Part shown: in pieces, positions 1 to 64,000 of the stretch
How the letters are laid out: every line of letters begins with the position of its first letter
Numbering within the stretch: position 1 is the first letter of the stretch
Assembly: GCF_016735595.1 (NCBI RefSeq)
Contig: NZ_JAERRB010000004.1
Coordinates: 558,001 to 622,000, forward strand
Source of the DNA: Chryseolinea lacunae
GTDB lineage: Bacteria; Bacteroidota; Bacteroidia; Cytophagales; Cyclobacteriaceae
Direction of reading: 5' to 3'
Length of the DNA: 64,000 bases
Notes under the pieces: generated by a model
Database searches by the model: none
Told to the model about the DNA's origin: nothing
Seen by the model: only the letters and a program-made list of their open reading frames with translations
Made by a program: the position numbers and the translations under genes

Positions 1-937
1 CCTGATAGAACTTCTCGATCTCATCTTTCGAAGGAGCCACTGCAGGGCGCACCACGCGGAAGCCAATGGTCATGCCGTCGGTGAGCCACCAGCGGCTTTT
101 CGGAATCTGCGGGTCGCGCTTGTTCCAGTCGGCCAGCGACGAAATGCGGTTGGCACAACGCGACTCTTTTGCCGGCGTCAGATAGGAGCCGCCGCGCGTC
201 ACACGCGGATAGCGCGAGCCGGCAGCTTTCAGCGGGTCCTTCGCATTGTCTTCAAGTGTTTTATAGGCCTTGCTGTCATATTGATCAAGCGTCCATTCGG
301 TGAGGTTGCCCAGCATGTCGTACAGGCCCCAGGCGTTGGGCTTCAGTTGAGCGACCTTGTGAAATTTGTTGTTGCTGTTGTCTTTGATGTAGTCGTATTC
401 GCGCAGCGGGCCGGCATCGTCGCCAAACGGATAGGCTGTGGTGGTGCCGGCGCGGCATGCATATTCCCACTCGGCTTCGGTGGGCAGGCGATAAAAAACA
501 CCCGTCTGGTTATAGAGCCATTTGCAATACATGATGGCCGCGGCCTGGCTCATGCTGTTGGTGGGCTGGCGATCGTCGCGGCCCATGCCCCAGGTGAGGT
601 CGATGTATTGTGCTGTGGGGCGCGACACGGCGTCCACGGCAATGGCTTTGGTTTGGGGCACGTCCATGTTTTTGAAGAAGGCATCCCACTCGGCAAACGT
701 CACCTCGTGTTCACCCATCCAGAACGCCGACACGGTCACGTTCTTCTGGGGCCCCTCGTCGTCGTCGCGACCCTGCTCGGTGGCGGGGCTGCCCATCAGA
801 AACGAGCCCGCGGGAATGGGCACCATCTTAAACTTCACACTCGTTCCGGGCACATTCTGCTCAAAGGGCTGAGCCTGCTGTGCGGAAACTGAAAAACAGA
901 AAACAATACAGAAACAAAAGGACAAGAAAGCTTTCAC
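1..937 (-). CDS. SUMF1/formylglycine-generating-enzyme-like protein (C-terminus cut by window edge)
   Basis: An open frame reading leftward encodes an exported protein with a hydrophobic N-terminus ending in VSAQQA, then the SUMF1 fold: KMVPIPAGSFLMGS, YRLPTEAEWEYACRAG, MLGNLTEW and RVTRGGSY are all present. The start is taken as GTG at 937, just before the signal peptide; no ATG fits. Of the two active-site cysteines of true formylglycine-generating enzymes, only the one in SRCANR is kept and the partner position is not Cys. A sulfatase-activating role is therefore doubtful. In Bacteroidota many such domains are structural, as in the gliding lipoproteins GldJ and GldK, or act as EgtB-like non-haem iron proteins. 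No sulfatase gene is nearby. The stop codon lies outside the window. Confidence 0.85.
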   Translation of the reverse strand, partial: MKAFLSFCFCIVFCFSVSAQQAQPFEQNVPGTSVKFKMVPIPAGSFLMGSPATEQGRDDDEGPQKNVTVSAFWMGEHEVTFAEWDAFFKNMDVPQTKAIAVDAVSRPTAQYIDLTWGMGRDDRQPTNSMSQAAAIMYCKWLYNQTGVFYRLPTEAEWEYACRAGTTTAYPFGDDAGPLREYDYIKDNSNNKFHKVAQLKPNAWGLYDMLGNLTEWTLDQYDSKAYKTLEDNAKDPLKAAGSRYPRVTRGGSYLTPAKESRCANRISSLADWNKRDPQIPKSRWWLTDGMTIGFRVVRPAVAPSKDEIEKFYQ

Positions 938-1305
938 TCCGGAATAAAAATTAGTTGAAAGGTCAAGGTAGGAAAAACGGCAATCGCCTGCAACGATCAC
1001 TGTCCTGTTGCACAACCGCTCAACACAATGAAGTTGCGACGCGGCCCCCGGAAAAAACCAACCGGACAACCCGGTTTAGGCCGGGCACTGTGCGCCGGGC
1101 AACCCTCGGCACACAGCAGCCCAGTGCGAGGGGAGCAGCCCGTCAATGAAGGCATCATTTACACATCAAACTACCAGGCATTGGCCGAACAAAGACGTCG
1201 AGCAAAAATTGAAACAGAAAGCGAAACGATAGTTCGCCTATTTGCGGGGATGCATCCACAACGGTGAGTCTATTGCCCGTCATCAAAAAGTCAGTCGCAC
1301 AGGCA
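938..1305. other. Intergenic stretch without a convincing gene
   Basis: The short open frames here have no recognisable protein character. Around 1075-1130 there are GC-rich imperfect palindromes (CCGGGCACTGTGCGCCGGG and neighbours), which may be remains of an extragenic repeat. Nothing else is supported. Confidence 0.5.
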
Positions 1306-1337
1306 CAAAAAAAGATCGGACACAAACGGCCCGATCT
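1306..1337 (-). terminator. Intrinsic terminator of the RsmB-like gene
   Basis: On the minus strand AGATCGG and CCGATCT form a perfect 7-bp stem with an 11-nt loop, followed by a run of seven T. It lies about 30 bp after the stop codon at 1367. Confidence 0.8.
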
Positions 1338-1366
1338 CCCAATCATTACGATTTTATTTTCTGAAT

Positions 1367-2557
1367 CTATTTCTTCTTAATCAACGCCATATAAAATCCG
1401 TCAAACCCATCCGAAGGCCAGCTGTGCTTCTGATCCACCATCTCATACTTGTCGCCGTGCTTGGTCAGAAAAGCATCCACTTGTTTTTCATTCTCCGAAG
1501 GCAGAATGCTGCATGTGGAATATACCATCAACCCACCGGGTTTCAGCATGGTGCCATAGTCTTCCAGAATGTGAAGCTGCAACGTCTTCACCTCATCAAT
1601 AAACTGTGGCGACAATTTCCACTTGGCGTCGGGGTTTCGTTTCAACACACCCAGGCCCGAGCAGGGCACATCCAGCAACAACCGGTCGGCCGAGTTGTCC
1701 AGACGTTTAATAGTCTTCGACGATTCAATGAAACGCGTCTCCAGGTTGCTCACCCCTGCACGACGCGCACGCTTCTGCAACTCTTCAAGCTTCCATGCTT
1801 CCACATCCATGGCTACAATGCGGCCTTTGTTTTTCATGAGGGCCGCCAGGTGCAGCGTTTTGCCACCGGCGCCGGCACAGGCATCGACCACGCGCATGCC
1901 TGGCTCCACGCGCAAAAAAGGCGCGATAAATTGGGAGGCCGCATCCTGCACTTCAAAAAATCCTTCCTTAAACGCCGGGTGACGAAACACGTTCTGACGC
2001 TCCAGCAACACCAGCGCGTCGGGAAAATCTTCCAATAAATCAGTCTCTATTTCACCTTCGGCCAGCTGGCGTTGCAGCTCTTCGGCCGTTATTTTCAGGG
2101 TGTTGGCGCGCAGCACCACGTGGGCTTCTTCGTTCAGCGACGCCAGTTCGCTATCCCAGCGGCGGCCCAGTTCGGCCTCGCCCAACGTGTCGAGCCAATC
2201 GGGAATCGACTCACGGAAGCGGCGTATGGCGCGCATTTTCATGTCGCGCTCGCGAATGCGTTTTTCGCTGAGGCCTTTAAACTCTTCCCACTCGGGCAGT
2301 TGAATATTGTGCAGCACGCACCAGCCACCCAATAACTTCCAATAGTCGCGCGATTCGGCTTCGGTAATATTTTCCAGGAACCTATACCAGCGCACAATGT
2401 CGTAGGTAGTCTCGGCAATAAAGCGCCGGTCGCGGGCACCCCATTTCGGATTTTGTTTCAACACTTTTTCAATGACCTTGTCGGCATACTTGGCGTCGTC
2501 AAAGATCAGTTCCAGGGCCTGCACCACGGCGCGGGCGAGATTTACATAAAGCTTCAT
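1367..2557 (-). CDS. RsmB/NOP2-Sun family RNA (cytosine-5)-methyltransferase
   Basis: This 396-residue protein should transfer a methyl group from SAM to C5 of a cytosine in rRNA. The SAM-binding loop DACAGAGGKT is at about 225-234, motif IV DVPCSG at about 296-301 (Cys needed for product release) and motif VI YSTCS at about 346-350, whose Cys is the nucleophile. The N-terminal 130 residues resemble the NusB-like RNA-binding part of RsmB. The ATG at 2557 gives a natural family N-terminus (MKLYVNLARAVVQAL). A TATCTTTG element, matching the Bacteroidota -7 consensus TAnnTTTG, lies at 2565-2572, so the mRNA would have almost no leader. The gene is monocistronic with its own terminator. Which cytosine it modifies cannot be told from sequence. 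Confidence 0.9.
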   Translation of the reverse strand: MKLYVNLARAVVQALELIFDDAKYADKVIEKVLKQNPKWGARDRRFIAETTYDIVRWYRFLENITEAESRDYWKLLGGWCVLHNIQLPEWEEFKGLSEKRIRERDMKMRAIRRFRESIPDWLDTLGEAELGRRWDSELASLNEEAHVVLRANTLKITAEELQRQLAEGEIETDLLEDFPDALVLLERQNVFRHPAFKEGFFEVQDAASQFIAPFLRVEPGMRVVDACAGAGGKTLHLAALMKNKGRIVAMDVEAWKLEELQKRARRAGVSNLETRFIESSKTIKRLDNSADRLLLDVPCSGLGVLKRNPDAKWKLSPQFIDEVKTLQLHILEDYGTMLKPGGLMVYSTCSILPSENEKQVDAFLTKHGDKYEMVDQKHSWPSDGFDGFYMALIKKK

Positions 2558-2670
2558 TGCGGGGCAAAGATACTACATCCAACCCAGTTTAACCGCGTGG
2601 CCATGCGGTTGCCTTACATGCCCGCAGTTCCCTCTACTTTCCAATAAAATCGGATGCAGAAAAAAATAGA

Positions 2671-2765
2671 GGCGGCCCCCTCGTGACCTCGGGCCGGGCT
2701 ATCCATTACAAGTCCGCCTGCACACAAGCCCACCGCACTGCGGGCTTTCCATTTCTATCCCTGGC
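2671..2765. repeat. Dispersed REP-like intergenic repeat, copy A
   Basis: About 95 bp that closely match 22438-22535. Shared blocks include CAAGTCCGCC, GCACACAA, CCCACCGCACT, CGGGCTTTC and TATCCCT or its variants. It lies between divergently transcribed genes and has no open frame. GC-rich palindromic repeats of this kind are scattered in intergenic DNA of many Bacteroidota genomes. Confidence 0.75.
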
Positions 2766-2880
2766 CGAAGCGCACCACACATCAAACATTTGCCGCTCCA
2801 CCAAATAATCCCCGAAGCGATAATTCAGGAATGTTTTTATCTTGTCTAACTCTAATCCTATAAAAAACTACGACCACACC

Positions 2881-3819
2881 ATGAAACGCAGAAATTTTCT
2901 CCGCAATGGACTCACCGCCACAGCCTCTACGTTGGCCATCGGCAATGTGTTTGCCGGCGCCGATCGCGCAGACCTGAAGAAAGAAGAAACAAAAAACACC
3001 GCCGCCGAAAAAACATTCCGCCTCAACTATGCGCCGCACGACGGCATGTTTGCCAACCACGCAGGCAAAGATTTTCTGGACCAGATCCGCTTCATGCACG
3101 ACCAGGGTTTTCGCGGCATCGAAGACAACGGCCTGCTCGGTCGCCCCAAAGATCAACAGGATAAAATCGGCGCTTTGCTGGCCAAGCTGGGCATGACCAT
3201 GGGCGTGTTTGTGATTGACGGCGGCGAGAACTGGAAGATCGGACTCACCAACGGCAAGCAGGAGCACAAAGACGTTTTCCTCAAAGCGTGTAGAGACAGC
3301 GTGGAGGCCGCCAAACGCGTCAACGCCAAGTGGGCCACCGTGGTGCCCGGGTTCTTCGAACGCAACATCCCCATCGGCGTGCAAACGGGCAACGTCATCG
3401 ATGCCTATCGCGCCGGTGCCGAAATACTCGAACCCTCGGGCCTCATCATGGTCATGGAACCGCTTAGCGACACACCCGAATTGTTCCTGCGCGGCTCCGA
3501 CCAAAGCTATAGCATCTGCCGCGCGGTCAACAGCCCGTCGTGCAAAATCCTGTTCGACATTTATCACATGCAGCGCAACGAAGGCAACCTCATTCCCAAC
3601 ATCGAAAAATGCTGGAACGAAATTGCGTATTTCCAGATCGGCGACAACCCCGGCAGAAAAGAACCAACTTCGGGCGAGATCAACTACAAAAACATTTTCA
3701 AATACCTGTTCGACCGCGGCTACAAAGGCGTGATGGGCATGGAGCACGGCAACGCCAAACCCGGCAAGGAAGGCGAGCTGGCCCTCATCAAAGCCTACCG
3801 CGAAAGCGACAGTTTCTAG
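2881..3819 (+). CDS. Exported TIM-barrel sugar isomerase-like protein (hydroxypyruvate isomerase family)
   Basis: A 312-residue protein of the xylose isomerase-like TIM-barrel superfamily, closest in layout to hydroxypyruvate isomerase. The start at 2881 is chosen because it places a twin-arginine signal (MKRRNFLRNGLTATAS) at the very N-terminus; an in-frame ATG 39 bp upstream would bury it. Export through Tat as a folded protein is thus predicted. Barrel motifs include MVMEPLSD, LFDIYHMQRNEGN and GVMGMEHGNA, which carry the metal-binding Glu, Asp/His and Glu of the family. The gene is flanked by the repeat upstream and a strong terminator downstream, so it is probably a single transcription unit. 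The substrate is unknown; sugar-phosphate or keto-sugar isomerisation or epimerisation is an inference. Confidence 0.82.
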   Translation: MKRRNFLRNGLTATASTLAIGNVFAGADRADLKKEETKNTAAEKTFRLNYAPHDGMFANHAGKDFLDQIRFMHDQGFRGIEDNGLLGRPKDQQDKIGALLAKLGMTMGVFVIDGGENWKIGLTNGKQEHKDVFLKACRDSVEAAKRVNAKWATVVPGFFERNIPIGVQTGNVIDAYRAGAEILEPSGLIMVMEPLSDTPELFLRGSDQSYSICRAVNSPSCKILFDIYHMQRNEGNLIPNIEKCWNEIAYFQIGDNPGRKEPTSGEINYKNIFKYLFDRGYKGVMGMEHGNAKPGKEGELALIKAYRESDSF

Positions 3820-3845
3820 GTCTCAACCTGAATCAAACACTACTT

Positions 3846-3874
3846 GCGCCCCGACTCGTCGGGGCGCTTTCATT
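3846..3874 (+). terminator. Intrinsic terminator after the TIM-barrel gene
   Basis: GCGCCCCGAC and GTCGGGGCGC are perfectly complementary around a TC centre and are followed by TTTCATTTT. It sits 27 bp after the stop codon at 3819. Confidence 0.85.
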
Positions 3875-3945
3875 TTCAACGCGGGCTAAAGTTTATCGGC
3901 CAATCCGAAACCCTTCACCGTGGTTTTAGTTAAATTGAATGTTTA

Positions 3946-6804
3946 ATGAAAACTAAAACCCTCATGAAGCGTCTCTTCGCCAGCGTAGTCTTTCTGTTTG
4001 CCCTCTCGGTTCTTTCACACGCCCAGATTCTTCAGGACCTGAAGAACAAAGCCAAAAGCCTGAACACAAAAGAAAACCGCGAAAAGGTGGTGAAGGCCGT
4101 CATGAGCGACATGGAAGCCGCCCGCGCCAAATTCGACTCCACCGATTTTGACTATGCCATCTTGCTGAGCGATAACTCCGGCCTCTTCGATGTGAAAGAA
4201 AAAGGCGAGAACGCCGCGCGCGTCACGTCCATGCTCAGCTACAGCACATCCTATATGAAAAACAGCGAGCTGAGCGATGCAGACAAAGCACGCTTCAACC
4301 TCGAAATGGGCGAAGTGTTCTATGCCAGCACCAAGCTCACCATGGCCGAAAAACGATTTGCCTCCGCCAAAACACTCTACGAACAAGGCAGCCTCACCGA
4401 AGACCTGGGCTACCTCAAAACAATCTCCAACCAGGGCCTGCTCTATGCCACCATGGGCCGCTTCACCCAGGCCGAAGCCTTCACCAAAGACGCCCTCGAA
4501 AAACGCAAAGCCAAATTCGGCGACAGCAACGCCAGCGTGGCGGCATCGCTCAACAACTATGCGGTGTTGAAATACAACCTGGCGCGCTACAACGAATCGG
4601 AAAAAGATTTCGAATCGGCCGTGGGCATCATCAAAACAAAAGGCCTAACCACCGGCATGTCCTACGCCATCGTGCTAAACAACCAGGCCATGCTTTTTCA
4701 GGCTGTGGGTCGCTATGCCGAAGCCGAAACAGCCCTGAAGGAAGCCATCGGCATTGCCGAAAAACTGCAGAGCAACAAATCAAAAAACCACCTCAAGTTT
4801 CTTTCCAACCTCGCCCTGCTCTACCGGCAGATGGGCAAATATGCCGAAGCCGAAGCCATCTATGGCGGCATGGAAAAACGTCTGGGCAAAAACAATCCCG
4901 ACTATGCCAGCATGCTCAACAACCAGGCGGCGCTCTACATGGTGATGGGCAAGGAAGACAAAGTGGAAGACCTCCTGAAAAAATCGGTGGCCATCTATAA
5001 ATCAAACTTTGGCGAAGAGAACCCGGCCTACGCCAAGTCAACCAGCGACCTCGGAAATTTCTATCGCTACAAAACACGCTACACCGACGCCGAACCCCTG
5101 TTGGAAAAAGCACTGGCCGTGCGCGAAACCACACTGGGCAAAACACACCCGCTCTATGTGCAGTCGCAGGAAGACCTCGCCATCCTCGCCTGGAAAAAGA
5201 AAGCATGGGACCGCGCCTTCATGACCTACCGCGACGTGATGGACAAGTCGCTCGACTTTGTGAACAACTATTTCCCGCCCATGAGCGAAGCGGAAAAAAC
5301 AAAATACTGGGATGTGCTCTCGCCACGCTTTCAACTCTTCTATAATTTTGCCGTGGAGGCCAGCACCGAAAACCCCGCCGTGGTGCAGGACCTATACGAC
5401 TACCAGATTGCCACCAAAGCCTTGTTGCTCAGCTCCACCAACAAAGTGAAACAATCCATTCTGGCCAGCAAAGATGCCGCGCTCATCAAAGACTACCTCA
5501 CGTGGCTCGATCAGAAAGAAACGCTGGCGCGACTCTATGCCTATAGCAAAGACGAACTGAACCTTCAGAAAATAAACCTCGACTCGCTGCAACGCGCGGC
5601 CAACGGCATGGAGAAAAAATTGTCGGAGCGCTCCACCGAATTTTCGGCTGGCTATTCGGCACAGAAGATGAGCTACAAACAAATCAAGAGCTTGCTCACC
5701 GACACCGAAGCTGTGGTGGAAATTATCCGAGTGCAAAAATACGATCAGGCGTTCACGGCCGATGCCAAATACCTGGCGCTGGTGCTCACCAAAACATCGG
5801 AGATGCCAAAGCTGGTAGTGCTCGACAACGGCCAGCAACTCGACACGCGCTATGCCAAATTCTATCGCAACGCCATCCATCAACACGTGGCCGACGAATA
5901 TTCCTACGACCAGTACTGGGCGCGCATAGAGGCGGAGTTGGCCGGCAAGAAGATGATCTACATCTCGCCCGACGGCAGCTACAACGAGCTCAACCTAAAC
6001 ACCATGAAAAAGCCCGACGGCGACTACGTTATCAATCGCTATGACCTCGTCATCCTCGGCAACTCCAAAGACCTCATCGCCATCAAAGCCCGCAAGCAAA
6101 AAGCCATCAAGAAGAACGGCACACTGCTGGGCTTCCCCGACTATGGCGGCTCGTCTATCGCGGCCCTGCCCGGAACAAAAGTGGAGATCGACGGCATCTC
6201 GAAAATTCTGAAAGCCAACGCATGGCAATTAAAATCATTCACCCAGAAAACGGCCACCGAAGCCAACCTCAAAGCCACCAAAGGCACCGCGTTGATGCAC
6301 ATTGCCACCCACGGCTTTTTCTTGCAGGATGTTGAAAGCACCGGCTCTGCCTTTGGCGTGAACCTCGAAAACGCCGGCAACAATCCGTTGTTGCGCTCGG
6401 GCCTCATGCTGGCCGGCGCCGCCACCACGGTGAGCGGCACACGCATGCCCAATCTTGAAAGCAATGACAACGGCATCCTCACCGCCTACGAAGCCATGAA
6501 CCTGAACCTCGAAGGCACCGACCTCATCGTGTTGAGCGCGTGCGAGACCGGACTCGGCGATGTGAAGAGCGGCGAAGGTGTCTATGGTTTGCAACGCGCC
6601 TTCCTCGTGGCCGGCGCCGATGCCCTCATCATGAGCCTCTGGAAAGTAGACGACGCCGCCACCCAACAACTCATGACTAATTTCTACACCAACTGGATCA
6701 AGCTCGGCAACAAACAGAAGGCATTCAAACAGGCACAGCTTCAGTTGATGACGAAGTATAAGGAGCCGTATTATTGGGGGGCGTTTGTGATGATGGGGTT
6801 GTGA
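3946..6804 (+). CDS. Secreted TPR-CHAT protein (caspase-like protease domain)
   Basis: A 952-residue protein with a signal peptide (hydrophobic stretch ending SVLSHAQ), a long array of tetratricopeptide repeats at about 100-430 (repeated pattern LNNQAxLYxxMGRYxEAE), a linker, and a C-terminal CHAT domain from about 590. The CHAT catalytic pair is intact: His789 in IATHGFF and Cys866 in LSACETGLGD. CHAT domains are caspase/separase-like cysteine peptidases, and the TPR array is a likely substrate- or partner-binding surface. Unlike the CHAT proteases of defence systems, this one has an export signal, so it should act in the periplasm or outside the cell. No partner gene such as a gasdermin, Cas or NLR lies next to it; the next gene also encodes TPRs. 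The function is unknown. Confidence 0.9.
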   Translation: MKTKTLMKRLFASVVFLFALSVLSHAQILQDLKNKAKSLNTKENREKVVKAVMSDMEAARAKFDSTDFDYAILLSDNSGLFDVKEKGENAARVTSMLSYSTSYMKNSELSDADKARFNLEMGEVFYASTKLTMAEKRFASAKTLYEQGSLTEDLGYLKTISNQGLLYATMGRFTQAEAFTKDALEKRKAKFGDSNASVAASLNNYAVLKYNLARYNESEKDFESAVGIIKTKGLTTGMSYAIVLNNQAMLFQAVGRYAEAETALKEAIGIAEKLQSNKSKNHLKFLSNLALLYRQMGKYAEAEAIYGGMEKRLGKNNPDYASMLNNQAALYMVMGKEDKVEDLLKKSVAIYKSNFGEENPAYAKSTSDLGNFYRYKTRYTDAEPLLEKALAVRETTLGKTHPLYVQSQEDLAILAWKKKAWDRAFMTYRDVMDKSLDFVNNYFPPMSEAEKTKYWDVLSPRFQLFYNFAVEASTENPAVVQDLYDYQIATKALLLSSTNKVKQSILASKDAALIKDYLTWLDQKETLARLYAYSKDELNLQKINLDSLQRAANGMEKKLSERSTEFSAGYSAQKMSYKQIKSLLTDTEAVVEIIRVQKYDQAFTADAKYLALVLTKTSEMPKLVVLDNGQQLDTRYAKFYRNAIHQHVADEYSYDQYWARIEAELAGKKMIYISPDGSYNELNLNTMKKPDGDYVINRYDLVILGNSKDLIAIKARKQKAIKKNGTLLGFPDYGGSSIAALPGTKVEIDGISKILKANAWQLKSFTQKTATEANLKATKGTALMHIATHGFFLQDVESTGSAFGVNLENAGNNPLLRSGLMLAGAATTVSGTRMPNLESNDNGILTAYEAMNLNLEGTDLIVLSACETGLGDVKSGEGVYGLQRAFLVAGADALIMSLWKVDDAATQQLMTNFYTNWIKLGNKQKAFKQAQLQLMTKYKEPYYWGAFVMMGL

Positions 6805-6885
6805 GGAGGATGTTCTTTTTTTCAAATCCACATTTTGACGGCGTGCGAAGATTTCTTTATTTGGTTTTTTAGGGATTGACGATCA

Positions 6886-7623
6886 ATGAGTCATTCCCGC
6901 AAGGCAATAACCAAAGCAACCGATCTCTTGGAAAACAATTCAAACCCGTCAGACGCCGGTTCGGCAAAATTTTCGGAAGGCGATATCTTCTACACCCACG
7001 CCGACACTGAATATCACATCTTCAAAGTGTTGAAGGCAGATGATGCCTATAGCACCTACCACATCATGGCCTTTGAGCCGGTTGCGACGCTGCCCGACAA
7101 TGACGAGGTGCACCATCTCGACGTTGCCGTCTATCACATGCCCATCGATCAGAACGGGTTTGAATCGCCAACGCTTCTTGCCAAAAGAGAAGTGACGTTT
7201 AACGACCTGACGGGCTACCACGAATACCTCCGGCAAACCGCCAACATCACAGAACTCGCTGCGGAAGCCAACCGCTATTTCATGGAAGGCTATCGCCTCA
7301 CCGACGCGAAGAAACTCGACGACGCCATCACCGCTTATTCGAATGCCATCGAGTTGATCCCTCAGTTTTATGAAGCGATAGACAACCGTGCGTTTTGCAA
7401 AATGGACCTCGGCCAGTGGCAAGAGGCCATCGAAGATTTTAACCTGTCGTTGCAACAGAATCCTGAAAGTGTGTTGGCCGAGTTTTCTATCGGAGAATGT
7501 TTGATGCGGTTGGGTGACTATACAAACGCCATCACGCAATTTGAGAAGGCACTGGCAATTGACCCGTCGCATGATGTGTCGAAAAGGTTTTTGGAGAAGG
7601 CGAGGAGTTTGTTGAAGGAGTAG
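6886..7623 (+). CDS. TPR protein with uncharacterised N-terminal domain
   Basis: A 245-residue cytoplasmic protein. Residues about 25-125 form a compact domain of unknown family (FSEGDIFYTHADTEYHIFKV and following). Residues about 130-243 hold three tetratricopeptide repeats: DDAITAYSNAIELIPQ, QEAIEDFNLSLQQNPE and TNAITQFEKALAIDPS. There is no signal peptide. It starts 81 bp after the TPR-CHAT gene on the same strand, so the two could be cotranscribed, though no terminator or promoter settles this. TPRs suggest a protein-protein contact role; nothing points to an enzyme. Confidence 0.8.
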   Translation: MSHSRKAITKATDLLENNSNPSDAGSAKFSEGDIFYTHADTEYHIFKVLKADDAYSTYHIMAFEPVATLPDNDEVHHLDVAVYHMPIDQNGFESPTLLAKREVTFNDLTGYHEYLRQTANITELAAEANRYFMEGYRLTDAKKLDDAITAYSNAIELIPQFYEAIDNRAFCKMDLGQWQEAIEDFNLSLQQNPESVLAEFSIGECLMRLGDYTNAITQFEKALAIDPSHDVSKRFLEKARSLLKE

Positions 7624-7666
7624 TCAAGAACGATTGGTGACCTCTTTTTCTGCCTTAAAAAAGCAA

Positions 7667-8126
7667 ATGATTAATATTGATTTAGAAAAAATAGTTACCC
7701 CATTAATGCCAGAGAGGACCATAATTCTTGACTGGTACGATGGCGTTGTCTCTGCTTTTGTTCAGTTTAATAGCATTGAACAATGGTGCATGATAAATCT
7801 TAAGGCATGGGATTTAGGTCGTAAATCGAAGGTGTATACCTTGAGTTTTTTAAGTGAACAAGATAATTGTGAAGTTTTGAAAAATTCTTGAAAAACACAA
7901 GCCGTCTTGGCCAAATTGGATTACTGAAGTACCATTCGAATTTGATAAATTTGAAAACATCATCACGCAAACCACTGAACACTATGTTTTCTTTGCTGAC
8001 GATATTAATAATGGAGTACAGCCATTGAAGAAAATTCTAGCGGATGAAAAATATCGAAAAGCTGATGTTGACCGCATCTTTAATATGAGTAAGGAGGAGA
8101 ATGATTTCTGGTATGGTCTGATCTGA
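7667..8126 (+). pseudogene. Frameshifted hypothetical gene
   Basis: Two adjoining open frames look like one protein split by a single base. The first runs from ATG 7667 (MINIDLEKIVTPLMPERT) to a TGA at 7889. The second is open from 7884 in another frame (ILEKHKPSWPNWITEV) to TGA at 8124 and lacks a start codon of its own. The join lies in an A5 run at 7880-7884: with four A the frames fuse as CEVLKILEKHKPSW. The restored protein would be about 152 residues of mixed alpha/beta character, rich in Trp, Asp and Glu, and of no family I recognise. The segment is clearly AT-richer than its neighbours, which suggests acquisition. A sequencing error or programmed frameshifting could give the same picture. 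Confidence 0.65.
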
Positions 8127-8169
8127 ATCTGGCGTTCTTTTTTTTGCCGCGGTCTCCTTATGGTATTAA

Positions 8170-8598
8170 TCAAAAAAGAGAATACTTCACCGGCAACACG
8201 ACATTGGATTTGACGGGCGCGCCGTTCTCCATTGCCGGAGCCCAATTGGGCATCTTCTTCAACGTTGACATGGCCCCTTGATCAACGATGTTAGATATTC
8301 CTTTGATTACTTTGAAATCGGTTAATGACCCGTCTTCATTCACAACAAACTGTATGAACACATTGCCTTCAAAGCAACCAGCATTTCTTGGATACTTGAG
8401 GTGGCTATTAAGAAATGATTTCAGGGCGTTGATCCCACCCGGGAAGCTTGCGTGAGTGGGAGAGTAACCAATGATGGACGCTGATTCGTGCTGTTCGCGT
8501 TGTGCCGGTTTGGGAGTTGGTTCGAGGGCACTTGGCGCGCACGACAAAAGTGTGAGCGTTGTGCACATCACAAAGGAAATACCCGGACTTGTTTTCAT
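8170..8598 (-). CDS. Lipoprotein with TonB C-terminal-like domain
   Basis: A 142-residue protein with a lipoprotein signal (MKTSPGISFVMCTTLTLLSC, Cys at about 20) and a C-terminal domain of about 75 residues resembling the TonB C-terminal fold: GNVFIQFVVNEDGSL, ISNIVDQGAMSTLKKMPNW, APAMENGAPVKSNVVLPV. In Bacteroidota this domain is common in small lipoproteins and sensor proteins beside true TonB. No N-terminal transmembrane anchor with a proline-rich linker is present, so it is not a classical energy transducer. Its function is unknown; the domain suggests contact with an outer-membrane receptor or peptidoglycan. Confidence 0.78.
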   Translation of the reverse strand: MKTSPGISFVMCTTLTLLSCAPSALEPTPKPAQREQHESASIIGYSPTHASFPGGINALKSFLNSHLKYPRNAGCFEGNVFIQFVVNEDGSLTDFKVIKGISNIVDQGAMSTLKKMPNWAPAMENGAPVKSNVVLPVKYSLF

Positions 8599-8689
8599 TG
8601 TCGGCGGTTTACTTCTTGTAATACACAGCGACGTGAAAAGTCACATTGAACAATAAGCTTCCTTTCCTTTGCGTCGGGGTACAATAGTG

Positions 8690-8917
8690 TCAGAATTGTG
8701 AGGCATCTCTCAGGATTTCAGACGGAGGATTGTTAATGAGAGAAACATCGTAGTCGGCGAAAATTTCTGAGAAAGCTCCTTTAGAAAGTCCAGCGAGTTC
8801 GGCAGCCTGGCCCAGGGAGAGCCGACCTGTTTCATACAATTTTGCCGCTAGGAATTTTTTGGTTCCTAGTTCATCGAATTCAAAGTCGCCAGGCACGAGT
8901 AGCGCTAAGCACTTCAT
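8690..8917 (-). CDS. UPF0175-family antitoxin-like protein, orphan
   Basis: A 75-residue protein with the UPF0175 pattern: an N-terminal strand, then KKFLAAKLYETGRLSLGQAA and ELAGLSKGAFSEIFADYDVS, a short helix-turn-helix-like region. UPF0175 proteins are usually antitoxins paired with a DUF3368 PIN-domain toxin encoded directly downstream. Downstream here there are only 91 bp before the next gene, so the toxin is missing. It may be a remnant, or may control a toxin elsewhere. Confidence 0.75.
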   Translation of the reverse strand: MKCLALLVPGDFEFDELGTKKFLAAKLYETGRLSLGQAAELAGLSKGAFSEIFADYDVSLINNPPSEILRDASQF

Positions 8918-8925
8918 ACTTATCG

Positions 8926-9426
8926 TTATTTCTTCCCAATCCTCTCCTTATTCACCATCAACACCCCCCGCACCTTATCCAACCCGCGAATCAACCCCTC
9001 ACCATATCGCTCTGCCGTAAACTTTGGCGCCATCTCCCAAATGATAGAAAGACAAAGATCTTCATCCAAAACGCGTTCCAGCCCAGTACCCACTTCAATG
9101 CGGGCCGCGTGCCCTTTGGTGGACACCAACAGGAGCACGCCGTCGTTCATGTCTTTGCGGCCCAGGCCCAGCTCGCGGACTTTCTTTAGCGAATAGTGGT
9201 CGACCATTTCTCCATGGGTATCCACAACGGTCATCACGGCAATTTGTGGCCCCAGGTTTTCGTCGATGTTTCGGATCATGGTGATGAGGCTGTCCTTTTG
9301 AACATCGGAGAGCACGTGGGCTTCGTCGAAGATACGGTTGGCGATGGTTATGTCGCTCGATTTTCCACAGGAAAAAAGGAACAAGATCGAGCCGCTAAAG
9401 AGCGCAAGAGTGCGAAGTGTTTTCAT
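8926..9426 (-). CDS. TPM-domain lipoprotein
   Basis: A 166-residue protein starting MKTLRTLALFSGSILFLFSC, a lipoprotein signal with Cys at about 20. The remainder is a TPM (TPM_phosphatase, YgcG-like) domain: IFDEAHVLSDVQKDSL, LGPQIAVMTVVD, MNDGVLLLVSTKGHAARIEVG, GLERVLDEDLC. The start at 9426 was preferred over in-frame ATGs up to 9582 because it begins directly with the signal sequence. TPM domains occur in thylakoid Psb32 and in bacterial envelope proteins; some show weak phosphatase activity. Unlike many YgcG-type proteins, no C-terminal membrane helix is present. It ends 9 bp before the UPF0175 gene, but an operon link is probably fortuitous. Confidence 0.85.
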   Translation of the reverse strand: MKTLRTLALFSGSILFLFSCGKSSDITIANRIFDEAHVLSDVQKDSLITMIRNIDENLGPQIAVMTVVDTHGEMVDHYSLKKVRELGLGRKDMNDGVLLLVSTKGHAARIEVGTGLERVLDEDLCLSIIWEMAPKFTAERYGEGLIRGLDKVRGVLMVNKERIGKK

Positions 9427-9590
9427 GGTGGTTAGTAGAAATAAAAACTTTAAGAATGTCTGATACATAAAATTGTGGCGAAAATTTTTAATGCGCAATG
9501 GGTACGCAATGTGAAGGAACAAACTTTTATCCGGACCATTGCGTCTACGCATAGCAGCACCTAAATTACAATCTCTTAACAACCTTCCTT

Positions 9591-10586
9591 ATGCAACGCA
9601 AGACCCTCGGCAACTCAACTGTATCGGTAACGCCCATCGCTTTTGGCGCCTGGGCCATTGGTGGATGGATGTGGGGTGGGGCCGAGGATGCCGCCGCACT
9701 CCGCGCCCTCAGAGCCTCTTTCGACGCCGGCATCACCACCATCGACACGGCGCCGGTCTATGGCTTTGGCAAAAGCGAAGAACTCGTGGGCAAGGCCATG
9801 GAAGGAACACCGCGCCACAAATATGAGATCCTCACCAAATACGGTCTCAACTGGAAAACTCCCGAAGGCGAATTCTATTTCGACACCATCGACAACAACG
9901 GCAAGCCCCTCAAAGTCTATAAGTATTCCGCAAAACAAAGTGTGATCCGCGAATGCGAAGACAGCCTGAAACGTCTCAAGACCGACTACATCGACCTGCT
10001 TCAAATCCACTGGGCCGATGCCACCACGCCCATCGCCGAAACCATGGAAGCCGTGGCATTGTTGATCGAACAAGGAAAAGTGCGCGCCGCCGGAGTTTGC
10101 AACTATTCGGCCGAACAAGTGAGTGAGGCCCTGAAGACCGTGAACATCGTATCGAATCAGGTGCCCTACAGCCTGGTGAACCGCGGCATCGAGAAAGACA
10201 TTGTGCCGCAGGCTGTGCAGAAAGGAATGAGCATCGTTCCCTACAGCCCGCTGCAACGCGGCTTGCTCACGGGCAAAATAAAGCCTGGCCATGTGTTCGG
10301 CCCCGGCGACACACGCGAAGGAAGTAAATTCTACAAGCCCGAAAACATTGCGCGCATCAACACCATGCTCGACTCGCTCCGGCCCATCGCCGAAAAACAT
10401 AACGCAACCCTCGCGCAACTCATCATCAACTGGACCACGCGCCAACCCGCCATGGACTGCGTGCTGGTGGGCGCCCGCGACGACAAGCAAGTGAACGACA
10501 ATGTTAAAGCGCTAAGCTTCACAATAACCGACAACGAGTTGAAGGCCATTCGCGCAGCAGCCGAAGCGTTGACGCTGGTGGATTGA
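9591..10586 (+). CDS. Aldo/keto reductase
   Basis: A 331-residue (alpha/beta)8 NADPH-dependent oxidoreductase. The catalytic tetrad is readable: Asp and Tyr in TIDTAPVYG, Lys in LTKYGLNW and His in LQIHWAD. The NADP-binding end has VNRGIEKDIVPQA, YSPLQRGLLTGK and VGARDDKQVNDN. The order and spacing match the AKR11/AKR13-like group of bacterial aldo/keto reductases. It probably reduces aldehydes or ketones; the exact substrate cannot be read. It is a single gene ended by a strong bidirectional terminator shared with the convergent SLOG-family gene. Confidence 0.92.
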   Translation: MQRKTLGNSTVSVTPIAFGAWAIGGWMWGGAEDAAALRALRASFDAGITTIDTAPVYGFGKSEELVGKAMEGTPRHKYEILTKYGLNWKTPEGEFYFDTIDNNGKPLKVYKYSAKQSVIRECEDSLKRLKTDYIDLLQIHWADATTPIAETMEAVALLIEQGKVRAAGVCNYSAEQVSEALKTVNIVSNQVPYSLVNRGIEKDIVPQAVQKGMSIVPYSPLQRGLLTGKIKPGHVFGPGDTREGSKFYKPENIARINTMLDSLRPIAEKHNATLAQLIINWTTRQPAMDCVLVGARDDKQVNDNVKALSFTITDNELKAIRAAAEALTLVD

Positions 10587-10604
10587 TTGCGACCTGGGTT
10601 CAAC

Positions 10605-10641
10605 AAAAAAAGGAGACGCCCGTAAAGAGCGTCTCCTTTTT
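10605..10641. terminator. Bidirectional terminator
   Basis: GGAGACGC and GCGTCTCC form a perfect 8-bp stem with a run of A before it and a run of T after it. It therefore serves both the aldo/keto reductase and the convergent gene at 10674-11180. Confidence 0.9.
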
Positions 10642-10673
10642 AAGGTCTTGAGTTTGAAGTCCGGACGGTGTTT

Positions 10674-11180
10674 TTACGCCAGCTTATTCATCCCCACAAA
10701 CTCCTTAATGTGCTTAATGGTCTCCGGCACATCCTTGCTCACCAACACATTGTAGCTTCCCATATTTTTAAAGAAACGAATGGTGATTTCGTCCTGGTTG
10801 AGCAGGATCACTTTCTTCTTCGACTTCAACGCCAACGCTACTTCCGAAGCGGTGCCGGCGGCCATGCCCAACACCACAGTCACGTGGCTCGACAGCACAC
10901 TGATGTAGTTGCGGCCGCTGCCCATGCTGGTCACGATTTTTATTTGTGCATGATCGGAAGAACCTTTCTCGGTGTCGCCGGGCAGCACGCCAATGGTAAG
11001 GCCTCCGCCTTCCACCGCGCCTTTCAGGGCCGCGTCCATGATGCCGAAGCTGCGGCCGCCGGTGAGGGTGATCCATCCTTCTTTGGCAATGGCTTTGCCG
11101 AGATCGAAGGCCATGATGTTTTCGTCGGGCGTGGCATTTTCGCCAGGGCCCATAACGCCGATAATTATTTTAGACGACAT
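10674..11180 (-). CDS. SLOG/LOG-like Rossmann protein (TIGR00725 type)
   Basis: A 168-residue protein with the nucleotide-binding features of the SLOG/LOG superfamily: an N-terminal strand and glycines (IGVMGPGENA), LTGGRSFGIMDAA in place of the LOG GGxxGxM loop, and GMAAGTASEVALAL in place of PGGxGTxxE. LOG proteins release cytokinin bases from nucleotides, and other members sense nucleotide ligands. The PGG of true LOG enzymes is GMA here, so phosphoribohydrolase activity is uncertain. Older annotations call such proteins lysine decarboxylase, which is not supported. The gene stands alone. Confidence 0.8.
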   Translation of the reverse strand: MSSKIIIGVMGPGENATPDENIMAFDLGKAIAKEGWITLTGGRSFGIMDAALKGAVEGGGLTIGVLPGDTEKGSSDHAQIKIVTSMGSGRNYISVLSSHVTVVLGMAAGTASEVALALKSKKKVILLNQDEITIRFFKNMGSYNVLVSKDVPETIKHIKEFVGMNKLA

Positions 11181-11248
11181 AGGGACGGGGGTTCAAAGGA
11201 AGACGCAATTTATAGGCAGGCGCGCACAGTAACAAAAATTTCAACGGG

Positions 11249-11656
11249 TCATTCGTCAAATTCATGGTTACAATCACCGCAACGAAAGACTTTTTCATGC
11301 GGGAAGAAGATGCCAAAGAAAACCACGTTGAGCAGGGATGTTATCTTCATGTTAAACCGGTTCGGAAAATCGCGCACCACATTCTTCGAGAAACATTGCG
11401 GGCAGGTGTTGCCCGTGTCGTCAACCATAAGGTTCTGTTCTTCCAGCAACTGCCCGGCACGTTCGGCATCGTGGGCAAACAAATGCAGGCGCACGTGTAT
11501 GATCATCATGCTGTGTGCTCCAGGGTAGAGGTTGGCCATGTTCTCCTCGGTGAGAAAACACGCAATGCCATAGGCATCGAGCTTTGCTTTCGCGATGTTG
11601 GCCTCAATGGCGTTGTCGAACTGCCGGAACGCGATGATGGTTTCAGGGCCGGACAT
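11249..11656 (-). CDS. DUF2007 protein with C-terminal zinc ribbon
   Basis: A 135-residue cytoplasmic protein. Residues about 6-75 form a DUF2007 (PII-like, 'putative signal transducing') domain: AFRQFDNAIEANIAKAKLDA, YGIACFLTEENMANLYPG and IHVRLHLFAHDAERA. Residues about 84-132 hold a zinc ribbon with CPQC and CGDC pairs around a short hydrophobic stretch. The domain pair suggests a small regulator or adaptor; nothing defines its ligand. The Cys pairs make metal binding likely. Confidence 0.78.
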   Translation of the reverse strand: MSGPETIIAFRQFDNAIEANIAKAKLDAYGIACFLTEENMANLYPGAHSMMIIHVRLHLFAHDAERAGQLLEEQNLMVDDTGNTCPQCFSKNVVRDFPNRFNMKITSLLNVVFFGIFFPHEKVFRCGDCNHEFDE

Positions 11657-11775
11657 GGTTCAGTTTTATAAGGTTCACAAGATAGACTCCGCCAGGGGAA
11701 AGGGTGAGCGTGCGTGCAGTTGACCCATCCTCACCTCTAAACGTGCGGTAGTTGCCTTTGTTCAGAAAAATTGCT

Positions 11776-11807
11776 ATTGGCCTGCCCATCCTAAATCCAC
11801 ATCTTTG
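11776..11807 (+). promoter_or_regulatory. Candidate housekeeping promoter of the nucleotidase gene
   Basis: ATTG at 11776-11779 and CATCTTTG at 11800-11807 are separated by 20 bp, close to the Bacteroidota pattern TTTG-N19/21-TAnnTTTG. The predicted start of transcription is about 20 bp before the ATG at 11836. Confidence 0.55.
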
Positions 11808-11835
11808 CATTAGGAAAGATAACGAAAAGACAAAG

Positions 11836-12357
11836 ATGAAACGATTGATTGTTGACATGGACGATGTGATGGCCGATGCCACCGGGCAGATTTTGAACTA
11901 CTACCACCAGGAATTCGGCGTGCGCATTCCCCGCGAAGCACTAAACGACAAAGACGAACTCCAGGGCTTCCCCGACAACCACGACAAGATTCAGCAGTTT
12001 CTGTTCCAGGAAAACTTCTTCCGCACCATGACGCCCCACGTCGACAGCCGCGAGGTAATGGCCGAGCTTAATAAAAAATACGACCTGTTCATTGTCTCCG
12101 CCGCCATGCAGTTTCCGCAGTCGCTGCCCGAAAAGCTGGCGTGGCTCAACGAACATTTCTCATTTCTTGATTGGAAGCAGATCGTATTCTGCGGAAGCAA
12201 AGCCGTGGTGCACGGCGACTACATGATAGACGACCTGCCCCACAACCTCGAACGGTTCAATGGAGAAAAACTCATCTACACCGCCCCGCACAACACCCAC
12301 ATCAATCGCTTCAGCCGGGTGAACAGCTGGAAAGAAGTGGGCGACAGGCTTCTGTAG
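11836..12357 (+). CDS. 5'(3')-deoxyribonucleotidase-like HAD phosphatase (NT5C family)
   Basis: A 173-residue protein of the NT5C (cytosolic/mitochondrial 5'(3')-deoxyribonucleotidase) family of HAD phosphatases. Motif I is DMDDVMADATG, with the nucleophile and acid/base aspartates. Motif II is in FIVSAAMQFP, the motif III lysine in FCGSKAVVHGDYM, and motif IV is DDLP. It would dephosphorylate (deoxy)nucleoside monophosphates and so help balance nucleotide pools. The ATG at 11836 puts the nucleophile at residue 8, as usual, and follows a good promoter. Confidence 0.87.
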   Translation: MKRLIVDMDDVMADATGQILNYYHQEFGVRIPREALNDKDELQGFPDNHDKIQQFLFQENFFRTMTPHVDSREVMAELNKKYDLFIVSAAMQFPQSLPEKLAWLNEHFSFLDWKQIVFCGSKAVVHGDYMIDDLPHNLERFNGEKLIYTAPHNTHINRFSRVNSWKEVGDRLL

Positions 12358-12395
12358 AAATCTTAGATTAGAAAGGAAGGTTATTCGTGGATATC

Positions 12396-13268
12396 TCAAT
12401 CCAGCCTCACCGAAGTCATAGACAGCGAACCCATAATGGTCTTGTCGTTGAAGAACGACAGCGAATCGTTTTTGTCTTTCACACCCAGCGTGTAGAGCAA
12501 CGGTAAGTAGTGCTCGGGCGTGGGAATGGATAACGCCGCCGCAGGACCCAGATTCTGAAATTGAATGAGGGCCTGGTGGTCGTTGGCCGTAATCAATGTT
12601 TTGAACTTCTCGTTCATTTCATCGGCCCACGCAAAGCCACCGTCGGGATTGTTCCAGTCGATGGCGCGCAGGTTGTGCACCATATTGCCACTGCCGATGA
12701 TGAGCACACCTTTTGTGCGCAGCGCAGCGAGTTCGGCCGCCAGCTCGTAGTGATACTGTGGCTTCTGCCGGATGTCGATGCTCAACTGCAGCACCGGTAT
12801 GTTCGCGTCGGGATACATGTTTTTCACCACCGACCATGTGCCGTGGTCAAGCCCCCAGTCGTGATCGAGATGAACTTTTGTTTTTTGAATGAGCTGCGCG
12901 GTTTGGCGGGCCAGTTCAGGATGACCGGGTGCAGGATATTGCACATCAAACAACGCTTGCGGAAAACCGCCAAAGTCGTGAATGGTTTGAGGCTGTTGCA
13001 TGGCCGTGATGGCCGTGCCGTTGGTGAGCCAGTGTGCCGAAATGACCAGCACCGCCGTGGGCAACGGAATTTCTTTTCCCATCGCCGCCCAGCGTTGGCT
13101 GAAGACGTTGTCTTCGATGCCGTTCATGGGGCTGCCATGGCCAATAAACAGTGCAGGCGTCTTGCGACTTTGGGTCGAGAGACTGTCACCGAAATTTTTG
13201 AGATCTTTTAACGTGTTCATAGCCGGAATGCTAAAGAGAGAAGATAGAAGAAATTCAGCTCTGTTCAT
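12396..13268 (-). CDS. ygiD: 4,5-DOPA-extradiol-dioxygenase-like protein (LigB/YgiD family)
   Basis: A 290-residue member of the class III extradiol ring-cleavage (LigB) family, close in order and motifs to E. coli YgiD. The metal-binding histidines are in ALFIGHGSPMN, LVISAHWLTNG and GSGNMVHNLRAI, and a further conserved His lies in DHDWGLDHGTW. YgiD opens the ring of L-DOPA and related catechols with zinc. The start at 13268 is kept (MNRAEFLLSSLF), giving an N-terminal extension ahead of MNTLKDL at 13220; that later ATG is a reasonable alternative. It is a single gene, convergent with the nucleotidase gene 38 bp away. Confidence 0.9.
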   Translation of the reverse strand: MNRAEFLLSSLFSIPAMNTLKDLKNFGDSLSTQSRKTPALFIGHGSPMNGIEDNVFSQRWAAMGKEIPLPTAVLVISAHWLTNGTAITAMQQPQTIHDFGGFPQALFDVQYPAPGHPELARQTAQLIQKTKVHLDHDWGLDHGTWSVVKNMYPDANIPVLQLSIDIRQKPQYHYELAAELAALRTKGVLIIGSGNMVHNLRAIDWNNPDGGFAWADEMNEKFKTLITANDHQALIQFQNLGPAAALSIPTPEHYLPLLYTLGVKDKNDSLSFFNDKTIMGSLSMTSVRLD

Positions 13269-13400
13269 GCCAACGTGTTTGTCAAATCTTTCCGGGCCGT
13301 TTCAAAAAACATCACATCAACAAGCTCCACCCTTCGTAAAACCCCTCTCACCATGAAGGGGGAGATTGTATGATGCAATTTTTTTGATACAGGTTGTTGC

Positions 13401-13928
13401 TTATGCTTTCACAAACTCGGCAAGCACTTCAATCTTCACATCGTCGCCCACCACAATGCCACCGGTTTCGGTGAGTGCACTCCAGTTGAGACCAAATTCT
13501 TTGCGATTGATTTTGCCGGTGATTTCGAAGGCCGCCACATCGTAGCTTCCGCCAAAGCCTTTCACAGTGCCGTTATATTCCACAGCCAACGAAACTTCTT
13601 TCGTGGTGCCGCGCACGGTCAGGTCGCCGCTCAGTTCATATTCGTTGCCCGATTTTTTGCGGAACGATTTCGATGTGAAGGTGATGGCAGGGTGATTTGC
13701 CGCATCAAAGAAGTCGGCAGATTTCAAGTGGCCGTCGCGTTGTGCGTTCTTGGTGTCGAGGCTGTCAACAACGGCTTCGAATGTAATTTTTGCATCCGAA
13801 AAATCTTCTTTGCTGCTGTCCACGGTGGCCGAATAGGTGTTGAAGTTTCCTGCGATGGTAGATACCACTAAGTGTTTCACTTTGAATTTCACTTCCGAGT
13901 GGTTGGGGTCAAGTTTCCAGGTTGCCAT
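13401..13928 (-). CDS. YceI family protein (lipocalin-like, polyisoprenoid binding)
   Basis: A 175-residue protein covering the whole YceI domain: WKLDPNHSEVKFKVKHLVVS, DGHLKSADFFDAANHPAITF, YELSGDLTVRGTTKEVSL and INRKEFGLNW. YceI folds as a lipocalin-like barrel that holds a long polyisoprenoid chain such as a quinone precursor. This copy has no signal peptide, so it is a cytoplasmic form, common in Bacteroidota. A perfect palindrome lies upstream at 13989-14002 and looks like an operator. YceI genes are often under MarR-type or stress regulators. Confidence 0.93.
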   Translation of the reverse strand: MATWKLDPNHSEVKFKVKHLVVSTIAGNFNTYSATVDSSKEDFSDAKITFEAVVDSLDTKNAQRDGHLKSADFFDAANHPAITFTSKSFRKKSGNEYELSGDLTVRGTTKEVSLAVEYNGTVKGFGGSYDVAAFEITGKINRKEFGLNWSALTETGGIVVGDDVKIEVLAEFVKA

Positions 13929-13988
13929 AATACTGTTTGTTAAAATGTTTGTTTCGTTTTTGTTTTCCTGTCTATTGTCTTAGCGACA

Positions 13989-14002
13989 GTTGTATATACA
14001 AC
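13989..14002. promoter_or_regulatory. Perfect 14-bp palindrome upstream of the YceI gene, putative MarR-type operator
   Basis: GTTGTATATACAAC is a perfect inverted repeat located 61 bp before the YceI start codon. Its form TTGTAnnTACAA is typical of sites bound by dimeric winged-helix repressors of the MarR family. No MarR gene is present in the window, so the binder would be encoded elsewhere. Confidence 0.5.
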
Positions 14003-14156
14003 AAATGTAGACCCTGGAAGTTCACAACACATCGAAATATTTAAATATTTTTTGATTAATGCGTTTTTTGGGGTTCTGAGGCCATTTTTTCTATCTTTCA
14101 GTCACGTTCGCCCCGCGGCTTCCGTGTTGTCTCTGACCCTCTTTTCCAACTCACCT

Positions 14157-16922
14157 ATGCGCCACCCTCTTGCCCTTCTCTTATTAATAGTGTGTTTGCC
14201 CTGGGGCGCCAACCGGGCCACGGGGCAGCCGCTCAGCCAAATCCAGCAAAAGGCCCTGAATGCCTATGTGGACTATGCCAACCAATCGGCCGAAGAAGTG
14301 ACGGCTGTGGTGAAAAGCCTCATGAACTACTATCCCGACCTGCACCGCACCAAACGCTACACGAATCCGCGCTATGTGTGCCCCGTGCAACTCGAAGACT
14401 ATTACCTCAACACCGCCCTCGCGCAAGCCAAAGCGCTTCCCCCCAGCCACGCCCAGGCGATCGCCGCCAAGCTGACAGCCCTGCGCACCGCCGCCGAAAA
14501 AATTGACGAGCAATGCAAAGCGCTCGACACCTATCACAAACTCGAAGACTATAAACAAGACAACTTTGCGAAAGCCGACCAGATCATCGTGGCCGTGCAG
14601 GAGTTGGTTGGAGACTATGCGCAAAAGCAACAAGACCTGGCCACAGCGCTGGAGACCGCGTTCAAAAAAATGAATCCCTACGTGGCCACCAACGCCTATC
14701 ACAAAACCGACGCCATGATGCGGCAAGAGATTGTCCGCGAGAAAGCCTTTCTCGACGCGTGGACGTTCAACCTCAACGAATCGGTGCACACCGGCTGGCC
14801 GGTAGATAAATTGGAGAAGAGCATTGTAGAGACCGACGCCCAACTGAAAGCGTTCGCGGCCTACAAGCCGTTTCTGAAATATCCGGCCTCCAGCATGTAT
14901 CCATCCTTTCAGGAAGCCATGGGCAACATGCTCGAAGTGAAACGCAATGGCCTCGATGGCTACAACTTCGACGCAAAAAAATCGGACACACACAGCAACC
15001 AGGTTTACCTCGACCTCATCAACTACTACAACGGGGTGCTGGTGTCGGACTATAACACCTACGTGGATTTTGCGCAAGGCAACTACAGTGGGTTAAAGAC
15101 CATAAAATACGTCGTACGGTTTGGCATCCGCCTCGAGCCGAAGTCAGACGGTGTGAGTGTGAAACCGTTCAACGACATCAAGCATGCAGCCGTGGCGCCG
15201 CTCAAACAAAAGACGGCCATTTCCAAAACAGCATTCGACGCACTCAACAACTACATCGACTTCATCAATGAAGGCGAACGCCAGCTGCGCTACCTGCACG
15301 ACGTGTGGCGAAACGCAAACTCCGATGCAGCCTACTACGAAACCATCGAAACCTTTACCGGACGCGGCGGCATGACGTTCGACTATAAGAATTTTGAAGT
15401 GCCGCTGTCCCTCTTTCAAAAAACAGTATCCGACAGTGAGGCACTGCCCTCCACCCTGGCCAGATCACTCAACGATCAGGCCGAAGTGTTGCTCAGCATT
15501 TTGAAAGAGATGGACCAGCAAAGCGCGTCGCTGCAGGTTGAGGTAACGGAGAAGCGCTATGAACAGGATCATCTGAAAAATGTGTTCGCCATACTCGACC
15601 GGAACAAGGTGCTCTACGACGTGTTCGATGCAAAAAAGGAACAGCTTTATAACGATGTGCGCACCGTCTACGAAGCCTATCCGCCTGTGAATGCAGCATC
15701 GTCGTGGTATGTGTCGGGCAGTGCCTTGCAGACCCTGGTAGACTACGACCACGAAGAGTTGTTCAAAGCCAGGGCGCGCTACCGGGGCGACACAAGCGTG
15801 CAGATTTCAACCGCTAAAATTGATCAGCAACTTCGCGAGGTGCTGGCAAAGGAATATGCCAACATGAAGGGCATCGAGAAAATAGGACGCAACAATGGCA
15901 ATTGCCCCTACACACCCTACGAAGATCTGCCCAAGTCGTCGAAAGCCCTGAGCGAACGCCTCGCCAAATTCAAACCCGTCACGTCCGATCGCAACAGCGA
16001 ACATCCCTATCATGAAATGGTCTATCACTACAACGACGTGGTAGACTACCTCAATAAGTTCGCCACGCTATCAAAAGAAGTTCTCCTGCTCAAGACCGTG
16101 AAGCAGCCGGAGTTTTTTGACGTGAAGCACAGCGAGAAAAAAGCAACCCCCAACACACCGAAGACCGACACCCCCGTGGCCAAGCCGGCGAATCAAGGCG
16201 GCGCTGCCACGGTGCCGGTCACCAGCCCGGCCGTGGCCACACAGGCAAGCCCGCCGCCACAACGCCCCGCCACAAAACCCGCAGCCCAAACCAAAGTGTT
16301 GCACGACACGGTCTATATCGAAAAACGCGACACCGTCTATCTCGGCGCGCCGGGCGAGAACCTTCGTTCCATGGAAGGTTATGCGAGCAACAACATGGTG
16401 TTGTTGCTCGATGTGTCGGGTTCCATGAACTCGCCTGAGAAACTTCCGCTGCTTAAAACGTCGGTGCTCAACCTGCTGTCCATGATGCGCCAGGAAGACG
16501 AAGTGTCGATCATCGCCTTTTCGGGCAAGCCCAAGGTGTTGCTCGAAGGAGCATCGTTCAAAGAAGGAGAGAAGATTGAAAAGGCCATCCAGGATCTGAA
16601 GTCGTCGGGCAAAACCGACGGCAACGCGGGCGTGAAGCTGGCCTACAAAGTGGCCGATGCCAACTACATCCGCGGCGGCAACAACCGCATCATCCTGGCC
16701 ACCGATGGCGAGTTTGCTCTCAGTGAAGAAATACAACAGCTCATCGACAAGTTTTCGCGCGAAGATATTTTTCTTTCCGTGTTCAACTTCGGCAAAGGCA
16801 TGGGCACATCGAAGAGCCTCGAAAAACTGGCCGGCATGGGCAAGGGCAACTATGAATACATCTCCAAAGAAAACGTGGACTATAAACTGATCCGCGAAGC
16901 CAAAGCCAAACGCAAGAAATGA
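14157..16922 (+). CDS. Large exported protein with C-terminal von Willebrand factor A domain
   Basis: A 921-residue protein. The ATG at 14157 starts a clear signal peptide (MRHPLALLLLIVCLPWGANR). Residues about 25-680 are helical, with no family I recognise, followed by a Pro/Thr/Ala-rich linker (about 680-740, PKTDTPVAKPANQGG and following). A VWA domain occupies about 745-910 and has an intact MIDAS start DVSGSMNS, with threonine and aspartate partners in SSGKTDGNAGV and LATDGEFALSEE. Metal-dependent ligand binding at the cell surface or in the periplasm is likely. The Pro-rich linker suggests it spans some distance. It ends about 150 bp before the ECF sigma operon and may be unrelated to it. 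Confidence 0.85.
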   Translation: MRHPLALLLLIVCLPWGANRATGQPLSQIQQKALNAYVDYANQSAEEVTAVVKSLMNYYPDLHRTKRYTNPRYVCPVQLEDYYLNTALAQAKALPPSHAQAIAAKLTALRTAAEKIDEQCKALDTYHKLEDYKQDNFAKADQIIVAVQELVGDYAQKQQDLATALETAFKKMNPYVATNAYHKTDAMMRQEIVREKAFLDAWTFNLNESVHTGWPVDKLEKSIVETDAQLKAFAAYKPFLKYPASSMYPSFQEAMGNMLEVKRNGLDGYNFDAKKSDTHSNQVYLDLINYYNGVLVSDYNTYVDFAQGNYSGLKTIKYVVRFGIRLEPKSDGVSVKPFNDIKHAAVAPLKQKTAISKTAFDALNNYIDFINEGERQLRYLHDVWRNANSDAAYYETIETFTGRGGMTFDYKNFEVPLSLFQKTVSDSEALPSTLARSLNDQAEVLLSILKEMDQQSASLQVEVTEKRYEQDHLKNVFAILDRNKVLYDVFDAKKEQLYNDVRTVYEAYPPVNAASSWYVSGSALQTLVDYDHEELFKARARYRGDTSVQISTAKIDQQLREVLAKEYANMKGIEKIGRNNGNCPYTPYEDLPKSSKALSERLAKFKPVTSDRNSEHPYHEMVYHYNDVVDYLNKFATLSKEVLLLKTVKQPEFFDVKHSEKKATPNTPKTDTPVAKPANQGGAATVPVTSPAVATQASPPPQRPATKPAAQTKVLHDTVYIEKRDTVYLGAPGENLRSMEGYASNNMVLLLDVSGSMNSPEKLPLLKTSVLNLLSMMRQEDEVSIIAFSGKPKVLLEGASFKEGEKIEKAIQDLKSSGKTDGNAGVKLAYKVADANYIRGGNNRIILATDGEFALSEEIQQLIDKFSREDIFLSVFNFGKGMGTSKSLEKLAGMGKGNYEYISKENVDYKLIREAKAKRKK

Positions 16923-17025
16923 GGCGTAGCAACTGCCGGATGCGGTTTCCGCGCTTGACTCAGGCTGGTGTGCCGGCATGGCCGGCCTGAAGAAGGGGGA
17001 GCCCAAAAGAATTTTTACAAACCTT

Positions 17026-17053
17026 TGTAACATCCCTCCGGGGGTGCCGTCTT
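17026..17053 (+). promoter_or_regulatory. Predicted ECF-sigma promoter, probably autoregulatory
   Basis: TGTAAC at 17026-17031 and CGTCTT at 17048-17053 are separated by 16 bp, the geometry of ECF sigma promoters (AAC-type -35, CGTC-type -10). The site lies just before the sigma factor gene. The -35 also overlaps a perfect palindrome TTACAAA-CC-TTTGTAA at 17015-17030, a possible extra binding site. Confidence 0.65.
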
Positions 17054-17071
17054 GTATTTGAATTTAGCCGA

Positions 17072-17584
17072 ATGAATATCGAATCCTTTCAGAACCGGGT
17101 ATTGCCAGCGAAAAACAAGCTTTTTCGATTTGCCCTCCGATTCCTGGGCAACGAAGAAGAAGCCAAGGACGTGGTGCAGGAAGTGTTTATCCGGGTGTGG
17201 AACGGACGGGAGCAGATGAACGAGGTGCAGAACTGGGAAGCGTGGTGCATGCGCATCACCAAAAATCTCTCCCTCGACCGCATCCGCACCCTGTCGCGAA
17301 AACAAACCCACCCGCTGGAAGATGGCTACGACATTCGGCAGGAAAGCTTGTCGCCTCATGAATCAACCGAAATACAGGAGAGCATGAACCGCATTGGCCA
17401 ATATATCGCCGCCCTGCCCGAAAAGCAGCGCCAGGTAATGCACCTCCGCGATGTGGAGGGGTATAGCTACAACGAGATCTGCGAGATCTTGGAACTCGAC
17501 ATGAACCAGGTGAAAGTGAACCTGTTTAGAGCACGCCAAGCCGTGCGTGAAAAATTGATGAAGATAAACGCGTATGGACTCTAA
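17072..17584 (+). CDS. ECF-type RNA polymerase sigma-70 factor
   Basis: A 170-residue extracytoplasmic-function sigma factor. Region 2 (about 10-80) includes FALRFLGNEEEAKDVVQEVF and WEAWCMRITKNLSLDRIR, the -10-binding part. Region 4 (about 110-165) includes LPEKQRQVMHLRDVEGYSYN and ILELDMNQVKVNLFRARQAV, the -35-binding helix-turn-helix. It overlaps the next gene by 11 bp, so the two are translationally coupled. The promoter just upstream has ECF-type elements, implying self-activation. The regulon probably includes the downstream DUF4252 genes. Confidence 0.93.
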   Translation: MNIESFQNRVLPAKNKLFRFALRFLGNEEEAKDVVQEVFIRVWNGREQMNEVQNWEAWCMRITKNLSLDRIRTLSRKQTHPLEDGYDIRQESLSPHESTEIQESMNRIGQYIAALPEKQRQVMHLRDVEGYSYNEICEILELDMNQVKVNLFRARQAVREKLMKINAYGL

Positions 17585-18077
17585 GAACATAGAAGCCCTG
17601 TTGAACAAGTACTGGAACTGCGAGACCACGCTCGAAGAAGAGCAGCAGTTGCGCGACTTTTTCCGCAATGGCAACGTGCCGGAACAGTGGAAAGAAACCG
17701 CCGCCATGTTCCGCTACTTTGAAGAGAACAAAAAAAAATCTCTTAACGACGTGGCGTTCGACCACCACATCGTGGCCCGCATGCAACCGGCCACCAAAGG
17801 CAAAACGGCCCGCCTGTTCTACAACACCATGCGCATCGCCGCGGGTGTCACCGTGCTGCTCACGGCCACGTGGTTTATCCGCCGCGAAGTGCGCAAAGAC
17901 ATTCCACAGGAGGTGGTAGACACTTACGACGATCCGAAGCTGGCCTTCGAAGAAACCAAGAAGGCCCTCATGATGATCTCCAAAGGATTTGGCACCGCCG
18001 AGTCGCAAGCCAAAAAGATCAACATGTTCAACGAAGCACAGGAAGAAATTCAACGCAAAAAAGACACGAAGCTATAG
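17574..18077 (+). CDS. Membrane protein cotranscribed with the ECF sigma factor, putative anti-sigma factor
   Basis: A 167-residue protein with an N-terminal cytoplasmic region of about 80 residues (LLNKYWNCETTLEEEQQLRDF), one transmembrane helix at about 86-101 (IAAGVTVLLTATWFI) and an extracytoplasmic tail. The N-terminal pattern recurs in proteins next to ECF sigma factors in Bacteroidota, where it resembles short zinc-less anti-sigma domains. The 11-bp overlap with the sigma gene and the single-pass topology fit an anti-sigma role, but no HxxxCxxC zinc motif is present. The tail would be the sensing part. Confidence 0.72.
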   Translation: MDSKNIEALLNKYWNCETTLEEEQQLRDFFRNGNVPEQWKETAAMFRYFEENKKKSLNDVAFDHHIVARMQPATKGKTARLFYNTMRIAAGVTVLLTATWFIRREVRKDIPQEVVDTYDDPKLAFEETKKALMMISKGFGTAESQAKKINMFNEAQEEIQRKKDTKL

Positions 18078-18178
18078 CGCAGGGCCCTGCGCGGTGGCGT
18101 CGCGAGTGAATAGAGAGTACAAGAAAAAAGTGAAACAGAGTTTTTAACAAGTCAGGAAACGAAGAAAATTTTAAGTCT

Positions 18179-18721
18179 ATGAAAAAGATAATAGCAGTAG
18201 TGATCGTGATGGTAGTGGCGCAGGGAGCTTTTGCACAAGATGCCATTTCGAAATTTTTCACCAAATACCAGTCCGACGAATCGTTCAGCCAGGTCACGGT
18301 GTCGAGCAAAATGTTCAGCTTGTTCACCAACATGGATGCAGACACCCCCGAAGACAAAGAAGTGCTCAACGCCATCAGCAAACTGAAAGGCCTCCGCATC
18401 CTGGGCAAACAAGATGCACGCAACGCCCGCGAGCTCTACAAGGAAGCGTTCACCCTCATTCCCATGAAAGATTATGAAGAGTTGTTGTCGGTGCGCGACA
18501 AAGACAAGGACATGAAATTCCTGATCAAGGAATCGGGTGGAAAAATTTCGGAGCTCATCATGATCATGGGCGGCACCAACGACTTTATGGTGATGAGCCT
18601 CTTTGGCGAAATCGACCTGAAACAAGTGTCGCACATCGGCAAGAAGATGAACGTGGACGGGTTGGAGAAGCTTGAGAAAATGAACAAGCCCGAAAAAACG
18701 GATAAGAAAACAAACGAATAA
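18179..18721 (+). CDS. DUF4252 exported protein 1
   Basis: A 180-residue protein with a signal peptide (MKKIIAVVIVMVVAQGAFAQ) and a DUF4252 domain covering the rest: ISKFFTKYQSDESFSQVTVS, LKGLRILG, DYEELLSVRDKDKDMKFLI and SELIMIMGG. The C-terminus is Lys/Glu-rich. DUF4252 proteins have no known biochemical role, but in Bacteroidota they are characteristically encoded behind ECF sigma/anti-sigma pairs, as here. It probably acts in the periplasm. Confidence 0.88.
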   Translation: MKKIIAVVIVMVVAQGAFAQDAISKFFTKYQSDESFSQVTVSSKMFSLFTNMDADTPEDKEVLNAISKLKGLRILGKQDARNARELYKEAFTLIPMKDYEELLSVRDKDKDMKFLIKESGGKISELIMIMGGTNDFMVMSLFGEIDLKQVSHIGKKMNVDGLEKLEKMNKPEKTDKKTNE

Positions 18722-18730
18722 AAATTCATA

Positions 18731-18762
18731 CCCGGGCGTGGCGCATCCACGCAACGCCCGGG
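18731..18762. terminator. Intercistronic GC-rich hairpin
   Basis: CCCGGGCG at 18731-18738 pairs with CGCCCGGG at 18755-18762, extended by GTGG/CCAC inside. No T run follows on either strand, so it more likely stabilises the mRNA or attenuates transcription between two DUF4252 genes than ends it. Confidence 0.5.
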
Positions 18763-18806
18763 CCATGAAACGCGTCTGTCTGGTAACGTACTAAACCCCT
18801 TTCGTT

Positions 18807-19292
18807 ATGAAAACCCTTATCGCGTCTTTCCTCCTCGTCACAGTCCTTTCCGCCACTGCCGTGGCTCAAAGCAAAAGCTTTATCTCGTTCAAAGAAAAAT
18901 TCATAGGCCTCGAAGATGTACACCACCTGAGCCTCAACGGATTTTTTGCACGCACCATTTTCAAGATGGTGGCCGAAGACGATCTGAACCACGCTGTGAA
19001 AGCCATCAAAAACATTCGCCTCGTAACGGTGCCCAAAGCGGCCTTCCAAAAACAAAACGTTTCGGTGCCCGGCTTCAAAAATGTGTTGCATGGCGACGCG
19101 TTCGAAGAACTGGCCCACGTGAAAGAAAACGGCGACGACATCACACTCTACATGCAGTCAACCCAGAAGAACGACAACCGTTATATGGTATTAGTGGAAG
19201 AAGAATATGTCGTCACCCTCATCGAATTCAGAGGCAAGGTAGACCCAGACTTCCTGATCAAGAACCGGCCCATGTCTTATAACAAAAGTTAA
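18807..19292 (+). CDS. DUF4252 exported protein 2
   Basis: A 161-residue protein with a signal peptide (MKTLIASFLLVTVLSATAVAQ) and a divergent DUF4252 domain (FFARTIFKMVAEDDLNHAVK, IKNIRLVTVP, FEELAHVKENGDDITLYMQ). It is shorter than protein 1 and weakly similar to it, so the three paralogues are old duplicates. It lies in the same direction 85 bp after protein 1, with the GC-rich hairpin between, and 17 bp before protein 3. Confidence 0.83.
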   Translation: MKTLIASFLLVTVLSATAVAQSKSFISFKEKFIGLEDVHHLSLNGFFARTIFKMVAEDDLNHAVKAIKNIRLVTVPKAAFQKQNVSVPGFKNVLHGDAFEELAHVKENGDDITLYMQSTQKNDNRYMVLVEEEYVVTLIEFRGKVDPDFLIKNRPMSYNKS

Positions 19293-19309
19293 CCTTATCT
19301 CACCCCGCT

Positions 19310-19819
19310 ATGAAGTCTATTGTACGTGCTATTATCCTTGTTCTCTTCGTCTCGCTGTCGGCCCACGCGCAATCCAAAACCACCGAAGCGCTTCACAAAC
19401 AAAATCATGAAGCCCTCGCGTTGTTTTTCTATAACAACACGTTGCGCATGATCAACCAAACAGACAACAAAGAGTTTGACGAACTCATCAAGAACATCGA
19501 GAAGCTCAAGTTTCTCATGATCGATAAGAAGGCAAACTTCGGCACAACACAATACAAGAAGCTGGTGTCGGGCTATAAGTCCGAGGCCTACGAAGAAATT
19601 ATGAGCAGCCGCCACCAGGGCAAAAACTTCGACGTGTTCCTCAAAGAAACCGGCGGCAAAACACAAGGCATGGTCGTGGCCGTAAACGACTCTTCAAACC
19701 TCTATGTGCTGGACATTGTGGGCGGCATCGCCCTCGACAAAGTGACAAGCCTGTTCAAAGAAATTGATCAAAGCTCTGAAATCGGAAAGAAGATAAAGGA
19801 GTTCACCAAAAAGGATTGA
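19310..19819 (+). CDS. DUF4252 exported protein 3
   Basis: A 169-residue protein with a signal peptide (MKSIVRAIILVLFVSLSAHAQ) and a DUF4252 domain: TLRMINQTDNKEFDELIKNI, LKFLMIDKK, YEEIMSSRHQGKNFDVFL and TQGMVVAVNDSSNLYVLDIV. It closes the sigma-driven cluster. Three DUF4252 genes in a row suggest that their products work together or replace one another. Confidence 0.87.
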   Translation: MKSIVRAIILVLFVSLSAHAQSKTTEALHKQNHEALALFFYNNTLRMINQTDNKEFDELIKNIEKLKFLMIDKKANFGTTQYKKLVSGYKSEAYEEIMSSRHQGKNFDVFLKETGGKTQGMVVAVNDSSNLYVLDIVGGIALDKVTSLFKEIDQSSEIGKKIKEFTKKD

Positions 19820-19879
19820 TATCTTTATGTAATCCTGAACCTTCATCGCCGACTCATCTTTTATCAAACGACATCACGC

Positions 19880-20773
19880 TTGGAAACAGTTCTCTCCATT
19901 AAAGGTCTCACAAAAAATTTTGGACGCCTCTGCGCCGTCAACCAGATGAATCTGGAAGTGAAGCAAGGACAGGTGTTTGGCATGCTGGGCCCCAACGGCA
20001 GCGGCAAAACAACCACCCTGGGCATGCTCATGGGCGTGGTCAATCCCACTGCCGGCGAGTTCTCATGGTTTGGCGAAGCGCCCACCAGCGGCATACGCAA
20101 AAAAATCGGTGCCGTGCTGGAGCACCCGATATTCTATCCCTACCTGAGCGGCCAAAAAAACCTGGAGCTCAACGCTATGATCAAAGAGTGCCCGGCCAGC
20201 AACATCGCCAACGTGCTGGACCTGGTTGAACTCACCGCCCGCAGAGACGACAAATACAAAACCTATTCACTGGGCATGAAGCAACGCCTGGCCATCGCGT
20301 CGGCTTTGCTCAACGAACCCACTGTGCTCATACTCGACGAGCCCACCAACGGCCTCGACCCCATGGGCATCGCCGAAATACGCGAGCTCATCAAAAAGAT
20401 CGCCGCCAACGGAAAAACCATCATCCTCGCCAGTCACTTGCTCGACGAAGTGCAGAAAGTGTGCACACACTTTGCCGTACTCAAAAAAGGAAACCTTGTG
20501 CACACCGGCCCGGTGGACGATGTGGGCAAAGGTGCCGAAACTGTTGAAGTGCAGGCAGACGTGCCCAACCTCAGCGACATGCTGTTGGATTTTTCCGGCA
20601 CCGCGTCGGTAAATCGCGAGAACGGCTATTTCCAGGTAACGCTGCGCGACGACTTCCACAGCAAAGACCTCAACCGCTTTTTGTTCGACAAGGGCGTGGT
20701 GGCAAACCACCTCGTCACCAAAAAGAAAAGCCTCGAGAAAATGTTTTTGGAAATATTGTCAGAAGCCCATTAA
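19880..20773 (+). CDS. ABC transporter ATP-binding protein
   Basis: A 297-residue ATPase starting at TTG 19880; there is no ATG near the needed N-terminus (METVLSIKGLTKNFGR). Walker A is GPNGSGKTTT, the signature is YSLGMKQRLAIA (a degenerate LSGGQ, common in ABC-2 type ATPases), Walker B is LILDEPTNGLDP, followed by the switch His in LASHLLDEV. The C-terminal 60 residues form the extra domain seen in DrrA/NatA-like exporters. It pairs with the permease gene 9 bp downstream to form an ABC-2 exporter of unknown cargo. Confidence 0.92.
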   Translation: METVLSIKGLTKNFGRLCAVNQMNLEVKQGQVFGMLGPNGSGKTTTLGMLMGVVNPTAGEFSWFGEAPTSGIRKKIGAVLEHPIFYPYLSGQKNLELNAMIKECPASNIANVLDLVELTARRDDKYKTYSLGMKQRLAIASALLNEPTVLILDEPTNGLDPMGIAEIRELIKKIAANGKTIILASHLLDEVQKVCTHFAVLKKGNLVHTGPVDDVGKGAETVEVQADVPNLSDMLLDFSGTASVNRENGYFQVTLRDDFHSKDLNRFLFDKGVVANHLVTKKKSLEKMFLEILSEAH

Positions 20774-20782
20774 GCCGACCCC

Positions 20783-21589
20783 ATGCTTTTACACCTGCTC
20801 AAGATAGACCTCAAGAAGCTCACCAGCTATCGCACCTTTTGGGTGGTGTGTGGGCTCTATTTCATCACCATCGGTTTCTCCACCGCCAGCGGCATGGAGT
20901 TTTTGAAATGGCTAGCCAGCCTCATCGACAACTTCGGCCAGAAAATAAACATCGAGCGCATCCCCCTCTATCACTTCCCCGACGTGTGGCTCAACCTGGT
21001 GTGGTGGAGCGGCTTCTTCAAAGTGCTGGTCGGCATCATGGTGGTCATCTCCATATCAAATGAATATACCTATCGCACGCTGCGCCAGAACATCATCGAC
21101 GGACTGAGCCGCTGGGAGTTTTTGTTATCAAAAATCCTCACCAATCTTTTGTTAAGCGTGCTCAGCGTGGTGCTCATCTTTTTCATCGCGCTCATAACCG
21201 GGTTCATCTACACACCGGAAATAAACTGGAGCTACGTTTTCACCGACCTTGAATTTTATCCGGCCTATTTGCTGGAAGTGTTCTCTTATTTGTCGTTCGC
21301 CCTCATGCTGGGCATACTCGTGCAGCGCTCCGGCCTCACCATCATTCTGCTGCTGCTTGCACACCTGCTGGAGTTCATTATCAAAACCAACGTCGACAAC
21401 TACGTGGAGTGGCTCATTCCCTATTTTCCCATGGAGTCTATCAGCGCGCTCATAAAAATGCCGCTCTATCGCTACGCCTTCCAACAGATCCAGGACTATG
21501 TGGACCCGCTTTCGGTGGTCATTGCCACAGCGTGGATGGTGGCGTTCAACTATATCAGCTACCTGAAACTGAAGCGGTCGGACCTCTAG
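20783..21589 (+). CDS. ABC-2 type transporter permease
   Basis: A 268-residue membrane protein with about six hydrophobic helices. An early helix is at about 18-38, after the conserved KKLTSYRTFW, and others include FFKVLVGIMVVISISNEYT, LLLSVLSVVLIFFIALI, LSFALMLGILVQRSGL and VIATAWMVAFNYISY. It is directly downstream of the ATPase gene, so the two form one exporter, either as a homodimer of each subunit or with partners encoded elsewhere. Cargo is unknown. Confidence 0.87.
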   Translation: MLLHLLKIDLKKLTSYRTFWVVCGLYFITIGFSTASGMEFLKWLASLIDNFGQKINIERIPLYHFPDVWLNLVWWSGFFKVLVGIMVVISISNEYTYRTLRQNIIDGLSRWEFLLSKILTNLLLSVLSVVLIFFIALITGFIYTPEINWSYVFTDLEFYPAYLLEVFSYLSFALMLGILVQRSGLTIILLLLAHLLEFIIKTNVDNYVEWLIPYFPMESISALIKMPLYRYAFQQIQDYVDPLSVVIATAWMVAFNYISYLKLKRSDL

Positions 21590-21603
21590 AAACCACTCGT
21601 CGT

Positions 21604-21760
21604 TAATTTTGCAGCACCGCAAACGCGGTTGCGAAGGCCCTTCCCGCAAATAGTGTCCATCCAGACCCGTCGATGAGCGAAAGCTTTCGCCGATGAACGA
21701 TCGGCTGCATAGCCGGTTGTGGGTTCCCTGTTGCGAAAAATGCAACTGCAGGTTACTTAC
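21604..21760 (+). ncRNA. Candidate structured RNA or 5' leader, unidentified
   Basis: TAATTTTG at 21604-21611 matches the -7 consensus TAnnTTTG, although no good -33 element is seen. Downstream there is no credible open frame. Instead there are four hairpins in a row: CCGC/GCGG at about 21617, GCGAAAGCTTTCGC near 21680, CGGCT/AGCCG near 21705, and GTTGC/GCAAC near 21735. This looks like a folded transcript, either free or the leader of the lipoprotein gene at 21832. I recognise no known RNA family. Confidence 0.35.
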
Positions 21761-21831
21761 CCGCCCCCTCCACCGATTCAACATGTCGATAAGCACTTCT
21801 TGCTTCGCGGTGGATTCACTCTCTTTACATC

Positions 21832-22335
21832 ATGAAAAACAGAACGGCTATGAAAACAAAACTTTTGCTTTTACTAAGTCTTTCCGTCATGCTTTTTGCG
21901 TGCAGCACAGAAGCCGACCGAGACTCGCCGATGTGGGGTATAGATTTTTCAGACGCAAACACAGCGGGGTTTGCCATGGGTTCGGTCGACAAACAATTGG
22001 CCAACACCAAAGTCACTTACATTGCCAAATCGGGCACGCTCACGCCCGTGGGCGAGAGCCTCTACAAGTTGACGTTCGCTTTCGAAAGCGGCGACATCCT
22101 GGAGATCACCATCACCAAAAAAGTGCCGAGCTACAACTACAGTTTCCCCGGCGTGGAAACCGAAAACCAAATTGTGTCGGCACTCCTCAACGGCGAAACG
22201 CTGAGCCTGAAAGAAAGCACGCTCGCCATTCAACCACGGTCCGAAGAAAACAAACTTCTCACCATCACCACACTCCGCACCCTCAACGCCGGCGACCTGA
22301 ACGGAACAATCGGCAGAGTGCCCTTGGTGAGATAA
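21832..22335 (+). CDS. Hypothetical lipoprotein
   Basis: A 167-residue protein with a lipoprotein signal (MKTKLLLLLSLSVMLFAC, counted from the second Met at 21850, which is an equally good start). After the Cys comes an acidic stretch (STEADRDSPMWGIDFSD), which in Bacteroidota may act as a surface-export signal. The rest is beta-rich: VTYIAKSGTLTPVGESLYKL, ILEITITKKVPSYNYSFPG and LSLKESTLAIQ. No family was recognised. It is a single gene closed by a strong terminator. Confidence 0.78.
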   Translation: MKNRTAMKTKLLLLLSLSVMLFACSTEADRDSPMWGIDFSDANTAGFAMGSVDKQLANTKVTYIAKSGTLTPVGESLYKLTFAFESGDILEITITKKVPSYNYSFPGVETENQIVSALLNGETLSLKESTLAIQPRSEENKLLTITTLRTLNAGDLNGTIGRVPLVR

Positions 22336-22361
22336 AAATTTCAAGTAGTAACCAATCCCAC

Positions 22362-22391
22362 AAAGACTCCGACGTGTCGGGGTCTTTTTTT
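22362..22391 (+). terminator. Intrinsic terminator of the hypothetical lipoprotein gene
   Basis: AAAGAC-T-CCGAC and GTCGG-G-GTCTTT form a long stem around GT, followed by a seven-T run. It begins 26 bp after the stop codon at 22335. Confidence 0.88.
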
Positions 22392-22437
22392 ATGTTGACA
22401 TCAGCCCAATATAGTTTCGTAAAATAAACATCACGTG

Positions 22438-22535
22438 GGCGTGCCCCTCCTGGCGTCGGGTCGGGCCGTCCGCTCCAAGTCCGCCCGCACACAACCCCAC
22501 CGCACTTCGGGCTTTCTGCTACCGTCCCTCACGCG
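22438..22535. repeat. Dispersed REP-like intergenic repeat, copy B
   Basis: This is the second copy of the element at 2671-2765, in the same orientation and matching over nearly its whole length: CGTCGGG/CCTCGGG, CAAGTCCGCC, GCACACAA, CCCACCGCACT and CGGGCTTTC. It follows a terminator and precedes an AT-rich accessory gene. Confidence 0.75.
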
Positions 22536-22718
22536 GCATCCTTGTCATCATAGGCATATCACATGCAGTGAAACGTAAGGGGGTTATTTTTTCATACAAA
22601 GCATATCTCTCGTCACGCATACATATGGAATCGAGGGAAATACCTATTTTAAAGTTTGTGAAACAAAGGAGAGGCATTATTGGAATATCATGTCAAATGG
22701 AGAGAAGTTGATGGAGCC

Positions 22719-23264
22719 ATGAAAAGTATATTCTACGCCCTATTTATTCTAACCTGGATTGGCTGTCGGTCAGTAAGCGTAAGCCCAGGCGTTACTGATG
22801 ACTGCAGAATTTTTGAAGGTGAATTTGACGTCGATGAATATACGACACCTCTCTCCATGAAGTCGCCATCACACGGGGCGTTTATAGCGAACACCGAAAA
22901 CGGGGCTTTTTTTATTCAGTTTTACCTTGGCAGCGGTTCTTATCGTGCACTGGTTTTGGAAGATGAACATGATCAAATGGCCGTTATCGATTTAAAGACG
23001 GGTAAGAAGTCTCAGTTGTCCGAAATAACAACCAAACATGCTCATGAAGCACTGATCTCCATACAGGAAGGGTCTGTTCGGCAAATATGCTTTAACCCAC
23101 CATCGGAAGGCTCCAGGTCCGTCTTCTTCGTTAAACGTCTAGGAAAAATCATATTCAAATGGGAAGCTCCGCAGCATGACTACTTACTCCTTAATGAAAA
23201 TGAAAAGCCGAAGGTCATGAGTGCTTTGCAGGTAATAGACATAATGGTTAATAATGGTCGATGA
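22719..23264 (+). CDS. Hypothetical lipoprotein, AT-rich
   Basis: A 181-residue protein. The ATG at 22719 starts a lipoprotein signal (MKSIFYALFILTWIGC), whereas the longer frame would put 13 polar residues in front. The mature part has no recognised family: ITVDDCRIF-like start followed by beta-rich segments such as GAFFIQFYLGSGSYRALVLE. Codon use is more AT-rich than that of flanking genes, and it sits between a REP-like repeat and an empty stretch, all of which suggests recent acquisition. Confidence 0.65.
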   Translation: MKSIFYALFILTWIGCRSVSVSPGVTDDCRIFEGEFDVDEYTTPLSMKSPSHGAFIANTENGAFFIQFYLGSGSYRALVLEDEHDQMAVIDLKTGKKSQLSEITTKHAHEALISIQEGSVRQICFNPPSEGSRSVFFVKRLGKIIFKWEAPQHDYLLLNENEKPKVMSALQVIDIMVNNGR

Positions 23265-23537
23265 GTTATCCGACCACCATGCAAAATCCGGATCAAATCA
23301 TGGTGTAGTAAATAGAATGGACACAAAACCCTCAAATGTTCATTTTTGTCAAAAAACTGGACAGATGCTCAATTTGCGTCCAAAAGTCGGCGAGGTGGTG
23401 GCTAAAAAGGCCAATAGCGATTGATGATTTCGTTTCGAGAAAGAACGACCTCTTGAATGTCTGATTTCCATAAGTGCTGGCTCAACGCGTGAGGCATGGA
23501 ACTTCGATCAATCGAAAAACAGAAAGAACACCAGAAG
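23265..23537. other. Gene-free AT-rich stretch
   Basis: No open frame with a plausible start, no hairpin with a T run and no repeat copy was found between the hypothetical lipoprotein and the M23 peptidase gene. Confidence 0.5.
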
Positions 23538-24074
23538 CTAGCGAGATGAATACAAGTTGTTCAAAAGAACAATGGGGTTGACATAAAACATTTTTTTCCA
23601 CCCTTGCTTGGCGCCGTCTATCTGCCAGGGATAGGGCACGAGGGTGATGATGGCATAGTGCAGGTGTGCGGGCTTACCCTTGGCATTGCCGGTCGTGCCC
23701 ACATTGCCGATGTGTTCGCCCGCCACGGTCCAATCCAGAAAATGAGTGTCGAAGTCGCGAAGGTGCGCGTAGTAGTGGAGGCGCCACTTCGGGCCCAGCA
23801 CCAACACTACGTTTCCACCACGGCCAATCTCTCCGGCAAAAACCACCAGCCCGCCGGTGGAGGAATTCACAGCCGTGCCTTCCCTGGCAAAGATGTCAAC
23901 ACCCTTGTGCGTGCCCGACTTTCCCCATGGATAATACCAGAACGATTTTGCATGATAGCTGCTGCGGCTTGCACCCACCACGGGTGAAGTGAAAGGCTGA
24001 GGGAGAAGAAATCCAACGATGATAGCGAGCAGGCACAACGTGAGGAAGAGTTTCTTTTTTGGAATGCTTTTCAT
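23538..24074 (-). CDS. M23 family metallopeptidase (LytM-like)
   Basis: A 178-residue protein with an N-terminal membrane helix or signal at about 8-26 (LFLTLCLLAIIVGFLLP) and a compact LytM peptidase domain. The zinc ligands are in HKGVDIFA (His and Asp) and in AHLHYAI (second His of HxH), with a further His in LHYYAHLRDF. It would cut peptide bridges in peptidoglycan. No LysM or coiled-coil regulatory domain is attached, so it is a minimal exported or membrane-tethered hydrolase. Confidence 0.88.
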   Translation of the reverse strand: MKSIPKKKLFLTLCLLAIIVGFLLPQPFTSPVVGASRSSYHAKSFWYYPWGKSGTHKGVDIFAREGTAVNSSTGGLVVFAGEIGRGGNVVLVLGPKWRLHYYAHLRDFDTHFLDWTVAGEHIGNVGTTGNAKGKPAHLHYAIITLVPYPWQIDGAKQGWKKMFYVNPIVLLNNLYSSR

Positions 24075-24156
24075 TACGGGCAGGACTTTATTGTGGCGTA
24101 CTGAAGTCTTTTATATTTAAAAAATGTAGGTATCGTGCATTTGTAGATTCATTCAT

Positions 24157-27100
24157 CTAGTGCGGATTCGCATTCCCCGCCATCAACCCCTCACGCATAA
24201 ATTCTTCCGCGCGCTTATTCACAATCGGCAACTTGTCCATCCACGACACCTCCACGGTGTACACACCAAAATCTTCCGTCACCTTTCCTTTCAGCGAATA
24301 AAATCCTCTTCCTCTGAATGGATACTTCCGGGCGCTGTCCGGGAAATGAACCGTGTCAAACACTTCGCCACGTTCGTCATAGAAGGTGCCAAAAAACATG
24401 GATTGACTTTTGAGCGTGCTGGCATTTTTGGTGGTGATTACGTAGCCCACTATGTGAACCTGCTTGCCGTGTTTACTTTTCAAATCGCGGGCCATCGTGT
24501 CGCCACGCTCGGGCGAGGCAATGAGGGGAAAGGGATTGCATAGCGGAAAGCCCAGCAGTTCTATTTCGTCGAAGGCATCTTCCAACGGGTTGCGTTGCAG
24601 CATGGGTAGCGGATAGTTCTTTGGTTCGGTGTCGAACAGGTCGGCCGTGGTTTTGTTGCGTTGTTTGGCGTTGCCGAAATAGAGCATGGCTTCCCAGAGC
24701 AGTTGCTGTTTGGTTTTGCCCGTGAAGCGAAATGTGCCAAGACGGATGAGGATGCGGATTTGTTCCAGCCCAAGCGTGATGCGACGAAGGAAATTGTCGA
24801 GGCTTTTGTAGTCGCCGTTGCGCAAACGCTCCTCCGAAATTTCTTTGGCTACCGCGGTCTCCAGACTTTTCAAATGGATGAAGCCGATAAAGATGGTGGT
24901 GCCGTCAATGGTGGTGAGGTAGTGGCTGCGATTCGCACAGGGCGCTTCAATGGTGGCGCCGTTCATGCGGGCTTCGTGAAAATAAAATTCCGTGCGATAG
25001 AAGCCCCCGAAATTATTGATCACCCCAACCATAAACTCCAGCGGATAATGTGCCTTGAGGTAGAGGCTCTGATAACTCTCCACCGCATAGCTTGCCGAGT
25101 GGCCTTTGGCAAACGAGTAGCCCGAAAAACTTTCGATCTCAAACCACACGCGGTCGGTCACATGTTGCGGATAGCCGATGCGCGCACAGTTTTCGAAGAA
25201 GCGGTCGCGCACGCGTTGAAACTCTTCGCGCGAGCGATATTTGCCCGACATGCCGCGACGCAACACGTCGGCCTCGGTGAGCGTGAGGTCTGCGAATTTG
25301 TTGGCCACCTTAATCACATCTTCCTGGTAAACCATCACGCCATAGGTTTCGGCCATGAGCTCGTCCATTTTGGGATGAATGGATTCATAGCGGCCGCCGT
25401 TTTGTTTCAGGTGAAAGCGCTCGATGTAGGCACGCATCATGCCCGAGCTGGCCACACCGGGGCGGATGATGGAGCTGGCCGCCACCAGCGTGAGGTAGTC
25501 TGAACAACGAAGCTTCTCCAAAAGCATGCGCATCGCCGGCGACTCCACATAAAAGCAGCCCATGGCTTTGCTGTTGCGCAGCAGGTCTTTCACTTTTTCG
25601 TCTTCCTTAAAAACGTTGAACTGGTGAATGTTCACGTCAATGCCCTGGTTGCGCTTCACGTGTTTCACCGTTTCTTTCAAATGACCCAGCCCGCGCTGAC
25701 TCAGGATGTCGAATTTATAGATGCCCATGTCTTCGGCGTTGTGCATTTCGAAATGCGAAACGGGATATCCTTTTGGTGGAAGCTCGGTGGCGGTGTAGGC
25801 ATAGATCGGTTTCTCGGTAATGAGCACACCGCCGGCGTGGATAGAGATGTTGGCCGGCAATTCCTTTTCCACAATGTAGCCGGCATATTTAAAGATCAGC
25901 TCGGTGATGTGGTCGCGGTTCCGATATTGCGCGGGCTCCTCCACCATGGCATCAATTTCCTCTTTGGGCAATCCAAACACTTTGCCCAGCTCGCGCAGGA
26001 TGGAACGATATTTATAGGTGGTATGTGTGCCCAGCAGGCAAACGTGATCCATGCCATACGCGTTAAAAATGTAGTCATAGATCTCGTCGCGATTGTCCCA
26101 CGAAAAGTCGATGTCAAAGTCCGGAGGCGATGTGCGCTCTTCGTTGAGGAAGCGTTCGAAATATAAATCAAGCTCAATCGGGTCCACGTTGGTGATGCCC
26201 AGGCAATAGGCCACCACGCTGTTGGCACCGCTGCCCCGGCCCACAAAATCGTATCCCTTCTGTTTGGCAAAGCTGATGAGGTGATAGGCGATGAGATAGT
26301 AGGAACAAAAGTTTTTGCTGCGAATGATGCGCAGCTCGCGGTTTATGCGCTCGGCAAGTTCGTCGGGGTTGTCGTGATGAGCGTAGCGCACGGCATAACC
26401 TTCCCACGTTTTTTCTTCCAGGAGTTGCCAGTCTTTTTCTACGGAGCCGTGAACGTTCTTTTTGTTTTTATCTTCTTTCAATGTGAAGTCGAGGTGGCAA
26501 TGCGTCAGAATGTTTTCGGCATTCTGTATCAAGTCGGGATAGTGCTGGAAATGATGCGCCAGCATGTCCGCAGGCATCATCATCTCGTTGGGCTGTGCCT
26601 GGTAGTGCTCGGGCAGTTTGCTGAGCAGGGTGTTGTGATGAATGGAACGCAACAGGCGGTGGATGTTGAAGTCCGTCTTGTTTGCAAACGTGACGGGGTG
26701 CAGCGCGACAAATTTGTGTTTGTATTCTGCATACGGCGCATAGATGGCCAGCTGATTTAATTCCTGTATCCGAACTCCAACAAACTCAAAATCGCGAAGC
26801 AACTCCGGTTCCCATTTTTGAAATGTGTAGACGACGAAAACATTTTCAAACGCCGGCGCGCGATCGGGCAAAGGTTTGTCTTCGCGATTGTGATAGGAAA
26901 GAAACCGGTTGATCTCTTCGAAGCCCGCGTTGTTTTTAGCGATGGCGATGTAGAGCAATTCATGATCTTTGCGAAACTCGACACCGACGGCAATTTCGAG
27001 GGCATGTGTTGTTTTACCACCCGGTGTGCGTGGCCCTTGCTGGGGCGAACGTTCGCTGCAAAGCCGCAGCATCTCAATGTAAGACGCGGTGTTGTTTATT

Positions 27101-27210
27101 TCAGTGATCACCAGCTTGTGCACACCACAGCGCTGGGCCTCTTCAAACAGGCTGAGCACCGGCAGGGTGCCGTATTTGAAACTAAAGCCGGTGTGACAGT
27201 TGAGATACAT
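24157..27210 (-). CDS. DnaE-type DNA polymerase III alpha subunit, error-prone/accessory copy
   Basis: A 1017-residue polymerase, shorter than the usual replicative DnaE (about 1160 or more). The N-terminal PHP domain begins YLNCHTGFSFKYGTL, where the first metal His of HxH is replaced, so PHP nuclease activity is unlikely. The palm holds the catalytic aspartates in PDFDIDFSWDN and a third in YKFDILSQRGL; VGRGSGANSVVAY is also diagnostic. A C-terminal OB-fold is at about 920-1000 (KQVHIVGYVITTKNAS). The start at 27210 fits the family N-terminus better than the ATG at 27243. Length and neighbourhood (RecQ 53 bp upstream, DinB and an S24 repressor nearby) fit a DnaE2-like translesion polymerase, but no imuA gene is seen. 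Confidence 0.87.
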   Translation of the reverse strand: MYLNCHTGFSFKYGTLPVLSLFEEAQRCGVHKLVITEINNTASYIEMLRLCSERSPQQGPRTPGGKTTHALEIAVGVEFRKDHELLYIAIAKNNAGFEEINRFLSYHNREDKPLPDRAPAFENVFVVYTFQKWEPELLRDFEFVGVRIQELNQLAIYAPYAEYKHKFVALHPVTFANKTDFNIHRLLRSIHHNTLLSKLPEHYQAQPNEMMMPADMLAHHFQHYPDLIQNAENILTHCHLDFTLKEDKNKKNVHGSVEKDWQLLEEKTWEGYAVRYAHHDNPDELAERINRELRIIRSKNFCSYYLIAYHLISFAKQKGYDFVGRGSGANSVVAYCLGITNVDPIELDLYFERFLNEERTSPPDFDIDFSWDNRDEIYDYIFNAYGMDHVCLLGTHTTYKYRSILRELGKVFGLPKEEIDAMVEEPAQYRNRDHITELIFKYAGYIVEKELPANISIHAGGVLITEKPIYAYTATELPPKGYPVSHFEMHNAEDMGIYKFDILSQRGLGHLKETVKHVKRNQGIDVNIHQFNVFKEDEKVKDLLRNSKAMGCFYVESPAMRMLLEKLRCSDYLTLVAASSIIRPGVASSGMMRAYIERFHLKQNGGRYESIHPKMDELMAETYGVMVYQEDVIKVANKFADLTLTEADVLRRGMSGKYRSREEFQRVRDRFFENCARIGYPQHVTDRVWFEIESFSGYSFAKGHSASYAVESYQSLYLKAHYPLEFMVGVINNFGGFYRTEFYFHEARMNGATIEAPCANRSHYLTTIDGTTIFIGFIHLKSLETAVAKEISEERLRNGDYKSLDNFLRRITLGLEQIRILIRLGTFRFTGKTKQQLLWEAMLYFGNAKQRNKTTADLFDTEPKNYPLPMLQRNPLEDAFDEIELLGFPLCNPFPLIASPERGDTMARDLKSKHGKQVHIVGYVITTKNASTLKSQSMFFGTFYDERGEVFDTVHFPDSARKYPFRGRGFYSLKGKVTEDFGVYTVEVSWMDKLPIVNKRAEEFMREGLMAGNANPH

Positions 27211-27263
27211 GGTTAGCGTTTCAATGTCTAAACGTTTTTGCACCCGGGCAAGATGCGAAACCG

Positions 27264-29411
27264 TCAGACTTGTTTTTTGAATTCGAGGTGTGCCATCACC
27301 GCCTTGATCTCACCATAGCTATAGCTGCTGCCCAGCATGTCTTTGATGGGCGCGAGGCCCTTGTTGTTTCCGATTTTTTCGATGGCATCGCGAATGAACG
27401 GGATCTTCGAAGACCGCACCATTTCTTCGATGGCAAGCTTGCCCTGTTGCACATAGAACGCCAGGTGATTTTCTACCGTGCCGTTGCTAAGTTCCCGCAT
27501 CGTGGCAATCTCGCCGATGCTGTGACCTGCCCTGAAAAGCGTGAGCGTCTGCTGCTTGGTTTCGGTGTCGCGTTCTGGTGCTTCACGTTCTTTTCGCAGT
27601 GGTGTGCGCTTTGGTGTTTTCAGGTGCATGCGCGAAGGCAGGTTAAACTCTTCGCAGTAGCGAACAATGGCGTCTTCGAAGGCACGGCCATATTTTTCAA
27701 TCTTCATTTCGCCAAAGCCCGTGATCTTCCGCAGGTCGTCGCGACTTTGGGGCAGGTAGGTGGCGAGTTCTTTCAGCGACGCATCCGACAGCACAATGTA
27801 GGCGGCCACGTTTTCTTCTTCGGCCAGTGTCCAGCGCAGCTTCTTCAGCAATTGAAAGAGCGGACCTTCATGGTCAGCGGCGGGCTCGTGCATCACCGTT
27901 TCGCGTTTCTCTTTCGAGCTCACCAGCATCACGCGCTCGCGTCCAAACAATGCGGCCTGGCTGCGGGCGGTGAGTTTGAGCACGGGGTAGGTGCCTTCCG
28001 ACTTCGCCAGATAGCCTTGCGCCAGCAGGTCGCGCACAATAGCGTTCCATTGGTCTTTGCTCACGTCGGCGCCCACGCCAAATGTTTTCAGAGCTTTGTG
28101 GTCGTCCATGATTTTGCCCGAGTGCGAACCGCGCAAAAAGTCGATGACATAGCCGGCACCAAACCGCTCTTGCAAACGCGTCACGGCCGACAGCAGCTTT
28201 TGTGCAAGCACGGTGCCGTCTTCGCGCTCCACTTGTGTGAGACAGATGTCGCAGTTGCCGCAGTGGTCGGGCGCGGGTTCGTCGAAATAGTTGAGCAGAT
28301 ATTTTCGCCGGCACGTCACCAGGTCGCCATAGGCGGCCATCTGGTTCAGCTTCTTGAGGTAGATTTCTGTTTGTGCGTTGTTGCCTTCGATCTCCACAAA
28401 CTTCTTCATCTTGCTCACGTCGGCATAGGTGTAGTAGAGCAGCGCTTCGCTTTCCAGGCCATCGCGTCCGGCGCGACCCGTTTCCTGGTAGTAGCTCTCA
28501 ATGTTTTTGGGAAGGTCCATGTGCACCACATAGCGCACGTTCGATTTGTCGATGCCCATGCCAAAGGCAATGGTGGCCACCATAATCTTCACCTGGTCGC
28601 GCAAAAACATTTCCTGGTGTTTGGCCCGCTGGTCTTTGTCCATACCCGCGTGGTAGGGCAACACGTTAAAACCTTCGCGTGCCAGGTCGGCTGCCAGGCT
28701 CTCCGTTGATGTGCGCGACAGGCAATAGATGATGCCCGAATCGTCGCGACGCGTTTGCAGAAAACCGAGCAGTTTTTCAAAGCTCTTCTTTTTCTGCTCC
28801 ACGGTATAGCGAATGTTGGCGCGGTTAAAGCTCGACACAAACACGGCCGGGTTGTTCAGCTCCAGTTTCTGGATGATGTCTTTTTGCGTCACGCGGTCGG
28901 CCGTGGCGGTGAGGGCAATCACGGGCACGTTGGGCATGGTGCGTTTCAGCTGTGCCAGCATCAGATATTCCGGACGAAAGTCGTGGCCCCAATGCGAAAT
29001 GCAGTGGGCTTCGTCGATGGCAATGAGGCTCACCTTGAACGAGCCGATGCGCCGGAAGAACGAACTTTCAGGAGCCAGGTAAAGCAACTTCAGCTCGCCC
29101 GACTGCACACGCGCGATAATGGCATCCTGCTCTGACGAACTTTGGGTGGAATTGAGAAACGCCGCAGGCACACCGTTGAGCCGCAAGGCATCGACCTGAT
29201 CTTTCATGAGCGCGATGAGCGGCGAAATCACCACGGTGAGGCCTTCAAAAATGAGTGCGGGAATCTGGTAGCACAGCGATTTCCCTCCCCCGGTGGGCAT
29301 CAATGCAAAGGTGTCTTTGCCTTGCAGCACCGACTGAATGATGGACTCCTGCTGCAGGCGAAACGAACCATATCCAAAGCGGGTCTGAAGAATTTCCAAG
29401 GGCGATTTCAT
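27264..29411 (-). CDS. recQ: ATP-dependent DNA helicase RecQ
   Basis: A 715-residue 3'-5' helicase. Motif I is MPTGGGKSLCYQ, motif II IDEAHCISHWGHDFRPEY and motif VI QETGRAGRDG. The RecQ-C-terminal zinc site is formed by C-RRKYLLNYF followed by CGNCDIC. After the winged helix comes an HRDC domain at about 525-600 (SLKELATYLPQSRDDLRKIT), and then an extra C-terminal helix-turn-helix (HSIGEIATMRELSNGTVENH) seen in the long RecQ forms of Bacteroidota. The start at 29411 gives a standard N-terminus (MKSPLEILQTRFGYGSFR). The polymerase gene follows at 53 bp and is probably cotranscribed. Confidence 0.94.
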   Translation of the reverse strand: MKSPLEILQTRFGYGSFRLQQESIIQSVLQGKDTFALMPTGGGKSLCYQIPALIFEGLTVVISPLIALMKDQVDALRLNGVPAAFLNSTQSSSEQDAIIARVQSGELKLLYLAPESSFFRRIGSFKVSLIAIDEAHCISHWGHDFRPEYLMLAQLKRTMPNVPVIALTATADRVTQKDIIQKLELNNPAVFVSSFNRANIRYTVEQKKKSFEKLLGFLQTRRDDSGIIYCLSRTSTESLAADLAREGFNVLPYHAGMDKDQRAKHQEMFLRDQVKIMVATIAFGMGIDKSNVRYVVHMDLPKNIESYYQETGRAGRDGLESEALLYYTYADVSKMKKFVEIEGNNAQTEIYLKKLNQMAAYGDLVTCRRKYLLNYFDEPAPDHCGNCDICLTQVEREDGTVLAQKLLSAVTRLQERFGAGYVIDFLRGSHSGKIMDDHKALKTFGVGADVSKDQWNAIVRDLLAQGYLAKSEGTYPVLKLTARSQAALFGRERVMLVSSKEKRETVMHEPAADHEGPLFQLLKKLRWTLAEEENVAAYIVLSDASLKELATYLPQSRDDLRKITGFGEMKIEKYGRAFEDAIVRYCEEFNLPSRMHLKTPKRTPLRKEREAPERDTETKQQTLTLFRAGHSIGEIATMRELSNGTVENHLAFYVQQGKLAIEEMVRSSKIPFIRDAIEKIGNNKGLAPIKDMLGSSYSYGEIKAVMAHLEFKKQV

Positions 29412-29619
29412 AGCAGCAACGTTAGGGATATAAATGTAACAACGCAACGCGATTGCTCCAATTGCCGTTGAGATCACTTGGTTTGCGTAGGGTTTGTGGG
29501 GAAATGCGTTGGAGGATTTCGGGTTTTACCGACGATAGCTATTTCCGGGAAGTTTGCACAGCAGTCTCGCAGGCCATTTCGGAGGACGCCACGTCTTTTG
29601 AGACTGATTAAATTTTAAT

Positions 29620-29669
29620 AAAAACGATTCGACGGAAAGGATGCTTGTTCACATCCGCTCCGCCGAATC
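29620..29669 (-). terminator. Intrinsic terminator of the dinB operon
   Basis: On the minus strand GATTCGGCGGA and TCCGTCGAATC pair with one mismatch, with an inner CGGATG/CATCC extension, and are followed by GTTTTTATT. It separates the dinB group from recQ. Confidence 0.75.
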
Positions 29670-29722
29670 TACTCTTTTCATTTTTAATCCGGTGGAATTT
29701 TAGTTCAGGATCTGCATTCTCC

Positions 29723-29959
29723 CTACGCCCCCTGCTCACTCAACTCCAACACATTCTCCTCAACCACACCATCGCCCGAACCGTCTTTCCCACCCGAAGA
29801 CGACTTCACCTTCTTCACCGACTTGTCCACAATCTTTTCCAGGGCACCAATCGCTTCCTGCACGGGTTTCAACTTCAGCATCAATTCTGCTTCTTCGTCT
29901 TTCAGTCTTTTCAGCACATCAATGACTGGGTTCTCTTTTGCAATACTTTCCTTTGCCAT
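29723..29959 (-). CDS. Small coiled-coil hypothetical protein
   Basis: A 78-residue soluble protein. Residues about 12-50 form an amphipathic, heptad-like helix (VLKRLKDEEAELMLKLKPVQ), and the tail is Ser/Gly-rich then acidic. No family was recognised. It is the last gene of the run starting at dinB, 48 bp after the RNA-ligase-like gene and before the terminator. Confidence 0.65.
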   Translation of the reverse strand: MAKESIAKENPVIDVLKRLKDEEAELMLKLKPVQEAIGALEKIVDKSVKKVKSSSGGKDGSGDGVVEENVLELSEQGA

Positions 29960-30007
29960 AAAAATTTGTTTTTTGTTTATCGTTTAGTTTTAGAAATGAT
30001 TCTCAAT

Positions 30008-30550
30008 TTATTCTCCCAGCAAAATGTCCTTGTAGTGAATCCAGCGCCCTTCGGCGCGGGCCAGCACTGTGATGCGGTCGCACAAAAAATGTTGGCTGTA
30101 GGCGAAGCCCTGAAGATAGGGCCATGCTTTCAGGAAATCTTCGGACGAAAGTTTTTTTGCGATCGTGATGTGTGGCGTGAAATTGGCGTCTTCTTTAATG
30201 AGTTTTTCAAAAATGTCGCGCACCGGATATTTGTTCACAATGTCCAGGTAGATGGTCCGCTCCGATCCATGAGAGAACACATTCAGGTTTTTGATAAAAA
30301 CATTGAAGGGCTTCATCGTCGACACTTTTGTTTCCACGTGGCGAACCATGTCGTCAACATGTTCGTCGGCATATTTGAACAGCGAGATGTGAGCCGTGGA
30401 ATAGCGGTCTGCGAATTTGTGGCCAATGAGATAGTGCACGTCATCTTTCAATACAAACACATCGCTGAGAATGTGGCGGGGAGGAGAGATGATGAAAAAC
30501 AATTCCTGAACGGGCGATTTGGTTTTTGTGATGGACGTTCTCATAAGCAT
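30008..30550 (-). CDS. 2'-5' RNA ligase/phosphodiesterase superfamily protein (2H family)
   Basis: A 180-residue protein with the two HxS/T motifs that define 2H phosphoesterases: TAHISLFKY (about 49-57) and FTPHITIAKKL (about 132-142). Members such as LigT/ThpR join or cut 2'-5' RNA bonds or open cyclic phosphates. It lies 29 bp after dinB in the same direction, so cotranscription is likely, linking an RNA end-processing enzyme with a DNA damage polymerase. The physiological substrate is unknown. Confidence 0.82.
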   Translation of the reverse strand: MLMRTSITKTKSPVQELFFIISPPRHILSDVFVLKDDVHYLIGHKFADRYSTAHISLFKYADEHVDDMVRHVETKVSTMKPFNVFIKNLNVFSHGSERTIYLDIVNKYPVRDIFEKLIKEDANFTPHITIAKKLSSEDFLKAWPYLQGFAYSQHFLCDRITVLARAEGRWIHYKDILLGE

Positions 30551-30579
30551 TGTTGTGTTTTGATGGTTATTACATTCTC

Positions 30580-31773
30580 TTATTTTACATTTCCTTTAAA
30601 CATGTTCATCTCCATGCGCACGCGCCGGTTCACACCCAGCGTGGTGGCGCGGAAAATCTTCTCAACCCCGTGTTTGTGTTTAATGAAGTCGATGGCCTCA
30701 TAGAGGTTGATGGCCTCGGCCGTGTCGTCGAACAAACTGATCTGGTGGCTGCCGTGCACAAGGTTGCTGAGACGCACGCCCACCAGGCGAATGAGCATGC
30801 GGCGGTTATAAAGCTTTTTGAACAAGGCGGTGACGGTGTGCAGCAGCACGTGATCCGACGATGTATAAGGAATTTGAATCTGCTTGGTCTCCGTGTCAAA
30901 ATTGGAGTAGCGGATTTTCACCGTCACACACGACGTCAGTTTTTTCTGGTCGCGCAGCTGGAACGCCACTTTCTCGACCATGGCCGTGAGAATGGAGTTG
31001 AGCCGTTTCACATCAATAGTGTCTTCTTCGAAGGTGCATTCGGTAGATATAGACTTCTGCTCGCTATAGGGCACCACCGGCGACTCGTCTATGCCGTGGG
31101 CTTTGTTCCAGAGGCTGATGCCGTTTTTGCCAAAGGCGCTCACCAGGAAGTTGAGGGGCATCTCGCGCAACGTGGCCACCGTGCGCACACCCATATCATA
31201 GAGAAACGATGCGGTTTGTTTGCCGATCATGGGGATCTTCTCAACCGCCAGGGGTGAAAGAAATTCCTGCTCGGTGCCGGTGGGAATGTTTTGGCTGGCC
31301 TGGGGCTTGAACTCACCCGTGGCCACCTTCGACACCAGTTTGCTGGTGGACATGGCCATGGAAATGGGCAGCCGTGTTTCGTGATTTATTTTTCCCTGCA
31401 ACCCCTTAGCCCACTTGAAAGCCCCGAAGTAGCGGTCCATGCCGCTGGCGTCTATATAGAACTCGTCGATCGACGATTTTTCGAAAGATGGAGCGGCCTC
31501 TGCGATAATCTCGGTCACCTCATGCGAGCAGCGGCTATACGCTTCCATGTCGCCGGAAATAACTTTTGCATCCGGGCAAAGCTGCAACGCCAGATACATG
31601 GGCATGGCCGAATGAACCCCAAATTGGCGTGTTTCATAGCTGCACGCTGCCACCACCCCGCGCCGGCTGCTGCCTCCTATAATAAGAGGGCGGTTGGCAA
31701 GGGCCCGGTTGTTGCGTCGCTCCACAGCTACAAAAAACGCATCCAGATCCAGGTGTATGATGTTCCGTTCCAT
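30580..31773 (-). CDS. dinB: Y-family DNA polymerase IV
   Basis: A 397-residue translesion DNA polymerase. The catalytic acids are in IIHLDLDAFFVAVE and KSSIDEFYIDASG, the steric/dNTP segment is VVAACSYETRQFGVHSAMP, and the HhH thumb region follows (LAVEKIPMIGKQTASFL). The little-finger domain fills about 240-350. Near the C-terminus HQISLFDD is a typical beta-clamp-binding peptide. The promoter is covered by two ACTAA-N5-TTAGT palindromes (31785-31832), so the gene is probably repressed until DNA damage by the divergent S24 protein. Confidence 0.95.
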   Translation of the reverse strand: MERNIIHLDLDAFFVAVERRNNRALANRPLIIGGSSRRGVVAACSYETRQFGVHSAMPMYLALQLCPDAKVISGDMEAYSRCSHEVTEIIAEAAPSFEKSSIDEFYIDASGMDRYFGAFKWAKGLQGKINHETRLPISMAMSTSKLVSKVATGEFKPQASQNIPTGTEQEFLSPLAVEKIPMIGKQTASFLYDMGVRTVATLREMPLNFLVSAFGKNGISLWNKAHGIDESPVVPYSEQKSISTECTFEEDTIDVKRLNSILTAMVEKVAFQLRDQKKLTSCVTVKIRYSNFDTETKQIQIPYTSSDHVLLHTVTALFKKLYNRRMLIRLVGVRLSNLVHGSHQISLFDDTAEAINLYEAIDFIKHKHGVEKIFRATTLGVNRRVRMEMNMFKGNVK

Positions 31774-31784
31774 GACGCTAAATA

Positions 31785-31832
31785 ACTAAAAATATTAGTG
31801 TATTGTTTTTCTTTTCAACTAATTATTTTAGT
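31785..31832 (-). promoter_or_regulatory. dinB promoter with two identical-design operators
   Basis: ACTAAAAATATTAGT at 31785-31799 and ACTAATTATTTTAGT at 31818-31832 are both perfect ACTAA-N5-TTAGT inverted repeats, with starts 33 bp apart (about three helical turns). On the minus strand TTG next to the second site and TATTTTTA inside the first are 21 bp apart, matching -33 and -7 promoter elements. Both operators therefore cover the promoter of dinB. The likely binder is the S24 repressor encoded divergently at 32525. Confidence 0.7.
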
Positions 31833-32015
31833 TTTGTGCTGTTGTTACGCCATAGCAGCAAATACCCTTCCCTGCCTCCCGTGCCGGAAATGAAGAGATG
31901 GTATTTCTATAGTCGGCAGATCGTTGGGTATAAACACCAACCGACGCCGCACAACGAAATCGAATCGATCACATTCGGGCCGGGAGGGGGATAGGGCCAA
32001 TTTTGAAGGGAATGG

Positions 32016-32080
32016 AAGTCTGCAAGATGCAGACTTTGGAATGGCGGGAAGGCAAGCACGTTTGGAACGTGTTGGGTGCC
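32016..32080. repeat. Two tandem hairpin-forming inverted repeats in the dinB-repressor intergenic region
   Basis: AAGTCTGCA-AGA-TGCAGACTT (32016-32036) is a perfect 9-bp hairpin. It is followed by CACGTT-TGG-AACGTG (32057-32071), nested in GGCA/TGCC (32051-32080). There is no open frame of quality here. The pair resembles a mobile extragenic repeat unit rather than a terminator, since no T run follows. Confidence 0.55.
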
Positions 32081-32330
32081 GGAGAGCGTGAGATTAGACT
32101 AAAGAGTGAATTGGAAGCTGAATAAATATTTACCCGTTGTGTTTTGTGCCTTGTCGTAGTTGGCGGGCCTGGTGTTGGAAAGGTTCCGGCTCAGTCCGGG
32201 GGTGGCGCAAAGGCCGGCCCCGGCGGGCGTGGAAAATTAGGAATACAGTTTTTTGAAAAAAGCGTGTCGTTGTGTGTTAAGCGCGTTGTGTGCCACGTTG
32301 CTCCGCAGGCTGCAAGGCCGAAGGGAGTGT

Positions 32331-32412
32331 AATGTTTCCTGCACGTGCGCCGTTAAAGGATAGCGGCGTGTCGTGCAATGAACCCGGCGAACGGCCGGGT
32401 TCATGAAACATT
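32331..32412. other. Branched, cloverleaf-like palindromic element
   Basis: An outer stem AATGTTTC (32331-32338)/GAAACATT (32405-32412) encloses two arms. The first arm runs 32340-32377, with TGCAC/GTGCA and CGCCG/CGGCG pairs around a TTAAAGGATAG loop. The second is ATGAACCCGG-CGAACGG-CCGGGTTCAT (32378-32404), a perfect 10-bp hairpin. The three stems fit with no spare bases between outer and second arm, so this is either a folded RNA or a transposon-like DNA element such as a REP/MITE. Confidence 0.45.
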
Positions 32413-32489
32413 TCAGTGTTTTAATTCATTATTGACATGGGTTGGTCGGGCACCAGCGCTGGAGTCTAATCGTCATTCCGATGAAATCA

Positions 32490-32520
32490 TTTATTTCCTA
32501 TCACATAACTTCTATTTTTG
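32490..32520 (+). promoter_or_regulatory. Promoter of the S24 repressor gene
   Basis: TTTA at 32490-32493 and TATTTTTG at 32513-32520 are 19 bp apart, matching TTTG-N19-TAnnTTTG with one difference. Transcription would begin at or next to the start codon, so the mRNA is leaderless or starts translation at the second ATG (32531). No ACTAA-N5-TTAGT site is present here. Confidence 0.55.
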
Positions 32521-32524
32521 TAGC

Positions 32525-33310
32525 ATGGCCATGGTGAATAAGAACCTCAAGTTTCTGCGTACCCAGCAAGGGCTCACGCAAAAGCAGCTCGCCGAAAAGA
32601 TGGGCTTGAAGCAAGCCGCCATCGGCGCCTATGAAGAAGAACGGTCCACGCCGCCGCTGGCGTCGTTGCTCGACATCACAAAAATCTTCAACGTGAACCT
32701 CGACGCCCTCGTGCGCCACGACCTCAGCCGCATGCCGGAAAAGGAACGGAAGGCCAACACGCCGTCGAAAGGCAAAGACGTGCTCACCATCACGGTCGAC
32801 AGTCACAACAAAGAGAACGTGGAGCTGGTGTCGCAGAAAGCATCGGCCGGCTACCTGGCGGGCTACCAGGATGTGGAGTTTGTGAAAGACCTTCCCAAAA
32901 TCAGCATGCCCGTGCTGCCCAAAAACAGGACCTACCGCGCCTTCGAAATCCAGGGCGACTCCATGCTGCCCGTGCAGCCCGGCAGTATCATCTTCGGCGA
33001 ATACATGGAAGATGTTGCCTCGGTGAAAAACGGCAAACTCTATATCATCGTCACCAAACAAGACGGCATCGTCTTTAAACGCCTCTTCAACTTCACGGCC
33101 GAAGAAGGCAAAGTGTTGCTGGTGTCCGACAACCGTCAATACGAGCCCTATTCCATCGAAGCCGACGACGTGTTGGAAATCTGGCAGGCCAAAGCATTTT
33201 TCTCCAACCAGTTTCCCGACCCGCAAGGCGCCACGGCCGTGTCTACCGATCATTTGGCCCACACCGTGCTCACGTTGCAGGCGGAGATTCAGAAGTTGAA
33301 AAAGAAATGA
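32525..33310 (+). CDS. XRE-S24 (LexA/CI-like) self-cleaving transcriptional repressor
   Basis: A 261-residue protein. The N-terminal XRE helix-turn-helix is at about 5-65 (LKFLRTQQGLTQKQLAEKMG, AAIGAYEEERSTPP). The C-terminal S24 peptidase domain has the nucleophile Ser146 in GDSMLP, the general base Lys185 in IVFKRLF, and a fitting cleavage site Ala108-Gly109 in SAGYL. Spacing between these three is close to that in LexA. It should bind DNA as a dimer and inactivate itself when RecA filaments form. A divergent dinB gene with twin operators makes it the likely SOS regulator here. Many Bacteroidota lack a canonical LexA and use this architecture instead. Confidence 0.88.
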   Translation: MAMVNKNLKFLRTQQGLTQKQLAEKMGLKQAAIGAYEEERSTPPLASLLDITKIFNVNLDALVRHDLSRMPEKERKANTPSKGKDVLTITVDSHNKENVELVSQKASAGYLAGYQDVEFVKDLPKISMPVLPKNRTYRAFEIQGDSMLPVQPGSIIFGEYMEDVASVKNGKLYIIVTKQDGIVFKRLFNFTAEEGKVLLVSDNRQYEPYSIEADDVLEIWQAKAFFSNQFPDPQGATAVSTDHLAHTVLTLQAEIQKLKKK

Positions 33311-33413
33311 AGTGAGCGTTGCCGATGGGTGTTCACATGGCGTCAGCAAAGATGAACCACCGCTAATTGAATTTCGCACTGCCACAAATTCATCCGTAAA
33401 GAAAAGGAATGCC

Positions 33414-34667
33414 ATGCAACGAATATTTTTTCACGGTGTCCTGTTTCTGGCGCTCATGCAGCAACACGCCATGGCGCAATCCGGGCCGAAAGAACTTTTC
33501 CCCTCCAGCATCACCCCGCTCAATTTTAGCCGCGAAGGCGAACAGCAATTTGAACGCGACAAACAAACCTTTCTGCGCATATCCGATAAGTTGCAGGCCG
33601 GAACATCGCTACAGGATTTGCCGGCCAGCGAGCAAGCGCTTTACAATGCCTGGGACGAAACCAGCGAAGACTATTGGGACATCCTGGGTGGTGGGTGCAG
33701 CTGGTATTGTGGCGGTGGCCCCGAAAAGGTCACGGCCTCGTCGTGGCTAAAACCCCAGGGCGGAAATAGCTACGACGCAAACAATGCTCACGACCTCAAC
33801 TACAAAACGGCGTGGGTCGAAGGCGTTGCCGGACCGGGTGTGGGGCAATATCTGCGCTATGCATTTTTGCCCGAGAGTGCGCGCGTAAACGAAATCATTG
33901 TGGTGAACGGCTATGTGAAAGACCAAACCGCCTGGGAGAACAATGCACGTGTGAAAAAATTGAAAGTGCTGCTCAACGACAAACCGCTCGCCATGTTGAA
34001 TCTGAAAGACCAGCGGGCCGCACAACACTTCACGGTCGACCCGATTGGAAACAACAACCGCAGCGATTGGGACAAACTGAAATCGGAAAAGGCCTGGACA
34101 CTCACATTCGAGATTCAGGAAGTCTATAAGGGACTGAAATATGACGACGCGGCCATCACCGAAATATACTTCGATGGCCTCGATGTGCACTGCTTCGCCA
34201 AAGGCACCCGCGTGACCATGGCCAACGGCAACACAAAGAACATCGAAACCATCGCACCCGGCGACGTGGTGATGTCGCGCAACGAAGCGGGAGAAATGAA
34301 ACCCGCCGTGGTCGAAGAAGTGAAACAGGTGAGCCACCACAACCTGGTGAAGTTCACCTTTGCCGATGGCAACTCCATTGTGGCCACCAAAGACCATCCC
34401 TTTCTGTTGAAGGGCAAAGGCTGGGCATCGCTAAACCCCGGCGCATCGTCGGCCTACCAGGGGTTTGAACACGTTGAGTTGATTACGCTGCACGATGCAT
34501 TCGAACAATATTCTCCTGACGGAACACTAACAACAAGCGTGTTAACGAAAATAGAATTTCTGAAAGGGCACTACGACACCTACACCATAACAAAACTAGC
34601 GGGCGGCAAAACGTTTGTCGCGAACGGATGTGTGGTGGGTGTGGAGGCGTTGGCTTCTGACTATTGA
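33414..34667 (+). CDS. Secreted protein with discoidin-like glycan-binding domain and C-terminal Hint domain
   Basis: A 417-residue protein. The ATG at 33414 begins a signal peptide (MQRIFFHGVLFLALMQQ, cleavage after AMAQ). Residues about 85-255 resemble the NADase-type discoidin-like glycan-binding domain (YLRYAFLPESARVNEIIVVN, LKVLLNDKPLAML, AITEIYFDGLDVHC). Residues 260-405 form a Hint (hedgehog/intein) domain: Cys260 opens it (CFAKGTRV), block B has Thr325 and His328 in TKDHPF, and it closes with TFVANGCVVGV. The usual terminal His-Asn is Gly-Val here, so C-terminal cleavage is lost while the N-S acyl shift at Cys260 could remain. No toxin domain follows. The function is unknown; self-cleavage or ester/amide attachment of the N-terminal domain is an inference. 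Confidence 0.82.
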   Translation: MQRIFFHGVLFLALMQQHAMAQSGPKELFPSSITPLNFSREGEQQFERDKQTFLRISDKLQAGTSLQDLPASEQALYNAWDETSEDYWDILGGGCSWYCGGGPEKVTASSWLKPQGGNSYDANNAHDLNYKTAWVEGVAGPGVGQYLRYAFLPESARVNEIIVVNGYVKDQTAWENNARVKKLKVLLNDKPLAMLNLKDQRAAQHFTVDPIGNNNRSDWDKLKSEKAWTLTFEIQEVYKGLKYDDAAITEIYFDGLDVHCFAKGTRVTMANGNTKNIETIAPGDVVMSRNEAGEMKPAVVEEVKQVSHHNLVKFTFADGNSIVATKDHPFLLKGKGWASLNPGASSAYQGFEHVELITLHDAFEQYSPDGTLTTSVLTKIEFLKGHYDTYTITKLAGGKTFVANGCVVGVEALASDY

Positions 34668-34678
34668 GTTCATTCACC

Positions 34679-35191
34679 ATGCACACCATCCGCAACGCAC
34701 AACCCCACGAGTTCCCGGAAATCGGAAAGTTGATGATTCACGTCTATTCGCAACTGGAAGGTTTTCCAAAAGAGCACGAGCAACCCAACTATTATAAGAT
34801 GCTGGCCAACGTTGGCGAGTTCACCAACAAGCCCGACACCGAACTTCTCGTAGCCGTTTCAGACAATGGCACACTCGCCGGCGCTGTTGTTTATTTTGGC
34901 GACATGCAACACTATGGCTCCGGTGGCACCGCCACACAAGAAAAAAATGCCGCGGGTTTCCGGCTATTGGCTGTGAGCAACGCTGCGCGTGGCCAGGGCG
35001 TGGGCAAACTGCTCACCAACACCTGCATTGGCAAAGCAAAAGAAAAACACCTCGGTCAGCTCATCATCCACACCACCAATGCCATGCAAACCGCCTGGAA
35101 AATGTATGAGAGCCTTGGCTTCAAACGATCCATCGATCTCGACTTCATGCAAGGCGAACTTCCTGTTTTTGGGTTTCGACTAATGCTATAG
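34679..35191 (+). CDS. GNAT family N-acetyltransferase
   Basis: A 170-residue acetyltransferase. The acetyl-CoA loop is at about 108-118 (NAARGQGVGKLL, the R/QxxGxG/A motif A), preceded by strand GFRLLAVS and followed by the C-terminal motif B region MYESLGFKRSIDLDFM. It starts at ATG 34679, 11 bp after the Hint gene stop, suggesting cotranscription. The substrate (amino group of a small molecule or protein) cannot be read. Confidence 0.88.
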   Translation: MHTIRNAQPHEFPEIGKLMIHVYSQLEGFPKEHEQPNYYKMLANVGEFTNKPDTELLVAVSDNGTLAGAVVYFGDMQHYGSGGTATQEKNAAGFRLLAVSNAARGQGVGKLLTNTCIGKAKEKHLGQLIIHTTNAMQTAWKMYESLGFKRSIDLDFMQGELPVFGFRLML

Positions 35192-35224
35192 GCGAGGCGA
35201 AGAAAGCTGGAGTGGAAAAAAACG

Positions 35225-35980
35225 TCAGGCCCTGGGTTGCAAATATGCGCAGGGAATATTTGGCGGCGTGTAGTCAATGCCATAGGCATGTTTCACCAGC
35301 AACGACACCACCGAGGCCACCGTCTTCTCGTTCCGGTGCACCTGCGGCAACAATCCCATCATGGCATAGCTGATGGGATTCACGGCGGGTATAAACGTTT
35401 CCCAGGCATAGCCCTTCCCCCAAACCAAACCCTTCACCGTCATCGTGAGGTCTGCCTTGTTCTCCAACAGAAAATGGAGCATGCCGGCCGACTGGTGACC
35501 GTTCTGGTTCACGGTGTGGAAAATGGGCGTGTGGCCACCAAAGCCATGCTCGTCAACGCCGGCTTTTGCATTCACGTCGGCACCGCGAGACACCAGCACA
35601 TTGGCGCAGGCCACGCTGTTGAATTCGGCGCAGAAGTGAAGTAGCGAGCCGCCGGTTAGTGGCGTGTAGGCATTGTTGAAAAGCGAATATGTTTTTGCAA
35701 TGCGGGCCGGATCGTGGTCGATTAATTTTTCAAGCGCGTCAGCATCGTCTGTCAGCACCGATAACAAAGCCTTGTCGTCAAAGTCCAGACCGGCATGAAC
35801 AAATGCATGCACACACGCTGTGAAGCGCGGGCTGCGCGTATACATTTCCAGCAGCGTAGAGAAAAGGGGTTTGCCATCGTGCACTTCGTTGGGGTTTCCG
35901 CCTTCGTCGAAATAACGGCGTATTCCTTCTACGGAATGCACTTCCATATCGTAAAGCAATTGTACATAAGAAGGCAACAT
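35225..35980 (-). CDS. Ankyrin-repeat protein
   Basis: A 251-residue cytoplasmic protein with about four ankyrin repeats. The clearest are GGSLLHFCAEFNSVACANVLV, SRGADVNAKAGVDEHGFGGH, TPIFHTVNQNGHQSAGMLHF and LLENKADLTMTV. The N-terminus (VEGIRRYFDEGGNPNEVHDG) fits a first repeat. Ankyrins bind proteins; no enzymatic domain is attached. The gene is monocistronic and convergent with the acetyltransferase. Confidence 0.85.
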   Translation of the reverse strand: MLPSYVQLLYDMEVHSVEGIRRYFDEGGNPNEVHDGKPLFSTLLEMYTRSPRFTACVHAFVHAGLDFDDKALLSVLTDDADALEKLIDHDPARIAKTYSLFNNAYTPLTGGSLLHFCAEFNSVACANVLVSRGADVNAKAGVDEHGFGGHTPIFHTVNQNGHQSAGMLHFLLENKADLTMTVKGLVWGKGYAWETFIPAVNPISYAMMGLLPQVHRNEKTVASVVSLLVKHAYGIDYTPPNIPCAYLQPRA

Positions 35981-36021
35981 GACCAGATGCGATGGGGGTA
36001 GTTAAAGGTAGGAATAAGTGT

Positions 36022-36756
36022 TTACTTTTTCTCTCCCTTCTTCTTCACTTCTCCGATAATCACGCCCAACGTGCCATCAACTTGTTCAATCTTTTCTGCG
36101 GGCAGATACACCTTCGACACAAAGCCATCCAGGTACAACGCGTTCCGGCATCCGCGTTTTTTGAACCACATCGCGAAGTCATAGAAATTGATTTTTTCTT
36201 TCGAGATGGCGAACAGCATGTTGCCGTTTGGCAGTATGCCCATGCCGTTCCGGATGTTCACGTTTTTTGAACCCTCGCTGAACTTCGGATGAATAGCGCC
36301 GTCAATCACCAGCATGGGCCCGGATTGGGTTGCGTATTGTATGTCGGGCGTGAGCACAAACTTACTGGTGGTGCACACCACGGCCTGGTGCGCCCGGGTG
36401 AGGTAGAAGATGCCGTTGGGTTGCATATAGAAATTGCCATAACCCGACCGGAGCGTGTCGGTTTTGGCAACCAACTTGCCCCCTTCCACAAACAACCCCT
36501 GTGGCAACAAGGCGGTGGTGAACATGCCGCCGTTCATGGCGAACACCAACTCAAGTCCTGCCGAATCGAGCGACTGTTTCAGTTTGCCGATATTTTGAAA
36601 ACTGTGTTGATGTTGGTCTTTCAGAAAAAAGCGAAGGTCGTGCCCTGCCGGATTCACCTCATAGCTCAGGATGGAATTTGTGTCGGTTTCGCGCGGTGGC
36701 AAACTTCCGGAAAAGAAAACGATGGGAGCGAGGAGCAGGCAGATCAGAAATTTCAT
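36022..36756 (-). CDS. Phosphodiester glycosidase family protein (DUF2233/NAGPA-like), exported
   Basis: A 244-residue protein. The ATG at 36756 begins a signal peptide (MKFLICLLLAPIVFFSGS). The domain matches the NAGPA/YpzJ-like fold: AMNGGMFTTALLPQGLFVEG, SGPMLVIDGAIHPKF, NGMGILPNGNMLFAISKE and ALYLDGFVSKVYLP. Family members such as the human uncovering enzyme remove GlcNAc from phosphodiesters, and bacterial ones act on wall or spore components. The periplasm is the expected site of action. The substrate is unknown. Confidence 0.87.
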   Translation of the reverse strand: MKFLICLLLAPIVFFSGSLPPRETDTNSILSYEVNPAGHDLRFFLKDQHQHSFQNIGKLKQSLDSAGLELVFAMNGGMFTTALLPQGLFVEGGKLVAKTDTLRSGYGNFYMQPNGIFYLTRAHQAVVCTTSKFVLTPDIQYATQSGPMLVIDGAIHPKFSEGSKNVNIRNGMGILPNGNMLFAISKEKINFYDFAMWFKKRGCRNALYLDGFVSKVYLPAEKIEQVDGTLGVIIGEVKKKGEKK

Positions 36757-36849
36757 AAACGAAAGATAACAAGAACGGCCTTGTGTCATTTAGTCCCGAG
36801 AGAAGAACCCGGCAAGGGTGAAGGGCAAAAACTTTTGGAAATCGAATTG

Positions 36850-36884
36850 CCTTTAAAATACAAAAGCCACCCCGGGGGATGGCT
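36850..36884 (-). terminator. Intrinsic terminator after the tRNA-Leu pair
   Basis: On the minus strand AGCCATCCC and GGTGGCT pair around CCGG and are followed by TTTGTATTTT. It lies 6 bp beyond the 3' end of tRNA-Leu(CAG). Confidence 0.8.
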
Positions 36885-36889
36885 CTGTG

Positions 36890-36971
36890 TGCCGAAGGGG
36901 GGACTCGAACCCCCACAGCTTGCGCCACACGCCCCTGAAACGTGCGTGTCTACCAATTTCACCACTTCGGC
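36890..36971 (-). tRNA. tRNA-Leu (anticodon CAG)
   Basis: Reads GCCGAAGTGGTGAAATTGG on the minus strand. The 7-bp acceptor GCCGAAG/CTTCGGC closes, the D arm has the Leu-type TTGGTAGACACG, and the anticodon arm CACGT-TTCAGGG-GCGTG carries CAG. A long variable arm of Leu type and the T arm GGGGGTTCGAGTCCCCC follow. CCA is not encoded. Confidence 0.95.
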
Positions 36972-37031
36972 AAAAGTGATCTCAATTCCAACATCAGGGA
37001 TGCTCGTCCGTTTGACGAGCGGAATTTTGGG

Positions 37032-37115
37032 TGCCCAGGACTGGACTCGAACCAGCACACCGGTTAAGGCACTACCCCCTCAAAGTAGCGTGTCTACCAA
37101 TTTCACCACCTGGGC
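37032..37115 (-). tRNA. tRNA-Leu (anticodon GAG)
   Basis: The minus strand gives acceptor GCCCAGG/CCTGGGC, Leu-type D arm, anticodon arm CTACT-TTGAGGG-GGTAG with GAG, long variable arm (TGCCTTAACCGGTGT) and T arm CTGGTTCGAGTCCAG. CCA is not encoded. It is transcribed before tRNA-Leu(CAG), 60 bp away, from a shared promoter. Confidence 0.95.
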
Positions 37116-37166
37116 AATTAGCTTGATTGTGTGTGTGTGATGCGTGTGTGTGGTTACGAAGGGCGA

Positions 37167-37198
37167 CAAAAGTAAGAACCTTTTCTGCATTTAGCAAA
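37167..37198 (-). promoter_or_regulatory. Housekeeping promoter of the tRNA-Leu pair
   Basis: On the minus strand TTTG (37195-37198) and TACTTTTG (37167-37174) are separated by 20 bp, an exact match to the Bacteroidota pattern TTTG-N19/21-TAnnTTTG. A short TG-repeat tract (37126-37151) lies between it and the first tRNA. Confidence 0.78.
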
Positions 37199-37202
37199 AC
37201 CT

Positions 37203-37589
37203 TTATAGAAAACGACCCAGGAAAGCGCCGGCCGCCAGCGCTAAAAACCCGGCCACCAGGCTCACCGATGTGTAGAGCACGAACGTGCCCATAAATTTTT
37301 GCTCGATAAGATTAAAATTTTCCCACGCAAACGTCGAAAACGTGGTGAACCCGCCACAAAACCCTGCCCCCAAAAAAAGGCGCCACGATTCCGTGACCCC
37401 CGCCTTGCGCGCCGCCAGCGTGAGCACCAACCCCAAAATGAACGACCCCACCACATTGACCGTGAGGGTGCCATAAGGAAAAATGGAATTGAGCCGGGCG
37501 TCGACCTGCCGGGCGGTCACATAGCGGGCCGCGCTACCCAAGGCACCACCCGCAGCCACGATGAGAATTTTTAGAAGGGAGTCATTCAT
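37203..37589 (-). CDS. crcB: Fluoride efflux channel CrcB (Fluc)
   Basis: A 128-residue membrane protein with four helices. The family motifs are GGALGSAARY near the N-terminus, GTLTVNVVGSFILG and GFCGGFTTFSTFAWEN, which hold the Asn, Thr/Ser and Phe residues that line the fluoride pores. It works as a dual-topology dimer that lets fluoride out of the cell. The start at 37589 (MNDSLLKIL) is chosen over an upstream ATG because it matches family length. No fluoride riboswitch is visible upstream. Confidence 0.93.
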   Translation of the reverse strand: MNDSLLKILIVAAGGALGSAARYVTARQVDARLNSIFPYGTLTVNVVGSFILGLVLTLAARKAGVTESWRLFLGAGFCGGFTTFSTFAWENFNLIEQKFMGTFVLYTSVSLVAGFLALAAGAFLGRFL

Positions 37590-37772
37590 AGGCAAACGTC
37601 TGATTCGAAGTGAAACTTTTGGAACATGAATAGGCATAAGGCCCAGCCCAACCCTGCAATGGTAACACTTTGTCGTATTTTATTCATGTAAAAATTTTTT
37701 GCTCCCGGAAACGGAAACCCGTGGCTTTCGGGTTATAAGGATAACAAACTGTTGGGAGGAAATAGATGAAAG

Positions 37773-37844
37773 AGCCGAGGATGGGAATTGAACCCACGAC
37801 CTGCTGATTACGAATCAGCTGCTCTACCCCTGAGCTACCTCGGC
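37773..37844 (-). tRNA. tRNA-Thr (anticodon CGT)
   Basis: The minus strand gives acceptor GCCGAGG/CCTCGGC with discriminator T, D arm AGCTCAGGGGTAGAGC, anticodon arm CTGAT-TCGTAA-TCAG with CGT, and T arm GTGGGTTCAATTCCCAT. Length is 72 nt and CCA is not encoded. Confidence 0.95.
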
Positions 37845-37932
37845 AAAGATTTGAGTAAAAATAATCGATGGAAATTCACCATCGCTATCAAATCCCGCTT
37901 CGTACATCGTAAATTACTAAATTGTCGCAATT

Positions 37933-38379
37933 ATGCTGTCTAAGAAATGTAAATACGCCATTCACGCCCTGGTCCACATGGCCAAGGAGCCTGAAAAAAA
38001 GTTTCTGATAAAGGACATCTCGGAAGCCTGTAACATCCCCAAAAAATTTCTCGAAGCCATTCTGCTGGAGCTGAAGCGCGCAGGAGTGCTGGGCAGCAAG
38101 CAGGGCAAGGGTGGAGGTTATTTTCTGCGGAGCAATCCCGCCGAGGTTAACCTGGCCGACGTGGTGCGCATGTTCGATGGGGCCATCGCCCTGGTGTCGT
38201 GTGCCACCCACAAATTCTACGAGCCCTGCGCCGAATGCGAAGACGAGGCAACCTGCGCCATTCACCACGCGTTCGTGGAAATACGCAACTCTACCGTAGA
38301 CCTCCTTTCCGGCGACACCATTGAGGGACTGGCCAAGAGGGAGTTGAAGATGAAGGCCAAGAAAAAAGCCAAAGCCTGA
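37933..38379 (+). CDS. Rrf2 family transcriptional regulator
   Basis: A 148-residue winged-helix regulator. The N-terminal DNA-binding part includes SKKCKYAIHALVHMAKEPE, IKDISEACNIPKKFLEAILL and GGGYFLRSNPAEVNLADVVR. The cluster of Cys at about 97-115 (SCATHKFYEPC, CEDEATC) resembles the Fe-S or metal-binding loop of IscR/NsrR/RsrR, so redox or iron sensing is plausible. It stands 157 bp before a peroxiredoxin gene in the same direction, its likely target. The C-terminus is Lys-rich. Confidence 0.9.
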   Translation: MLSKKCKYAIHALVHMAKEPEKKFLIKDISEACNIPKKFLEAILLELKRAGVLGSKQGKGGGYFLRSNPAEVNLADVVRMFDGAIALVSCATHKFYEPCAECEDEATCAIHHAFVEIRNSTVDLLSGDTIEGLAKRELKMKAKKKAKA

Positions 38380-38402
38380 AACTTTTAAGCCCGGGATTAC
38401 TT

Positions 38403-38445
38403 TATATAATCTTTGCGCTTATTTTCGCTGAAACTCTATATAATC
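38403..38445 (+). promoter_or_regulatory. Direct repeat TATATAATC in the peroxiredoxin promoter region
   Basis: TATATAATC occurs at 38403-38411 and again at 38437-38445. The first is followed by TTTG (AATCTTTG, one base from the -7 consensus), so it may be the promoter. The second lies in the long (about 115-nt) leader and could be a regulator site. Confidence 0.4.
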
Positions 38446-38536
38446 AATAGGCTTTGAGTAATTTAGAGCTCTCCAGGAAAACGATCATCAGAAAAAACTA
38501 TAACTAACCAATTGTTCAACTCAAAATTTTCAATTT

Positions 38537-39172
38537 ATGTCGATCAGATTAGGAGACATCGCCCCTGACTTTACCGCCGAAACCACAGAAGGCACCATCA
38601 ATTTTCACGAATGGCTGGGAAACAGCTGGGGCGTTTTGTTTTCGCACCCCGCCGATTTCACCCCGGTGTGCACCACCGAACTTGGCGCCGTTGCTAAACT
38701 GCGCTCGGAGTTCGACAAACGCAACGTGAAAGTGGTGGCCATTAGCGCCGACCCGCTCGAGTCGCACAACCGCTGGATTGGCGACATCAACGAAACGCAA
38801 AAAACCGTGGTGAACTATCCCCTCATTGCCGATCCCGAATTTAAAGTGGCAAACCTCTATGGCATGATCCACCCCAACGTGACCGACAAATTCACCGTGC
38901 GTTCGGTGTTTGTGATCGGCCCCGACAAAAAGGTGAAACTCACCATTACTTATCCGGCCTCTACCGGCCGCAATTTCGACGAGATCCTCCGCGTTATCGA
39001 CAGCCTCCAACTCACCGCCAGCTACAGCGTGGCAACACCTGCCAACTGGAAACAGGGCGAAGACGTGATCATTACCGCCGCCGTGAAAGACGAAGACATC
39101 GCCGCGAAATTCCCCAAAGGTCACACCCGCGTGAAGCCTTACTTGAGAACCACACCGCAGCCCAACCTCTAA
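38537..39172 (+). CDS. Peroxiredoxin, Prx6 (1-Cys) type
   Basis: A 211-residue thiol peroxidase. The active-site segment HPADFTPVCTTELG holds the peroxidatic Cys at about 47, with Thr in the preceding PxxxTxxC position. SADPLESHNRWIGDI, FVIGPDKKVKLTITYPASTGR and the long C-terminal domain (NWKQGEDVIITAAVKDEDIA) are typical of the Prx6 class. It would reduce hydrogen peroxide and organic peroxides in the cytoplasm. It follows an Rrf2 regulator and ends in a strong terminator. Confidence 0.95.
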   Translation: MSIRLGDIAPDFTAETTEGTINFHEWLGNSWGVLFSHPADFTPVCTTELGAVAKLRSEFDKRNVKVVAISADPLESHNRWIGDINETQKTVVNYPLIADPEFKVANLYGMIHPNVTDKFTVRSVFVIGPDKKVKLTITYPASTGRNFDEILRVIDSLQLTASYSVATPANWKQGEDVIITAAVKDEDIAAKFPKGHTRVKPYLRTTPQPNL

Positions 39173-39198
39173 CACAGGCCTGCACACAACAAGCATAC

Positions 39199-39236
39199 AA
39201 GCCCTCTCCGACAACATCGGGGAGGGCTTATTTTTT
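39199..39236 (+). terminator. Intrinsic terminator of the peroxiredoxin gene
   Basis: AAGCCCTC-T-CCGA and TCGG-G-GAGGGCTT form a 12-bp interrupted stem around CAACA, then ATTTTTT. Confidence 0.9.
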
Positions 39237-39343
39237 GGTTCGGATTCCAACGGCCCACACCTCGCGCAGCCATTTCGACACTTCGCTTAAATCGCCACGA
39301 CCCGGTGATGCCAAGCCCCGTATCTTTTCTTGAAAAAGAACGC

Positions 39344-40432
39344 ATGAAGGCCGCATCCATTTTTCTTGCCATGTTAATGCTCGCCGCCTGTGGCCCGAAA
39401 GGGCAGGAACAGACCCCGCGCCTCAAGCCCGCGATGGAGGCCGTCTACGCCTCCGGCTATGTGGTGGCGCAGGATGAGTATGAGGTGTTTGCGCAGGCAG
39501 AAGGCTACCTGTCGGAGAAGCTTGTGGACGATGGTGCCGAAGTGAAACGCGGCGACGCGTTGTTCATTCTCGAAGCCGATCAGCAATCGGCACGCTTCCG
39601 GCTGGCAAAAGAAAACTACGCCATGGCCCGCCAAAACTATCGCGACGGCTCACCCGCCCTCAACGAAGCAAAGGCCGCCTTCGATGCATCGCGCACCAAG
39701 CTGAAGTTCGACTCCATAAACTTTGTGCGCTTCACCAACCTGTGGAAGAGCCGTGCCACCTCACAGGCCGAACTCGACCGCATGAAGTTGTTATACGACA
39801 ATGCATCGGCCGATTATGCCGCACAAAAAAATCGCTATGCCAACCTGTTGAACCGCCTCTACCTCGAAGAACAAAATGCAAAAAGCCAACTGGAAATTGC
39901 CGGCGACGAAAGCAGCCGCTATGTGGTGCGCAGCCAGGTGGATGGCAAGGTGTTTAAAACACTAAAAGAAAAAGGCGAACTTGTTCGGCGCGGCGAAGTG
40001 GTGGCGGTGGTGGGAAACGATCGTAATTTTTACCTCCAGCTGAATGTAGACGAACTCGACGCTCACCGCTTGCGCACGGGCCAGGCCATGCTGGTGAAAG
40101 TGGATGCTTATCCCGATCAGGTTTTTCATGCCGTGGTTTCTAAAGTATATCCCTTCATCAACAAACAACAGCAGTCCGTTCGTGTAGACGCTGCGTTGCA
40201 GGATACATTGCCGGGCGAATTTTCGGGGCTGGCCCTGGAAGCGAACATCATCGTGGCACAAAAAGCACGCGCTCTCGTTATTCCCAAAAGCGCATTGCTG
40301 CCGGGCGATTCTGTGTTGGTGAAAACCGACCGTGGCACAAAAAAGATCGCCATCCGAAAAGGCATCGAAACACTGGACGAGGTGGAGGTGTTGAGCGGCA
40401 TAGATAGCACAACTGTTTTCATAACGCCATGA
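39344..40432 (+). CDS. HlyD/MacA-type periplasmic adaptor lipoprotein
   Basis: A 362-residue membrane-fusion protein. The ATG at 39344 begins a lipoprotein signal (MKAASIFLAMLMLAAC). The order is biotinyl-lipoyl half-motif (YEVFAQAEGYLSEKLVDDGA, GDALFILEAD), alpha-hairpin at about 90-190 (WKSRATSQAELDRMKLLYDN), second lipoyl half (VVRSQVDGKVFKTLKEKGEL) and beta-barrel. It would link the inner-membrane pump of the next two genes to the outer membrane. It overlaps the permease start by 4 bp (ATGA). Confidence 0.9.
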   Translation: MKAASIFLAMLMLAACGPKGQEQTPRLKPAMEAVYASGYVVAQDEYEVFAQAEGYLSEKLVDDGAEVKRGDALFILEADQQSARFRLAKENYAMARQNYRDGSPALNEAKAAFDASRTKLKFDSINFVRFTNLWKSRATSQAELDRMKLLYDNASADYAAQKNRYANLLNRLYLEEQNAKSQLEIAGDESSRYVVRSQVDGKVFKTLKEKGELVRRGEVVAVVGNDRNFYLQLNVDELDAHRLRTGQAMLVKVDAYPDQVFHAVVSKVYPFINKQQQSVRVDAALQDTLPGEFSGLALEANIIVAQKARALVIPKSALLPGDSVLVKTDRGTKKIAIRKGIETLDEVEVLSGIDSTTVFITP

Positions 40433-41673
40433 AACTCTCCATCAGCATCGCCAAAACACATTTGCTGTCGCGCCCCAAACAAACGCTGGTGGCCATGTTG
40501 GGCGTTACGTTTGGCATCGGCATGTTCATTGCCATGGTGAGCCTGATGACGGGCCTCAACAATTTCACCGAAGAACTTACCATGACCTCGTCGCCCGACA
40601 TTCATATTTACAACGACATCGCCGAAGGCCGGCCCACACTGTTGTCTGTGGTCTATCCCGACGCGTTGCAGGTGGTGCATCATCAAAAACCAAAACAGGA
40701 AACGCTCAAGGTGCGGCATGCGCTGCAACTGGCCACGCTGCTGCGCAACGACACGCGTGTGTCGGGTGTGGCACCCACGCTGTCGTCGCAGGTGTTCTAT
40801 AACTATGGGCCGGTGCAGTTGAATGGCATGATTGCCGGTGTCGATATTCTGGAGGAAGACAAACTGTTTAACCTGCGCGCCAAAATGAAAGCCGGTCGCA
40901 TCGAAGACCTGAAGGCGCATGCCGAGGGCATCATCATGGGCATTGGCCTGGCGCGCAAACTTCAGGTGCATCATGGGGACCGCGTGGTCATCACCACACC
41001 GCAGGGCTACACCATGACACTAAAAATTGTAGGCATCTTTCAAATGGGCATCGGCACGGTGGACAACATCCGGAGCTATGCCAACATCTCTACGGTGCAA
41101 ACCATCTTGCAACAAGATCCATCCTACATCACCGACATCAACGTGAAGTTGAAAGATCTTCATCAGGCCAAACAACTGGCGCCCGAGTTTCAGCGGCTGT
41201 CGGGCTACAAGGCCGAAGATTGGGAAACGGCCAACGCCACGTTTCTCACGGGCAGCATCATCCGCAACATTCTCACTTACTCAGTGTCGTTCACGTTGCT
41301 GGTGGTGGCGGGTTTTGGCATCTACAACATTTTGAACATGACCATCCACAACAAAATGAAAGACATCGCCATCCTCAAGGCCATGGGGTTTGCGGGCAAG
41401 GATGTGAAACAGATTTTTATGATACAGTCGCTGGTGATTGGTTTTGTGGGAAGCCTGGCCGGCCTGCTCATTGGCTACACGCTGTCGCTCATCATATCGA
41501 AGGTGCCGTTCAATGGGGGCGACTTCATTGCGCTGGATCATTTGCCGGTAAATTTTAATCCCCGCTATTATTTCATCGGCATCGTGTTTGGCGTGGCCAC
41601 CACGGCCGTGGCGGGCTATTTGCCGTCGCGCAAAGCATCGAAGCTCGACCCCATCGAAATACTGAGGGGGTAG
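40429..41673 (+). CDS. ABC transporter permease, FtsX/MacB-LolC type
   Basis: A 414-residue permease with one N-terminal helix (LVAMLGVTFGIGMFIAMVSL), a large periplasmic MacB core domain (about 50-270) and three C-terminal helices around ILTYSVSFTLLVVAGFGIYN, IFMIQSLVIGFVGSLAGLLI and YYFIGIVFGVATTAVAGYLP, i.e. the FtsX domain. The ending RKASKLDPIEILRG is typical of the family. With the adaptor and the ATPase it forms a MacAB- or Lol-like mechanotransmitter that exports a lipoprotein, peptide or drug. Confidence 0.92.
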   Translation: MKLSISIAKTHLLSRPKQTLVAMLGVTFGIGMFIAMVSLMTGLNNFTEELTMTSSPDIHIYNDIAEGRPTLLSVVYPDALQVVHHQKPKQETLKVRHALQLATLLRNDTRVSGVAPTLSSQVFYNYGPVQLNGMIAGVDILEEDKLFNLRAKMKAGRIEDLKAHAEGIIMGIGLARKLQVHHGDRVVITTPQGYTMTLKIVGIFQMGIGTVDNIRSYANISTVQTILQQDPSYITDINVKLKDLHQAKQLAPEFQRLSGYKAEDWETANATFLTGSIIRNILTYSVSFTLLVVAGFGIYNILNMTIHNKMKDIAILKAMGFAGKDVKQIFMIQSLVIGFVGSLAGLLIGYTLSLIISKVPFNGGDFIALDHLPVNFNPRYYFIGIVFGVATTAVAGYLPSRKASKLDPIEILRG

Positions 41674-41712
41674 CCCGTCGTTAAAATCTAAAATCATCGC
41701 GAACCTTTGGCC

Positions 41713-42420
41713 ATGGACCACGTATTAAGAACGCACAAGATCACCAAGTACTTCTACGACCCTGAGAAATTTCAGGTGTTGAAAGAAATAGACCTTGTCG
41801 TAAACAAGGGAGAATTTCTTTCGTTGGTGGGCAAATCGGGCTGTGGAAAATCAACACTGTTGTATGTGTTGTCGACCATGGACACCGACTATGAAGGTGA
41901 GCTCGAAATTTCGGGGCAACGCCTCACGGGAAAAAATCAAAATGCCTTGGCCAGGTTTCGAAACGAGCACATCGGTTTTGTGTTTCAGTTTCATTACTTG
42001 TTGCCCGAGTTCACGGCGCTGCAAAATGTGATGATCCCCGCACAAAAACTGGGACGTTACACACGAAGTGAAATTGAAGAACGCGCCTACGAAAAGCTGA
42101 AGATGCTGGGCATGCATGAACACGCCCTCAAGCCCTCGGCAAAACTCTCGGGTGGCCAGCAACAACGCGTGGCCATTGCGCGCGGCATCATTAACGATCC
42201 CGACATCATTATGGGCGACGAGCCCACGGGCAACCTGGACTCCTACAACACGGGCCTTGTGTTTGAGATCTTTCAGGAACTGACCCACACCTATCACCAA
42301 ACCATCATCGCCGTGACGCACGACGAAGCCTTTGCGCACAAATCCGATCGCATCGTGGAAATGAGCGACGGCCGCATCGTGCACCCAGGCGGTGTTCTCC
42401 TGCCGAAAATGCAAACGTAA
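41713..42420 (+). CDS. ABC transporter ATP-binding protein, MacB/LolD type
   Basis: A 235-residue ATPase. Walker A is [11 protein letters not shown]-loop [17 protein letters not shown], signature [15 protein letters not shown], Walker [13 protein letters not shown] and switch [12 protein letters not shown] 41713 is used although a TTG lies two codons upstream. It completes the adaptor-permease-ATPase set 39 bp after the permease gene. Confidence 0.94.
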
Positions 42421-42513
42421 CCATCCTCCATTCCCCTGGGGGGATGGAAAAAATGAAAATAAAACCATAGGGGTAAACGTCTACTCAATTGTCATATTCA
42501 AAACATGCACACT

Positions 42514-42663
42514 ATGGAAAATAGGATCAATCTCACTCCTGCAACCAATGGCTACCTGCAACATTTCTACGTGGCCCAAACCAATTTCCGCCAGCTCATC
42601 GAAGAAGAACGCCTCAAAAAGCGTATCCAGAAAAGCCGGCGGCAGCTTCTGAAACCCGAATGA
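42514..42663 (+). CDS. Small ORF coupled to the FAD monooxygenase gene
   Basis: A 49-residue open frame (or 52 from an in-frame ATG at 42505), missed by usual length cut-offs. It reads MENRINLTPATNGYLQHFYV and then is rich in Arg, Lys and Gln (EERLKKRIQKSRRQLLKPE), which suggests a helical, basic protein. Its TGA overlaps the ATG of the monooxygenase as ATGA, the usual sign of translational coupling. No family is known to me. It could be a small regulatory protein or a leader that sets translation of the enzyme. Confidence 0.6.
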   Translation: MENRINLTPATNGYLQHFYVAQTNFRQLIEEERLKKRIQKSRRQLLKPE

Positions 42664-43820
42664 CAAAAACCAAAAGACTCTCCATCATCGGCGGTGGCAT
42701 CGGTGGCCTCACCCTGGCCATTGCCCTGCGCAAAAAAGGTTACGAACCCACGGTCTATGAAAGTGCTCCAGCACTAAAGCCGCTGGGCGCAGGCCTGGGT
42801 CTGGCCGCAAACGCCATCAAGGCATTCGACGAAATCGGCATCAGCGACGACGTGTTGCAGGCCGGCAAGATTCTTAAAAAATTTACCCTGCGCGACCAGC
42901 GCGGCAACACACTGTCGGTGGCCGACGCCGAATCATTGAGTGGCCGCTATGGCGTGCCCAGCAACTTCACCATTCACCGCGCCGATCTTCACGAGGTGTT
43001 GTTGTCCAAGCTTCCGCCACACAGCGTGGTGTTGGGCAAAACTTGTGTGCGGTTCGATCAGCGCGCTTCCGGTGTAGTGCTTCACTTCAGCGATGGGTCA
43101 GCAATAGAAACCGATTATGTTATGGCCTGCGATGGTGTGCATTCTGTTTTTCGCAAGCAGCTTGTTCCCAACAGCCTGCCGCGCTATGCGGGCTACACCT
43201 GTTGGCGCGCCGTGATAGACACCCTGCCACCTTCGCTCGATGGCGAAGCCACCGGAGAGTCGTGGGGCATTGGCCGTCGCTTTGGCATTGTACCACTCAG
43301 CAACCATCGCGTCTATTGGTTTGCCACGCTCAATGCACCGGCCAACGATCTCAGCAAGAAAGCATACACGGTGGCCGATCTTCAAAAAGTTTTTGGCGAG
43401 TTTCATTCACCCGTTCCCGAAGTGCTTGCGCACACAAAAAACGAACAGCTCATCTGGAACGATATTGTCGACATCAAACCGCTGCGCCAGTTTGCCTTTG
43501 GCAACATTGTGTTGATGGGCGACGCCGCGCACGCCACCACGCCCAACATGGGGCAGGGCGCCTGCATGGCCATTGAAGATGCTGTGATTCTGGCACAGTG
43601 CATCGCGCAAAACGCAGAGCCCATCGTGGCCTTCCAACGCTTCGAAGCCCGGCGGCTCAACCGCACGCGGCATATCATCGTAGACTCGCGCAGAATAGGT
43701 CGCGTGGGGCAATGGGAAAATCGCTTTCTCATCAACGTGCGCAACACCGCGCTGCGCCTCACATCCGAACGGGTGGCTGCGCAACAGTTCAAATTCATTT
43801 CCGACGTATCGTTTCAATGA
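42660..43820 (+). CDS. FAD-dependent monooxygenase (PHBH fold)
   Basis: A 386-residue flavoprotein of the p-hydroxybenzoate hydroxylase group. The FAD-binding Rossmann motif is GGGIGGLTLAIALRKKGYEP, the DG motif is CDGVHSVFRKQLV and the GD motif is GDAAHATTPNMGQGACMAIEDA. It uses NAD(P)H and oxygen to hydroxylate an aromatic or polyketide-like substrate; closest relatives include 6-hydroxynicotinate and salicylate hydroxylase-like enzymes and TetX-type proteins. No transmembrane helix is present. Confidence 0.9.
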   Translation: MTKTKRLSIIGGGIGGLTLAIALRKKGYEPTVYESAPALKPLGAGLGLAANAIKAFDEIGISDDVLQAGKILKKFTLRDQRGNTLSVADAESLSGRYGVPSNFTIHRADLHEVLLSKLPPHSVVLGKTCVRFDQRASGVVLHFSDGSAIETDYVMACDGVHSVFRKQLVPNSLPRYAGYTCWRAVIDTLPPSLDGEATGESWGIGRRFGIVPLSNHRVYWFATLNAPANDLSKKAYTVADLQKVFGEFHSPVPEVLAHTKNEQLIWNDIVDIKPLRQFAFGNIVLMGDAAHATTPNMGQGACMAIEDAVILAQCIAQNAEPIVAFQRFEARRLNRTRHIIVDSRRIGRVGQWENRFLINVRNTALRLTSERVAAQQFKFISDVSFQ

Positions 43821-43921
43821 GCACGCTGGCGTGCATGTTCACATTCGGTGTCGTGCACGCGAACGTTGCCGGGAAAAATTCATACATTCAGTTCTGAATT
43901 TTCTTTGTCACTTGCCCGCGA

Positions 43922-44938
43922 ATGCTGCGATACAAATCCAGACGTCAATTCTTTAAAACCTATGGCATCCTGCTGCTCGCTGCGTGGATGGGGTTTCTGG
44001 TGCGTCTTGTAAAGTTCGATGCGTTCACGCTCACCGCGCAGTTTTTCATGTTTGGCCTATCCACCGTTATGCTGGCCACCGTGTGGGAGCTGATGCGCTA
44101 CCTCAACTTCGTGCTCGACAAACGGTATCCCTTCGAACGCAGCATCAGTGGGCGCATTGTGTTGCAGCTGGCGTTGGGCGCGGTCATCGGCCTGTTCGTC
44201 CGATGGTTGATTTACCTGTTTGGTGAATCGCATCTGCCCTTCAAACTCGACGAATTGTTTGTGGCCACCACGTGGGCATTATACGTGATCTGCACCGTGG
44301 TTATCAACCTGGGTTTCTTCACCGACTATTTTCTGCAACGTTGGAAAGACTCGCTGGTGGTGGCCGAACGCCTCGAAAAAGAAAAATCACAAGTGCAGTT
44401 CGACAACCTGAAGAACCAACTCAATCCGCATTTCCTGTTCAACGCCCTCAGCTCGCTCAACAGCCTCATCTTCGAAAACCAGGCGCTGGCCTCGCAGTTT
44501 GTGCAGCAGCTGTCGAAAGTGTATCGCTATGTGTTGCAGAACAAAGACAAAAACTTTGTGCCGCTCAGCACCGAGCTCGAATTCATTCAGCACTATGTGT
44601 CGCTTTTGCATACACGCTTTTCGGGGGCGCTCGCCATTTCTATCGATGTGCCGGAAGACCGCGAAACACGTGCCGTGGTTCCGGTAACGTTGCAGATCCT
44701 CATCGAAAATGCCTTGAAGCACAATGTTGTGGATCGCGACAAGCCGCTGCGCATCGAAGTGGTGACCATTGGCGACTATCTGGTGGTGAGCAACAACCTG
44801 CAACTGCGAAACCGTGTTGACACATCAAACAAACAAGGGCTGGAAAACCTGAGCTCGCTCTACACGTTTCTCACCGACCGGCCCTTGCTCATCGAACAAA
44901 CCTCCGATCGCTTTGCTGTGAAAATTCCCCTGCTTTAA
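43922..44938 (+). CDS. LytS-type sensor histidine kinase
   Basis: A 338-residue membrane kinase. Four transmembrane helices lie in about 10-150 (ILLLAAWMGFLVRLV, FFMFGLSTVMLATVW, IVLQLALGAVIGLFVRWLIY, LYVICTVVINLGFF). The phosphoacceptor segment is LKNQLNPHFLFNALSSLN with His at about 177. The ATP-binding end is short (LQILIENALKHNVV, GLENLSSLYTFL), as in this family. Its partner response regulator of LytTR type is two genes downstream, with an acetyltransferase gene between. Confidence 0.93.
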   Translation: MLRYKSRRQFFKTYGILLLAAWMGFLVRLVKFDAFTLTAQFFMFGLSTVMLATVWELMRYLNFVLDKRYPFERSISGRIVLQLALGAVIGLFVRWLIYLFGESHLPFKLDELFVATTWALYVICTVVINLGFFTDYFLQRWKDSLVVAERLEKEKSQVQFDNLKNQLNPHFLFNALSSLNSLIFENQALASQFVQQLSKVYRYVLQNKDKNFVPLSTELEFIQHYVSLLHTRFSGALAISIDVPEDRETRAVVPVTLQILIENALKHNVVDRDKPLRIEVVTIGDYLVVSNNLQLRNRVDTSNKQGLENLSSLYTFLTDRPLLIEQTSDRFAVKIPLL

Positions 44939-44974
44939 ATACATTCGCCTGTAGAACCCGAAACGCCTTGACCC

Positions 44975-45505
44975 ATGCGCTACCGTACCGCTACAGAAGA
45001 CGATGCTCCACGTTTGTTGAAACTCTACAAGGCCGTGTCGCGCGTGCCCGATGGCATTGCCCGCCTCGAACATGAAGTGACGGAAGAATATGTTGAGAAT
45101 TTTTTATACAACAGCCTGTCGTCGGGGTTGATCATTGTGGCCGAGAATCCCGACAAACCCGAAGAGCTTGTGGCCGATGTGCATGGCTACAAAATGGGGC
45201 TGGAGGTGTTCAAGCACGTCATCAGCGATGTCACCCTGTGTGTGCATCCTAATTTCCAGGGGCGAAAAATCGGGCGCACCATTCTCATGGTCTACCTCGA
45301 AGAAATTGCCACCAACCGCCCCGACATCGGCAAGGTGGAGCTCATTGCGCGCGAGGGAAATCTGAAAGCCATTCAGCTCTATCAATCCGTGGGCTTCCTC
45401 ATTGAAGGCAGGCTCGAGATGCGCATCCGGAATGTGGACGGCACCTACGAAGCCGACATTCCCATGGGCTGGCAAAATCCAAACTTCGAATTCGACGAAG
45501 CCTGA
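44975..45505 (+). CDS. GNAT family N-acetyltransferase within the LytS/LytTR cluster
   Basis: A 176-residue acetyltransferase. Motif A is VHPNFQGRKIGRTILMVYLE, preceded by strand VISDVTLC, and motif B is AIQLYQSVGFLIEGRLEMRI. It lies 36 bp after the kinase gene and 34 bp before the regulator gene, so the three are likely one operon. It may modify a small molecule or wall precursor connected to the signal sensed by the kinase; this is inference. Confidence 0.9.
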   Translation: MRYRTATEDDAPRLLKLYKAVSRVPDGIARLEHEVTEEYVENFLYNSLSSGLIIVAENPDKPEELVADVHGYKMGLEVFKHVISDVTLCVHPNFQGRKIGRTILMVYLEEIATNRPDIGKVELIAREGNLKAIQLYQSVGFLIEGRLEMRIRNVDGTYEADIPMGWQNPNFEFDEA

Positions 45506-45539
45506 CGAAGCGGGCGGGTGTCACGAAAAAGTTTTTGTT

Positions 45540-46292
45540 ATGAACATCCTCATCATCGAAGATGAAACCTGGGCAGCAAAAGACCTTCAGAACCTTTTGC
45601 AACGCATCGAACCTTCGGCAAAAATCGTGGACGCGCTCACCAGTGTTGCCGCGGCCGTGAAGTGGCTCAAGGCAAACCCCGCACCCGACCTCATTCTTTC
45701 CGACATCCAACTGTCGGACGGCATAAGCTTCTCCATTTTCGAAAGCCTGCAACTGAAGTGCCCCATTATCTTCACCACAGCCTACGACGACTACGCCATC
45801 CGCGCCTTCAAACTGAACAGCATCGACTATCTGCTCAAACCCGTGGACGAGAAAGAATTAAAAGGAGCGTTGGATAAATACAAAGCTCTGTCGTCTGAAA
45901 GCATATTGGGCGAGCAGCTCAAAACGGTGATGGCACACTGGGGGCAACCCAACAAAAAATATAAAGAGCGATTCCTCACGCTTCATCGCAACACACTCGT
46001 GCCCGTGGTGCAGCAACAGATAGCATTCTTCCACAAAGAAGAACTCATCTACCTGCACACGCTGGAGAATGAAAAATTCATCAGCGAACACCATACCATG
46101 GATGAAATTGAAAGTCTGCTGAACCCGGAATTGTTTTTCCGCGTCAACCGCCAATACATCATCCACATCCAATCGGTGGACCGGATCAAGACCACGCACA
46201 AAGGACTAACCGTGCAACTGAAACCTGTGTTCCACACGGAAATGGACATCAGCCGCGAAAAGGCGGTGGCGTTTAAGAACTGGGTTGGATAA
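45540..46292 (+). CDS. LytTR-type response regulator
   Basis: A 250-residue DNA-binding regulator. The receiver domain covers about 1-120, with acidic pocket IIEDETWAAKDL, phospho-acceptor Asp in DLILSDIQLSDG, and Thr/Lys in IIFTTAYDDY and LLKPVDEKE. The LytTR DNA-binding domain is at about 150-245 (VQQQIAFFHKEELIYLHTLE, NPELFFRVNRQYIIHI). ATG 45540 starts directly with MNILIIEDE. It should be phosphorylated by the LytS kinase upstream. Confidence 0.94.
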   Translation: MNILIIEDETWAAKDLQNLLQRIEPSAKIVDALTSVAAAVKWLKANPAPDLILSDIQLSDGISFSIFESLQLKCPIIFTTAYDDYAIRAFKLNSIDYLLKPVDEKELKGALDKYKALSSESILGEQLKTVMAHWGQPNKKYKERFLTLHRNTLVPVVQQQIAFFHKEELIYLHTLENEKFISEHHTMDEIESLLNPELFFRVNRQYIIHIQSVDRIKTTHKGLTVQLKPVFHTEMDISREKAVAFKNWVG

Positions 46293-46304
46293 AATTAAGA
46301 GGGA

Positions 46305-47558
46305 TTAGACGAGGTATTCGAACAGGTTCTCGTTCTGATTCACCAGCGTGTAGTTCAGCTTGCGGTCGTTCATCCGTTCAATAAGCGAATTAAAATCGTC
46401 TTTCGATTTCACCTCGATGCCGATCAGGGCGGGGCCGCTTTCCTTGTTGTTTTTCTGGATAAACTCGAAGCGCACAATGTCGTCGTTGGGACCGAGAATG
46501 TCGTTCACAAATTCTTTCAGCGCACCGGGCCGTTGGGCAAAGCGCACAATGAAATAATGTTTGAGGCCTTCATAGAGCAGCGAGCGTTCTTTGATCTCCT
46601 GCATGCGGTCAATGTCGTTGTTGCCGCCGCTGAGCACGCACACCACTTTCTTGCCTTTGATCTGGGCTGCATATTGTTCGAGGGCTGCGATTGATAATGC
46701 GCCGGCAGGTTCGGCCACGATGGCATCTTCATTGTAAAGCTGCAGGATCGTTGACGATACTTTTCCTTCGGGCACCAGCAGCATGTCGCTGAGCACTTCC
46801 TTGCAAAGTTCAAACGTGAGGTCGCCCACTTTCTTAACCGCGGCACCATCCACAAAGCGCTGAATCTTGTCGAGCACCACGGGCTTGCCAGCCGCCAGCG
46901 CTTCCTTCATAGAAGGGGCGCCAAGGGGCTCAACACCCACAATTTTGGTTTGGGGTGAGAACACTTTAAAATACTGACCTACGCCGGCACACAACCCACC
47001 CCCGCCAATGGGCAGAAAGATGTAGTCGATGCCCGACAGGTCGTCGAGAATTTCTTTTCCCACGGTGCCTTGTCCTTCAATCACTTTGATGTGATCGAAC
47101 GGCGGGATAAACACCATGCTGTTTTGTTCGGTAAACTCCAGTGCATGGGCCTGGCATTCGTCGAACGTGTCGCCAATGAGCACGATCTCGATGTTGCTGC
47201 CACCAAACATGCGCACCTGGTTGATCTTTTGTTTGGGCGTGATGGCGGGCATGTAGATGACACCTTTGATGTCGAGATATTTGCAGGCGAACGCCACACC
47301 TTGGGCGTGGTTGCCCGCACTGGCGCACACCACACCGCGTTGGCGTTGCTCGTCGCTCAGGCTTTGAATGAGATTGTAGGCACCCCTCAGTTTATAGGAC
47401 CGCACCACCTGCAGATCTTCACGCTTAATGTAAATCTCGGCCTGAAATTTTTCGGAGAGTTTACGGTGCAGTTGCAGCGGTGTTTTCAAGGCAACGGCTT
47501 TCAGCGCGTAGGCTGCGGCGTTGATGTTGAGGTCGTATGTTTTGGAAGTGGGTGTCAT
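46305..47558 (-). CDS. ilvA: Threonine ammonia-lyase (threonine deaminase)
   Basis: A 417-residue PLP enzyme that turns threonine into 2-oxobutanoate, the first step to isoleucine. The PLP lysine is in VRSYKLRGAYN at about 55-60, the phosphate-binding glycine loop is GGGGLCAG, and CVLSGGNND is also conserved. The C-terminal 90 residues form one ACT-like domain (EFVNDILGPNDDIVRFEFIQ), so this is the single-ACT form regulated by isoleucine or valine. The start at 47558 is chosen because it begins directly with MTPTSKTYDLNINA. It is the last gene of the leftward ilv operon, 106 bp after ilvC with a long inverted repeat between. Confidence 0.94.
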   Translation of the reverse strand: MTPTSKTYDLNINAAAYALKAVALKTPLQLHRKLSEKFQAEIYIKREDLQVVRSYKLRGAYNLIQSLSDEQRQRGVVCASAGNHAQGVAFACKYLDIKGVIYMPAITPKQKINQVRMFGGSNIEIVLIGDTFDECQAHALEFTEQNSMVFIPPFDHIKVIEGQGTVGKEILDDLSGIDYIFLPIGGGGLCAGVGQYFKVFSPQTKIVGVEPLGAPSMKEALAAGKPVVLDKIQRFVDGAAVKKVGDLTFELCKEVLSDMLLVPEGKVSSTILQLYNEDAIVAEPAGALSIAALEQYAAQIKGKKVVCVLSGGNNDIDRMQEIKERSLLYEGLKHYFIVRFAQRPGALKEFVNDILGPNDDIVRFEFIQKNNKESGPALIGIEVKSKDDFNSLIERMNDRKLNYTLVNQNENLFEYLV

Positions 47559-47578
47559 AAAAAAGAGAGAATATAAAA

Positions 47579-47654
47579 CCGCCAAGGCACGGAGGGCGCA
47601 AAGGACGTCGAAAGTTTTTTCGGTCGTGCCTTTGCGCCCTTGCGCCTGTGTGGC
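47579..47654. repeat. Long imperfect inverted repeat between ilvC and ilvA
   Basis: CCGCCAAGGCACGGAGGGCG (47579 onward) is matched in inverted order by CGTGCCTTTGCGCCC and CCTGTGTGGC up to 47654. The GCCAAGGCGCAAAGG-like unit is a common extragenic repeat type. In the ilv mRNA it would form a long hairpin that could lower expression of ilvA relative to the upstream genes. Confidence 0.65.
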
Positions 47655-47664
47655 TTAAGATGAA

Positions 47665-48735
47665 TTAGTTTATCATGCTGGCTTCAACTGTGTTCTTTTC
47701 AGGACGCAGTTGGCGCACGGCAGCACCGGCTTGCCAGAGTTCGCTTTCGCGAAGTTCTTTCAGCTCTTCAGCCAGTTTCTCGCGATAGTCGGGCTTGCTG
47801 CAGGTGTCGATGGTGCGGCGTGCTTCTTCGCCGGTGGCCACGCTCTTATAGAGGTCCTGGAACACAGGGAGTGTAGCGGCTTTAAATTTCTTCTTCCAAT
47901 CCAACGCACCGCGTTGGGCTGTAGTAGAACAGTTGGCATACATCCAGTCCATGCCGTTTTCGGCAACCAGTGGCATAAGGCTTTGTGTCAGCTCTTCAAC
48001 TGTTTCGTTAAACGCTTCAGAAGGCGAGTGGCCGTTGGCGCGCAACACTTCATATTGTGCTTCGAAGATACCGGCAATAGCACCCATCAGTGTGCCGCGT
48101 TCGCCGCTGAGGTCGGAGTATACTTCTTTCTTGAAATCAGTTTCAAACAAATAGCCCGATCCCACACCAATGCCGAGGGCGATCGCTTTTTGCTTTGCGT
48201 TGCCCGATGCATCCTGGAACACGGCGTAGCTCGAGTTGATGCCCTTGCCTTGGAGGAACAAACGGCGAACCGATGTGCCCGAACCTTTGGGAGCAGCCAA
48301 CACTACGTCAACTTCGGCTGGAGGAATGATGCCGGTTTGGTCTTTGAATGTGATGCCAAAGCCGTGCGAGAAATATAAGGTCTTGCCTTTGGTGAGGAAA
48401 GGTTTAATGGTGGGCCACAGGGCGATCTGACCGGCGTCTGAAAGCAGGAACTCGATAACTGTGCCGCGTTGTGCTGCTTCTTCTATTTCGAAAAGTGTTT
48501 TGCCGGGAACCCAGCCGTGTTCAACCGCTTTGTCCCATGTTTTGGAACCTTTGCGTTGACCAACGATCACGTTGAAGCCGTTGTCGCGGAGGTTGAGGGC
48601 TTGTGCAGGACCTTGAACACCGTAGCCGATAATGGCAATTGTTTCGTTCTTCAGTACGTCAAGTGCTTTTTCCATCGGAAATTCTTCACGGGTCACAACC
48701 TCTTCGATCGTTCCGCCAAAATTGATCTTTGCCAT
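47665..48735 (-). CDS. ilvC: Ketol-acid reductoisomerase
   Basis: A 356-residue class I reductoisomerase that converts 2-acetolactate into 2,3-dihydroxyisovalerate, with Mg2+ and NADPH. The dinucleotide fold is IIGYGVQGPAQALNLRDNG, with the selectivity loop GQRKGSKTWDKA. The knotted C-terminal domain has metal-binding acids in SDLSGERGTLMGAIAGIFEA (Asp, Glu). It sits in the operon 77 bp after ilvN. Confidence 0.95.
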   Translation of the reverse strand: MAKINFGGTIEEVVTREEFPMEKALDVLKNETIAIIGYGVQGPAQALNLRDNGFNVIVGQRKGSKTWDKAVEHGWVPGKTLFEIEEAAQRGTVIEFLLSDAGQIALWPTIKPFLTKGKTLYFSHGFGITFKDQTGIIPPAEVDVVLAAPKGSGTSVRRLFLQGKGINSSYAVFQDASGNAKQKAIALGIGVGSGYLFETDFKKEVYSDLSGERGTLMGAIAGIFEAQYEVLRANGHSPSEAFNETVEELTQSLMPLVAENGMDWMYANCSTTAQRGALDWKKKFKAATLPVFQDLYKSVATGEEARRTIDTCSKPDYREKLAEELKELRESELWQAGAAVRQLRPEKNTVEASMIN

Positions 48736-48812
48736 TTTGCTTTATTGTTTAAGTTTTGATTTTTTTCAGTTACGTTTTTTTAGTGATGATGTGGCGCGTT
48801 GCCTGTGCCGGT

Positions 48813-49151
48813 TTACACAATCTGTTCGTTGTGCTTGGCACTCAGTTCGCAATAGAGATCGCTGCCCGAGTAGTAGAGTGCATACTCCACTTCAATGAGC
48901 TTCTCCAGCTGATGTTTCACTTTCTCCATCATGTCGGGTGTTGTGAAGAGCAGGAGCACGGCCACGCCCATGCGGAAGTCGTCTTCTACTTCGTGGGCCA
49001 GCAGTTTCTTGATCCTGATTCTCCGACGATTCAGAATGTTAACGATCCGGTTCAGCACCGAAAAGTTATTGTCCGAATGTATTTCAAGGGTGAAGTCCTG
49101 TTTCATGTCAATAAGGTTGGTCTCTATAATGGTGCGGGTGTGTATAGTCAT
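48813..49151 (-). CDS. ilvN: Acetolactate synthase small (regulatory) subunit, short form
   Basis: A 112-residue protein holding one ACT domain (DFTLEIHSDNNFSVLNRIVN, ILNRRRIRIKKL), which binds valine for feedback control of IlvB. The usual small subunit has about 160 residues with a second, C-terminal domain; that part is absent. The start at 49151 lies 5 bp after ilvB; a Met 15 codons later (49106) is an alternative. Confidence 0.85.
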   Translation of the reverse strand: MTIHTRTIIETNLIDMKQDFTLEIHSDNNFSVLNRIVNILNRRRIRIKKLLAHEVEDDFRMGVAVLLLFTTPDMMEKVKHQLEKLIEVEYALYYSGSDLYCELSAKHNEQIV

Positions 49152-49156
49152 AACAA

Positions 49157-50888
49157 TTAGGCTTTAGGGGCTTCGAGCATCACGTCTGCAACGCCGGCGC
49201 CGGCAGGCACCATGGGAAACACGTTGTCTTCTTTTCCAACCACCACTTCCAGGAAGTAGGGGGTTTCTGCAGCCAGCATTTCTTTGATGGCACCTTGCAG
49301 ATCGTCGCGCACTTCCACTTTGCGGGCGGGGATGCTATAGGCTTCGGCCAACTTCACAAAGTCGGGGTTTTGCATTTCGGTGAACGAATAGCGCTTGCCG
49401 TGGAACAGCTGTTGCCACTGGCGCACCATGCCCAGGAAGTTGTTGTTCAACACCACAATCTTTACGGGGATTTTATATTGCATGATGGTGCCCAATTCTT
49501 GCACAGTCATCTGATAGCCACCGTCGCCAATCACGGCAATCACTTGCTTTTCGGGTCTTCCTAATTTTGCTCCCATAGCAGCGGGCAAGGCAAAGCCCAT
49601 GGTGCCGGCACCGCCCGAGGTGACGTTGGTGCGGGGCTCTTTGTATTTGTAGTAGCGCGAGGTGGTCATTTGATGCTGGCCCACGTCGGTTACCACCACC
49701 GCTTCGCCATGGGTGAAGTTGGAGAGGTGGTTGATCACTTCGGCCATGGTGAGCTTTTCGCTTACGGGGTAGAATTCTTTGGTGATGACTTTTTCGTATT
49801 CTTCGTCGTTCAGCTTTTTGAAGCTGGCAATCCACGCGCTGTGGTTTCCGGCGTTGCACTTGCCCACCAACGCGGCGAGGCCTTCTTTGGCATCGGCATG
49901 AATGGCCACATCGGCTTTGATGATCTTGTTGATTTCGGCTTTGTCAATTTCGAGGTGAACCACTTTGGCCTGGCGTGCATATTTGCTCACGTTGCCCGTT
50001 ACGCGGTCGTCGAAGCGCATGCCCACGGCGATCAGCACATCACATTCGTTGGTGTTCACGTTGGGGCCATAGTTGCCGTGCATGCCCAGGTAGCCCACAT
50101 AGTTGGGATGGTCGGAAGGAAACGCGCCGAGGCCGAGCAACGTGCTGGCTACGGGAATTCCCGTTTTCTCCGAAAAAGCGATTAGTTCTTCAGAAGCACC
50201 CGACAACAAAATGCCCTGGCCAGCCAGGATGTAGGGACGCTTGGCACTGTTGATCAATTCGGCAGCTGCTTCCACCTGTGGCATTTGCAGCACAGGCTTT
50301 GGCTTGTAGGTGCGAATGTTTTCACACTTTGTGTACTCCGCCTCTTCAATCATTTCGTTTTGTGCATTCTTGGTGATGTCGACCAACACGGGGCCGGGAC
50401 GGCCGGTGCTGGCGATATAGAACGCGCGGGCCACGGCGGGGGCAATGTCTTTTGCTTCGGTCACCTGAATGTTCCACTTGGTCACGGGAATGGTGGTGTT
50501 CACCACGTCCGTTTCCTGGAAGGCATCGGTTCCCAGCAGGTGCGCAAACACCTGACCGGTGATGCACACCAGGGGAGTGGAGTCGATGAGGGCATCGGCC
50601 AAACCGGTCACCAGGTTGGTGGCGCCTGGGCCCGAGGTGGCAAACACCACACCGGTTCTTCCCGACACACGGGCAAAACCTTGTGCCGCATGAATGGCCC
50701 CTTGCTCGTGACGCACCAGAATGTGGTTGAGTCTGTCGGCAAAATGATAGAGCGCATCATACACGGGCATGATGGCCCCGCCGGGATAGCCGAAGATCAC
50801 ATCCACGCCTTCTTCCACGAGGCTGCGAAGCAACACTTCGGAGCCGGTTATCTTCTGTTTCGCCGGCGTGTCAACGCCCGCGGTGGGT

Positions 50889-50914
<26 letters not shown>
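49157..50914 (-). CDS. ilvB: Acetolactate synthase large subunit
   Basis: A 585-residue thiamine-diphosphate enzyme making 2-acetolactate from pyruvate, or acetohydroxybutyrate with 2-oxobutanoate. The catalytic Glu is in [19 protein letters not shown] (about 65), and the ThDP fold is at [14 protein letters not shown] and [16 protein letters not shown]-binding segments such as MLGMHGNYG are also in place. It overlaps ilvD by 26 bp (50889-50914), so translation is coupled. Confidence 0.95.
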
Positions 50915-52568
<1,654 letters not shown>

Positions 52569-52666
52569 AATCTATTTGCGTTTAAAAAGTGAGATTCAAA
52601 ATAACGAGGGGTGAAGTTTGTTTGGTGGAACGCACTTCACTTCCCCGAACATCTATCTGGTTGTAG

Positions 52667-53554
52667 TTAGATGATGACGTAGCTGAAGGACTTTTCGAGC
52701 ACCTGGCACTTGTAGGCTTCCTGAACCGTGGCGCCCAGGCTTTCATACCATTCTTTTTTGAAGGGCTTGGCGTCGATCGATTCAATGCCGGCAATTTCGG
52801 CGGCAGTGCCACACAGGAATGCGCTGTCGGCGCTATCGAGTTCTTCGGGTTTGATAGGTCTTTCTTTCACGGGAATGTCGAGCTCGCGGCAAATGTTGAT
52901 CACGGTTTGACGTGTGATGCCGGGCAGGATGTGGCCCAGGGGTGGCGTGTAGAGCACACCGTTTTTTTCGATGAAGATGTTGGCGCCGGGCGCTTCGGCC
53001 ACGTTGCCTTCCATGTCAAGCATCAGGGCTTCGTCGTAGCCTCTCACCTTGGCTTCGCTGGTGGCGAGGATCGAGTTGACATAGTGGCCGGTCACCTTCG
53101 CTTCCATTTTCAGGGAGTTGGGGTTGGGGCGCTGATAGGACGACACACAGAGCTTCAGTTGTTTGTCGCCATGATATTTGTCCCACTCCCAGGCACACAT
53201 CATCAGAAACACATCCTGAGGTTGTGTGAGGGTCATGTTGGGGCCGCAATACACGAGGGGGCGGATGTAGCTGTCCGAAAGGTTGTTTCGTTCGAGGAGC
53301 TGGTAGGCGATCTGGGTCAGCTCTTCGGTTTCGTACTGGAAGGGGATGCCCACCAGTGCGCAGCTTTTCCGGAGACGTTCGAAGTGCTCATAGGCCTTGA
53401 AGATCTTCGTTCCGTTTTGTGTCTGGTAAGCCCGGATGCCTTCAAACGCTCCGAAGCCATAGTGTAGCGTCTGGCTGTAGAGGTCAGTATGCGCATCAAC
53501 CGCTTTAATGAACTTACCATTCAAAAAAAGGATCGTCTCTTTCGTGTAGTACAT
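52667..53554 (-). CDS. ilvE: Branched-chain amino acid aminotransferase
   Basis: A 295-residue fold-type IV PLP aminotransferase that performs the last step to valine, leucine and isoleucine. The N-terminal GFGAFEGIRAYQTQNG, the lysine region AKVTGHYVNSILATSEAKVR, GYDEALMLD and the phosphate loop EAPGANIFIEKNGVLYTPPL are typical. Lys in AKVTGHY is the PLP residue. It is the first gene of the ilv operon and follows the leader peptide and terminator (53579-53764). Confidence 0.94.
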   Translation of the reverse strand: MYYTKETILFLNGKFIKAVDAHTDLYSQTLHYGFGAFEGIRAYQTQNGTKIFKAYEHFERLRKSCALVGIPFQYETEELTQIAYQLLERNNLSDSYIRPLVYCGPNMTLTQPQDVFLMMCAWEWDKYHGDKQLKLCVSSYQRPNPNSLKMEAKVTGHYVNSILATSEAKVRGYDEALMLDMEGNVAEAPGANIFIEKNGVLYTPPLGHILPGITRQTVINICRELDIPVKERPIKPEELDSADSAFLCGTAAEIAGIESIDAKPFKKEWYESLGATVQEAYKCQVLEKSFSYVII

Positions 53555-53578
53555 ATAACAATTGTTAGTTTGTTTTAG

Positions 53579-53619
53579 CCTATATAAAACAAAACCGCCC
53601 CGAGGCTATCGGGGCGGTT
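53579..53619 (-). terminator. Leader terminator of the ilv operon (attenuator)
   Basis: AACCGCCCCGA and TCGGGGCGGTT form a perfect 11-bp stem with a 5-nt loop; TTTTGTTTTATATA follows in the direction of transcription. It lies 22 bp after the leader peptide stop and 38 bp before the ilvE start codon, so it must be read through to express the operon. The upstream bases GGGGCG (plus-strand 53654-53659, inside the leader codons) can pair with its first arm as an antiterminator. Confidence 0.88.
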
Positions 53620-53641
53620 CGTGAAGTTTTTCGTTATAACG

Positions 53642-53764
53642 CTATATCACCATCGCCCCTGCGGGTTTGAGAATCACGACCACGACTAGCACAAGCACAG
53701 ACAGCACGTTCATGAGCCCGTTGGGGATCATTTTGCGTTCTGCTGTTTGGATTGTTTTCAACAT
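53642..53764 (-). CDS. ilv leader peptide (attenuation control)
   Basis: A 40-codon open frame starting at ATG 53764 and ending in TAG. Codons 20-32 read Val-Leu-Ser-Val-Leu-Val-Leu-Val-Val-Val-Val-Ile-Leu, twelve of thirteen being Val, Leu or Ile. Such a run just before a terminator and the ilv genes is the signature of ribosome-mediated attenuation. Codons 36-37 (GGG GCG) carry the antiterminator sequence: a ribosome waiting at the Val/Leu/Ile run leaves it free, whereas one that reaches the stop covers it and lets the terminator form. The peptide itself needs no further function. It is too short to be found by normal gene calling. Confidence 0.85.
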   Translation of the reverse strand: MLKTIQTAERKMIPNGLMNVLSVLVLVVVVILKPAGAMVI

Positions 53765-54067
53765 ATAATTTTGTGCGAGTACAATTGTCACAAATTATCG
53801 AGTAACGTTCAAGTGATTTGACGAAAATATTTGAAATTTCATCAAATAACGAATGTTAGCTACTGCATACGGGTGTTAGTTAAGCGAGGCTACACGCCTT
53901 CGATGTCACTGATTTTTGCTCTGTAAACACACCGTTTTTCTAAACAAAAATCGTGAACACAACGGCTTCATTTTTTTCTTCGTTTCCGAAACACACATCA
54001 TTCAAAATGATGAAGCCATGCACTGAATTTCAGCATCAAAAAAATGAACGTCGTGAGCATCTATACG
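53765..54067. other. AT-rich region upstream of the ilv leader
   Basis: This stretch should hold the ilv promoter. TTG-N12-TAATTTG near 53795 resembles promoter elements but with wrong spacing, so no promoter is claimed. No protein frame of quality is present. Confidence 0.4.
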
Positions 54068-54074
54068 CAAACAC

Positions 54075-54099
54075 AAAGGCCTCCGTTGTGGAGGCCTTT
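54075..54099 (-). terminator. Terminator of the aminotransferase gene
   Basis: AAAGGCCTCC and GGAGGCCTTT form a perfect 10-bp stem around GTTGT. On the minus strand TTTGTGTTTG follows. It separates the aminotransferase gene from the ilv leader region. Confidence 0.72.
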
Positions 54100-54128
54100 G
54101 CATGGGTTATTATTTTTTTTCTGAAGCG

Positions 54129-55448
54129 TTATTTCAAATACTCCACAATGGCATCGCGCACACTGGTGAACGTGCGAATCAAAATCTCTTCATCTTCCTC
54201 CAGCAACGTGACCCGGAAACCTTGCAGCTCCGAAGCAAACGAAGAGATGGGCACCACGCAAACACCTTTCGCGGCCAGCAGGTAATACACAAAACGTTTG
54301 TCGAGGGCGATGTCGTGTCGTGGCGATCCGTCGGGGTTGTTCACCCAGCCTTCTACCAGCGATTTGATGTTGGCGTCGGCAATGGCCAGCGACTGTGTGG
54401 GCTTCAGGCTGCCTTCGCGGAAAATGATGGTGTTATAGAACGCACCAAACGTTTCGTTGAACGTGAGCTGGGGCACTGTGCCCAGAATGTCGGATATGAT
54501 CTTGCTGCGACGGCCAATGTTGGCGTTGGTTTGTTCGCGATAGTGTTTGAAGCGCGCATCGCCGAATATTTTCGGAATGGCCAGCTGGGGCAACTTGGTG
54601 GAGCACACCTCGATCATCTTGGCATTGTCGAGCGCCTGGCAGAAGCGGTTAAAGTCTTCGTCTTTGTCGCGGTTGTAGTATTCCATCCAGCCGCAGCGCG
54701 AGCCGGGCCAGGGCAATTCTTTCGAGATGCCCTTCATGGAAATGCCCGGCACATCGCCGATAATCTCCGCCAGCGCATGGGCGCGCGCGCCGTTGTAGGT
54801 GATGTTGATATAGATTTCGTCGGCCAGCAAAAAGAGGTTGAACTCTTTGGCAATGGCCACAATGCGTTGCAGAATTTCCAACGGATAGACCATGCCCGTT
54901 GGGTTGTCGGGGTTGATGATGAGGATACCCACCACGTTGGGATTGTATTTCACCTTGTTGTAGAGATCGTCCAGGTCTGGATACCACTTGTTGTTGGGAT
55001 CGAGCTTGTAGGTGAGGGGTTCGTGCGCAGCGTGTGCCGCCTCGGCGCTGGAGTGCGTGGAGTAGGCCGGCGTGGGCCCGATGACCCTCGACGTGCGCGA
55101 TATGAACTGATAGGCTTTCGAAATGGCATCGCCAAGACCGTTGAAGAAACAGATGTCTTCGGCCGTGATCTGCACGCCGTTCATGGCGTTTGTTTGGCGC
55201 GCCAGAAACTCGCGTGTTTCCAGCATGCCCTTTGACGGACAATAGCTGTAGGTGTCGTCCTGCTTCATGAGGTCGGCAATGATGTCTTTGATCCACTGCG
55301 GAAGTTTGTGGTGCTTCTGAATGGGATCGCCGATGTTTTCCCACGAAATGGCCACGCCCAGCTTCTTTAACAGATCGGCTTTCTTCACAATCTCGCGGAT
55401 CTCGTAGCTAAGCTCTTTAGCCCCTTCGCTCAATAACTTTTGTCGCAT
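54129..55448 (-). CDS. Class I/II pyridoxal-phosphate aminotransferase
   Basis: A 439-residue fold-type I aminotransferase. The PLP lysine lies in SMKGISKELPWPGSRCGWME, and the cofactor-contacting residues are in INPDNPTGMVYP and LLADEIYINITYNG. Residue order matches the alanine/aspartate-type subgroup seen in amino acid metabolism; the exact amino acid is not readable. It is transcribed leftward, ahead of the ilv operon but ended by its own terminator. Confidence 0.9.
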   Translation of the reverse strand: MRQKLLSEGAKELSYEIREIVKKADLLKKLGVAISWENIGDPIQKHHKLPQWIKDIIADLMKQDDTYSYCPSKGMLETREFLARQTNAMNGVQITAEDICFFNGLGDAISKAYQFISRTSRVIGPTPAYSTHSSAEAAHAAHEPLTYKLDPNNKWYPDLDDLYNKVKYNPNVVGILIINPDNPTGMVYPLEILQRIVAIAKEFNLFLLADEIYINITYNGARAHALAEIIGDVPGISMKGISKELPWPGSRCGWMEYYNRDKDEDFNRFCQALDNAKMIEVCSTKLPQLAIPKIFGDARFKHYREQTNANIGRRSKIISDILGTVPQLTFNETFGAFYNTIIFREGSLKPTQSLAIADANIKSLVEGWVNNPDGSPRHDIALDKRFVYYLLAAKGVCVVPISSFASELQGFRVTLLEEDEEILIRTFTSVRDAIVEYLK

Positions 55449-55555
55449 AAAAAAATGTTCACGAAAAATTCTGCGCTAAAAGTAAACACTTGCAGCACAG
55501 GGATGAGAATGAATGTCAAAAAAAAATTACAATCACTAACGGTAGTAAGCAGCAC

Positions 55556-56545
55556 TCAGCTTCGCGCTTCCTGCAAGCCCCACACTTTATACTGTCGTCG
55601 CAGTGTGCTGTCGTCGGTGTAGCCCAGCAGCGAGGCAATCTCCTGTTTTTTCAGTTTGCTGTTCAGCATTTCGGTGGCCAGCTCTTTGCGCAGCTGGTGG
55701 GCCAGCGCGCGATAGGAGGTGCCTTCGTCGGTGAGCTTGCGTTGCAGCGTGCGTGGTGTTAGCGTGAGGTGTGATGCCATTATTTCAAGCGCGGGCACCT
55801 GCCCGTTGAAGTCGAAGAGGAAGAGACTTCTTATTTTTTCGGAGAGTGTTTTTTCTTTCGAAAGATCGTTTTGCTTTTTCACCAGCATGGCATTGAAGAG
55901 CGCAAACAGCGACCGGTCGTAGCTGATGATGGGCATGCGATAGTGCTCTTTGGTGATGGTGATGCAATTGCGCGCCGCACCAAACTTCACCGGCGCATGC
56001 AACACGCGCTCATATTCTTCGGGCGCGCGTTTGCTATAGGTTAGTTCCACCGCCACGGGGCGAATGGTTTTGCCCGTGAGGCGACTCAGCTGCATGGTGA
56101 ACGACGACGTTGACACTTCTACTGCCTGCCGCGCGCTCTCTGCATATTTGGTTTCATAGAGCGGATGCGGTTCAAAACAAATGTGCACCAGGTCGTCGCT
56201 AAACGCGAGGTTGTATTTGAAAATGGAACTGATGGTGTTGTTGAACTTCACTATGGTGTTGAGCGTGTCTTCTATGGTCTGGCAACTTTGCGACAGAAAG
56301 CCCAGCATGCCAAAGGCCGACGCGCCAATGTGCTGACCAATGTGCAGGCCCAGTTGTTCATCGCCCGTCATCTCTACGGCGGGCACCCAAAAGGCGGCGG
56401 CCGTTTCCCAGTCCACATGTTTTTCGGCGTCGGTGAGCAGGCGGGGGTCAATGCCCATGCGTTCGCAGAGGGCGTTGAGGCTGGCACCGTGCGACACGGC
56501 GCCATAGATAAGGTCTCGCATGATGGAGACTTGAACACTATACAT
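55556..56545 (-). CDS. AraC family transcriptional regulator (arabinose-binding-like sensor domain)
   Basis: A 329-residue regulator. The N-terminal 190 residues match the PF12625-type ligand domain (AFWVPAVEMTGDEQLGLHIG, IGASAFGMLGFLSQSCQTIE). The two helix-turn-helix units at about 230-325 include LTLTPRTLQRKLTDEGTSYR and LLGYTDDSTLRRQYKVWGL. The start at 56545 (MYSVQVSIMRDLIYG) is chosen because the extension up to 57220 lies antisense over the cytochrome gene. It is divergent from that gene, 84 bp away, and may control it. Confidence 0.9.
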   Translation of the reverse strand: MYSVQVSIMRDLIYGAVSHGASLNALCERMGIDPRLLTDAEKHVDWETAAAFWVPAVEMTGDEQLGLHIGQHIGASAFGMLGFLSQSCQTIEDTLNTIVKFNNTISSIFKYNLAFSDDLVHICFEPHPLYETKYAESARQAVEVSTSSFTMQLSRLTGKTIRPVAVELTYSKRAPEEYERVLHAPVKFGAARNCITITKEHYRMPIISYDRSLFALFNAMLVKKQNDLSKEKTLSEKIRSLFLFDFNGQVPALEIMASHLTLTPRTLQRKLTDEGTSYRALAHQLRKELATEMLNSKLKKQEIASLLGYTDDSTLRRQYKVWGLQEARS

Positions 56546-56629
56546 GGCGTGAGAGGGTTTGAGATTGTCGCCATTTACACGGATAAGGATGGGCCCGGGT
56601 TTCGTGTCAATACAAAAAGTGAAAACCCC

Positions 56630-57592
56630 ATGAAACGATTTCTCAAAATTGTCGCCCTCCTTGTTGGCTGCCTGCTGGCCTTCATCGTCTATGTGCAGCT
56701 CACCTACAACCGGAAATTTACGGCGCCCCCCACGGGCATCACCGCCCGCACCGACTCGGCCAGCATTGCCCGCGGCCGCTACATTGTGAAAGGCCCGGCC
56801 CACTGCTGGACATGCCATGCTCCCAAAACAACAGCACTGAAAGCAGGGATGCATCCCAGCGAACGCGACATGATGGGCGGCGTGGAATTTAAAACACCCG
56901 TGGCCACCTTCTACACACCCAACATCACACCCGACAAAGAAACCGGCATTGGCCGCTTCACCGATGACCAGGTGGCACGCGCCATCCGCTATGGCGTGAA
57001 CCACAGCAATGATGCACTGGCGCCCTTCATGATGTTTCAGTCTATGAACGACGAAGACCTCACGGCCGTGGTGTCGTATTTGCGCGCTACCAAACCCGTG
57101 CACAACGAAGTGCCCGCACGCGACCTCAACCTGCTGGGCAAAATTATTTCGCGCTTCATGCTTGAACCCAACCTTGCCCCCGAGGTGATGCCCGCCATTG
57201 CTCCCGACACCACCGCGCACTATGGCAACTACATTGTGGAGGCCATGGCCAACTGCCGCTCATGCCACACCAAGCGCGACAAAGCTTCGGGCAAATTTAT
57301 TGGCGAGCCCTTTGCCGGCGGCAACGAAATGGAAAATGAAACCGAAAGCGGCGGCACGTTTGTGACCCCCAACCTCACCCCCGACTCAACCACCGGAAGA
57401 ATTTACACGTGGACATCCGAACAATTTGTGGCGCGCTTCAAACTCGGCCACGGCCCCGAAGGTAGCCACATGCCGTGGGAAGCCTACGCACAAATGACAG
57501 ACAACGACCTGAAGGCGATCTACAAATTTTTGAAAACACTCACGCCCGTGCAAAACAAAGTGGAGCGCACGTTCATTCCGAAAGAAAACTGA
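56630..57592 (+). CDS. Membrane-anchored dihaem cytochrome c
   Basis: A 320-residue protein with one N-terminal membrane helix (IVALLVGCLLAFIVYVQL) and two class I cytochrome c domains. The haem sites are CWTCH at about 62 and CRSCH at about 209; axial Met candidates lie in MMFQSMND and SHMPWEAY. The FYTPNITPDKETGIGRFTDD and FVTPNLTPDSTTGRIYTW repeats are typical of dihaem cytochromes that serve alcohol or aldehyde dehydrogenases. Electron transfer in the periplasm is expected. No dehydrogenase gene is adjacent. Confidence 0.93.
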   Translation: MKRFLKIVALLVGCLLAFIVYVQLTYNRKFTAPPTGITARTDSASIARGRYIVKGPAHCWTCHAPKTTALKAGMHPSERDMMGGVEFKTPVATFYTPNITPDKETGIGRFTDDQVARAIRYGVNHSNDALAPFMMFQSMNDEDLTAVVSYLRATKPVHNEVPARDLNLLGKIISRFMLEPNLAPEVMPAIAPDTTAHYGNYIVEAMANCRSCHTKRDKASGKFIGEPFAGGNEMENETESGGTFVTPNLTPDSTTGRIYTWTSEQFVARFKLGHGPEGSHMPWEAYAQMTDNDLKAIYKFLKTLTPVQNKVERTFIPKEN

Positions 57593-57760
57593 TGGCGTTG
57601 AAAAGAGATTGATAAACGTTTTTTGAAAGCGTGAACGTTGCAAAACAATCACGCCCTCCCGAAACGACAGCGAAGATAGTTGGTTGAATGCCGAGGACTT
57701 GAAACCTCCGGCGTGTGTACAAAATTCGCAAGGGGTTGATGAAGGTTGTACGGAAAGCAC

Positions 57761-57797
57761 GCCGGGGTTTTATTGCCCCGGCTTCTTCGTTTTTTGT
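57761..57797. terminator. Terminator between the cytochrome gene and rlmD
   Basis: GCCGGGG and CCCCGGC form a perfect 7-bp stem around TTTTATTG, then TTCTTCGTTTTTT on the plus strand. It serves the rightward cytochrome gene and may also act on the leftward rlmD. Confidence 0.72.
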
Positions 57798-57802
57798 TGC
57801 GT

Positions 57803-59242
57803 TTAGTTTCTGCGCTCCAGGCGCACCACATCTTCTACATGCACCGTATGCGGAAACATATCTACCGGCTGCACTTTTGTGACATCATACAACTCCGACA
57901 AAATGCCCAGGTCGCGTGCTTGTGTGGCGGGGTTGCAGCTCACATAGACAATGCGTTGGGGAGCGGCCTTTAGCAACATGCGGCAAACATCTTCGTGCAT
58001 GCCGGCGCGTGGCGGGTCCGTTATCACGGTGTCGGGGGTGCCGTGTTGGGCAAGGAAAGAATCTTTGAGCAGGTCTTTCATGTCGCCTGCATAGAAGTCG
58101 GTGTTGCCGATGTTGTTGATTTGTGAGTTCACCTTGGCATCTTCGATGGCCGCGGCCACATATTCGAGGCCCACTACTTTTTTGGCTTGGGCGGCCACAA
58201 AGTTGGCGATGGTGCCGGTGCCGGTATAGAGATCGTAGACCAGTTCGTCGCCTTTCAAATCGGCCATTTCCCAGGCCAGTTTGTAGAGTTGATAGGCCTG
58301 GTCTGAGTTGGTTTGATAGAACGATTTTGGGCCCACTCTGAATTGCAACGTGCCGCTGCCGTCGGGCTTGGGCATGTGTTCGGTGATGTAGGGGTTGCCC
58401 TTCCAGCAAATGATGTCGAGGTCGTGAAAGGTGTCGTTTTTTTTGCCGTTGATGATGTAGTTGAACGACGTGATTTGCGGGAAGTCTTTTTCGAGACGGC
58501 GCAGAATTTTTTCGGTCCACTCCATCTTGTCGTAGGTCACCTGCAGAATGATCATGACCTCGCCGGTGTTGGCCGTGCGGATGGTGATGGTGCGGAGAAA
58601 CCCAATTTGCTTGCGCAGATCGAAAAACGGAATGCCCACCTTGAGGGCTTCGTCTTTGATGGCGAGCCGAATGCCGTTGGAAGGATCGGGTTGAAGATGG
58701 CACTGGTTCACGTCGAACACCAGGTCGTATTTGCGGGGAATATGATAGCCCAGCGCCGGTTCGGGGGGCCAGCTTTCAGCAGGCGTTTCCTGCGCTTTTC
58801 TGTGCTCCATTTCTTCGCGCGTGAGCCACCGGTGTGCCGAAAATGTGTAGTCAAGTTTGTTGCGATAGAACCGTGTTTTGGCCGACGGCACAATGGGCAA
58901 AATGGGGGGCAGGGCCAATCCGCCAAGCCGCGTGAGGTTGTCGACCACCTGCTGTTGTTTGTATTGCAGCTGTGCTTCATATTGAATGTGCTGCCACGAG
59001 CAGCCGCCACACAGGCCAAAATGTTCGCAAAAAGGCTGGGCCCGGGTGGGCGACAGTTGTTTGATTGCCGTGACTTTGCCTTCCAGAAAGGAGCTTTTGA
59101 TTTTTGTGAGCTGCACGTCCACGGTGTCGCCGGGGGCGCCACCTTCCAAAAACACTACCAAACCGTTCAATCGCGAAACACATTTGCCCTCGGCGGCCAT
59201 GGTTTCGACTACAAGATTCTCTATTACGTCTCCTTTTTTCAT
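57803..59242 (-). CDS. rlmD: 23S rRNA (uracil-5)-methyltransferase RlmD
   Basis: A 479-residue SAM-dependent enzyme that methylates U1939 of 23S rRNA in E. coli. A TRAM domain is at the N-terminus (VETMAAEGKCVSRLNGLVVF). The Fe-S cysteines are in CEHFGLCGGCSWQH. The C-terminal methyltransferase has LVYDLYTGTGTIANFVA, TDPPRAGMHEDV and the nucleophile Cys in VYVSCNPATQARDL. Related family members modify U747 or tRNA U54, so specificity is inferred from length and the presence of TRAM plus Fe-S site. Confidence 0.92.
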   Translation of the reverse strand: MKKGDVIENLVVETMAAEGKCVSRLNGLVVFLEGGAPGDTVDVQLTKIKSSFLEGKVTAIKQLSPTRAQPFCEHFGLCGGCSWQHIQYEAQLQYKQQQVVDNLTRLGGLALPPILPIVPSAKTRFYRNKLDYTFSAHRWLTREEMEHRKAQETPAESWPPEPALGYHIPRKYDLVFDVNQCHLQPDPSNGIRLAIKDEALKVGIPFFDLRKQIGFLRTITIRTANTGEVMIILQVTYDKMEWTEKILRRLEKDFPQITSFNYIINGKKNDTFHDLDIICWKGNPYITEHMPKPDGSGTLQFRVGPKSFYQTNSDQAYQLYKLAWEMADLKGDELVYDLYTGTGTIANFVAAQAKKVVGLEYVAAAIEDAKVNSQINNIGNTDFYAGDMKDLLKDSFLAQHGTPDTVITDPPRAGMHEDVCRMLLKAAPQRIVYVSCNPATQARDLGILSELYDVTKVQPVDMFPHTVHVEDVVRLERRN

Positions 59243-59320
59243 CGGGTGGTCAAATTACGCAAAACAGGGGGTTTTCTGCTTCGGCCTTATTCTCTATATT
59301 TAATCTCTTTGGAGGAGACT

Positions 59321-62020
59321 ATGAAAAGGCTTTTGATCGTGATTTTGTGTGCTCTGTCCATGCCTGCCATGGCCTCGCACATTGTGGGTGGCGAGTTTGA
59401 GATTAAATATATCTCGGGCAATTCCTATCGGGTGAACCTGATTGTTTATTTCGATTTGAAAAATGGCCAGGAAGGTGCGCGCGATTTCAACATTACCGCC
59501 GCCATCTACCGCAAGCGCGACAACATGATGATGCGCACGGTAGACTTTAGTGGCTACACCGAATCGCAGGTGCAATACACACAACCCAGTTGCTCCAGCG
59601 GCGAAATTCAAACTTCGCGCCTGCTCTACACCACCAACATTATTCTGCGCGACAGCGAATACAACGACCCCGGTGGATACTACATTAGCTGGGAGCGCTG
59701 CTGCCGAAACTATTCTATTAAAAACATCTATAGCGAAGACCCCGCCTTTAGCCCACGCGCCGCCGGCCAAACCTTCTATCTCGAATTTCCGGCTGTGACC
59801 CGCAACGGCAAGCCCTTTATCAATTCGTCGCCACGCCTCTTCCCACCCCTGAACGACTATGCCTGCCCCGGCCGCCCTTATTATGTTGACTTTGGTGGCA
59901 TTGACGACGACGGCGACTCGCTGGTCTACACCATGGTGACCCCCCTGAGCACGCACTCGCTGGTGGCCTTGCCCCCGCTGGCCTCGGGACCCTATCCTGA
60001 AGTGACGTGGCATCCGCCCTTTAGCCTCACCAACATTTTGGGCGGTGCGCCCGACCTGCGCATTAGCCGCGATGGTTTTCTCACCACCACGCCCACCCTG
60101 CAAGGCCTGTTTGTGTTTGCCGTGAAATGCGAAGAGTTTCGCGACGGCGTGAAGATTGGCGAGCTGCGCCGCGACTTCCAGATGCTGGTGCTGGACCAAT
60201 GCGCCCACGCCGAACCACCCCAGATTATGGGCAAAAAACTGGCCGACGCCGCCTTCACGTTCGACAACACCATGGCCGTGACCTTTGCCAACACCGTGGC
60301 CGATGCCGACCGCTGCATACAAGTGCGTGTCTCTGACCCCGATGCCTCGAACGTGCTCGATAATTTTCAGGAAAACATTCACATCAAAGCCATGACCCTC
60401 GGGTTCAAAGCCGATGTGACGGGCGTGTTGCCCACCGAAACAACGGCCACCCTGGTGAACGGCAGCACAAAAGACTTTCGCATCTGCTTTCCCGACTGCC
60501 CCTATGTGGAAGGGCCTTTCCTGATTGGCATTGTGGCCTATGACGACGCCTGCAGCCTGCCCCTGACCGACACCCTGAAAGTGATGGTGACCATTGAGCC
60601 ACCTCCCAACCAGAACGCACGCTTCACCACCCCCGACGTGGCCGAAACCGTGAACGAAGGCGATGTGCGCACCTGGCCCATTCGCGGCGTGGACGACGAC
60701 GGCGACAACCTGATTGTGGGCGTGATCCTGGACGGCTTTAGCATGGCCGACGTGGGCATGGAACTGATCCAGATAAAAAACGAAGCCGGCCTCTATGAAG
60801 CACAACTGAAGTGGGACACACACTGCGACGTGTATGACTTTACCAAACGCACACAATTCAAAATAAAGATCCTGCTCGACGATGTGGACTATTGCAACTT
60901 TGCCCACCCCGACATTATGGAGTTTAACCTGAAGGTGAAACTGCCCGGCAACCTTGACCCCATCATAGACTCTGACCTCACCGCCGACCCGGCCGAGCGA
61001 CGCGTGCTGGGCCTGACGCGCAAAGTGAACGAACCCCTCACCTTCAACGTGTTTGGCAAAGACGGCGACAACGACCTGATTGTGCTGAGCGGCAACGGCG
61101 TGGGCTTCGACATTAAAGACTACAACATTTCATTCCCCGGCAGCCAGGGCAACGGCAACATACAATCGCTTTTTGCCTGGAACATTTTCTGCGACAAACT
61201 TGACCTGGAAGCCAAAGACGAATTTCTGTTTGAGTTTGTGGTGGTGGACAACGCCAACAAATGCCGCTTCTACAAAGCCGACACCCTGAACGTGAGCGTG
61301 ACCCTTTTGCCACCTGACAACACCGGGCCCCAACTGCAAATTACCAACCTGAACAAACAGGTGCAGCTGCTGAACAACAGCATGGCGGTTGAGTTAGGTC
61401 AGCCCATAGCGCTGGCGTTGGTGGGCAACGACCCCGACGTGACACCCCAACCCGACCTGGTGAAAGTGGACCTGATTGGCGCCGAAGGCACCGTGGCCCC
61501 CTCGGGCTACACCTTTGCCAAAGGCGAAGGCCGCGGCACGGCCGAAGCCACCTTTGCCTGGAACCCCGTGTGCGACATTTTTGTGGACGACGTTTACCAA
61601 AACGACTACACCTTTACCTTTAACGTGACCGACGACCGCTGCTTCAACGCCAAGGGCGACACCGTGGCCGTGAACATCACCATTAAAGACATTGACCACG
61701 AGAACCGCGACTTTTTGCCGCCCAACTTTGTGACCCCCAACGGCGACAACTATAACGACTTTTTTGCCATGGTGAAAGTTGATGAAGCCACGGGCCAGCT
61801 GGTGAGCATTTTGCCGCGCGACAATTGTGTGGGCGTGTTTGAGGGCATTGTGATCTACAACCGCTGGGGCAAGCAGGTGTTTCAAAGCAACGCCCGCGAC
61901 TTCAGGTGGTATGCCGACCACGAAGCCTCGGGCGTGTATTATTATCTACTGAAATATTCGAACAAAGAATATAAGGGTCTCATTACCCTCTCGTTCTATG
62001 ACCTACAGTCGAACCGGTAG
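59321..62020 (+). CDS. T9SS type B sorted surface protein (gliding motility-associated C-terminal domain)
   Basis: An 899-residue secreted protein. The ATG at 59321 follows GGAGGAG and begins a signal peptide (MKRLLIVILCALSMPAMA). A promoter TTTT-N19-TATATTTA lies at 59272-59302. The N-terminal part (HIVGGEFEIKYISGNSYRVN) and several Ig/cadherin-like repeats (VDDDGDNLIVGVILDGFS, GKDGDNDLIVLSGNGVGF, VGNDPDVTPQPDLVKVDLIG) precede a C-terminal CHU_C domain at about 805-899 (PNFVTPNGDNYNDFFAM, VIYNRWGKQVFQSNA, GVYYYLLKYSNKEYKGLITL). This C-terminus directs export through the type IX secretion system to the cell surface, where such proteins act as adhesins. Its end overlaps the next, convergent gene by 18 bp. 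Confidence 0.93.
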   Translation: MKRLLIVILCALSMPAMASHIVGGEFEIKYISGNSYRVNLIVYFDLKNGQEGARDFNITAAIYRKRDNMMMRTVDFSGYTESQVQYTQPSCSSGEIQTSRLLYTTNIILRDSEYNDPGGYYISWERCCRNYSIKNIYSEDPAFSPRAAGQTFYLEFPAVTRNGKPFINSSPRLFPPLNDYACPGRPYYVDFGGIDDDGDSLVYTMVTPLSTHSLVALPPLASGPYPEVTWHPPFSLTNILGGAPDLRISRDGFLTTTPTLQGLFVFAVKCEEFRDGVKIGELRRDFQMLVLDQCAHAEPPQIMGKKLADAAFTFDNTMAVTFANTVADADRCIQVRVSDPDASNVLDNFQENIHIKAMTLGFKADVTGVLPTETTATLVNGSTKDFRICFPDCPYVEGPFLIGIVAYDDACSLPLTDTLKVMVTIEPPPNQNARFTTPDVAETVNEGDVRTWPIRGVDDDGDNLIVGVILDGFSMADVGMELIQIKNEAGLYEAQLKWDTHCDVYDFTKRTQFKIKILLDDVDYCNFAHPDIMEFNLKVKLPGNLDPIIDSDLTADPAERRVLGLTRKVNEPLTFNVFGKDGDNDLIVLSGNGVGFDIKDYNISFPGSQGNGNIQSLFAWNIFCDKLDLEAKDEFLFEFVVVDNANKCRFYKADTLNVSVTLLPPDNTGPQLQITNLNKQVQLLNNSMAVELGQPIALALVGNDPDVTPQPDLVKVDLIGAEGTVAPSGYTFAKGEGRGTAEATFAWNPVCDIFVDDVYQNDYTFTFNVTDDRCFNAKGDTVAVNITIKDIDHENRDFLPPNFVTPNGDNYNDFFAMVKVDEATGQLVSILPRDNCVGVFEGIVIYNRWGKQVFQSNARDFRWYADHEASGVYYYLLKYSNKEYKGLITLSFYDLQSNR

Positions 62021-62737
62021 CAAGTTGGTGTCGCGGATGTAGGCTGTTTGGCCATTCCATAAAATTTCGATCCACACATCGCGGTGCCCCACAATCTGCA
62101 CGCGATGGCCTTCGTCTACAACGGAGATGACAGACGCACCCGGGCTGGGGCCGTCCATGAGAAACGCGTTGCCGTTGCCAATGATGCCCGTGTCGGTTTT
62201 TTCGCCAAAATTGATGTGCACCACCAAGCCCACCAGCACCAACGCGCACGCCAGGCCCGGCGCCAGGCCGCGGCCACCGCGCCGTTTAGAAAACACGGTG
62301 AGGCCCACCAGAAAGAGCGCCACCACCGCCAGCCCTGCCGACAGCGGCTGGTGATAGTTGTGATAGAAGGAGAGGGCCAGGTCTTTGTCGGTTTGGCTAT
62401 AGCCTTCGAGGTTGTGTTTGGTGGCCAGCTCTTCCATTTTGTCGAGCACCTGCTCGTCGTCTGTGGCCAGGTTGTAGAGGTTCAGATAGTAGAGGGCGGG
62501 GCCCACGCGGTTTAGGCCTTCCTGGATGTAGGCCATTTTGAGCAACATGGCCGGGCTGTATTCGTGCTGGTTCAGGATGGCCTGATAGTGCTCGAGCGAC
62601 TGCACATAGCGTTTTTTGCCATAGAGCGAATCGGCCTGGGCCAGCCTGAAGGCGCCCACCTGGGCGCTGGCGGCCTGCAGCCCCGAAAAAAAACTTAGTG
62701 CAAGAATGATGAGATTTTTTAGAACGCGTCTTTGCAT
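62003..62737 (-). CDS. Membrane protein with TPRs and bacterial SH3 domain (BatE-like)
   Basis: A 244-residue protein. A signal peptide (MQRRVLKNLIILALSFFSGL) is followed by TPR-like helices at about 30-110 (QADSLYGKKRYVQSLEHYQA, LKMAYIQEGLNRVGPALYYL), two membrane helices (SAGLAVVALFLVGLTVF, LAPGLACALVLVGLVV) and an SH3_3 domain (GPSPGASVISVVDEGHRVQI). This order resembles BatE of the Bat aerotolerance operon, but no Bat partner genes are present here. The gene is convergent with the T9SS protein and overlaps it by 18 bp. Confidence 0.82.
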   Translation of the reverse strand: MQRRVLKNLIILALSFFSGLQAASAQVGAFRLAQADSLYGKKRYVQSLEHYQAILNQHEYSPAMLLKMAYIQEGLNRVGPALYYLNLYNLATDDEQVLDKMEELATKHNLEGYSQTDKDLALSFYHNYHQPLSAGLAVVALFLVGLTVFSKRRGGRGLAPGLACALVLVGLVVHINFGEKTDTGIIGNGNAFLMDGPSPGASVISVVDEGHRVQIVGHRDVWIEILWNGQTAYIRDTNLLPVRL

Positions 62738-62761
62738 ATTTTTTTTATCCTGTTACCTTTG
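62731..62761 (+). promoter_or_regulatory. Promoter of tRNA-Lys
   Basis: TTTG at 62731-62734 and TACCTTTG at 62754-62761 are separated by 19 bp, an exact match to the Bacteroidota housekeeping pattern. The tRNA begins about 65 bp after the expected start of transcription. Confidence 0.8.
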
Positions 62762-62830
62762 CGTCCTCAATTACGGAAAAGGCCTCTAAACAGGCAAGGA
62801 AGTAGGCGAAACCAACACGTTGTTTATCAC

Positions 62831-62903
62831 GATTCCGTAGCTCAGCTGGTAGAGCAATACACTTTTAATGTATGGGTCCTGGGTTCGAATCCCAGCGGGA
62901 TCA
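62831..62903 (+). tRNA. tRNA-Lys (anticodon TTT)
   Basis: GATTCCG/CGGGATC acceptor (one T-G pair) with discriminator A, D arm AGCTCAGCTGGTAGAGC, anticodon arm ATACA-CTTTTAA-TGTAT with TTT, and T arm CTGGGTTCGAATCCCAG. CCA is not encoded. The 3' end is a likely attachment site for the adjacent integrase. Confidence 0.96.
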
Positions 62904-62927
62904 CTTAGCAAGTAATCGAAGATCATC

Positions 62928-62965
62928 AAACCCCCACAAACGAAATGTTTTGGGGGTTTTTCTTT
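62928..62965 (+). terminator. Terminator after tRNA-Lys
   Basis: AAACCCCC and GGGGGTTT pair, extended by CAAA/TTTT with a small bulge, and are followed by TTCTTTT. It isolates the tRNA from the integrase gene. Confidence 0.85.
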
Positions 62966-63013
62966 TATAAACCTACCCAAAATGTTCATCTAATATCAAT
63001 GCTGTGGTGGGAG

Positions 63014-63054
63014 ATTCGGTGCGTCATTGAAAGCAAAAAAATGACGCACCGAAT
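63014..63054. repeat. Perfect 15-bp inverted repeat upstream of the integrase
   Basis: ATTCGGTGCGTCATT (63014-63028) and AATGACGCACCGAAT (63040-63054) are perfect inverted copies around GAAAGCAAAAA. The inner GCGTCATT recurs a third time at 63145-63152, four bases before the integrase ATG. It may be an att/arm-type recombinase site or an operator for the integrase gene. Confidence 0.6.
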
Positions 63055-63155
63055 TAGCTGTAACACACAGAAATTCAAGATGTTCAAAGACAAAACATCT
63101 TGACCAATACTAGTGGCAAACTGTAAATTCTAACTTTTAACAGCGCGTCATTAAG

Positions 63156-64000
63156 ATGAAAAAAACATTCAATCAGCTTTTCTTTTTAAAAAAATCAAAA
63201 AGCACAACACTACACCCAACCGTTTACTTGCGAGTAACAATCGATGGGGTGAGAACAGAGATTTCCATACAGCGCCAGTGTGCGGCTGAAAAGTGGAATG
63301 CACACGCTGGAAGAGTAAATGGGAAAAGCCCAGAGGCAAAAGAGTTTAATCTATTTCTGGAAGCAATTGAATTTCGAATCTATGGAATTCAGAGAGAGCT
63401 TATTGCGTGTGGCGTAGAGGTTACCGGTGCGACCATTAAAGCCAAATACTTAGGAATTGAAAATGAAAAGCCTAGAATGCTGATAGAGATTTATGACGAG
63501 CATAATAAGCAGTTTCGTCAGCTTGTCGGGAAACATTTTTCGCTCGGCACCTATAAACGCTTTCAAGTGTGTAGAAAATCTCTACATGAGTTTTTACAAT
63601 GGAAGTTCGGCGAGGATGATATTAATATTGCTCGGCTGAATTTTGAATTTATTAATGATTATGACTTCTATTTAAAGTCGGTAAAAAATTGCGCTCATAA
63701 TACTGCGATGGGGTATGTTAAAAAGTTAAAGAAGATTGTTCGTCAATGTGTTGCAAAAGACTGGCTGGAAAAAGATCCCTTCATGGTCTATAAAATTTCA
63801 CTGCATGAAACCCATCGAACTATTCTCACGGAGAGCGAATTGAAGATCGTATCCGAAAAAACATTTTTAAATAATCGACTGAAGCAGGTTCGAGATATTT
63901 TCTTGTTTAGTTGCTACACCGGGCTTTCTTACAGCGATGTCGCAAAGTTAACGGCAGACGACATTGCGACTGGTATTGATGGGGAAAAATGGATATTTAC
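63156..64000 (+). CDS. Tyrosine recombinase/integrase of Bacteroidota type (C-terminus cut by window edge)
   Basis: At least 281 residues are visible, open from ATG 63156 to the window end. The N-terminus is the arm-binding domain of Bacteroidota integrases ([33 protein letters not shown]). Residues about 130-230 are the SAM-like core-binding domain ([40 protein letters not shown]). The catalytic domain begins with [10 protein letters not shown] and [20 protein letters not shown]; in this family the first catalytic Arg position is often replaced, as here. The His-Arg and Tyr motifs lie outside the window. It stands 253 bp after tRNA-Lys, in AT-rich DNA, and marks the edge of a mobile island. 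Confidence 0.92.

Follow-up and report, generated by a model that had tools for sequence, protein, structure and literature searches.

A probable ribosome-mediated attenuator upstream of ilvEDBNCA in Chryseolinea lacunae and a palindromic candidate operator at a fixed distance from its terminator

How is transcription of the branched-chain amino acid operon ilvEDBNCA set in Chryseolinea lacunae? The question is raised by a short frame dense in valine, leucine, and isoleucine codons, followed by a hairpin, that stands before the operon in the window, i.e., the whole 64,000-nucleotide stretch of DNA analyzed here. The operon and its leader lie on the minus strand, to which their coordinates below refer. 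The first structural gene, ilvE (branched-chain aminotransferase; 52667..53554), encodes a class IV domain (Pfam PF01063) and is named from its operon context, as is ilvB (acetolactate synthase large subunit; 49157..50914; Pfam TPP_enzyme N/M/C). Pfam matches identified ilvD (dihydroxy-acid dehydratase; 50889..52568; ILVD_EDD_N and ILV_EDD_C), ilvC (ketol-acid reductoisomerase; 47665..48735; KARI_N/KARI_C), and ilvA (threonine dehydratase; 46305..47585; PALP and Thr_dehydrat_C). The gene at 48813..49151, whose product had no Pfam match at 1e-8, is probably ilvN (acetolactate synthase small subunit) by its position. IlvE is 95% identical to that of the same-genus relative Chryseolinea serpens DSM 24574 (G002; Cytophagales, NCBI).

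The leader frame and its two hairpins

The leader peptide frame (53642..53764) runs from ATG 53764 to TAG 53644-53642 and encodes the 40-residue product MLKTIQTAERKMIPNGLMNVLSVLVLVVVVILKPAGAMVI, in which codons 20-32 read VLSVLVLVVVVIL, with Val, Leu, or Ile at 12 of the 13. The frame can be extended upstream to GTG 53791, but every one of the 13 aligned sequences, i.e., the window and 12 relatives, keeps the ATG at 53764. The trinucleotide TTG at 53810..53812, a predicted candidate for the −33 element of Bacteroidota promoters, lies within a CTTGAA that is invariant in the same 13 sequences. The candidate −7 element GACAATTG (53782..53789), also a prediction, is a weak match to the consensus TANNTTTG and contains an ATTGTA that is invariant in the alignment; the consensus was taken from the Flavobacterium psychrophilum transcriptome paper (PMC9723704). 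With these elements, the transcription start would fall approximately 10-14 nt before the leader ATG. Of 83 loci scanned, 7 had an exact TANNTTTG box in the 40 nt preceding the leader, where approximately 1.4 would be expected, and in none did such a box lie between the terminator and ilvE.

Past the stop codon lies an intrinsic terminator hairpin (53592..53620; −22.3 kcal/mol), composed of 12 pairs, 11 of them Watson-Crick and one a closing G.U, with a loop of 5 nt. It is followed by the U-tract TTTTGTTTTA (53585..53594), found in identical form in 40 of 55 operator-bearing loci (see below). A pattern scan for terminators lists 53620-53592, but with 2 sites found in 2 kb against an expectation of 2.4, it carries no weight by itself. 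The 5′ arm of the terminator is also used by an antiterminator: GGGGCG in codons 36-37 (53654..53659) is complementary to CGCCCC at 53616-53611, and a second helix joins GTGA (53647..53650) to UCAC (53621..53624). In 2 of the 13 sequences, both bases of the first pair of this second helix have changed, giving A-U in place of G-C. The initial annotation had described the 40-codon frame with twelve Val, Leu, or Ile residues in codons 20-32, an 11-bp terminator with a T run between leader and ilvE, and the match of GGGGCG to the first terminator arm; all three were borne out when the frame and the pairs were read again, the 11 bp being the Watson-Crick pairs. Elsewhere in the window, a GC-rich hairpin with a T-rich tail was seen by eye at 54075-54099 on the minus strand, directly after the aminotransferase gene 54129-55448; it is probably the terminator of that gene and is absent from the list of the pattern scan.

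Computed folding of the nascent RNA reveals the competition between the two structures. When the RNA ends before the 3′ arm, the antiterminator forms with a probability of 0.99-1.00 (−18.2 kcal/mol); as the 3′ arm emerges, its probability falls from 1.00 to 0.84, after which the terminator takes over with a probability of 0.89-1.00. With a ribosome on the stop codon, the terminator is the sole option that can fold. Without a ribosome, it is still favored at equilibrium (P 0.99), and antitermination must therefore be kinetic.

We propose that a ribosome finishing the leader would cover GGGGCG, the terminator would then form, and transcription would stop near 53586. Should charged Val-, Leu-, or Ile-tRNA be in short supply, the ribosome would wait in codons 20-32 with its front edge short of GGGGCG, and this free segment, together with GUGA, would pair with the 5′ arm of the terminator, letting transcription continue into ilvE.

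Conservation, covariation, and ribosome geometry

Sequences of up to 600 nt upstream of ilvE were collected from 30 loci (115 of 118 searched genomes matched) and from the best 80 of 587 matches, giving 110 stretches, 103 of them distinct. A detector requiring an ATG-started frame in which 12 residues include at least 7 Val, Leu, or Ile, with a terminator no more than 75 nt away, was positive in 83 of the 103 distinct stretches, compared to none of 103 reverse strands and none of 2,060 dinucleotide shuffles. Among the 20 stretches missed, 7 were read by eye and several of these retain the leader (e.g., L143 and L154), while in L149 the Val/Leu/Ile run is seemingly lost and the terminator and operator are retained. 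The detector was also positive in 42 of 80 regions upstream of ilvD, which had been picked among the top matches listed for a draw across the phylum, in which 212 of 296 genomes had a match; two of these 42, L042 and L062, resemble pieces of longer genes, and regions L031-L033 repeat genomes or loci of the ilvE set. On 1.8-kb stretches, the detector gives a few false matches inside long genes (by eye, L042, L062, and the first frame of L061); those of up to 52 amino acids were left in the arm-swap test below, where they lower its effect. The leader thus occurs far outside the genus, for the most part inside the class. In eight relatives, the detector found two leader-terminator units in series before ilv genes (L014, L028, L043, L058, L076, L086, L193, and L195; L061 was discounted by eye), and in L193 and L195 the two leaders of the tandem are near copies.

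Among 78 non-redundant leaders, Ile is the most abundant of the three residues (425, compared to 273 Leu and 261 Val); all three are present in 63 leaders, and Leu is absent after the first residue in 14. We then compared the last eight codons and the following nucleotides of these 78 leaders with the 5′ arms of their terminators. Pairing with the leader's own terminator arm averaged −11.5 kcal/mol versus −8.1 kcal/mol for swapped arms; none of 5,000 arm-swap permutations (mean, −8.2; standard deviation, 0.27) reached the own-arm average, and a control segment, the 42 nt just upstream of the leader end, paired with the terminator arm at only −4.0 kcal/mol. Only 8 tails had their own arm ranked first among the 78, and 33 had it in the best tenth, a modest ranking that we put down to arm types common to relatives. 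The arm pairs differ by genus, e.g., GGGGCG/CGCCCC, GGATTGG/CCAATCC, AGAGATGG/CCATCTCT, and GGGGTGAG/CTCACCCC. In the 13 aligned sequences, 97.6% of antiterminator pair cells are paired, a value reached by none of 500 shuffles and above that of every slid version. Two of the five pair-count measures were not striking: both-side changes at two pairs were reached by 18 of 500 shuffles, and five further pair types by 196 of 500. Altogether, the arm-swap test, nascent folding, and pair counts identify, by computation, a mutually exclusive antiterminator.

Counted from the initial base of the run's final codon, the pairing arm starts a median of 13 nt further on, so that the run ends about one ribosome footprint before the arm. 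Assuming that the front edge of the ribosome reaches +12 relative to the A-site codon, the arm stays free at 75% or more of the run codons in all 67 leaders whose pairing is −7 kcal/mol or better; in the window, a ribosome at the stop codon would cover GGGGCG. By geometry in these 67 of 67 leaders, the position of the ribosome on the regulatory codons would decide which hairpin forms.

The initial annotation had called for comparison with relatives, and in this comparison the frame, the Val/Leu/Ile run, and the terminator are kept while the sequence changes; the compensatory stem changes that it had asked for are found in the covariation of leader end and terminator arm, by the arm-swap test and the pair counts. 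Its further statement that the design needs only two competing pairings is not established, given that the end of the leader shows a tendency to pair with coding sequence upstream of it as well (mean P 0.69; mean z 0.82), above all 20 shuffles in 20 of 67 leaders where approximately 3 are expected.

These data bear on two other explanations of the leader. One holds that the hairpin is a mere terminator or processing signal and that the Val, Leu, and Ile codons encode a chance hydrophobic peptide, with no ribosome-mediated control. Dominance of the terminator at equilibrium would suit this reading, but the absence of detector matches from both controls, the arm-swap result, the fit of the run-to-arm distance to a ribosome footprint, and the retention of the run through sequence change all argue against it, and we consider it very improbable. 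The other is that a T-box or riboswitch senses the tRNA or amino acid directly and the frame is incidental. T-boxes control ilv operons in Firmicutes, which gives the idea its appeal; in the leader, however, no Rfam family reached the gathering score, and a covariance-model scan of the whole window (cmscan, gathering threshold) returned only four tRNAs, with no T-box, riboswitch, or RF01692. This explanation can be given hardly any weight.

We thus regard the ilvEDBNCA leader as, in all likelihood, a ribosome-mediated transcription attenuator. What it works like is also what it is, inasmuch as the codon run, the terminator, the computed antiterminator, and the ribosome geometry are defining features of this kind; the behavior of the ribosome and the control by tRNA charging are what we infer from that anatomy.

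The fixed distance between terminator and palindrome

The initial annotation had called the attenuation system complete; this overlooked copies of a palindrome on both sides of the attenuator and the fixed distance that separates one of them from the terminator. The palindrome, with the consensus CTAACANNTGTTAG, lies upstream of the promoter region and again between the terminator and ilvE. The upstream candidate operator CTAACATTCGTTA (53847..53859; genome match C24:611847-611859) has core letters that are invariant in the 13 sequences, and a degenerate copy, CTAACACCCGTATG (53866..53879; score, 9/12), lies 20 bp before it, with comparable second upstream copies at the same place in several aligned relatives. 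The downstream candidate operator CTAACAATTGTTA (53556..53568; genome match C24:611556-611568) starts 26 bp past the last G-C pair of the terminator (G53595).

In this genome, exact CTAACANNNGTTA has 6 matches at five places, compared to 23 for the backwards control, and all six lie at ilvE, before leuC-leuD-leuB, or before a second class IV aminotransferase gene. The leuC product belongs to the aconitase family (Pfam), and we assume the names leuD and leuB as well as a place for the second aminotransferase in the branched-chain pathway. The exact palindrome precedes the second aminotransferase gene in 5 of 10 genomes searched, with differing central bases. At ilvE, both copies match at least 9 of 12 letters in 52 of 81 loci, compared to 2 of 1,620 mononucleotide shuffles, and the two copies lie 253-310 bp apart. 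Looser patterns add three more places in this genome: within a protease-like gene, approximately 190 bp before a presumably BatD-like gene (a relative's copy of which gave no match in an NCBIfam search), and between other open reading frames. Rare, conserved, and placed at the genes of one pathway, with other places added by relaxed patterns, the palindrome has the character of a transcription-factor operator as judged from sequence.

In relatives, the palindrome or its relaxed form was also observed before a nitrite/sulfite-reductase-like gene in two species and before the BatD-like gene in three (L206, L267, L215, L265, and L272). Because of the copies near these genes and elsewhere, the regulon may be wider, and a putative regulator of the palindrome may control more than branched-chain synthesis. 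One relative (L212/L220) carries the palindrome between a TetR-family-like gene and paaA, possibly a similar site of a different regulator. Reading of the genes adjoining the operator copies yielded no candidate for the regulator.

To describe the spacing, we measured the distance from the first T after the stem to the operator copy nearest ilvE. It could be measured in the 57 of 103 ilvE stretches that have a T-run no more than 34 nt ahead of the site; 51 of them gave 26 bp and the remaining 6 gave 25 bp. The operator-bearing loci form one clade, such that these 57 measurements are not independent events. In L149, the site near ilvE falls outside the T-run pattern, and the distance is 26 by eye; two additional pairs of site and T-run, at 17 and 18 bp, involve further sites within stretches that the count already includes. 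Compared to this, the distance from operator to ilvE ATG varies from 14 to 33 (standard deviation, 5.0; n = 51 two-copy loci, with one outlier of more than 200 dropped), and that from stop codon to hairpin ranges from 20 to 30 (standard deviation, 2.3; 52 two-copy loci). The spacer itself has diverged: of the 56 distinct spacers from ilvE and leuC, 49 have a length of 26 and 7 a length of 25, and within the 26-long group positions 11-21 are only 38% identical on average, with C23 and A26 never changing. For approximately half of the letters in the operator, the lack of variation follows from the search pattern itself.

At leuC, this spacing is found again. Both operator copies are present there at 9.5 of 12 or better in the 11 loci of closest sequence among 30, and the other 19 do not have both at that score. 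Measured by hairpin, the distance in these 11 loci is 26 in 8, 27 in 2, and 23 in 1; measured by T-run, possible in 8 of the 30, it is 26 in 7 and 25 in 1, with hairpins of different sequence. At a lowered threshold, the detector found no Val/Leu/Ile leader in any of the 30 leuC stretches, and the small frames of the 11 loci, compared by eye, disagree with each other and yield no agreed leader. A small hairpin is seen between leuC promoter region and terminator in the leuC leader of this genome (L118:3500-3770) and in L204, L207, L222, and L223; by eye, its arms vary, e.g., ATCTC/GAGAT and CTCCC/GGGAG.

At intrinsic terminators, the transcript is released 7-9 nt beyond the stem, and RNA polymerase that meets a roadblock halts approximately 14-15 bp before the bound site. 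The 15 bp that separate 53587 from the conserved CAAA at 53572 would fit a roadblock of polymerase at the release point. We therefore put forward, as a tentative second layer that may well prove wrong, a DNA-binding branched-chain regulator that would occupy both palindromes, the one ahead of the promoter and the one 26 bp after the terminator; bound to the downstream copy, the protein would abut the leading edge of an RNA polymerase positioned in the U-tract, hold it there, and favor release. In its general form, the idea is that of an operator-gated terminator, in which a regulator 26 bp past the hairpin would stall polymerase where release occurs and so determine how efficiently transcription terminates. 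Stacked at ilvE on the leader-peptide attenuator, this would place two independent sensors on one hairpin, and at leuC of the same clade it would act alone, with no recognizable leader peptide; so extended, the idea is conceivable though on balance unlikely.

The main competing explanation is that both palindromes form an ordinary operator pair, acting by looping or steric block, and that the 26 bp are inherited and play no role in termination. The origin of all loci in one clade speaks for it, and a separation of 253-310 bp suits a loop. Helical phasing of the spacing between upstream and downstream copies was nevertheless not found (R 0.23 at 10.5 bp; n = 52), and the distance holds at 25-26 bp in 57 of 57 measurable stretches despite a diverged spacer, while the distances to the ATG and to the upstream copy vary; its recurrence at leuC with different hairpin sequences is likewise unexpected from a simple operator pair. 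We give this explanation a substantial chance, somewhat short of even.

Three further readings of the region were rejected. An interrupted U-tract might have marked operator dependence, given that the longest T-run is 4 in operator loci (6 or more in 0 of 47) versus 6 or more in 57 of 64 other leaders, but operator-less hairpins of the same genome share it (window 3846-3867; L274 and L280) and the contrast is that of one clade. Pairing of the U-tract RNA with ACAAA before the operator, seen by eye in the window, is lost where the tract is TTTCATTTT. A role of the downstream palindrome as a translation element was rejected because its distance from the start codon varies (14-33 nt at ilvE and 13-64 nt at leuC).

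Comparison with known systems

Ribosome-mediated attenuators of Enterobacteria include ilvL of ilvGMEDA, leuL, and trpL. The Chryseolinea leader shares with them a frame rich in codons for the end product, a terminator before the first gene, an alternative antiterminator, and an arm inside the leader frame; unlike in these systems, the arm in the last codons forms the antiterminator itself, and a protecting 1:2 hairpin is not clearly established. Vitreschak et al. (2004) reportedly already predicted some attenuators in Bacteroidetes. The Bacteroid-trp motif, probably a trp leader, has no covariance-model match in the window. This motif (RF01692) was described as a predicted cis-regulatory RNA in Bacteroidetes (PMC2864571). 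The initial annotation had held that such leaders are little described in Bacteroidota, which understates the record: the transcriptome of F. psychrophilum provided "strong clues" for attenuation leaders upstream of amino acid operons (PMC9723704). Those leaders resemble the present one in belonging to the same phylum and in placing a leader peptide before an amino acid biosynthesis operon; the account in the main-text part of that paper differs in giving no ilv leader, codon-arm covariation, or operator (PMC9723704). Attenuators of ilv operons in Corynebacterium, Mycobacterium, and Streptomyces also combine a Val/Leu/Ile leader frame with a terminator before the operon (PMC1262725, PMC11857589), but in the 2005 paper on the actinobacterial case the frame overlaps the terminator, unlike in Chryseolinea, and the mode of regulation is called unclear (PMC1262725). 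The phrase "tandem attenuators" was found in the sources searched only for Mg2+ transporters (PMC4974804).

The attenuator is thus of a known kind, already hinted at in Bacteroidota; our literature searches, which used terms other than the name Cytophagales, returned no description of an ilv leader in that order. By comparison, the rigid coupling of a terminator to a DNA operator is apparently new, as a search covering few subscription journals found no operator described at a fixed distance from an intrinsic terminator. The comparisons are evidence that control of branched-chain synthesis by ribosome-mediated attenuation extends widely across Bacteroidota, and the second feature offers a rigid, testable geometry linking a DNA operator to an RNA terminator.

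For the proposed second layer, the closest parallel is CodY, which controls branched-chain genes of Bacillus subtilis by roadblock. Both would employ a branched-chain regulator that blocks polymerase downstream of the promoter; the CodY site is not known to lie at a fixed distance from an intrinsic terminator, and its motif differs. If the roadblock holds true in Chryseolinea, a DNA-binding protein would adjust the output of an intrinsic terminator by holding polymerase on the U-tract, and promoter-type and attenuator-type control would be joined in a way not found in the literature searched.
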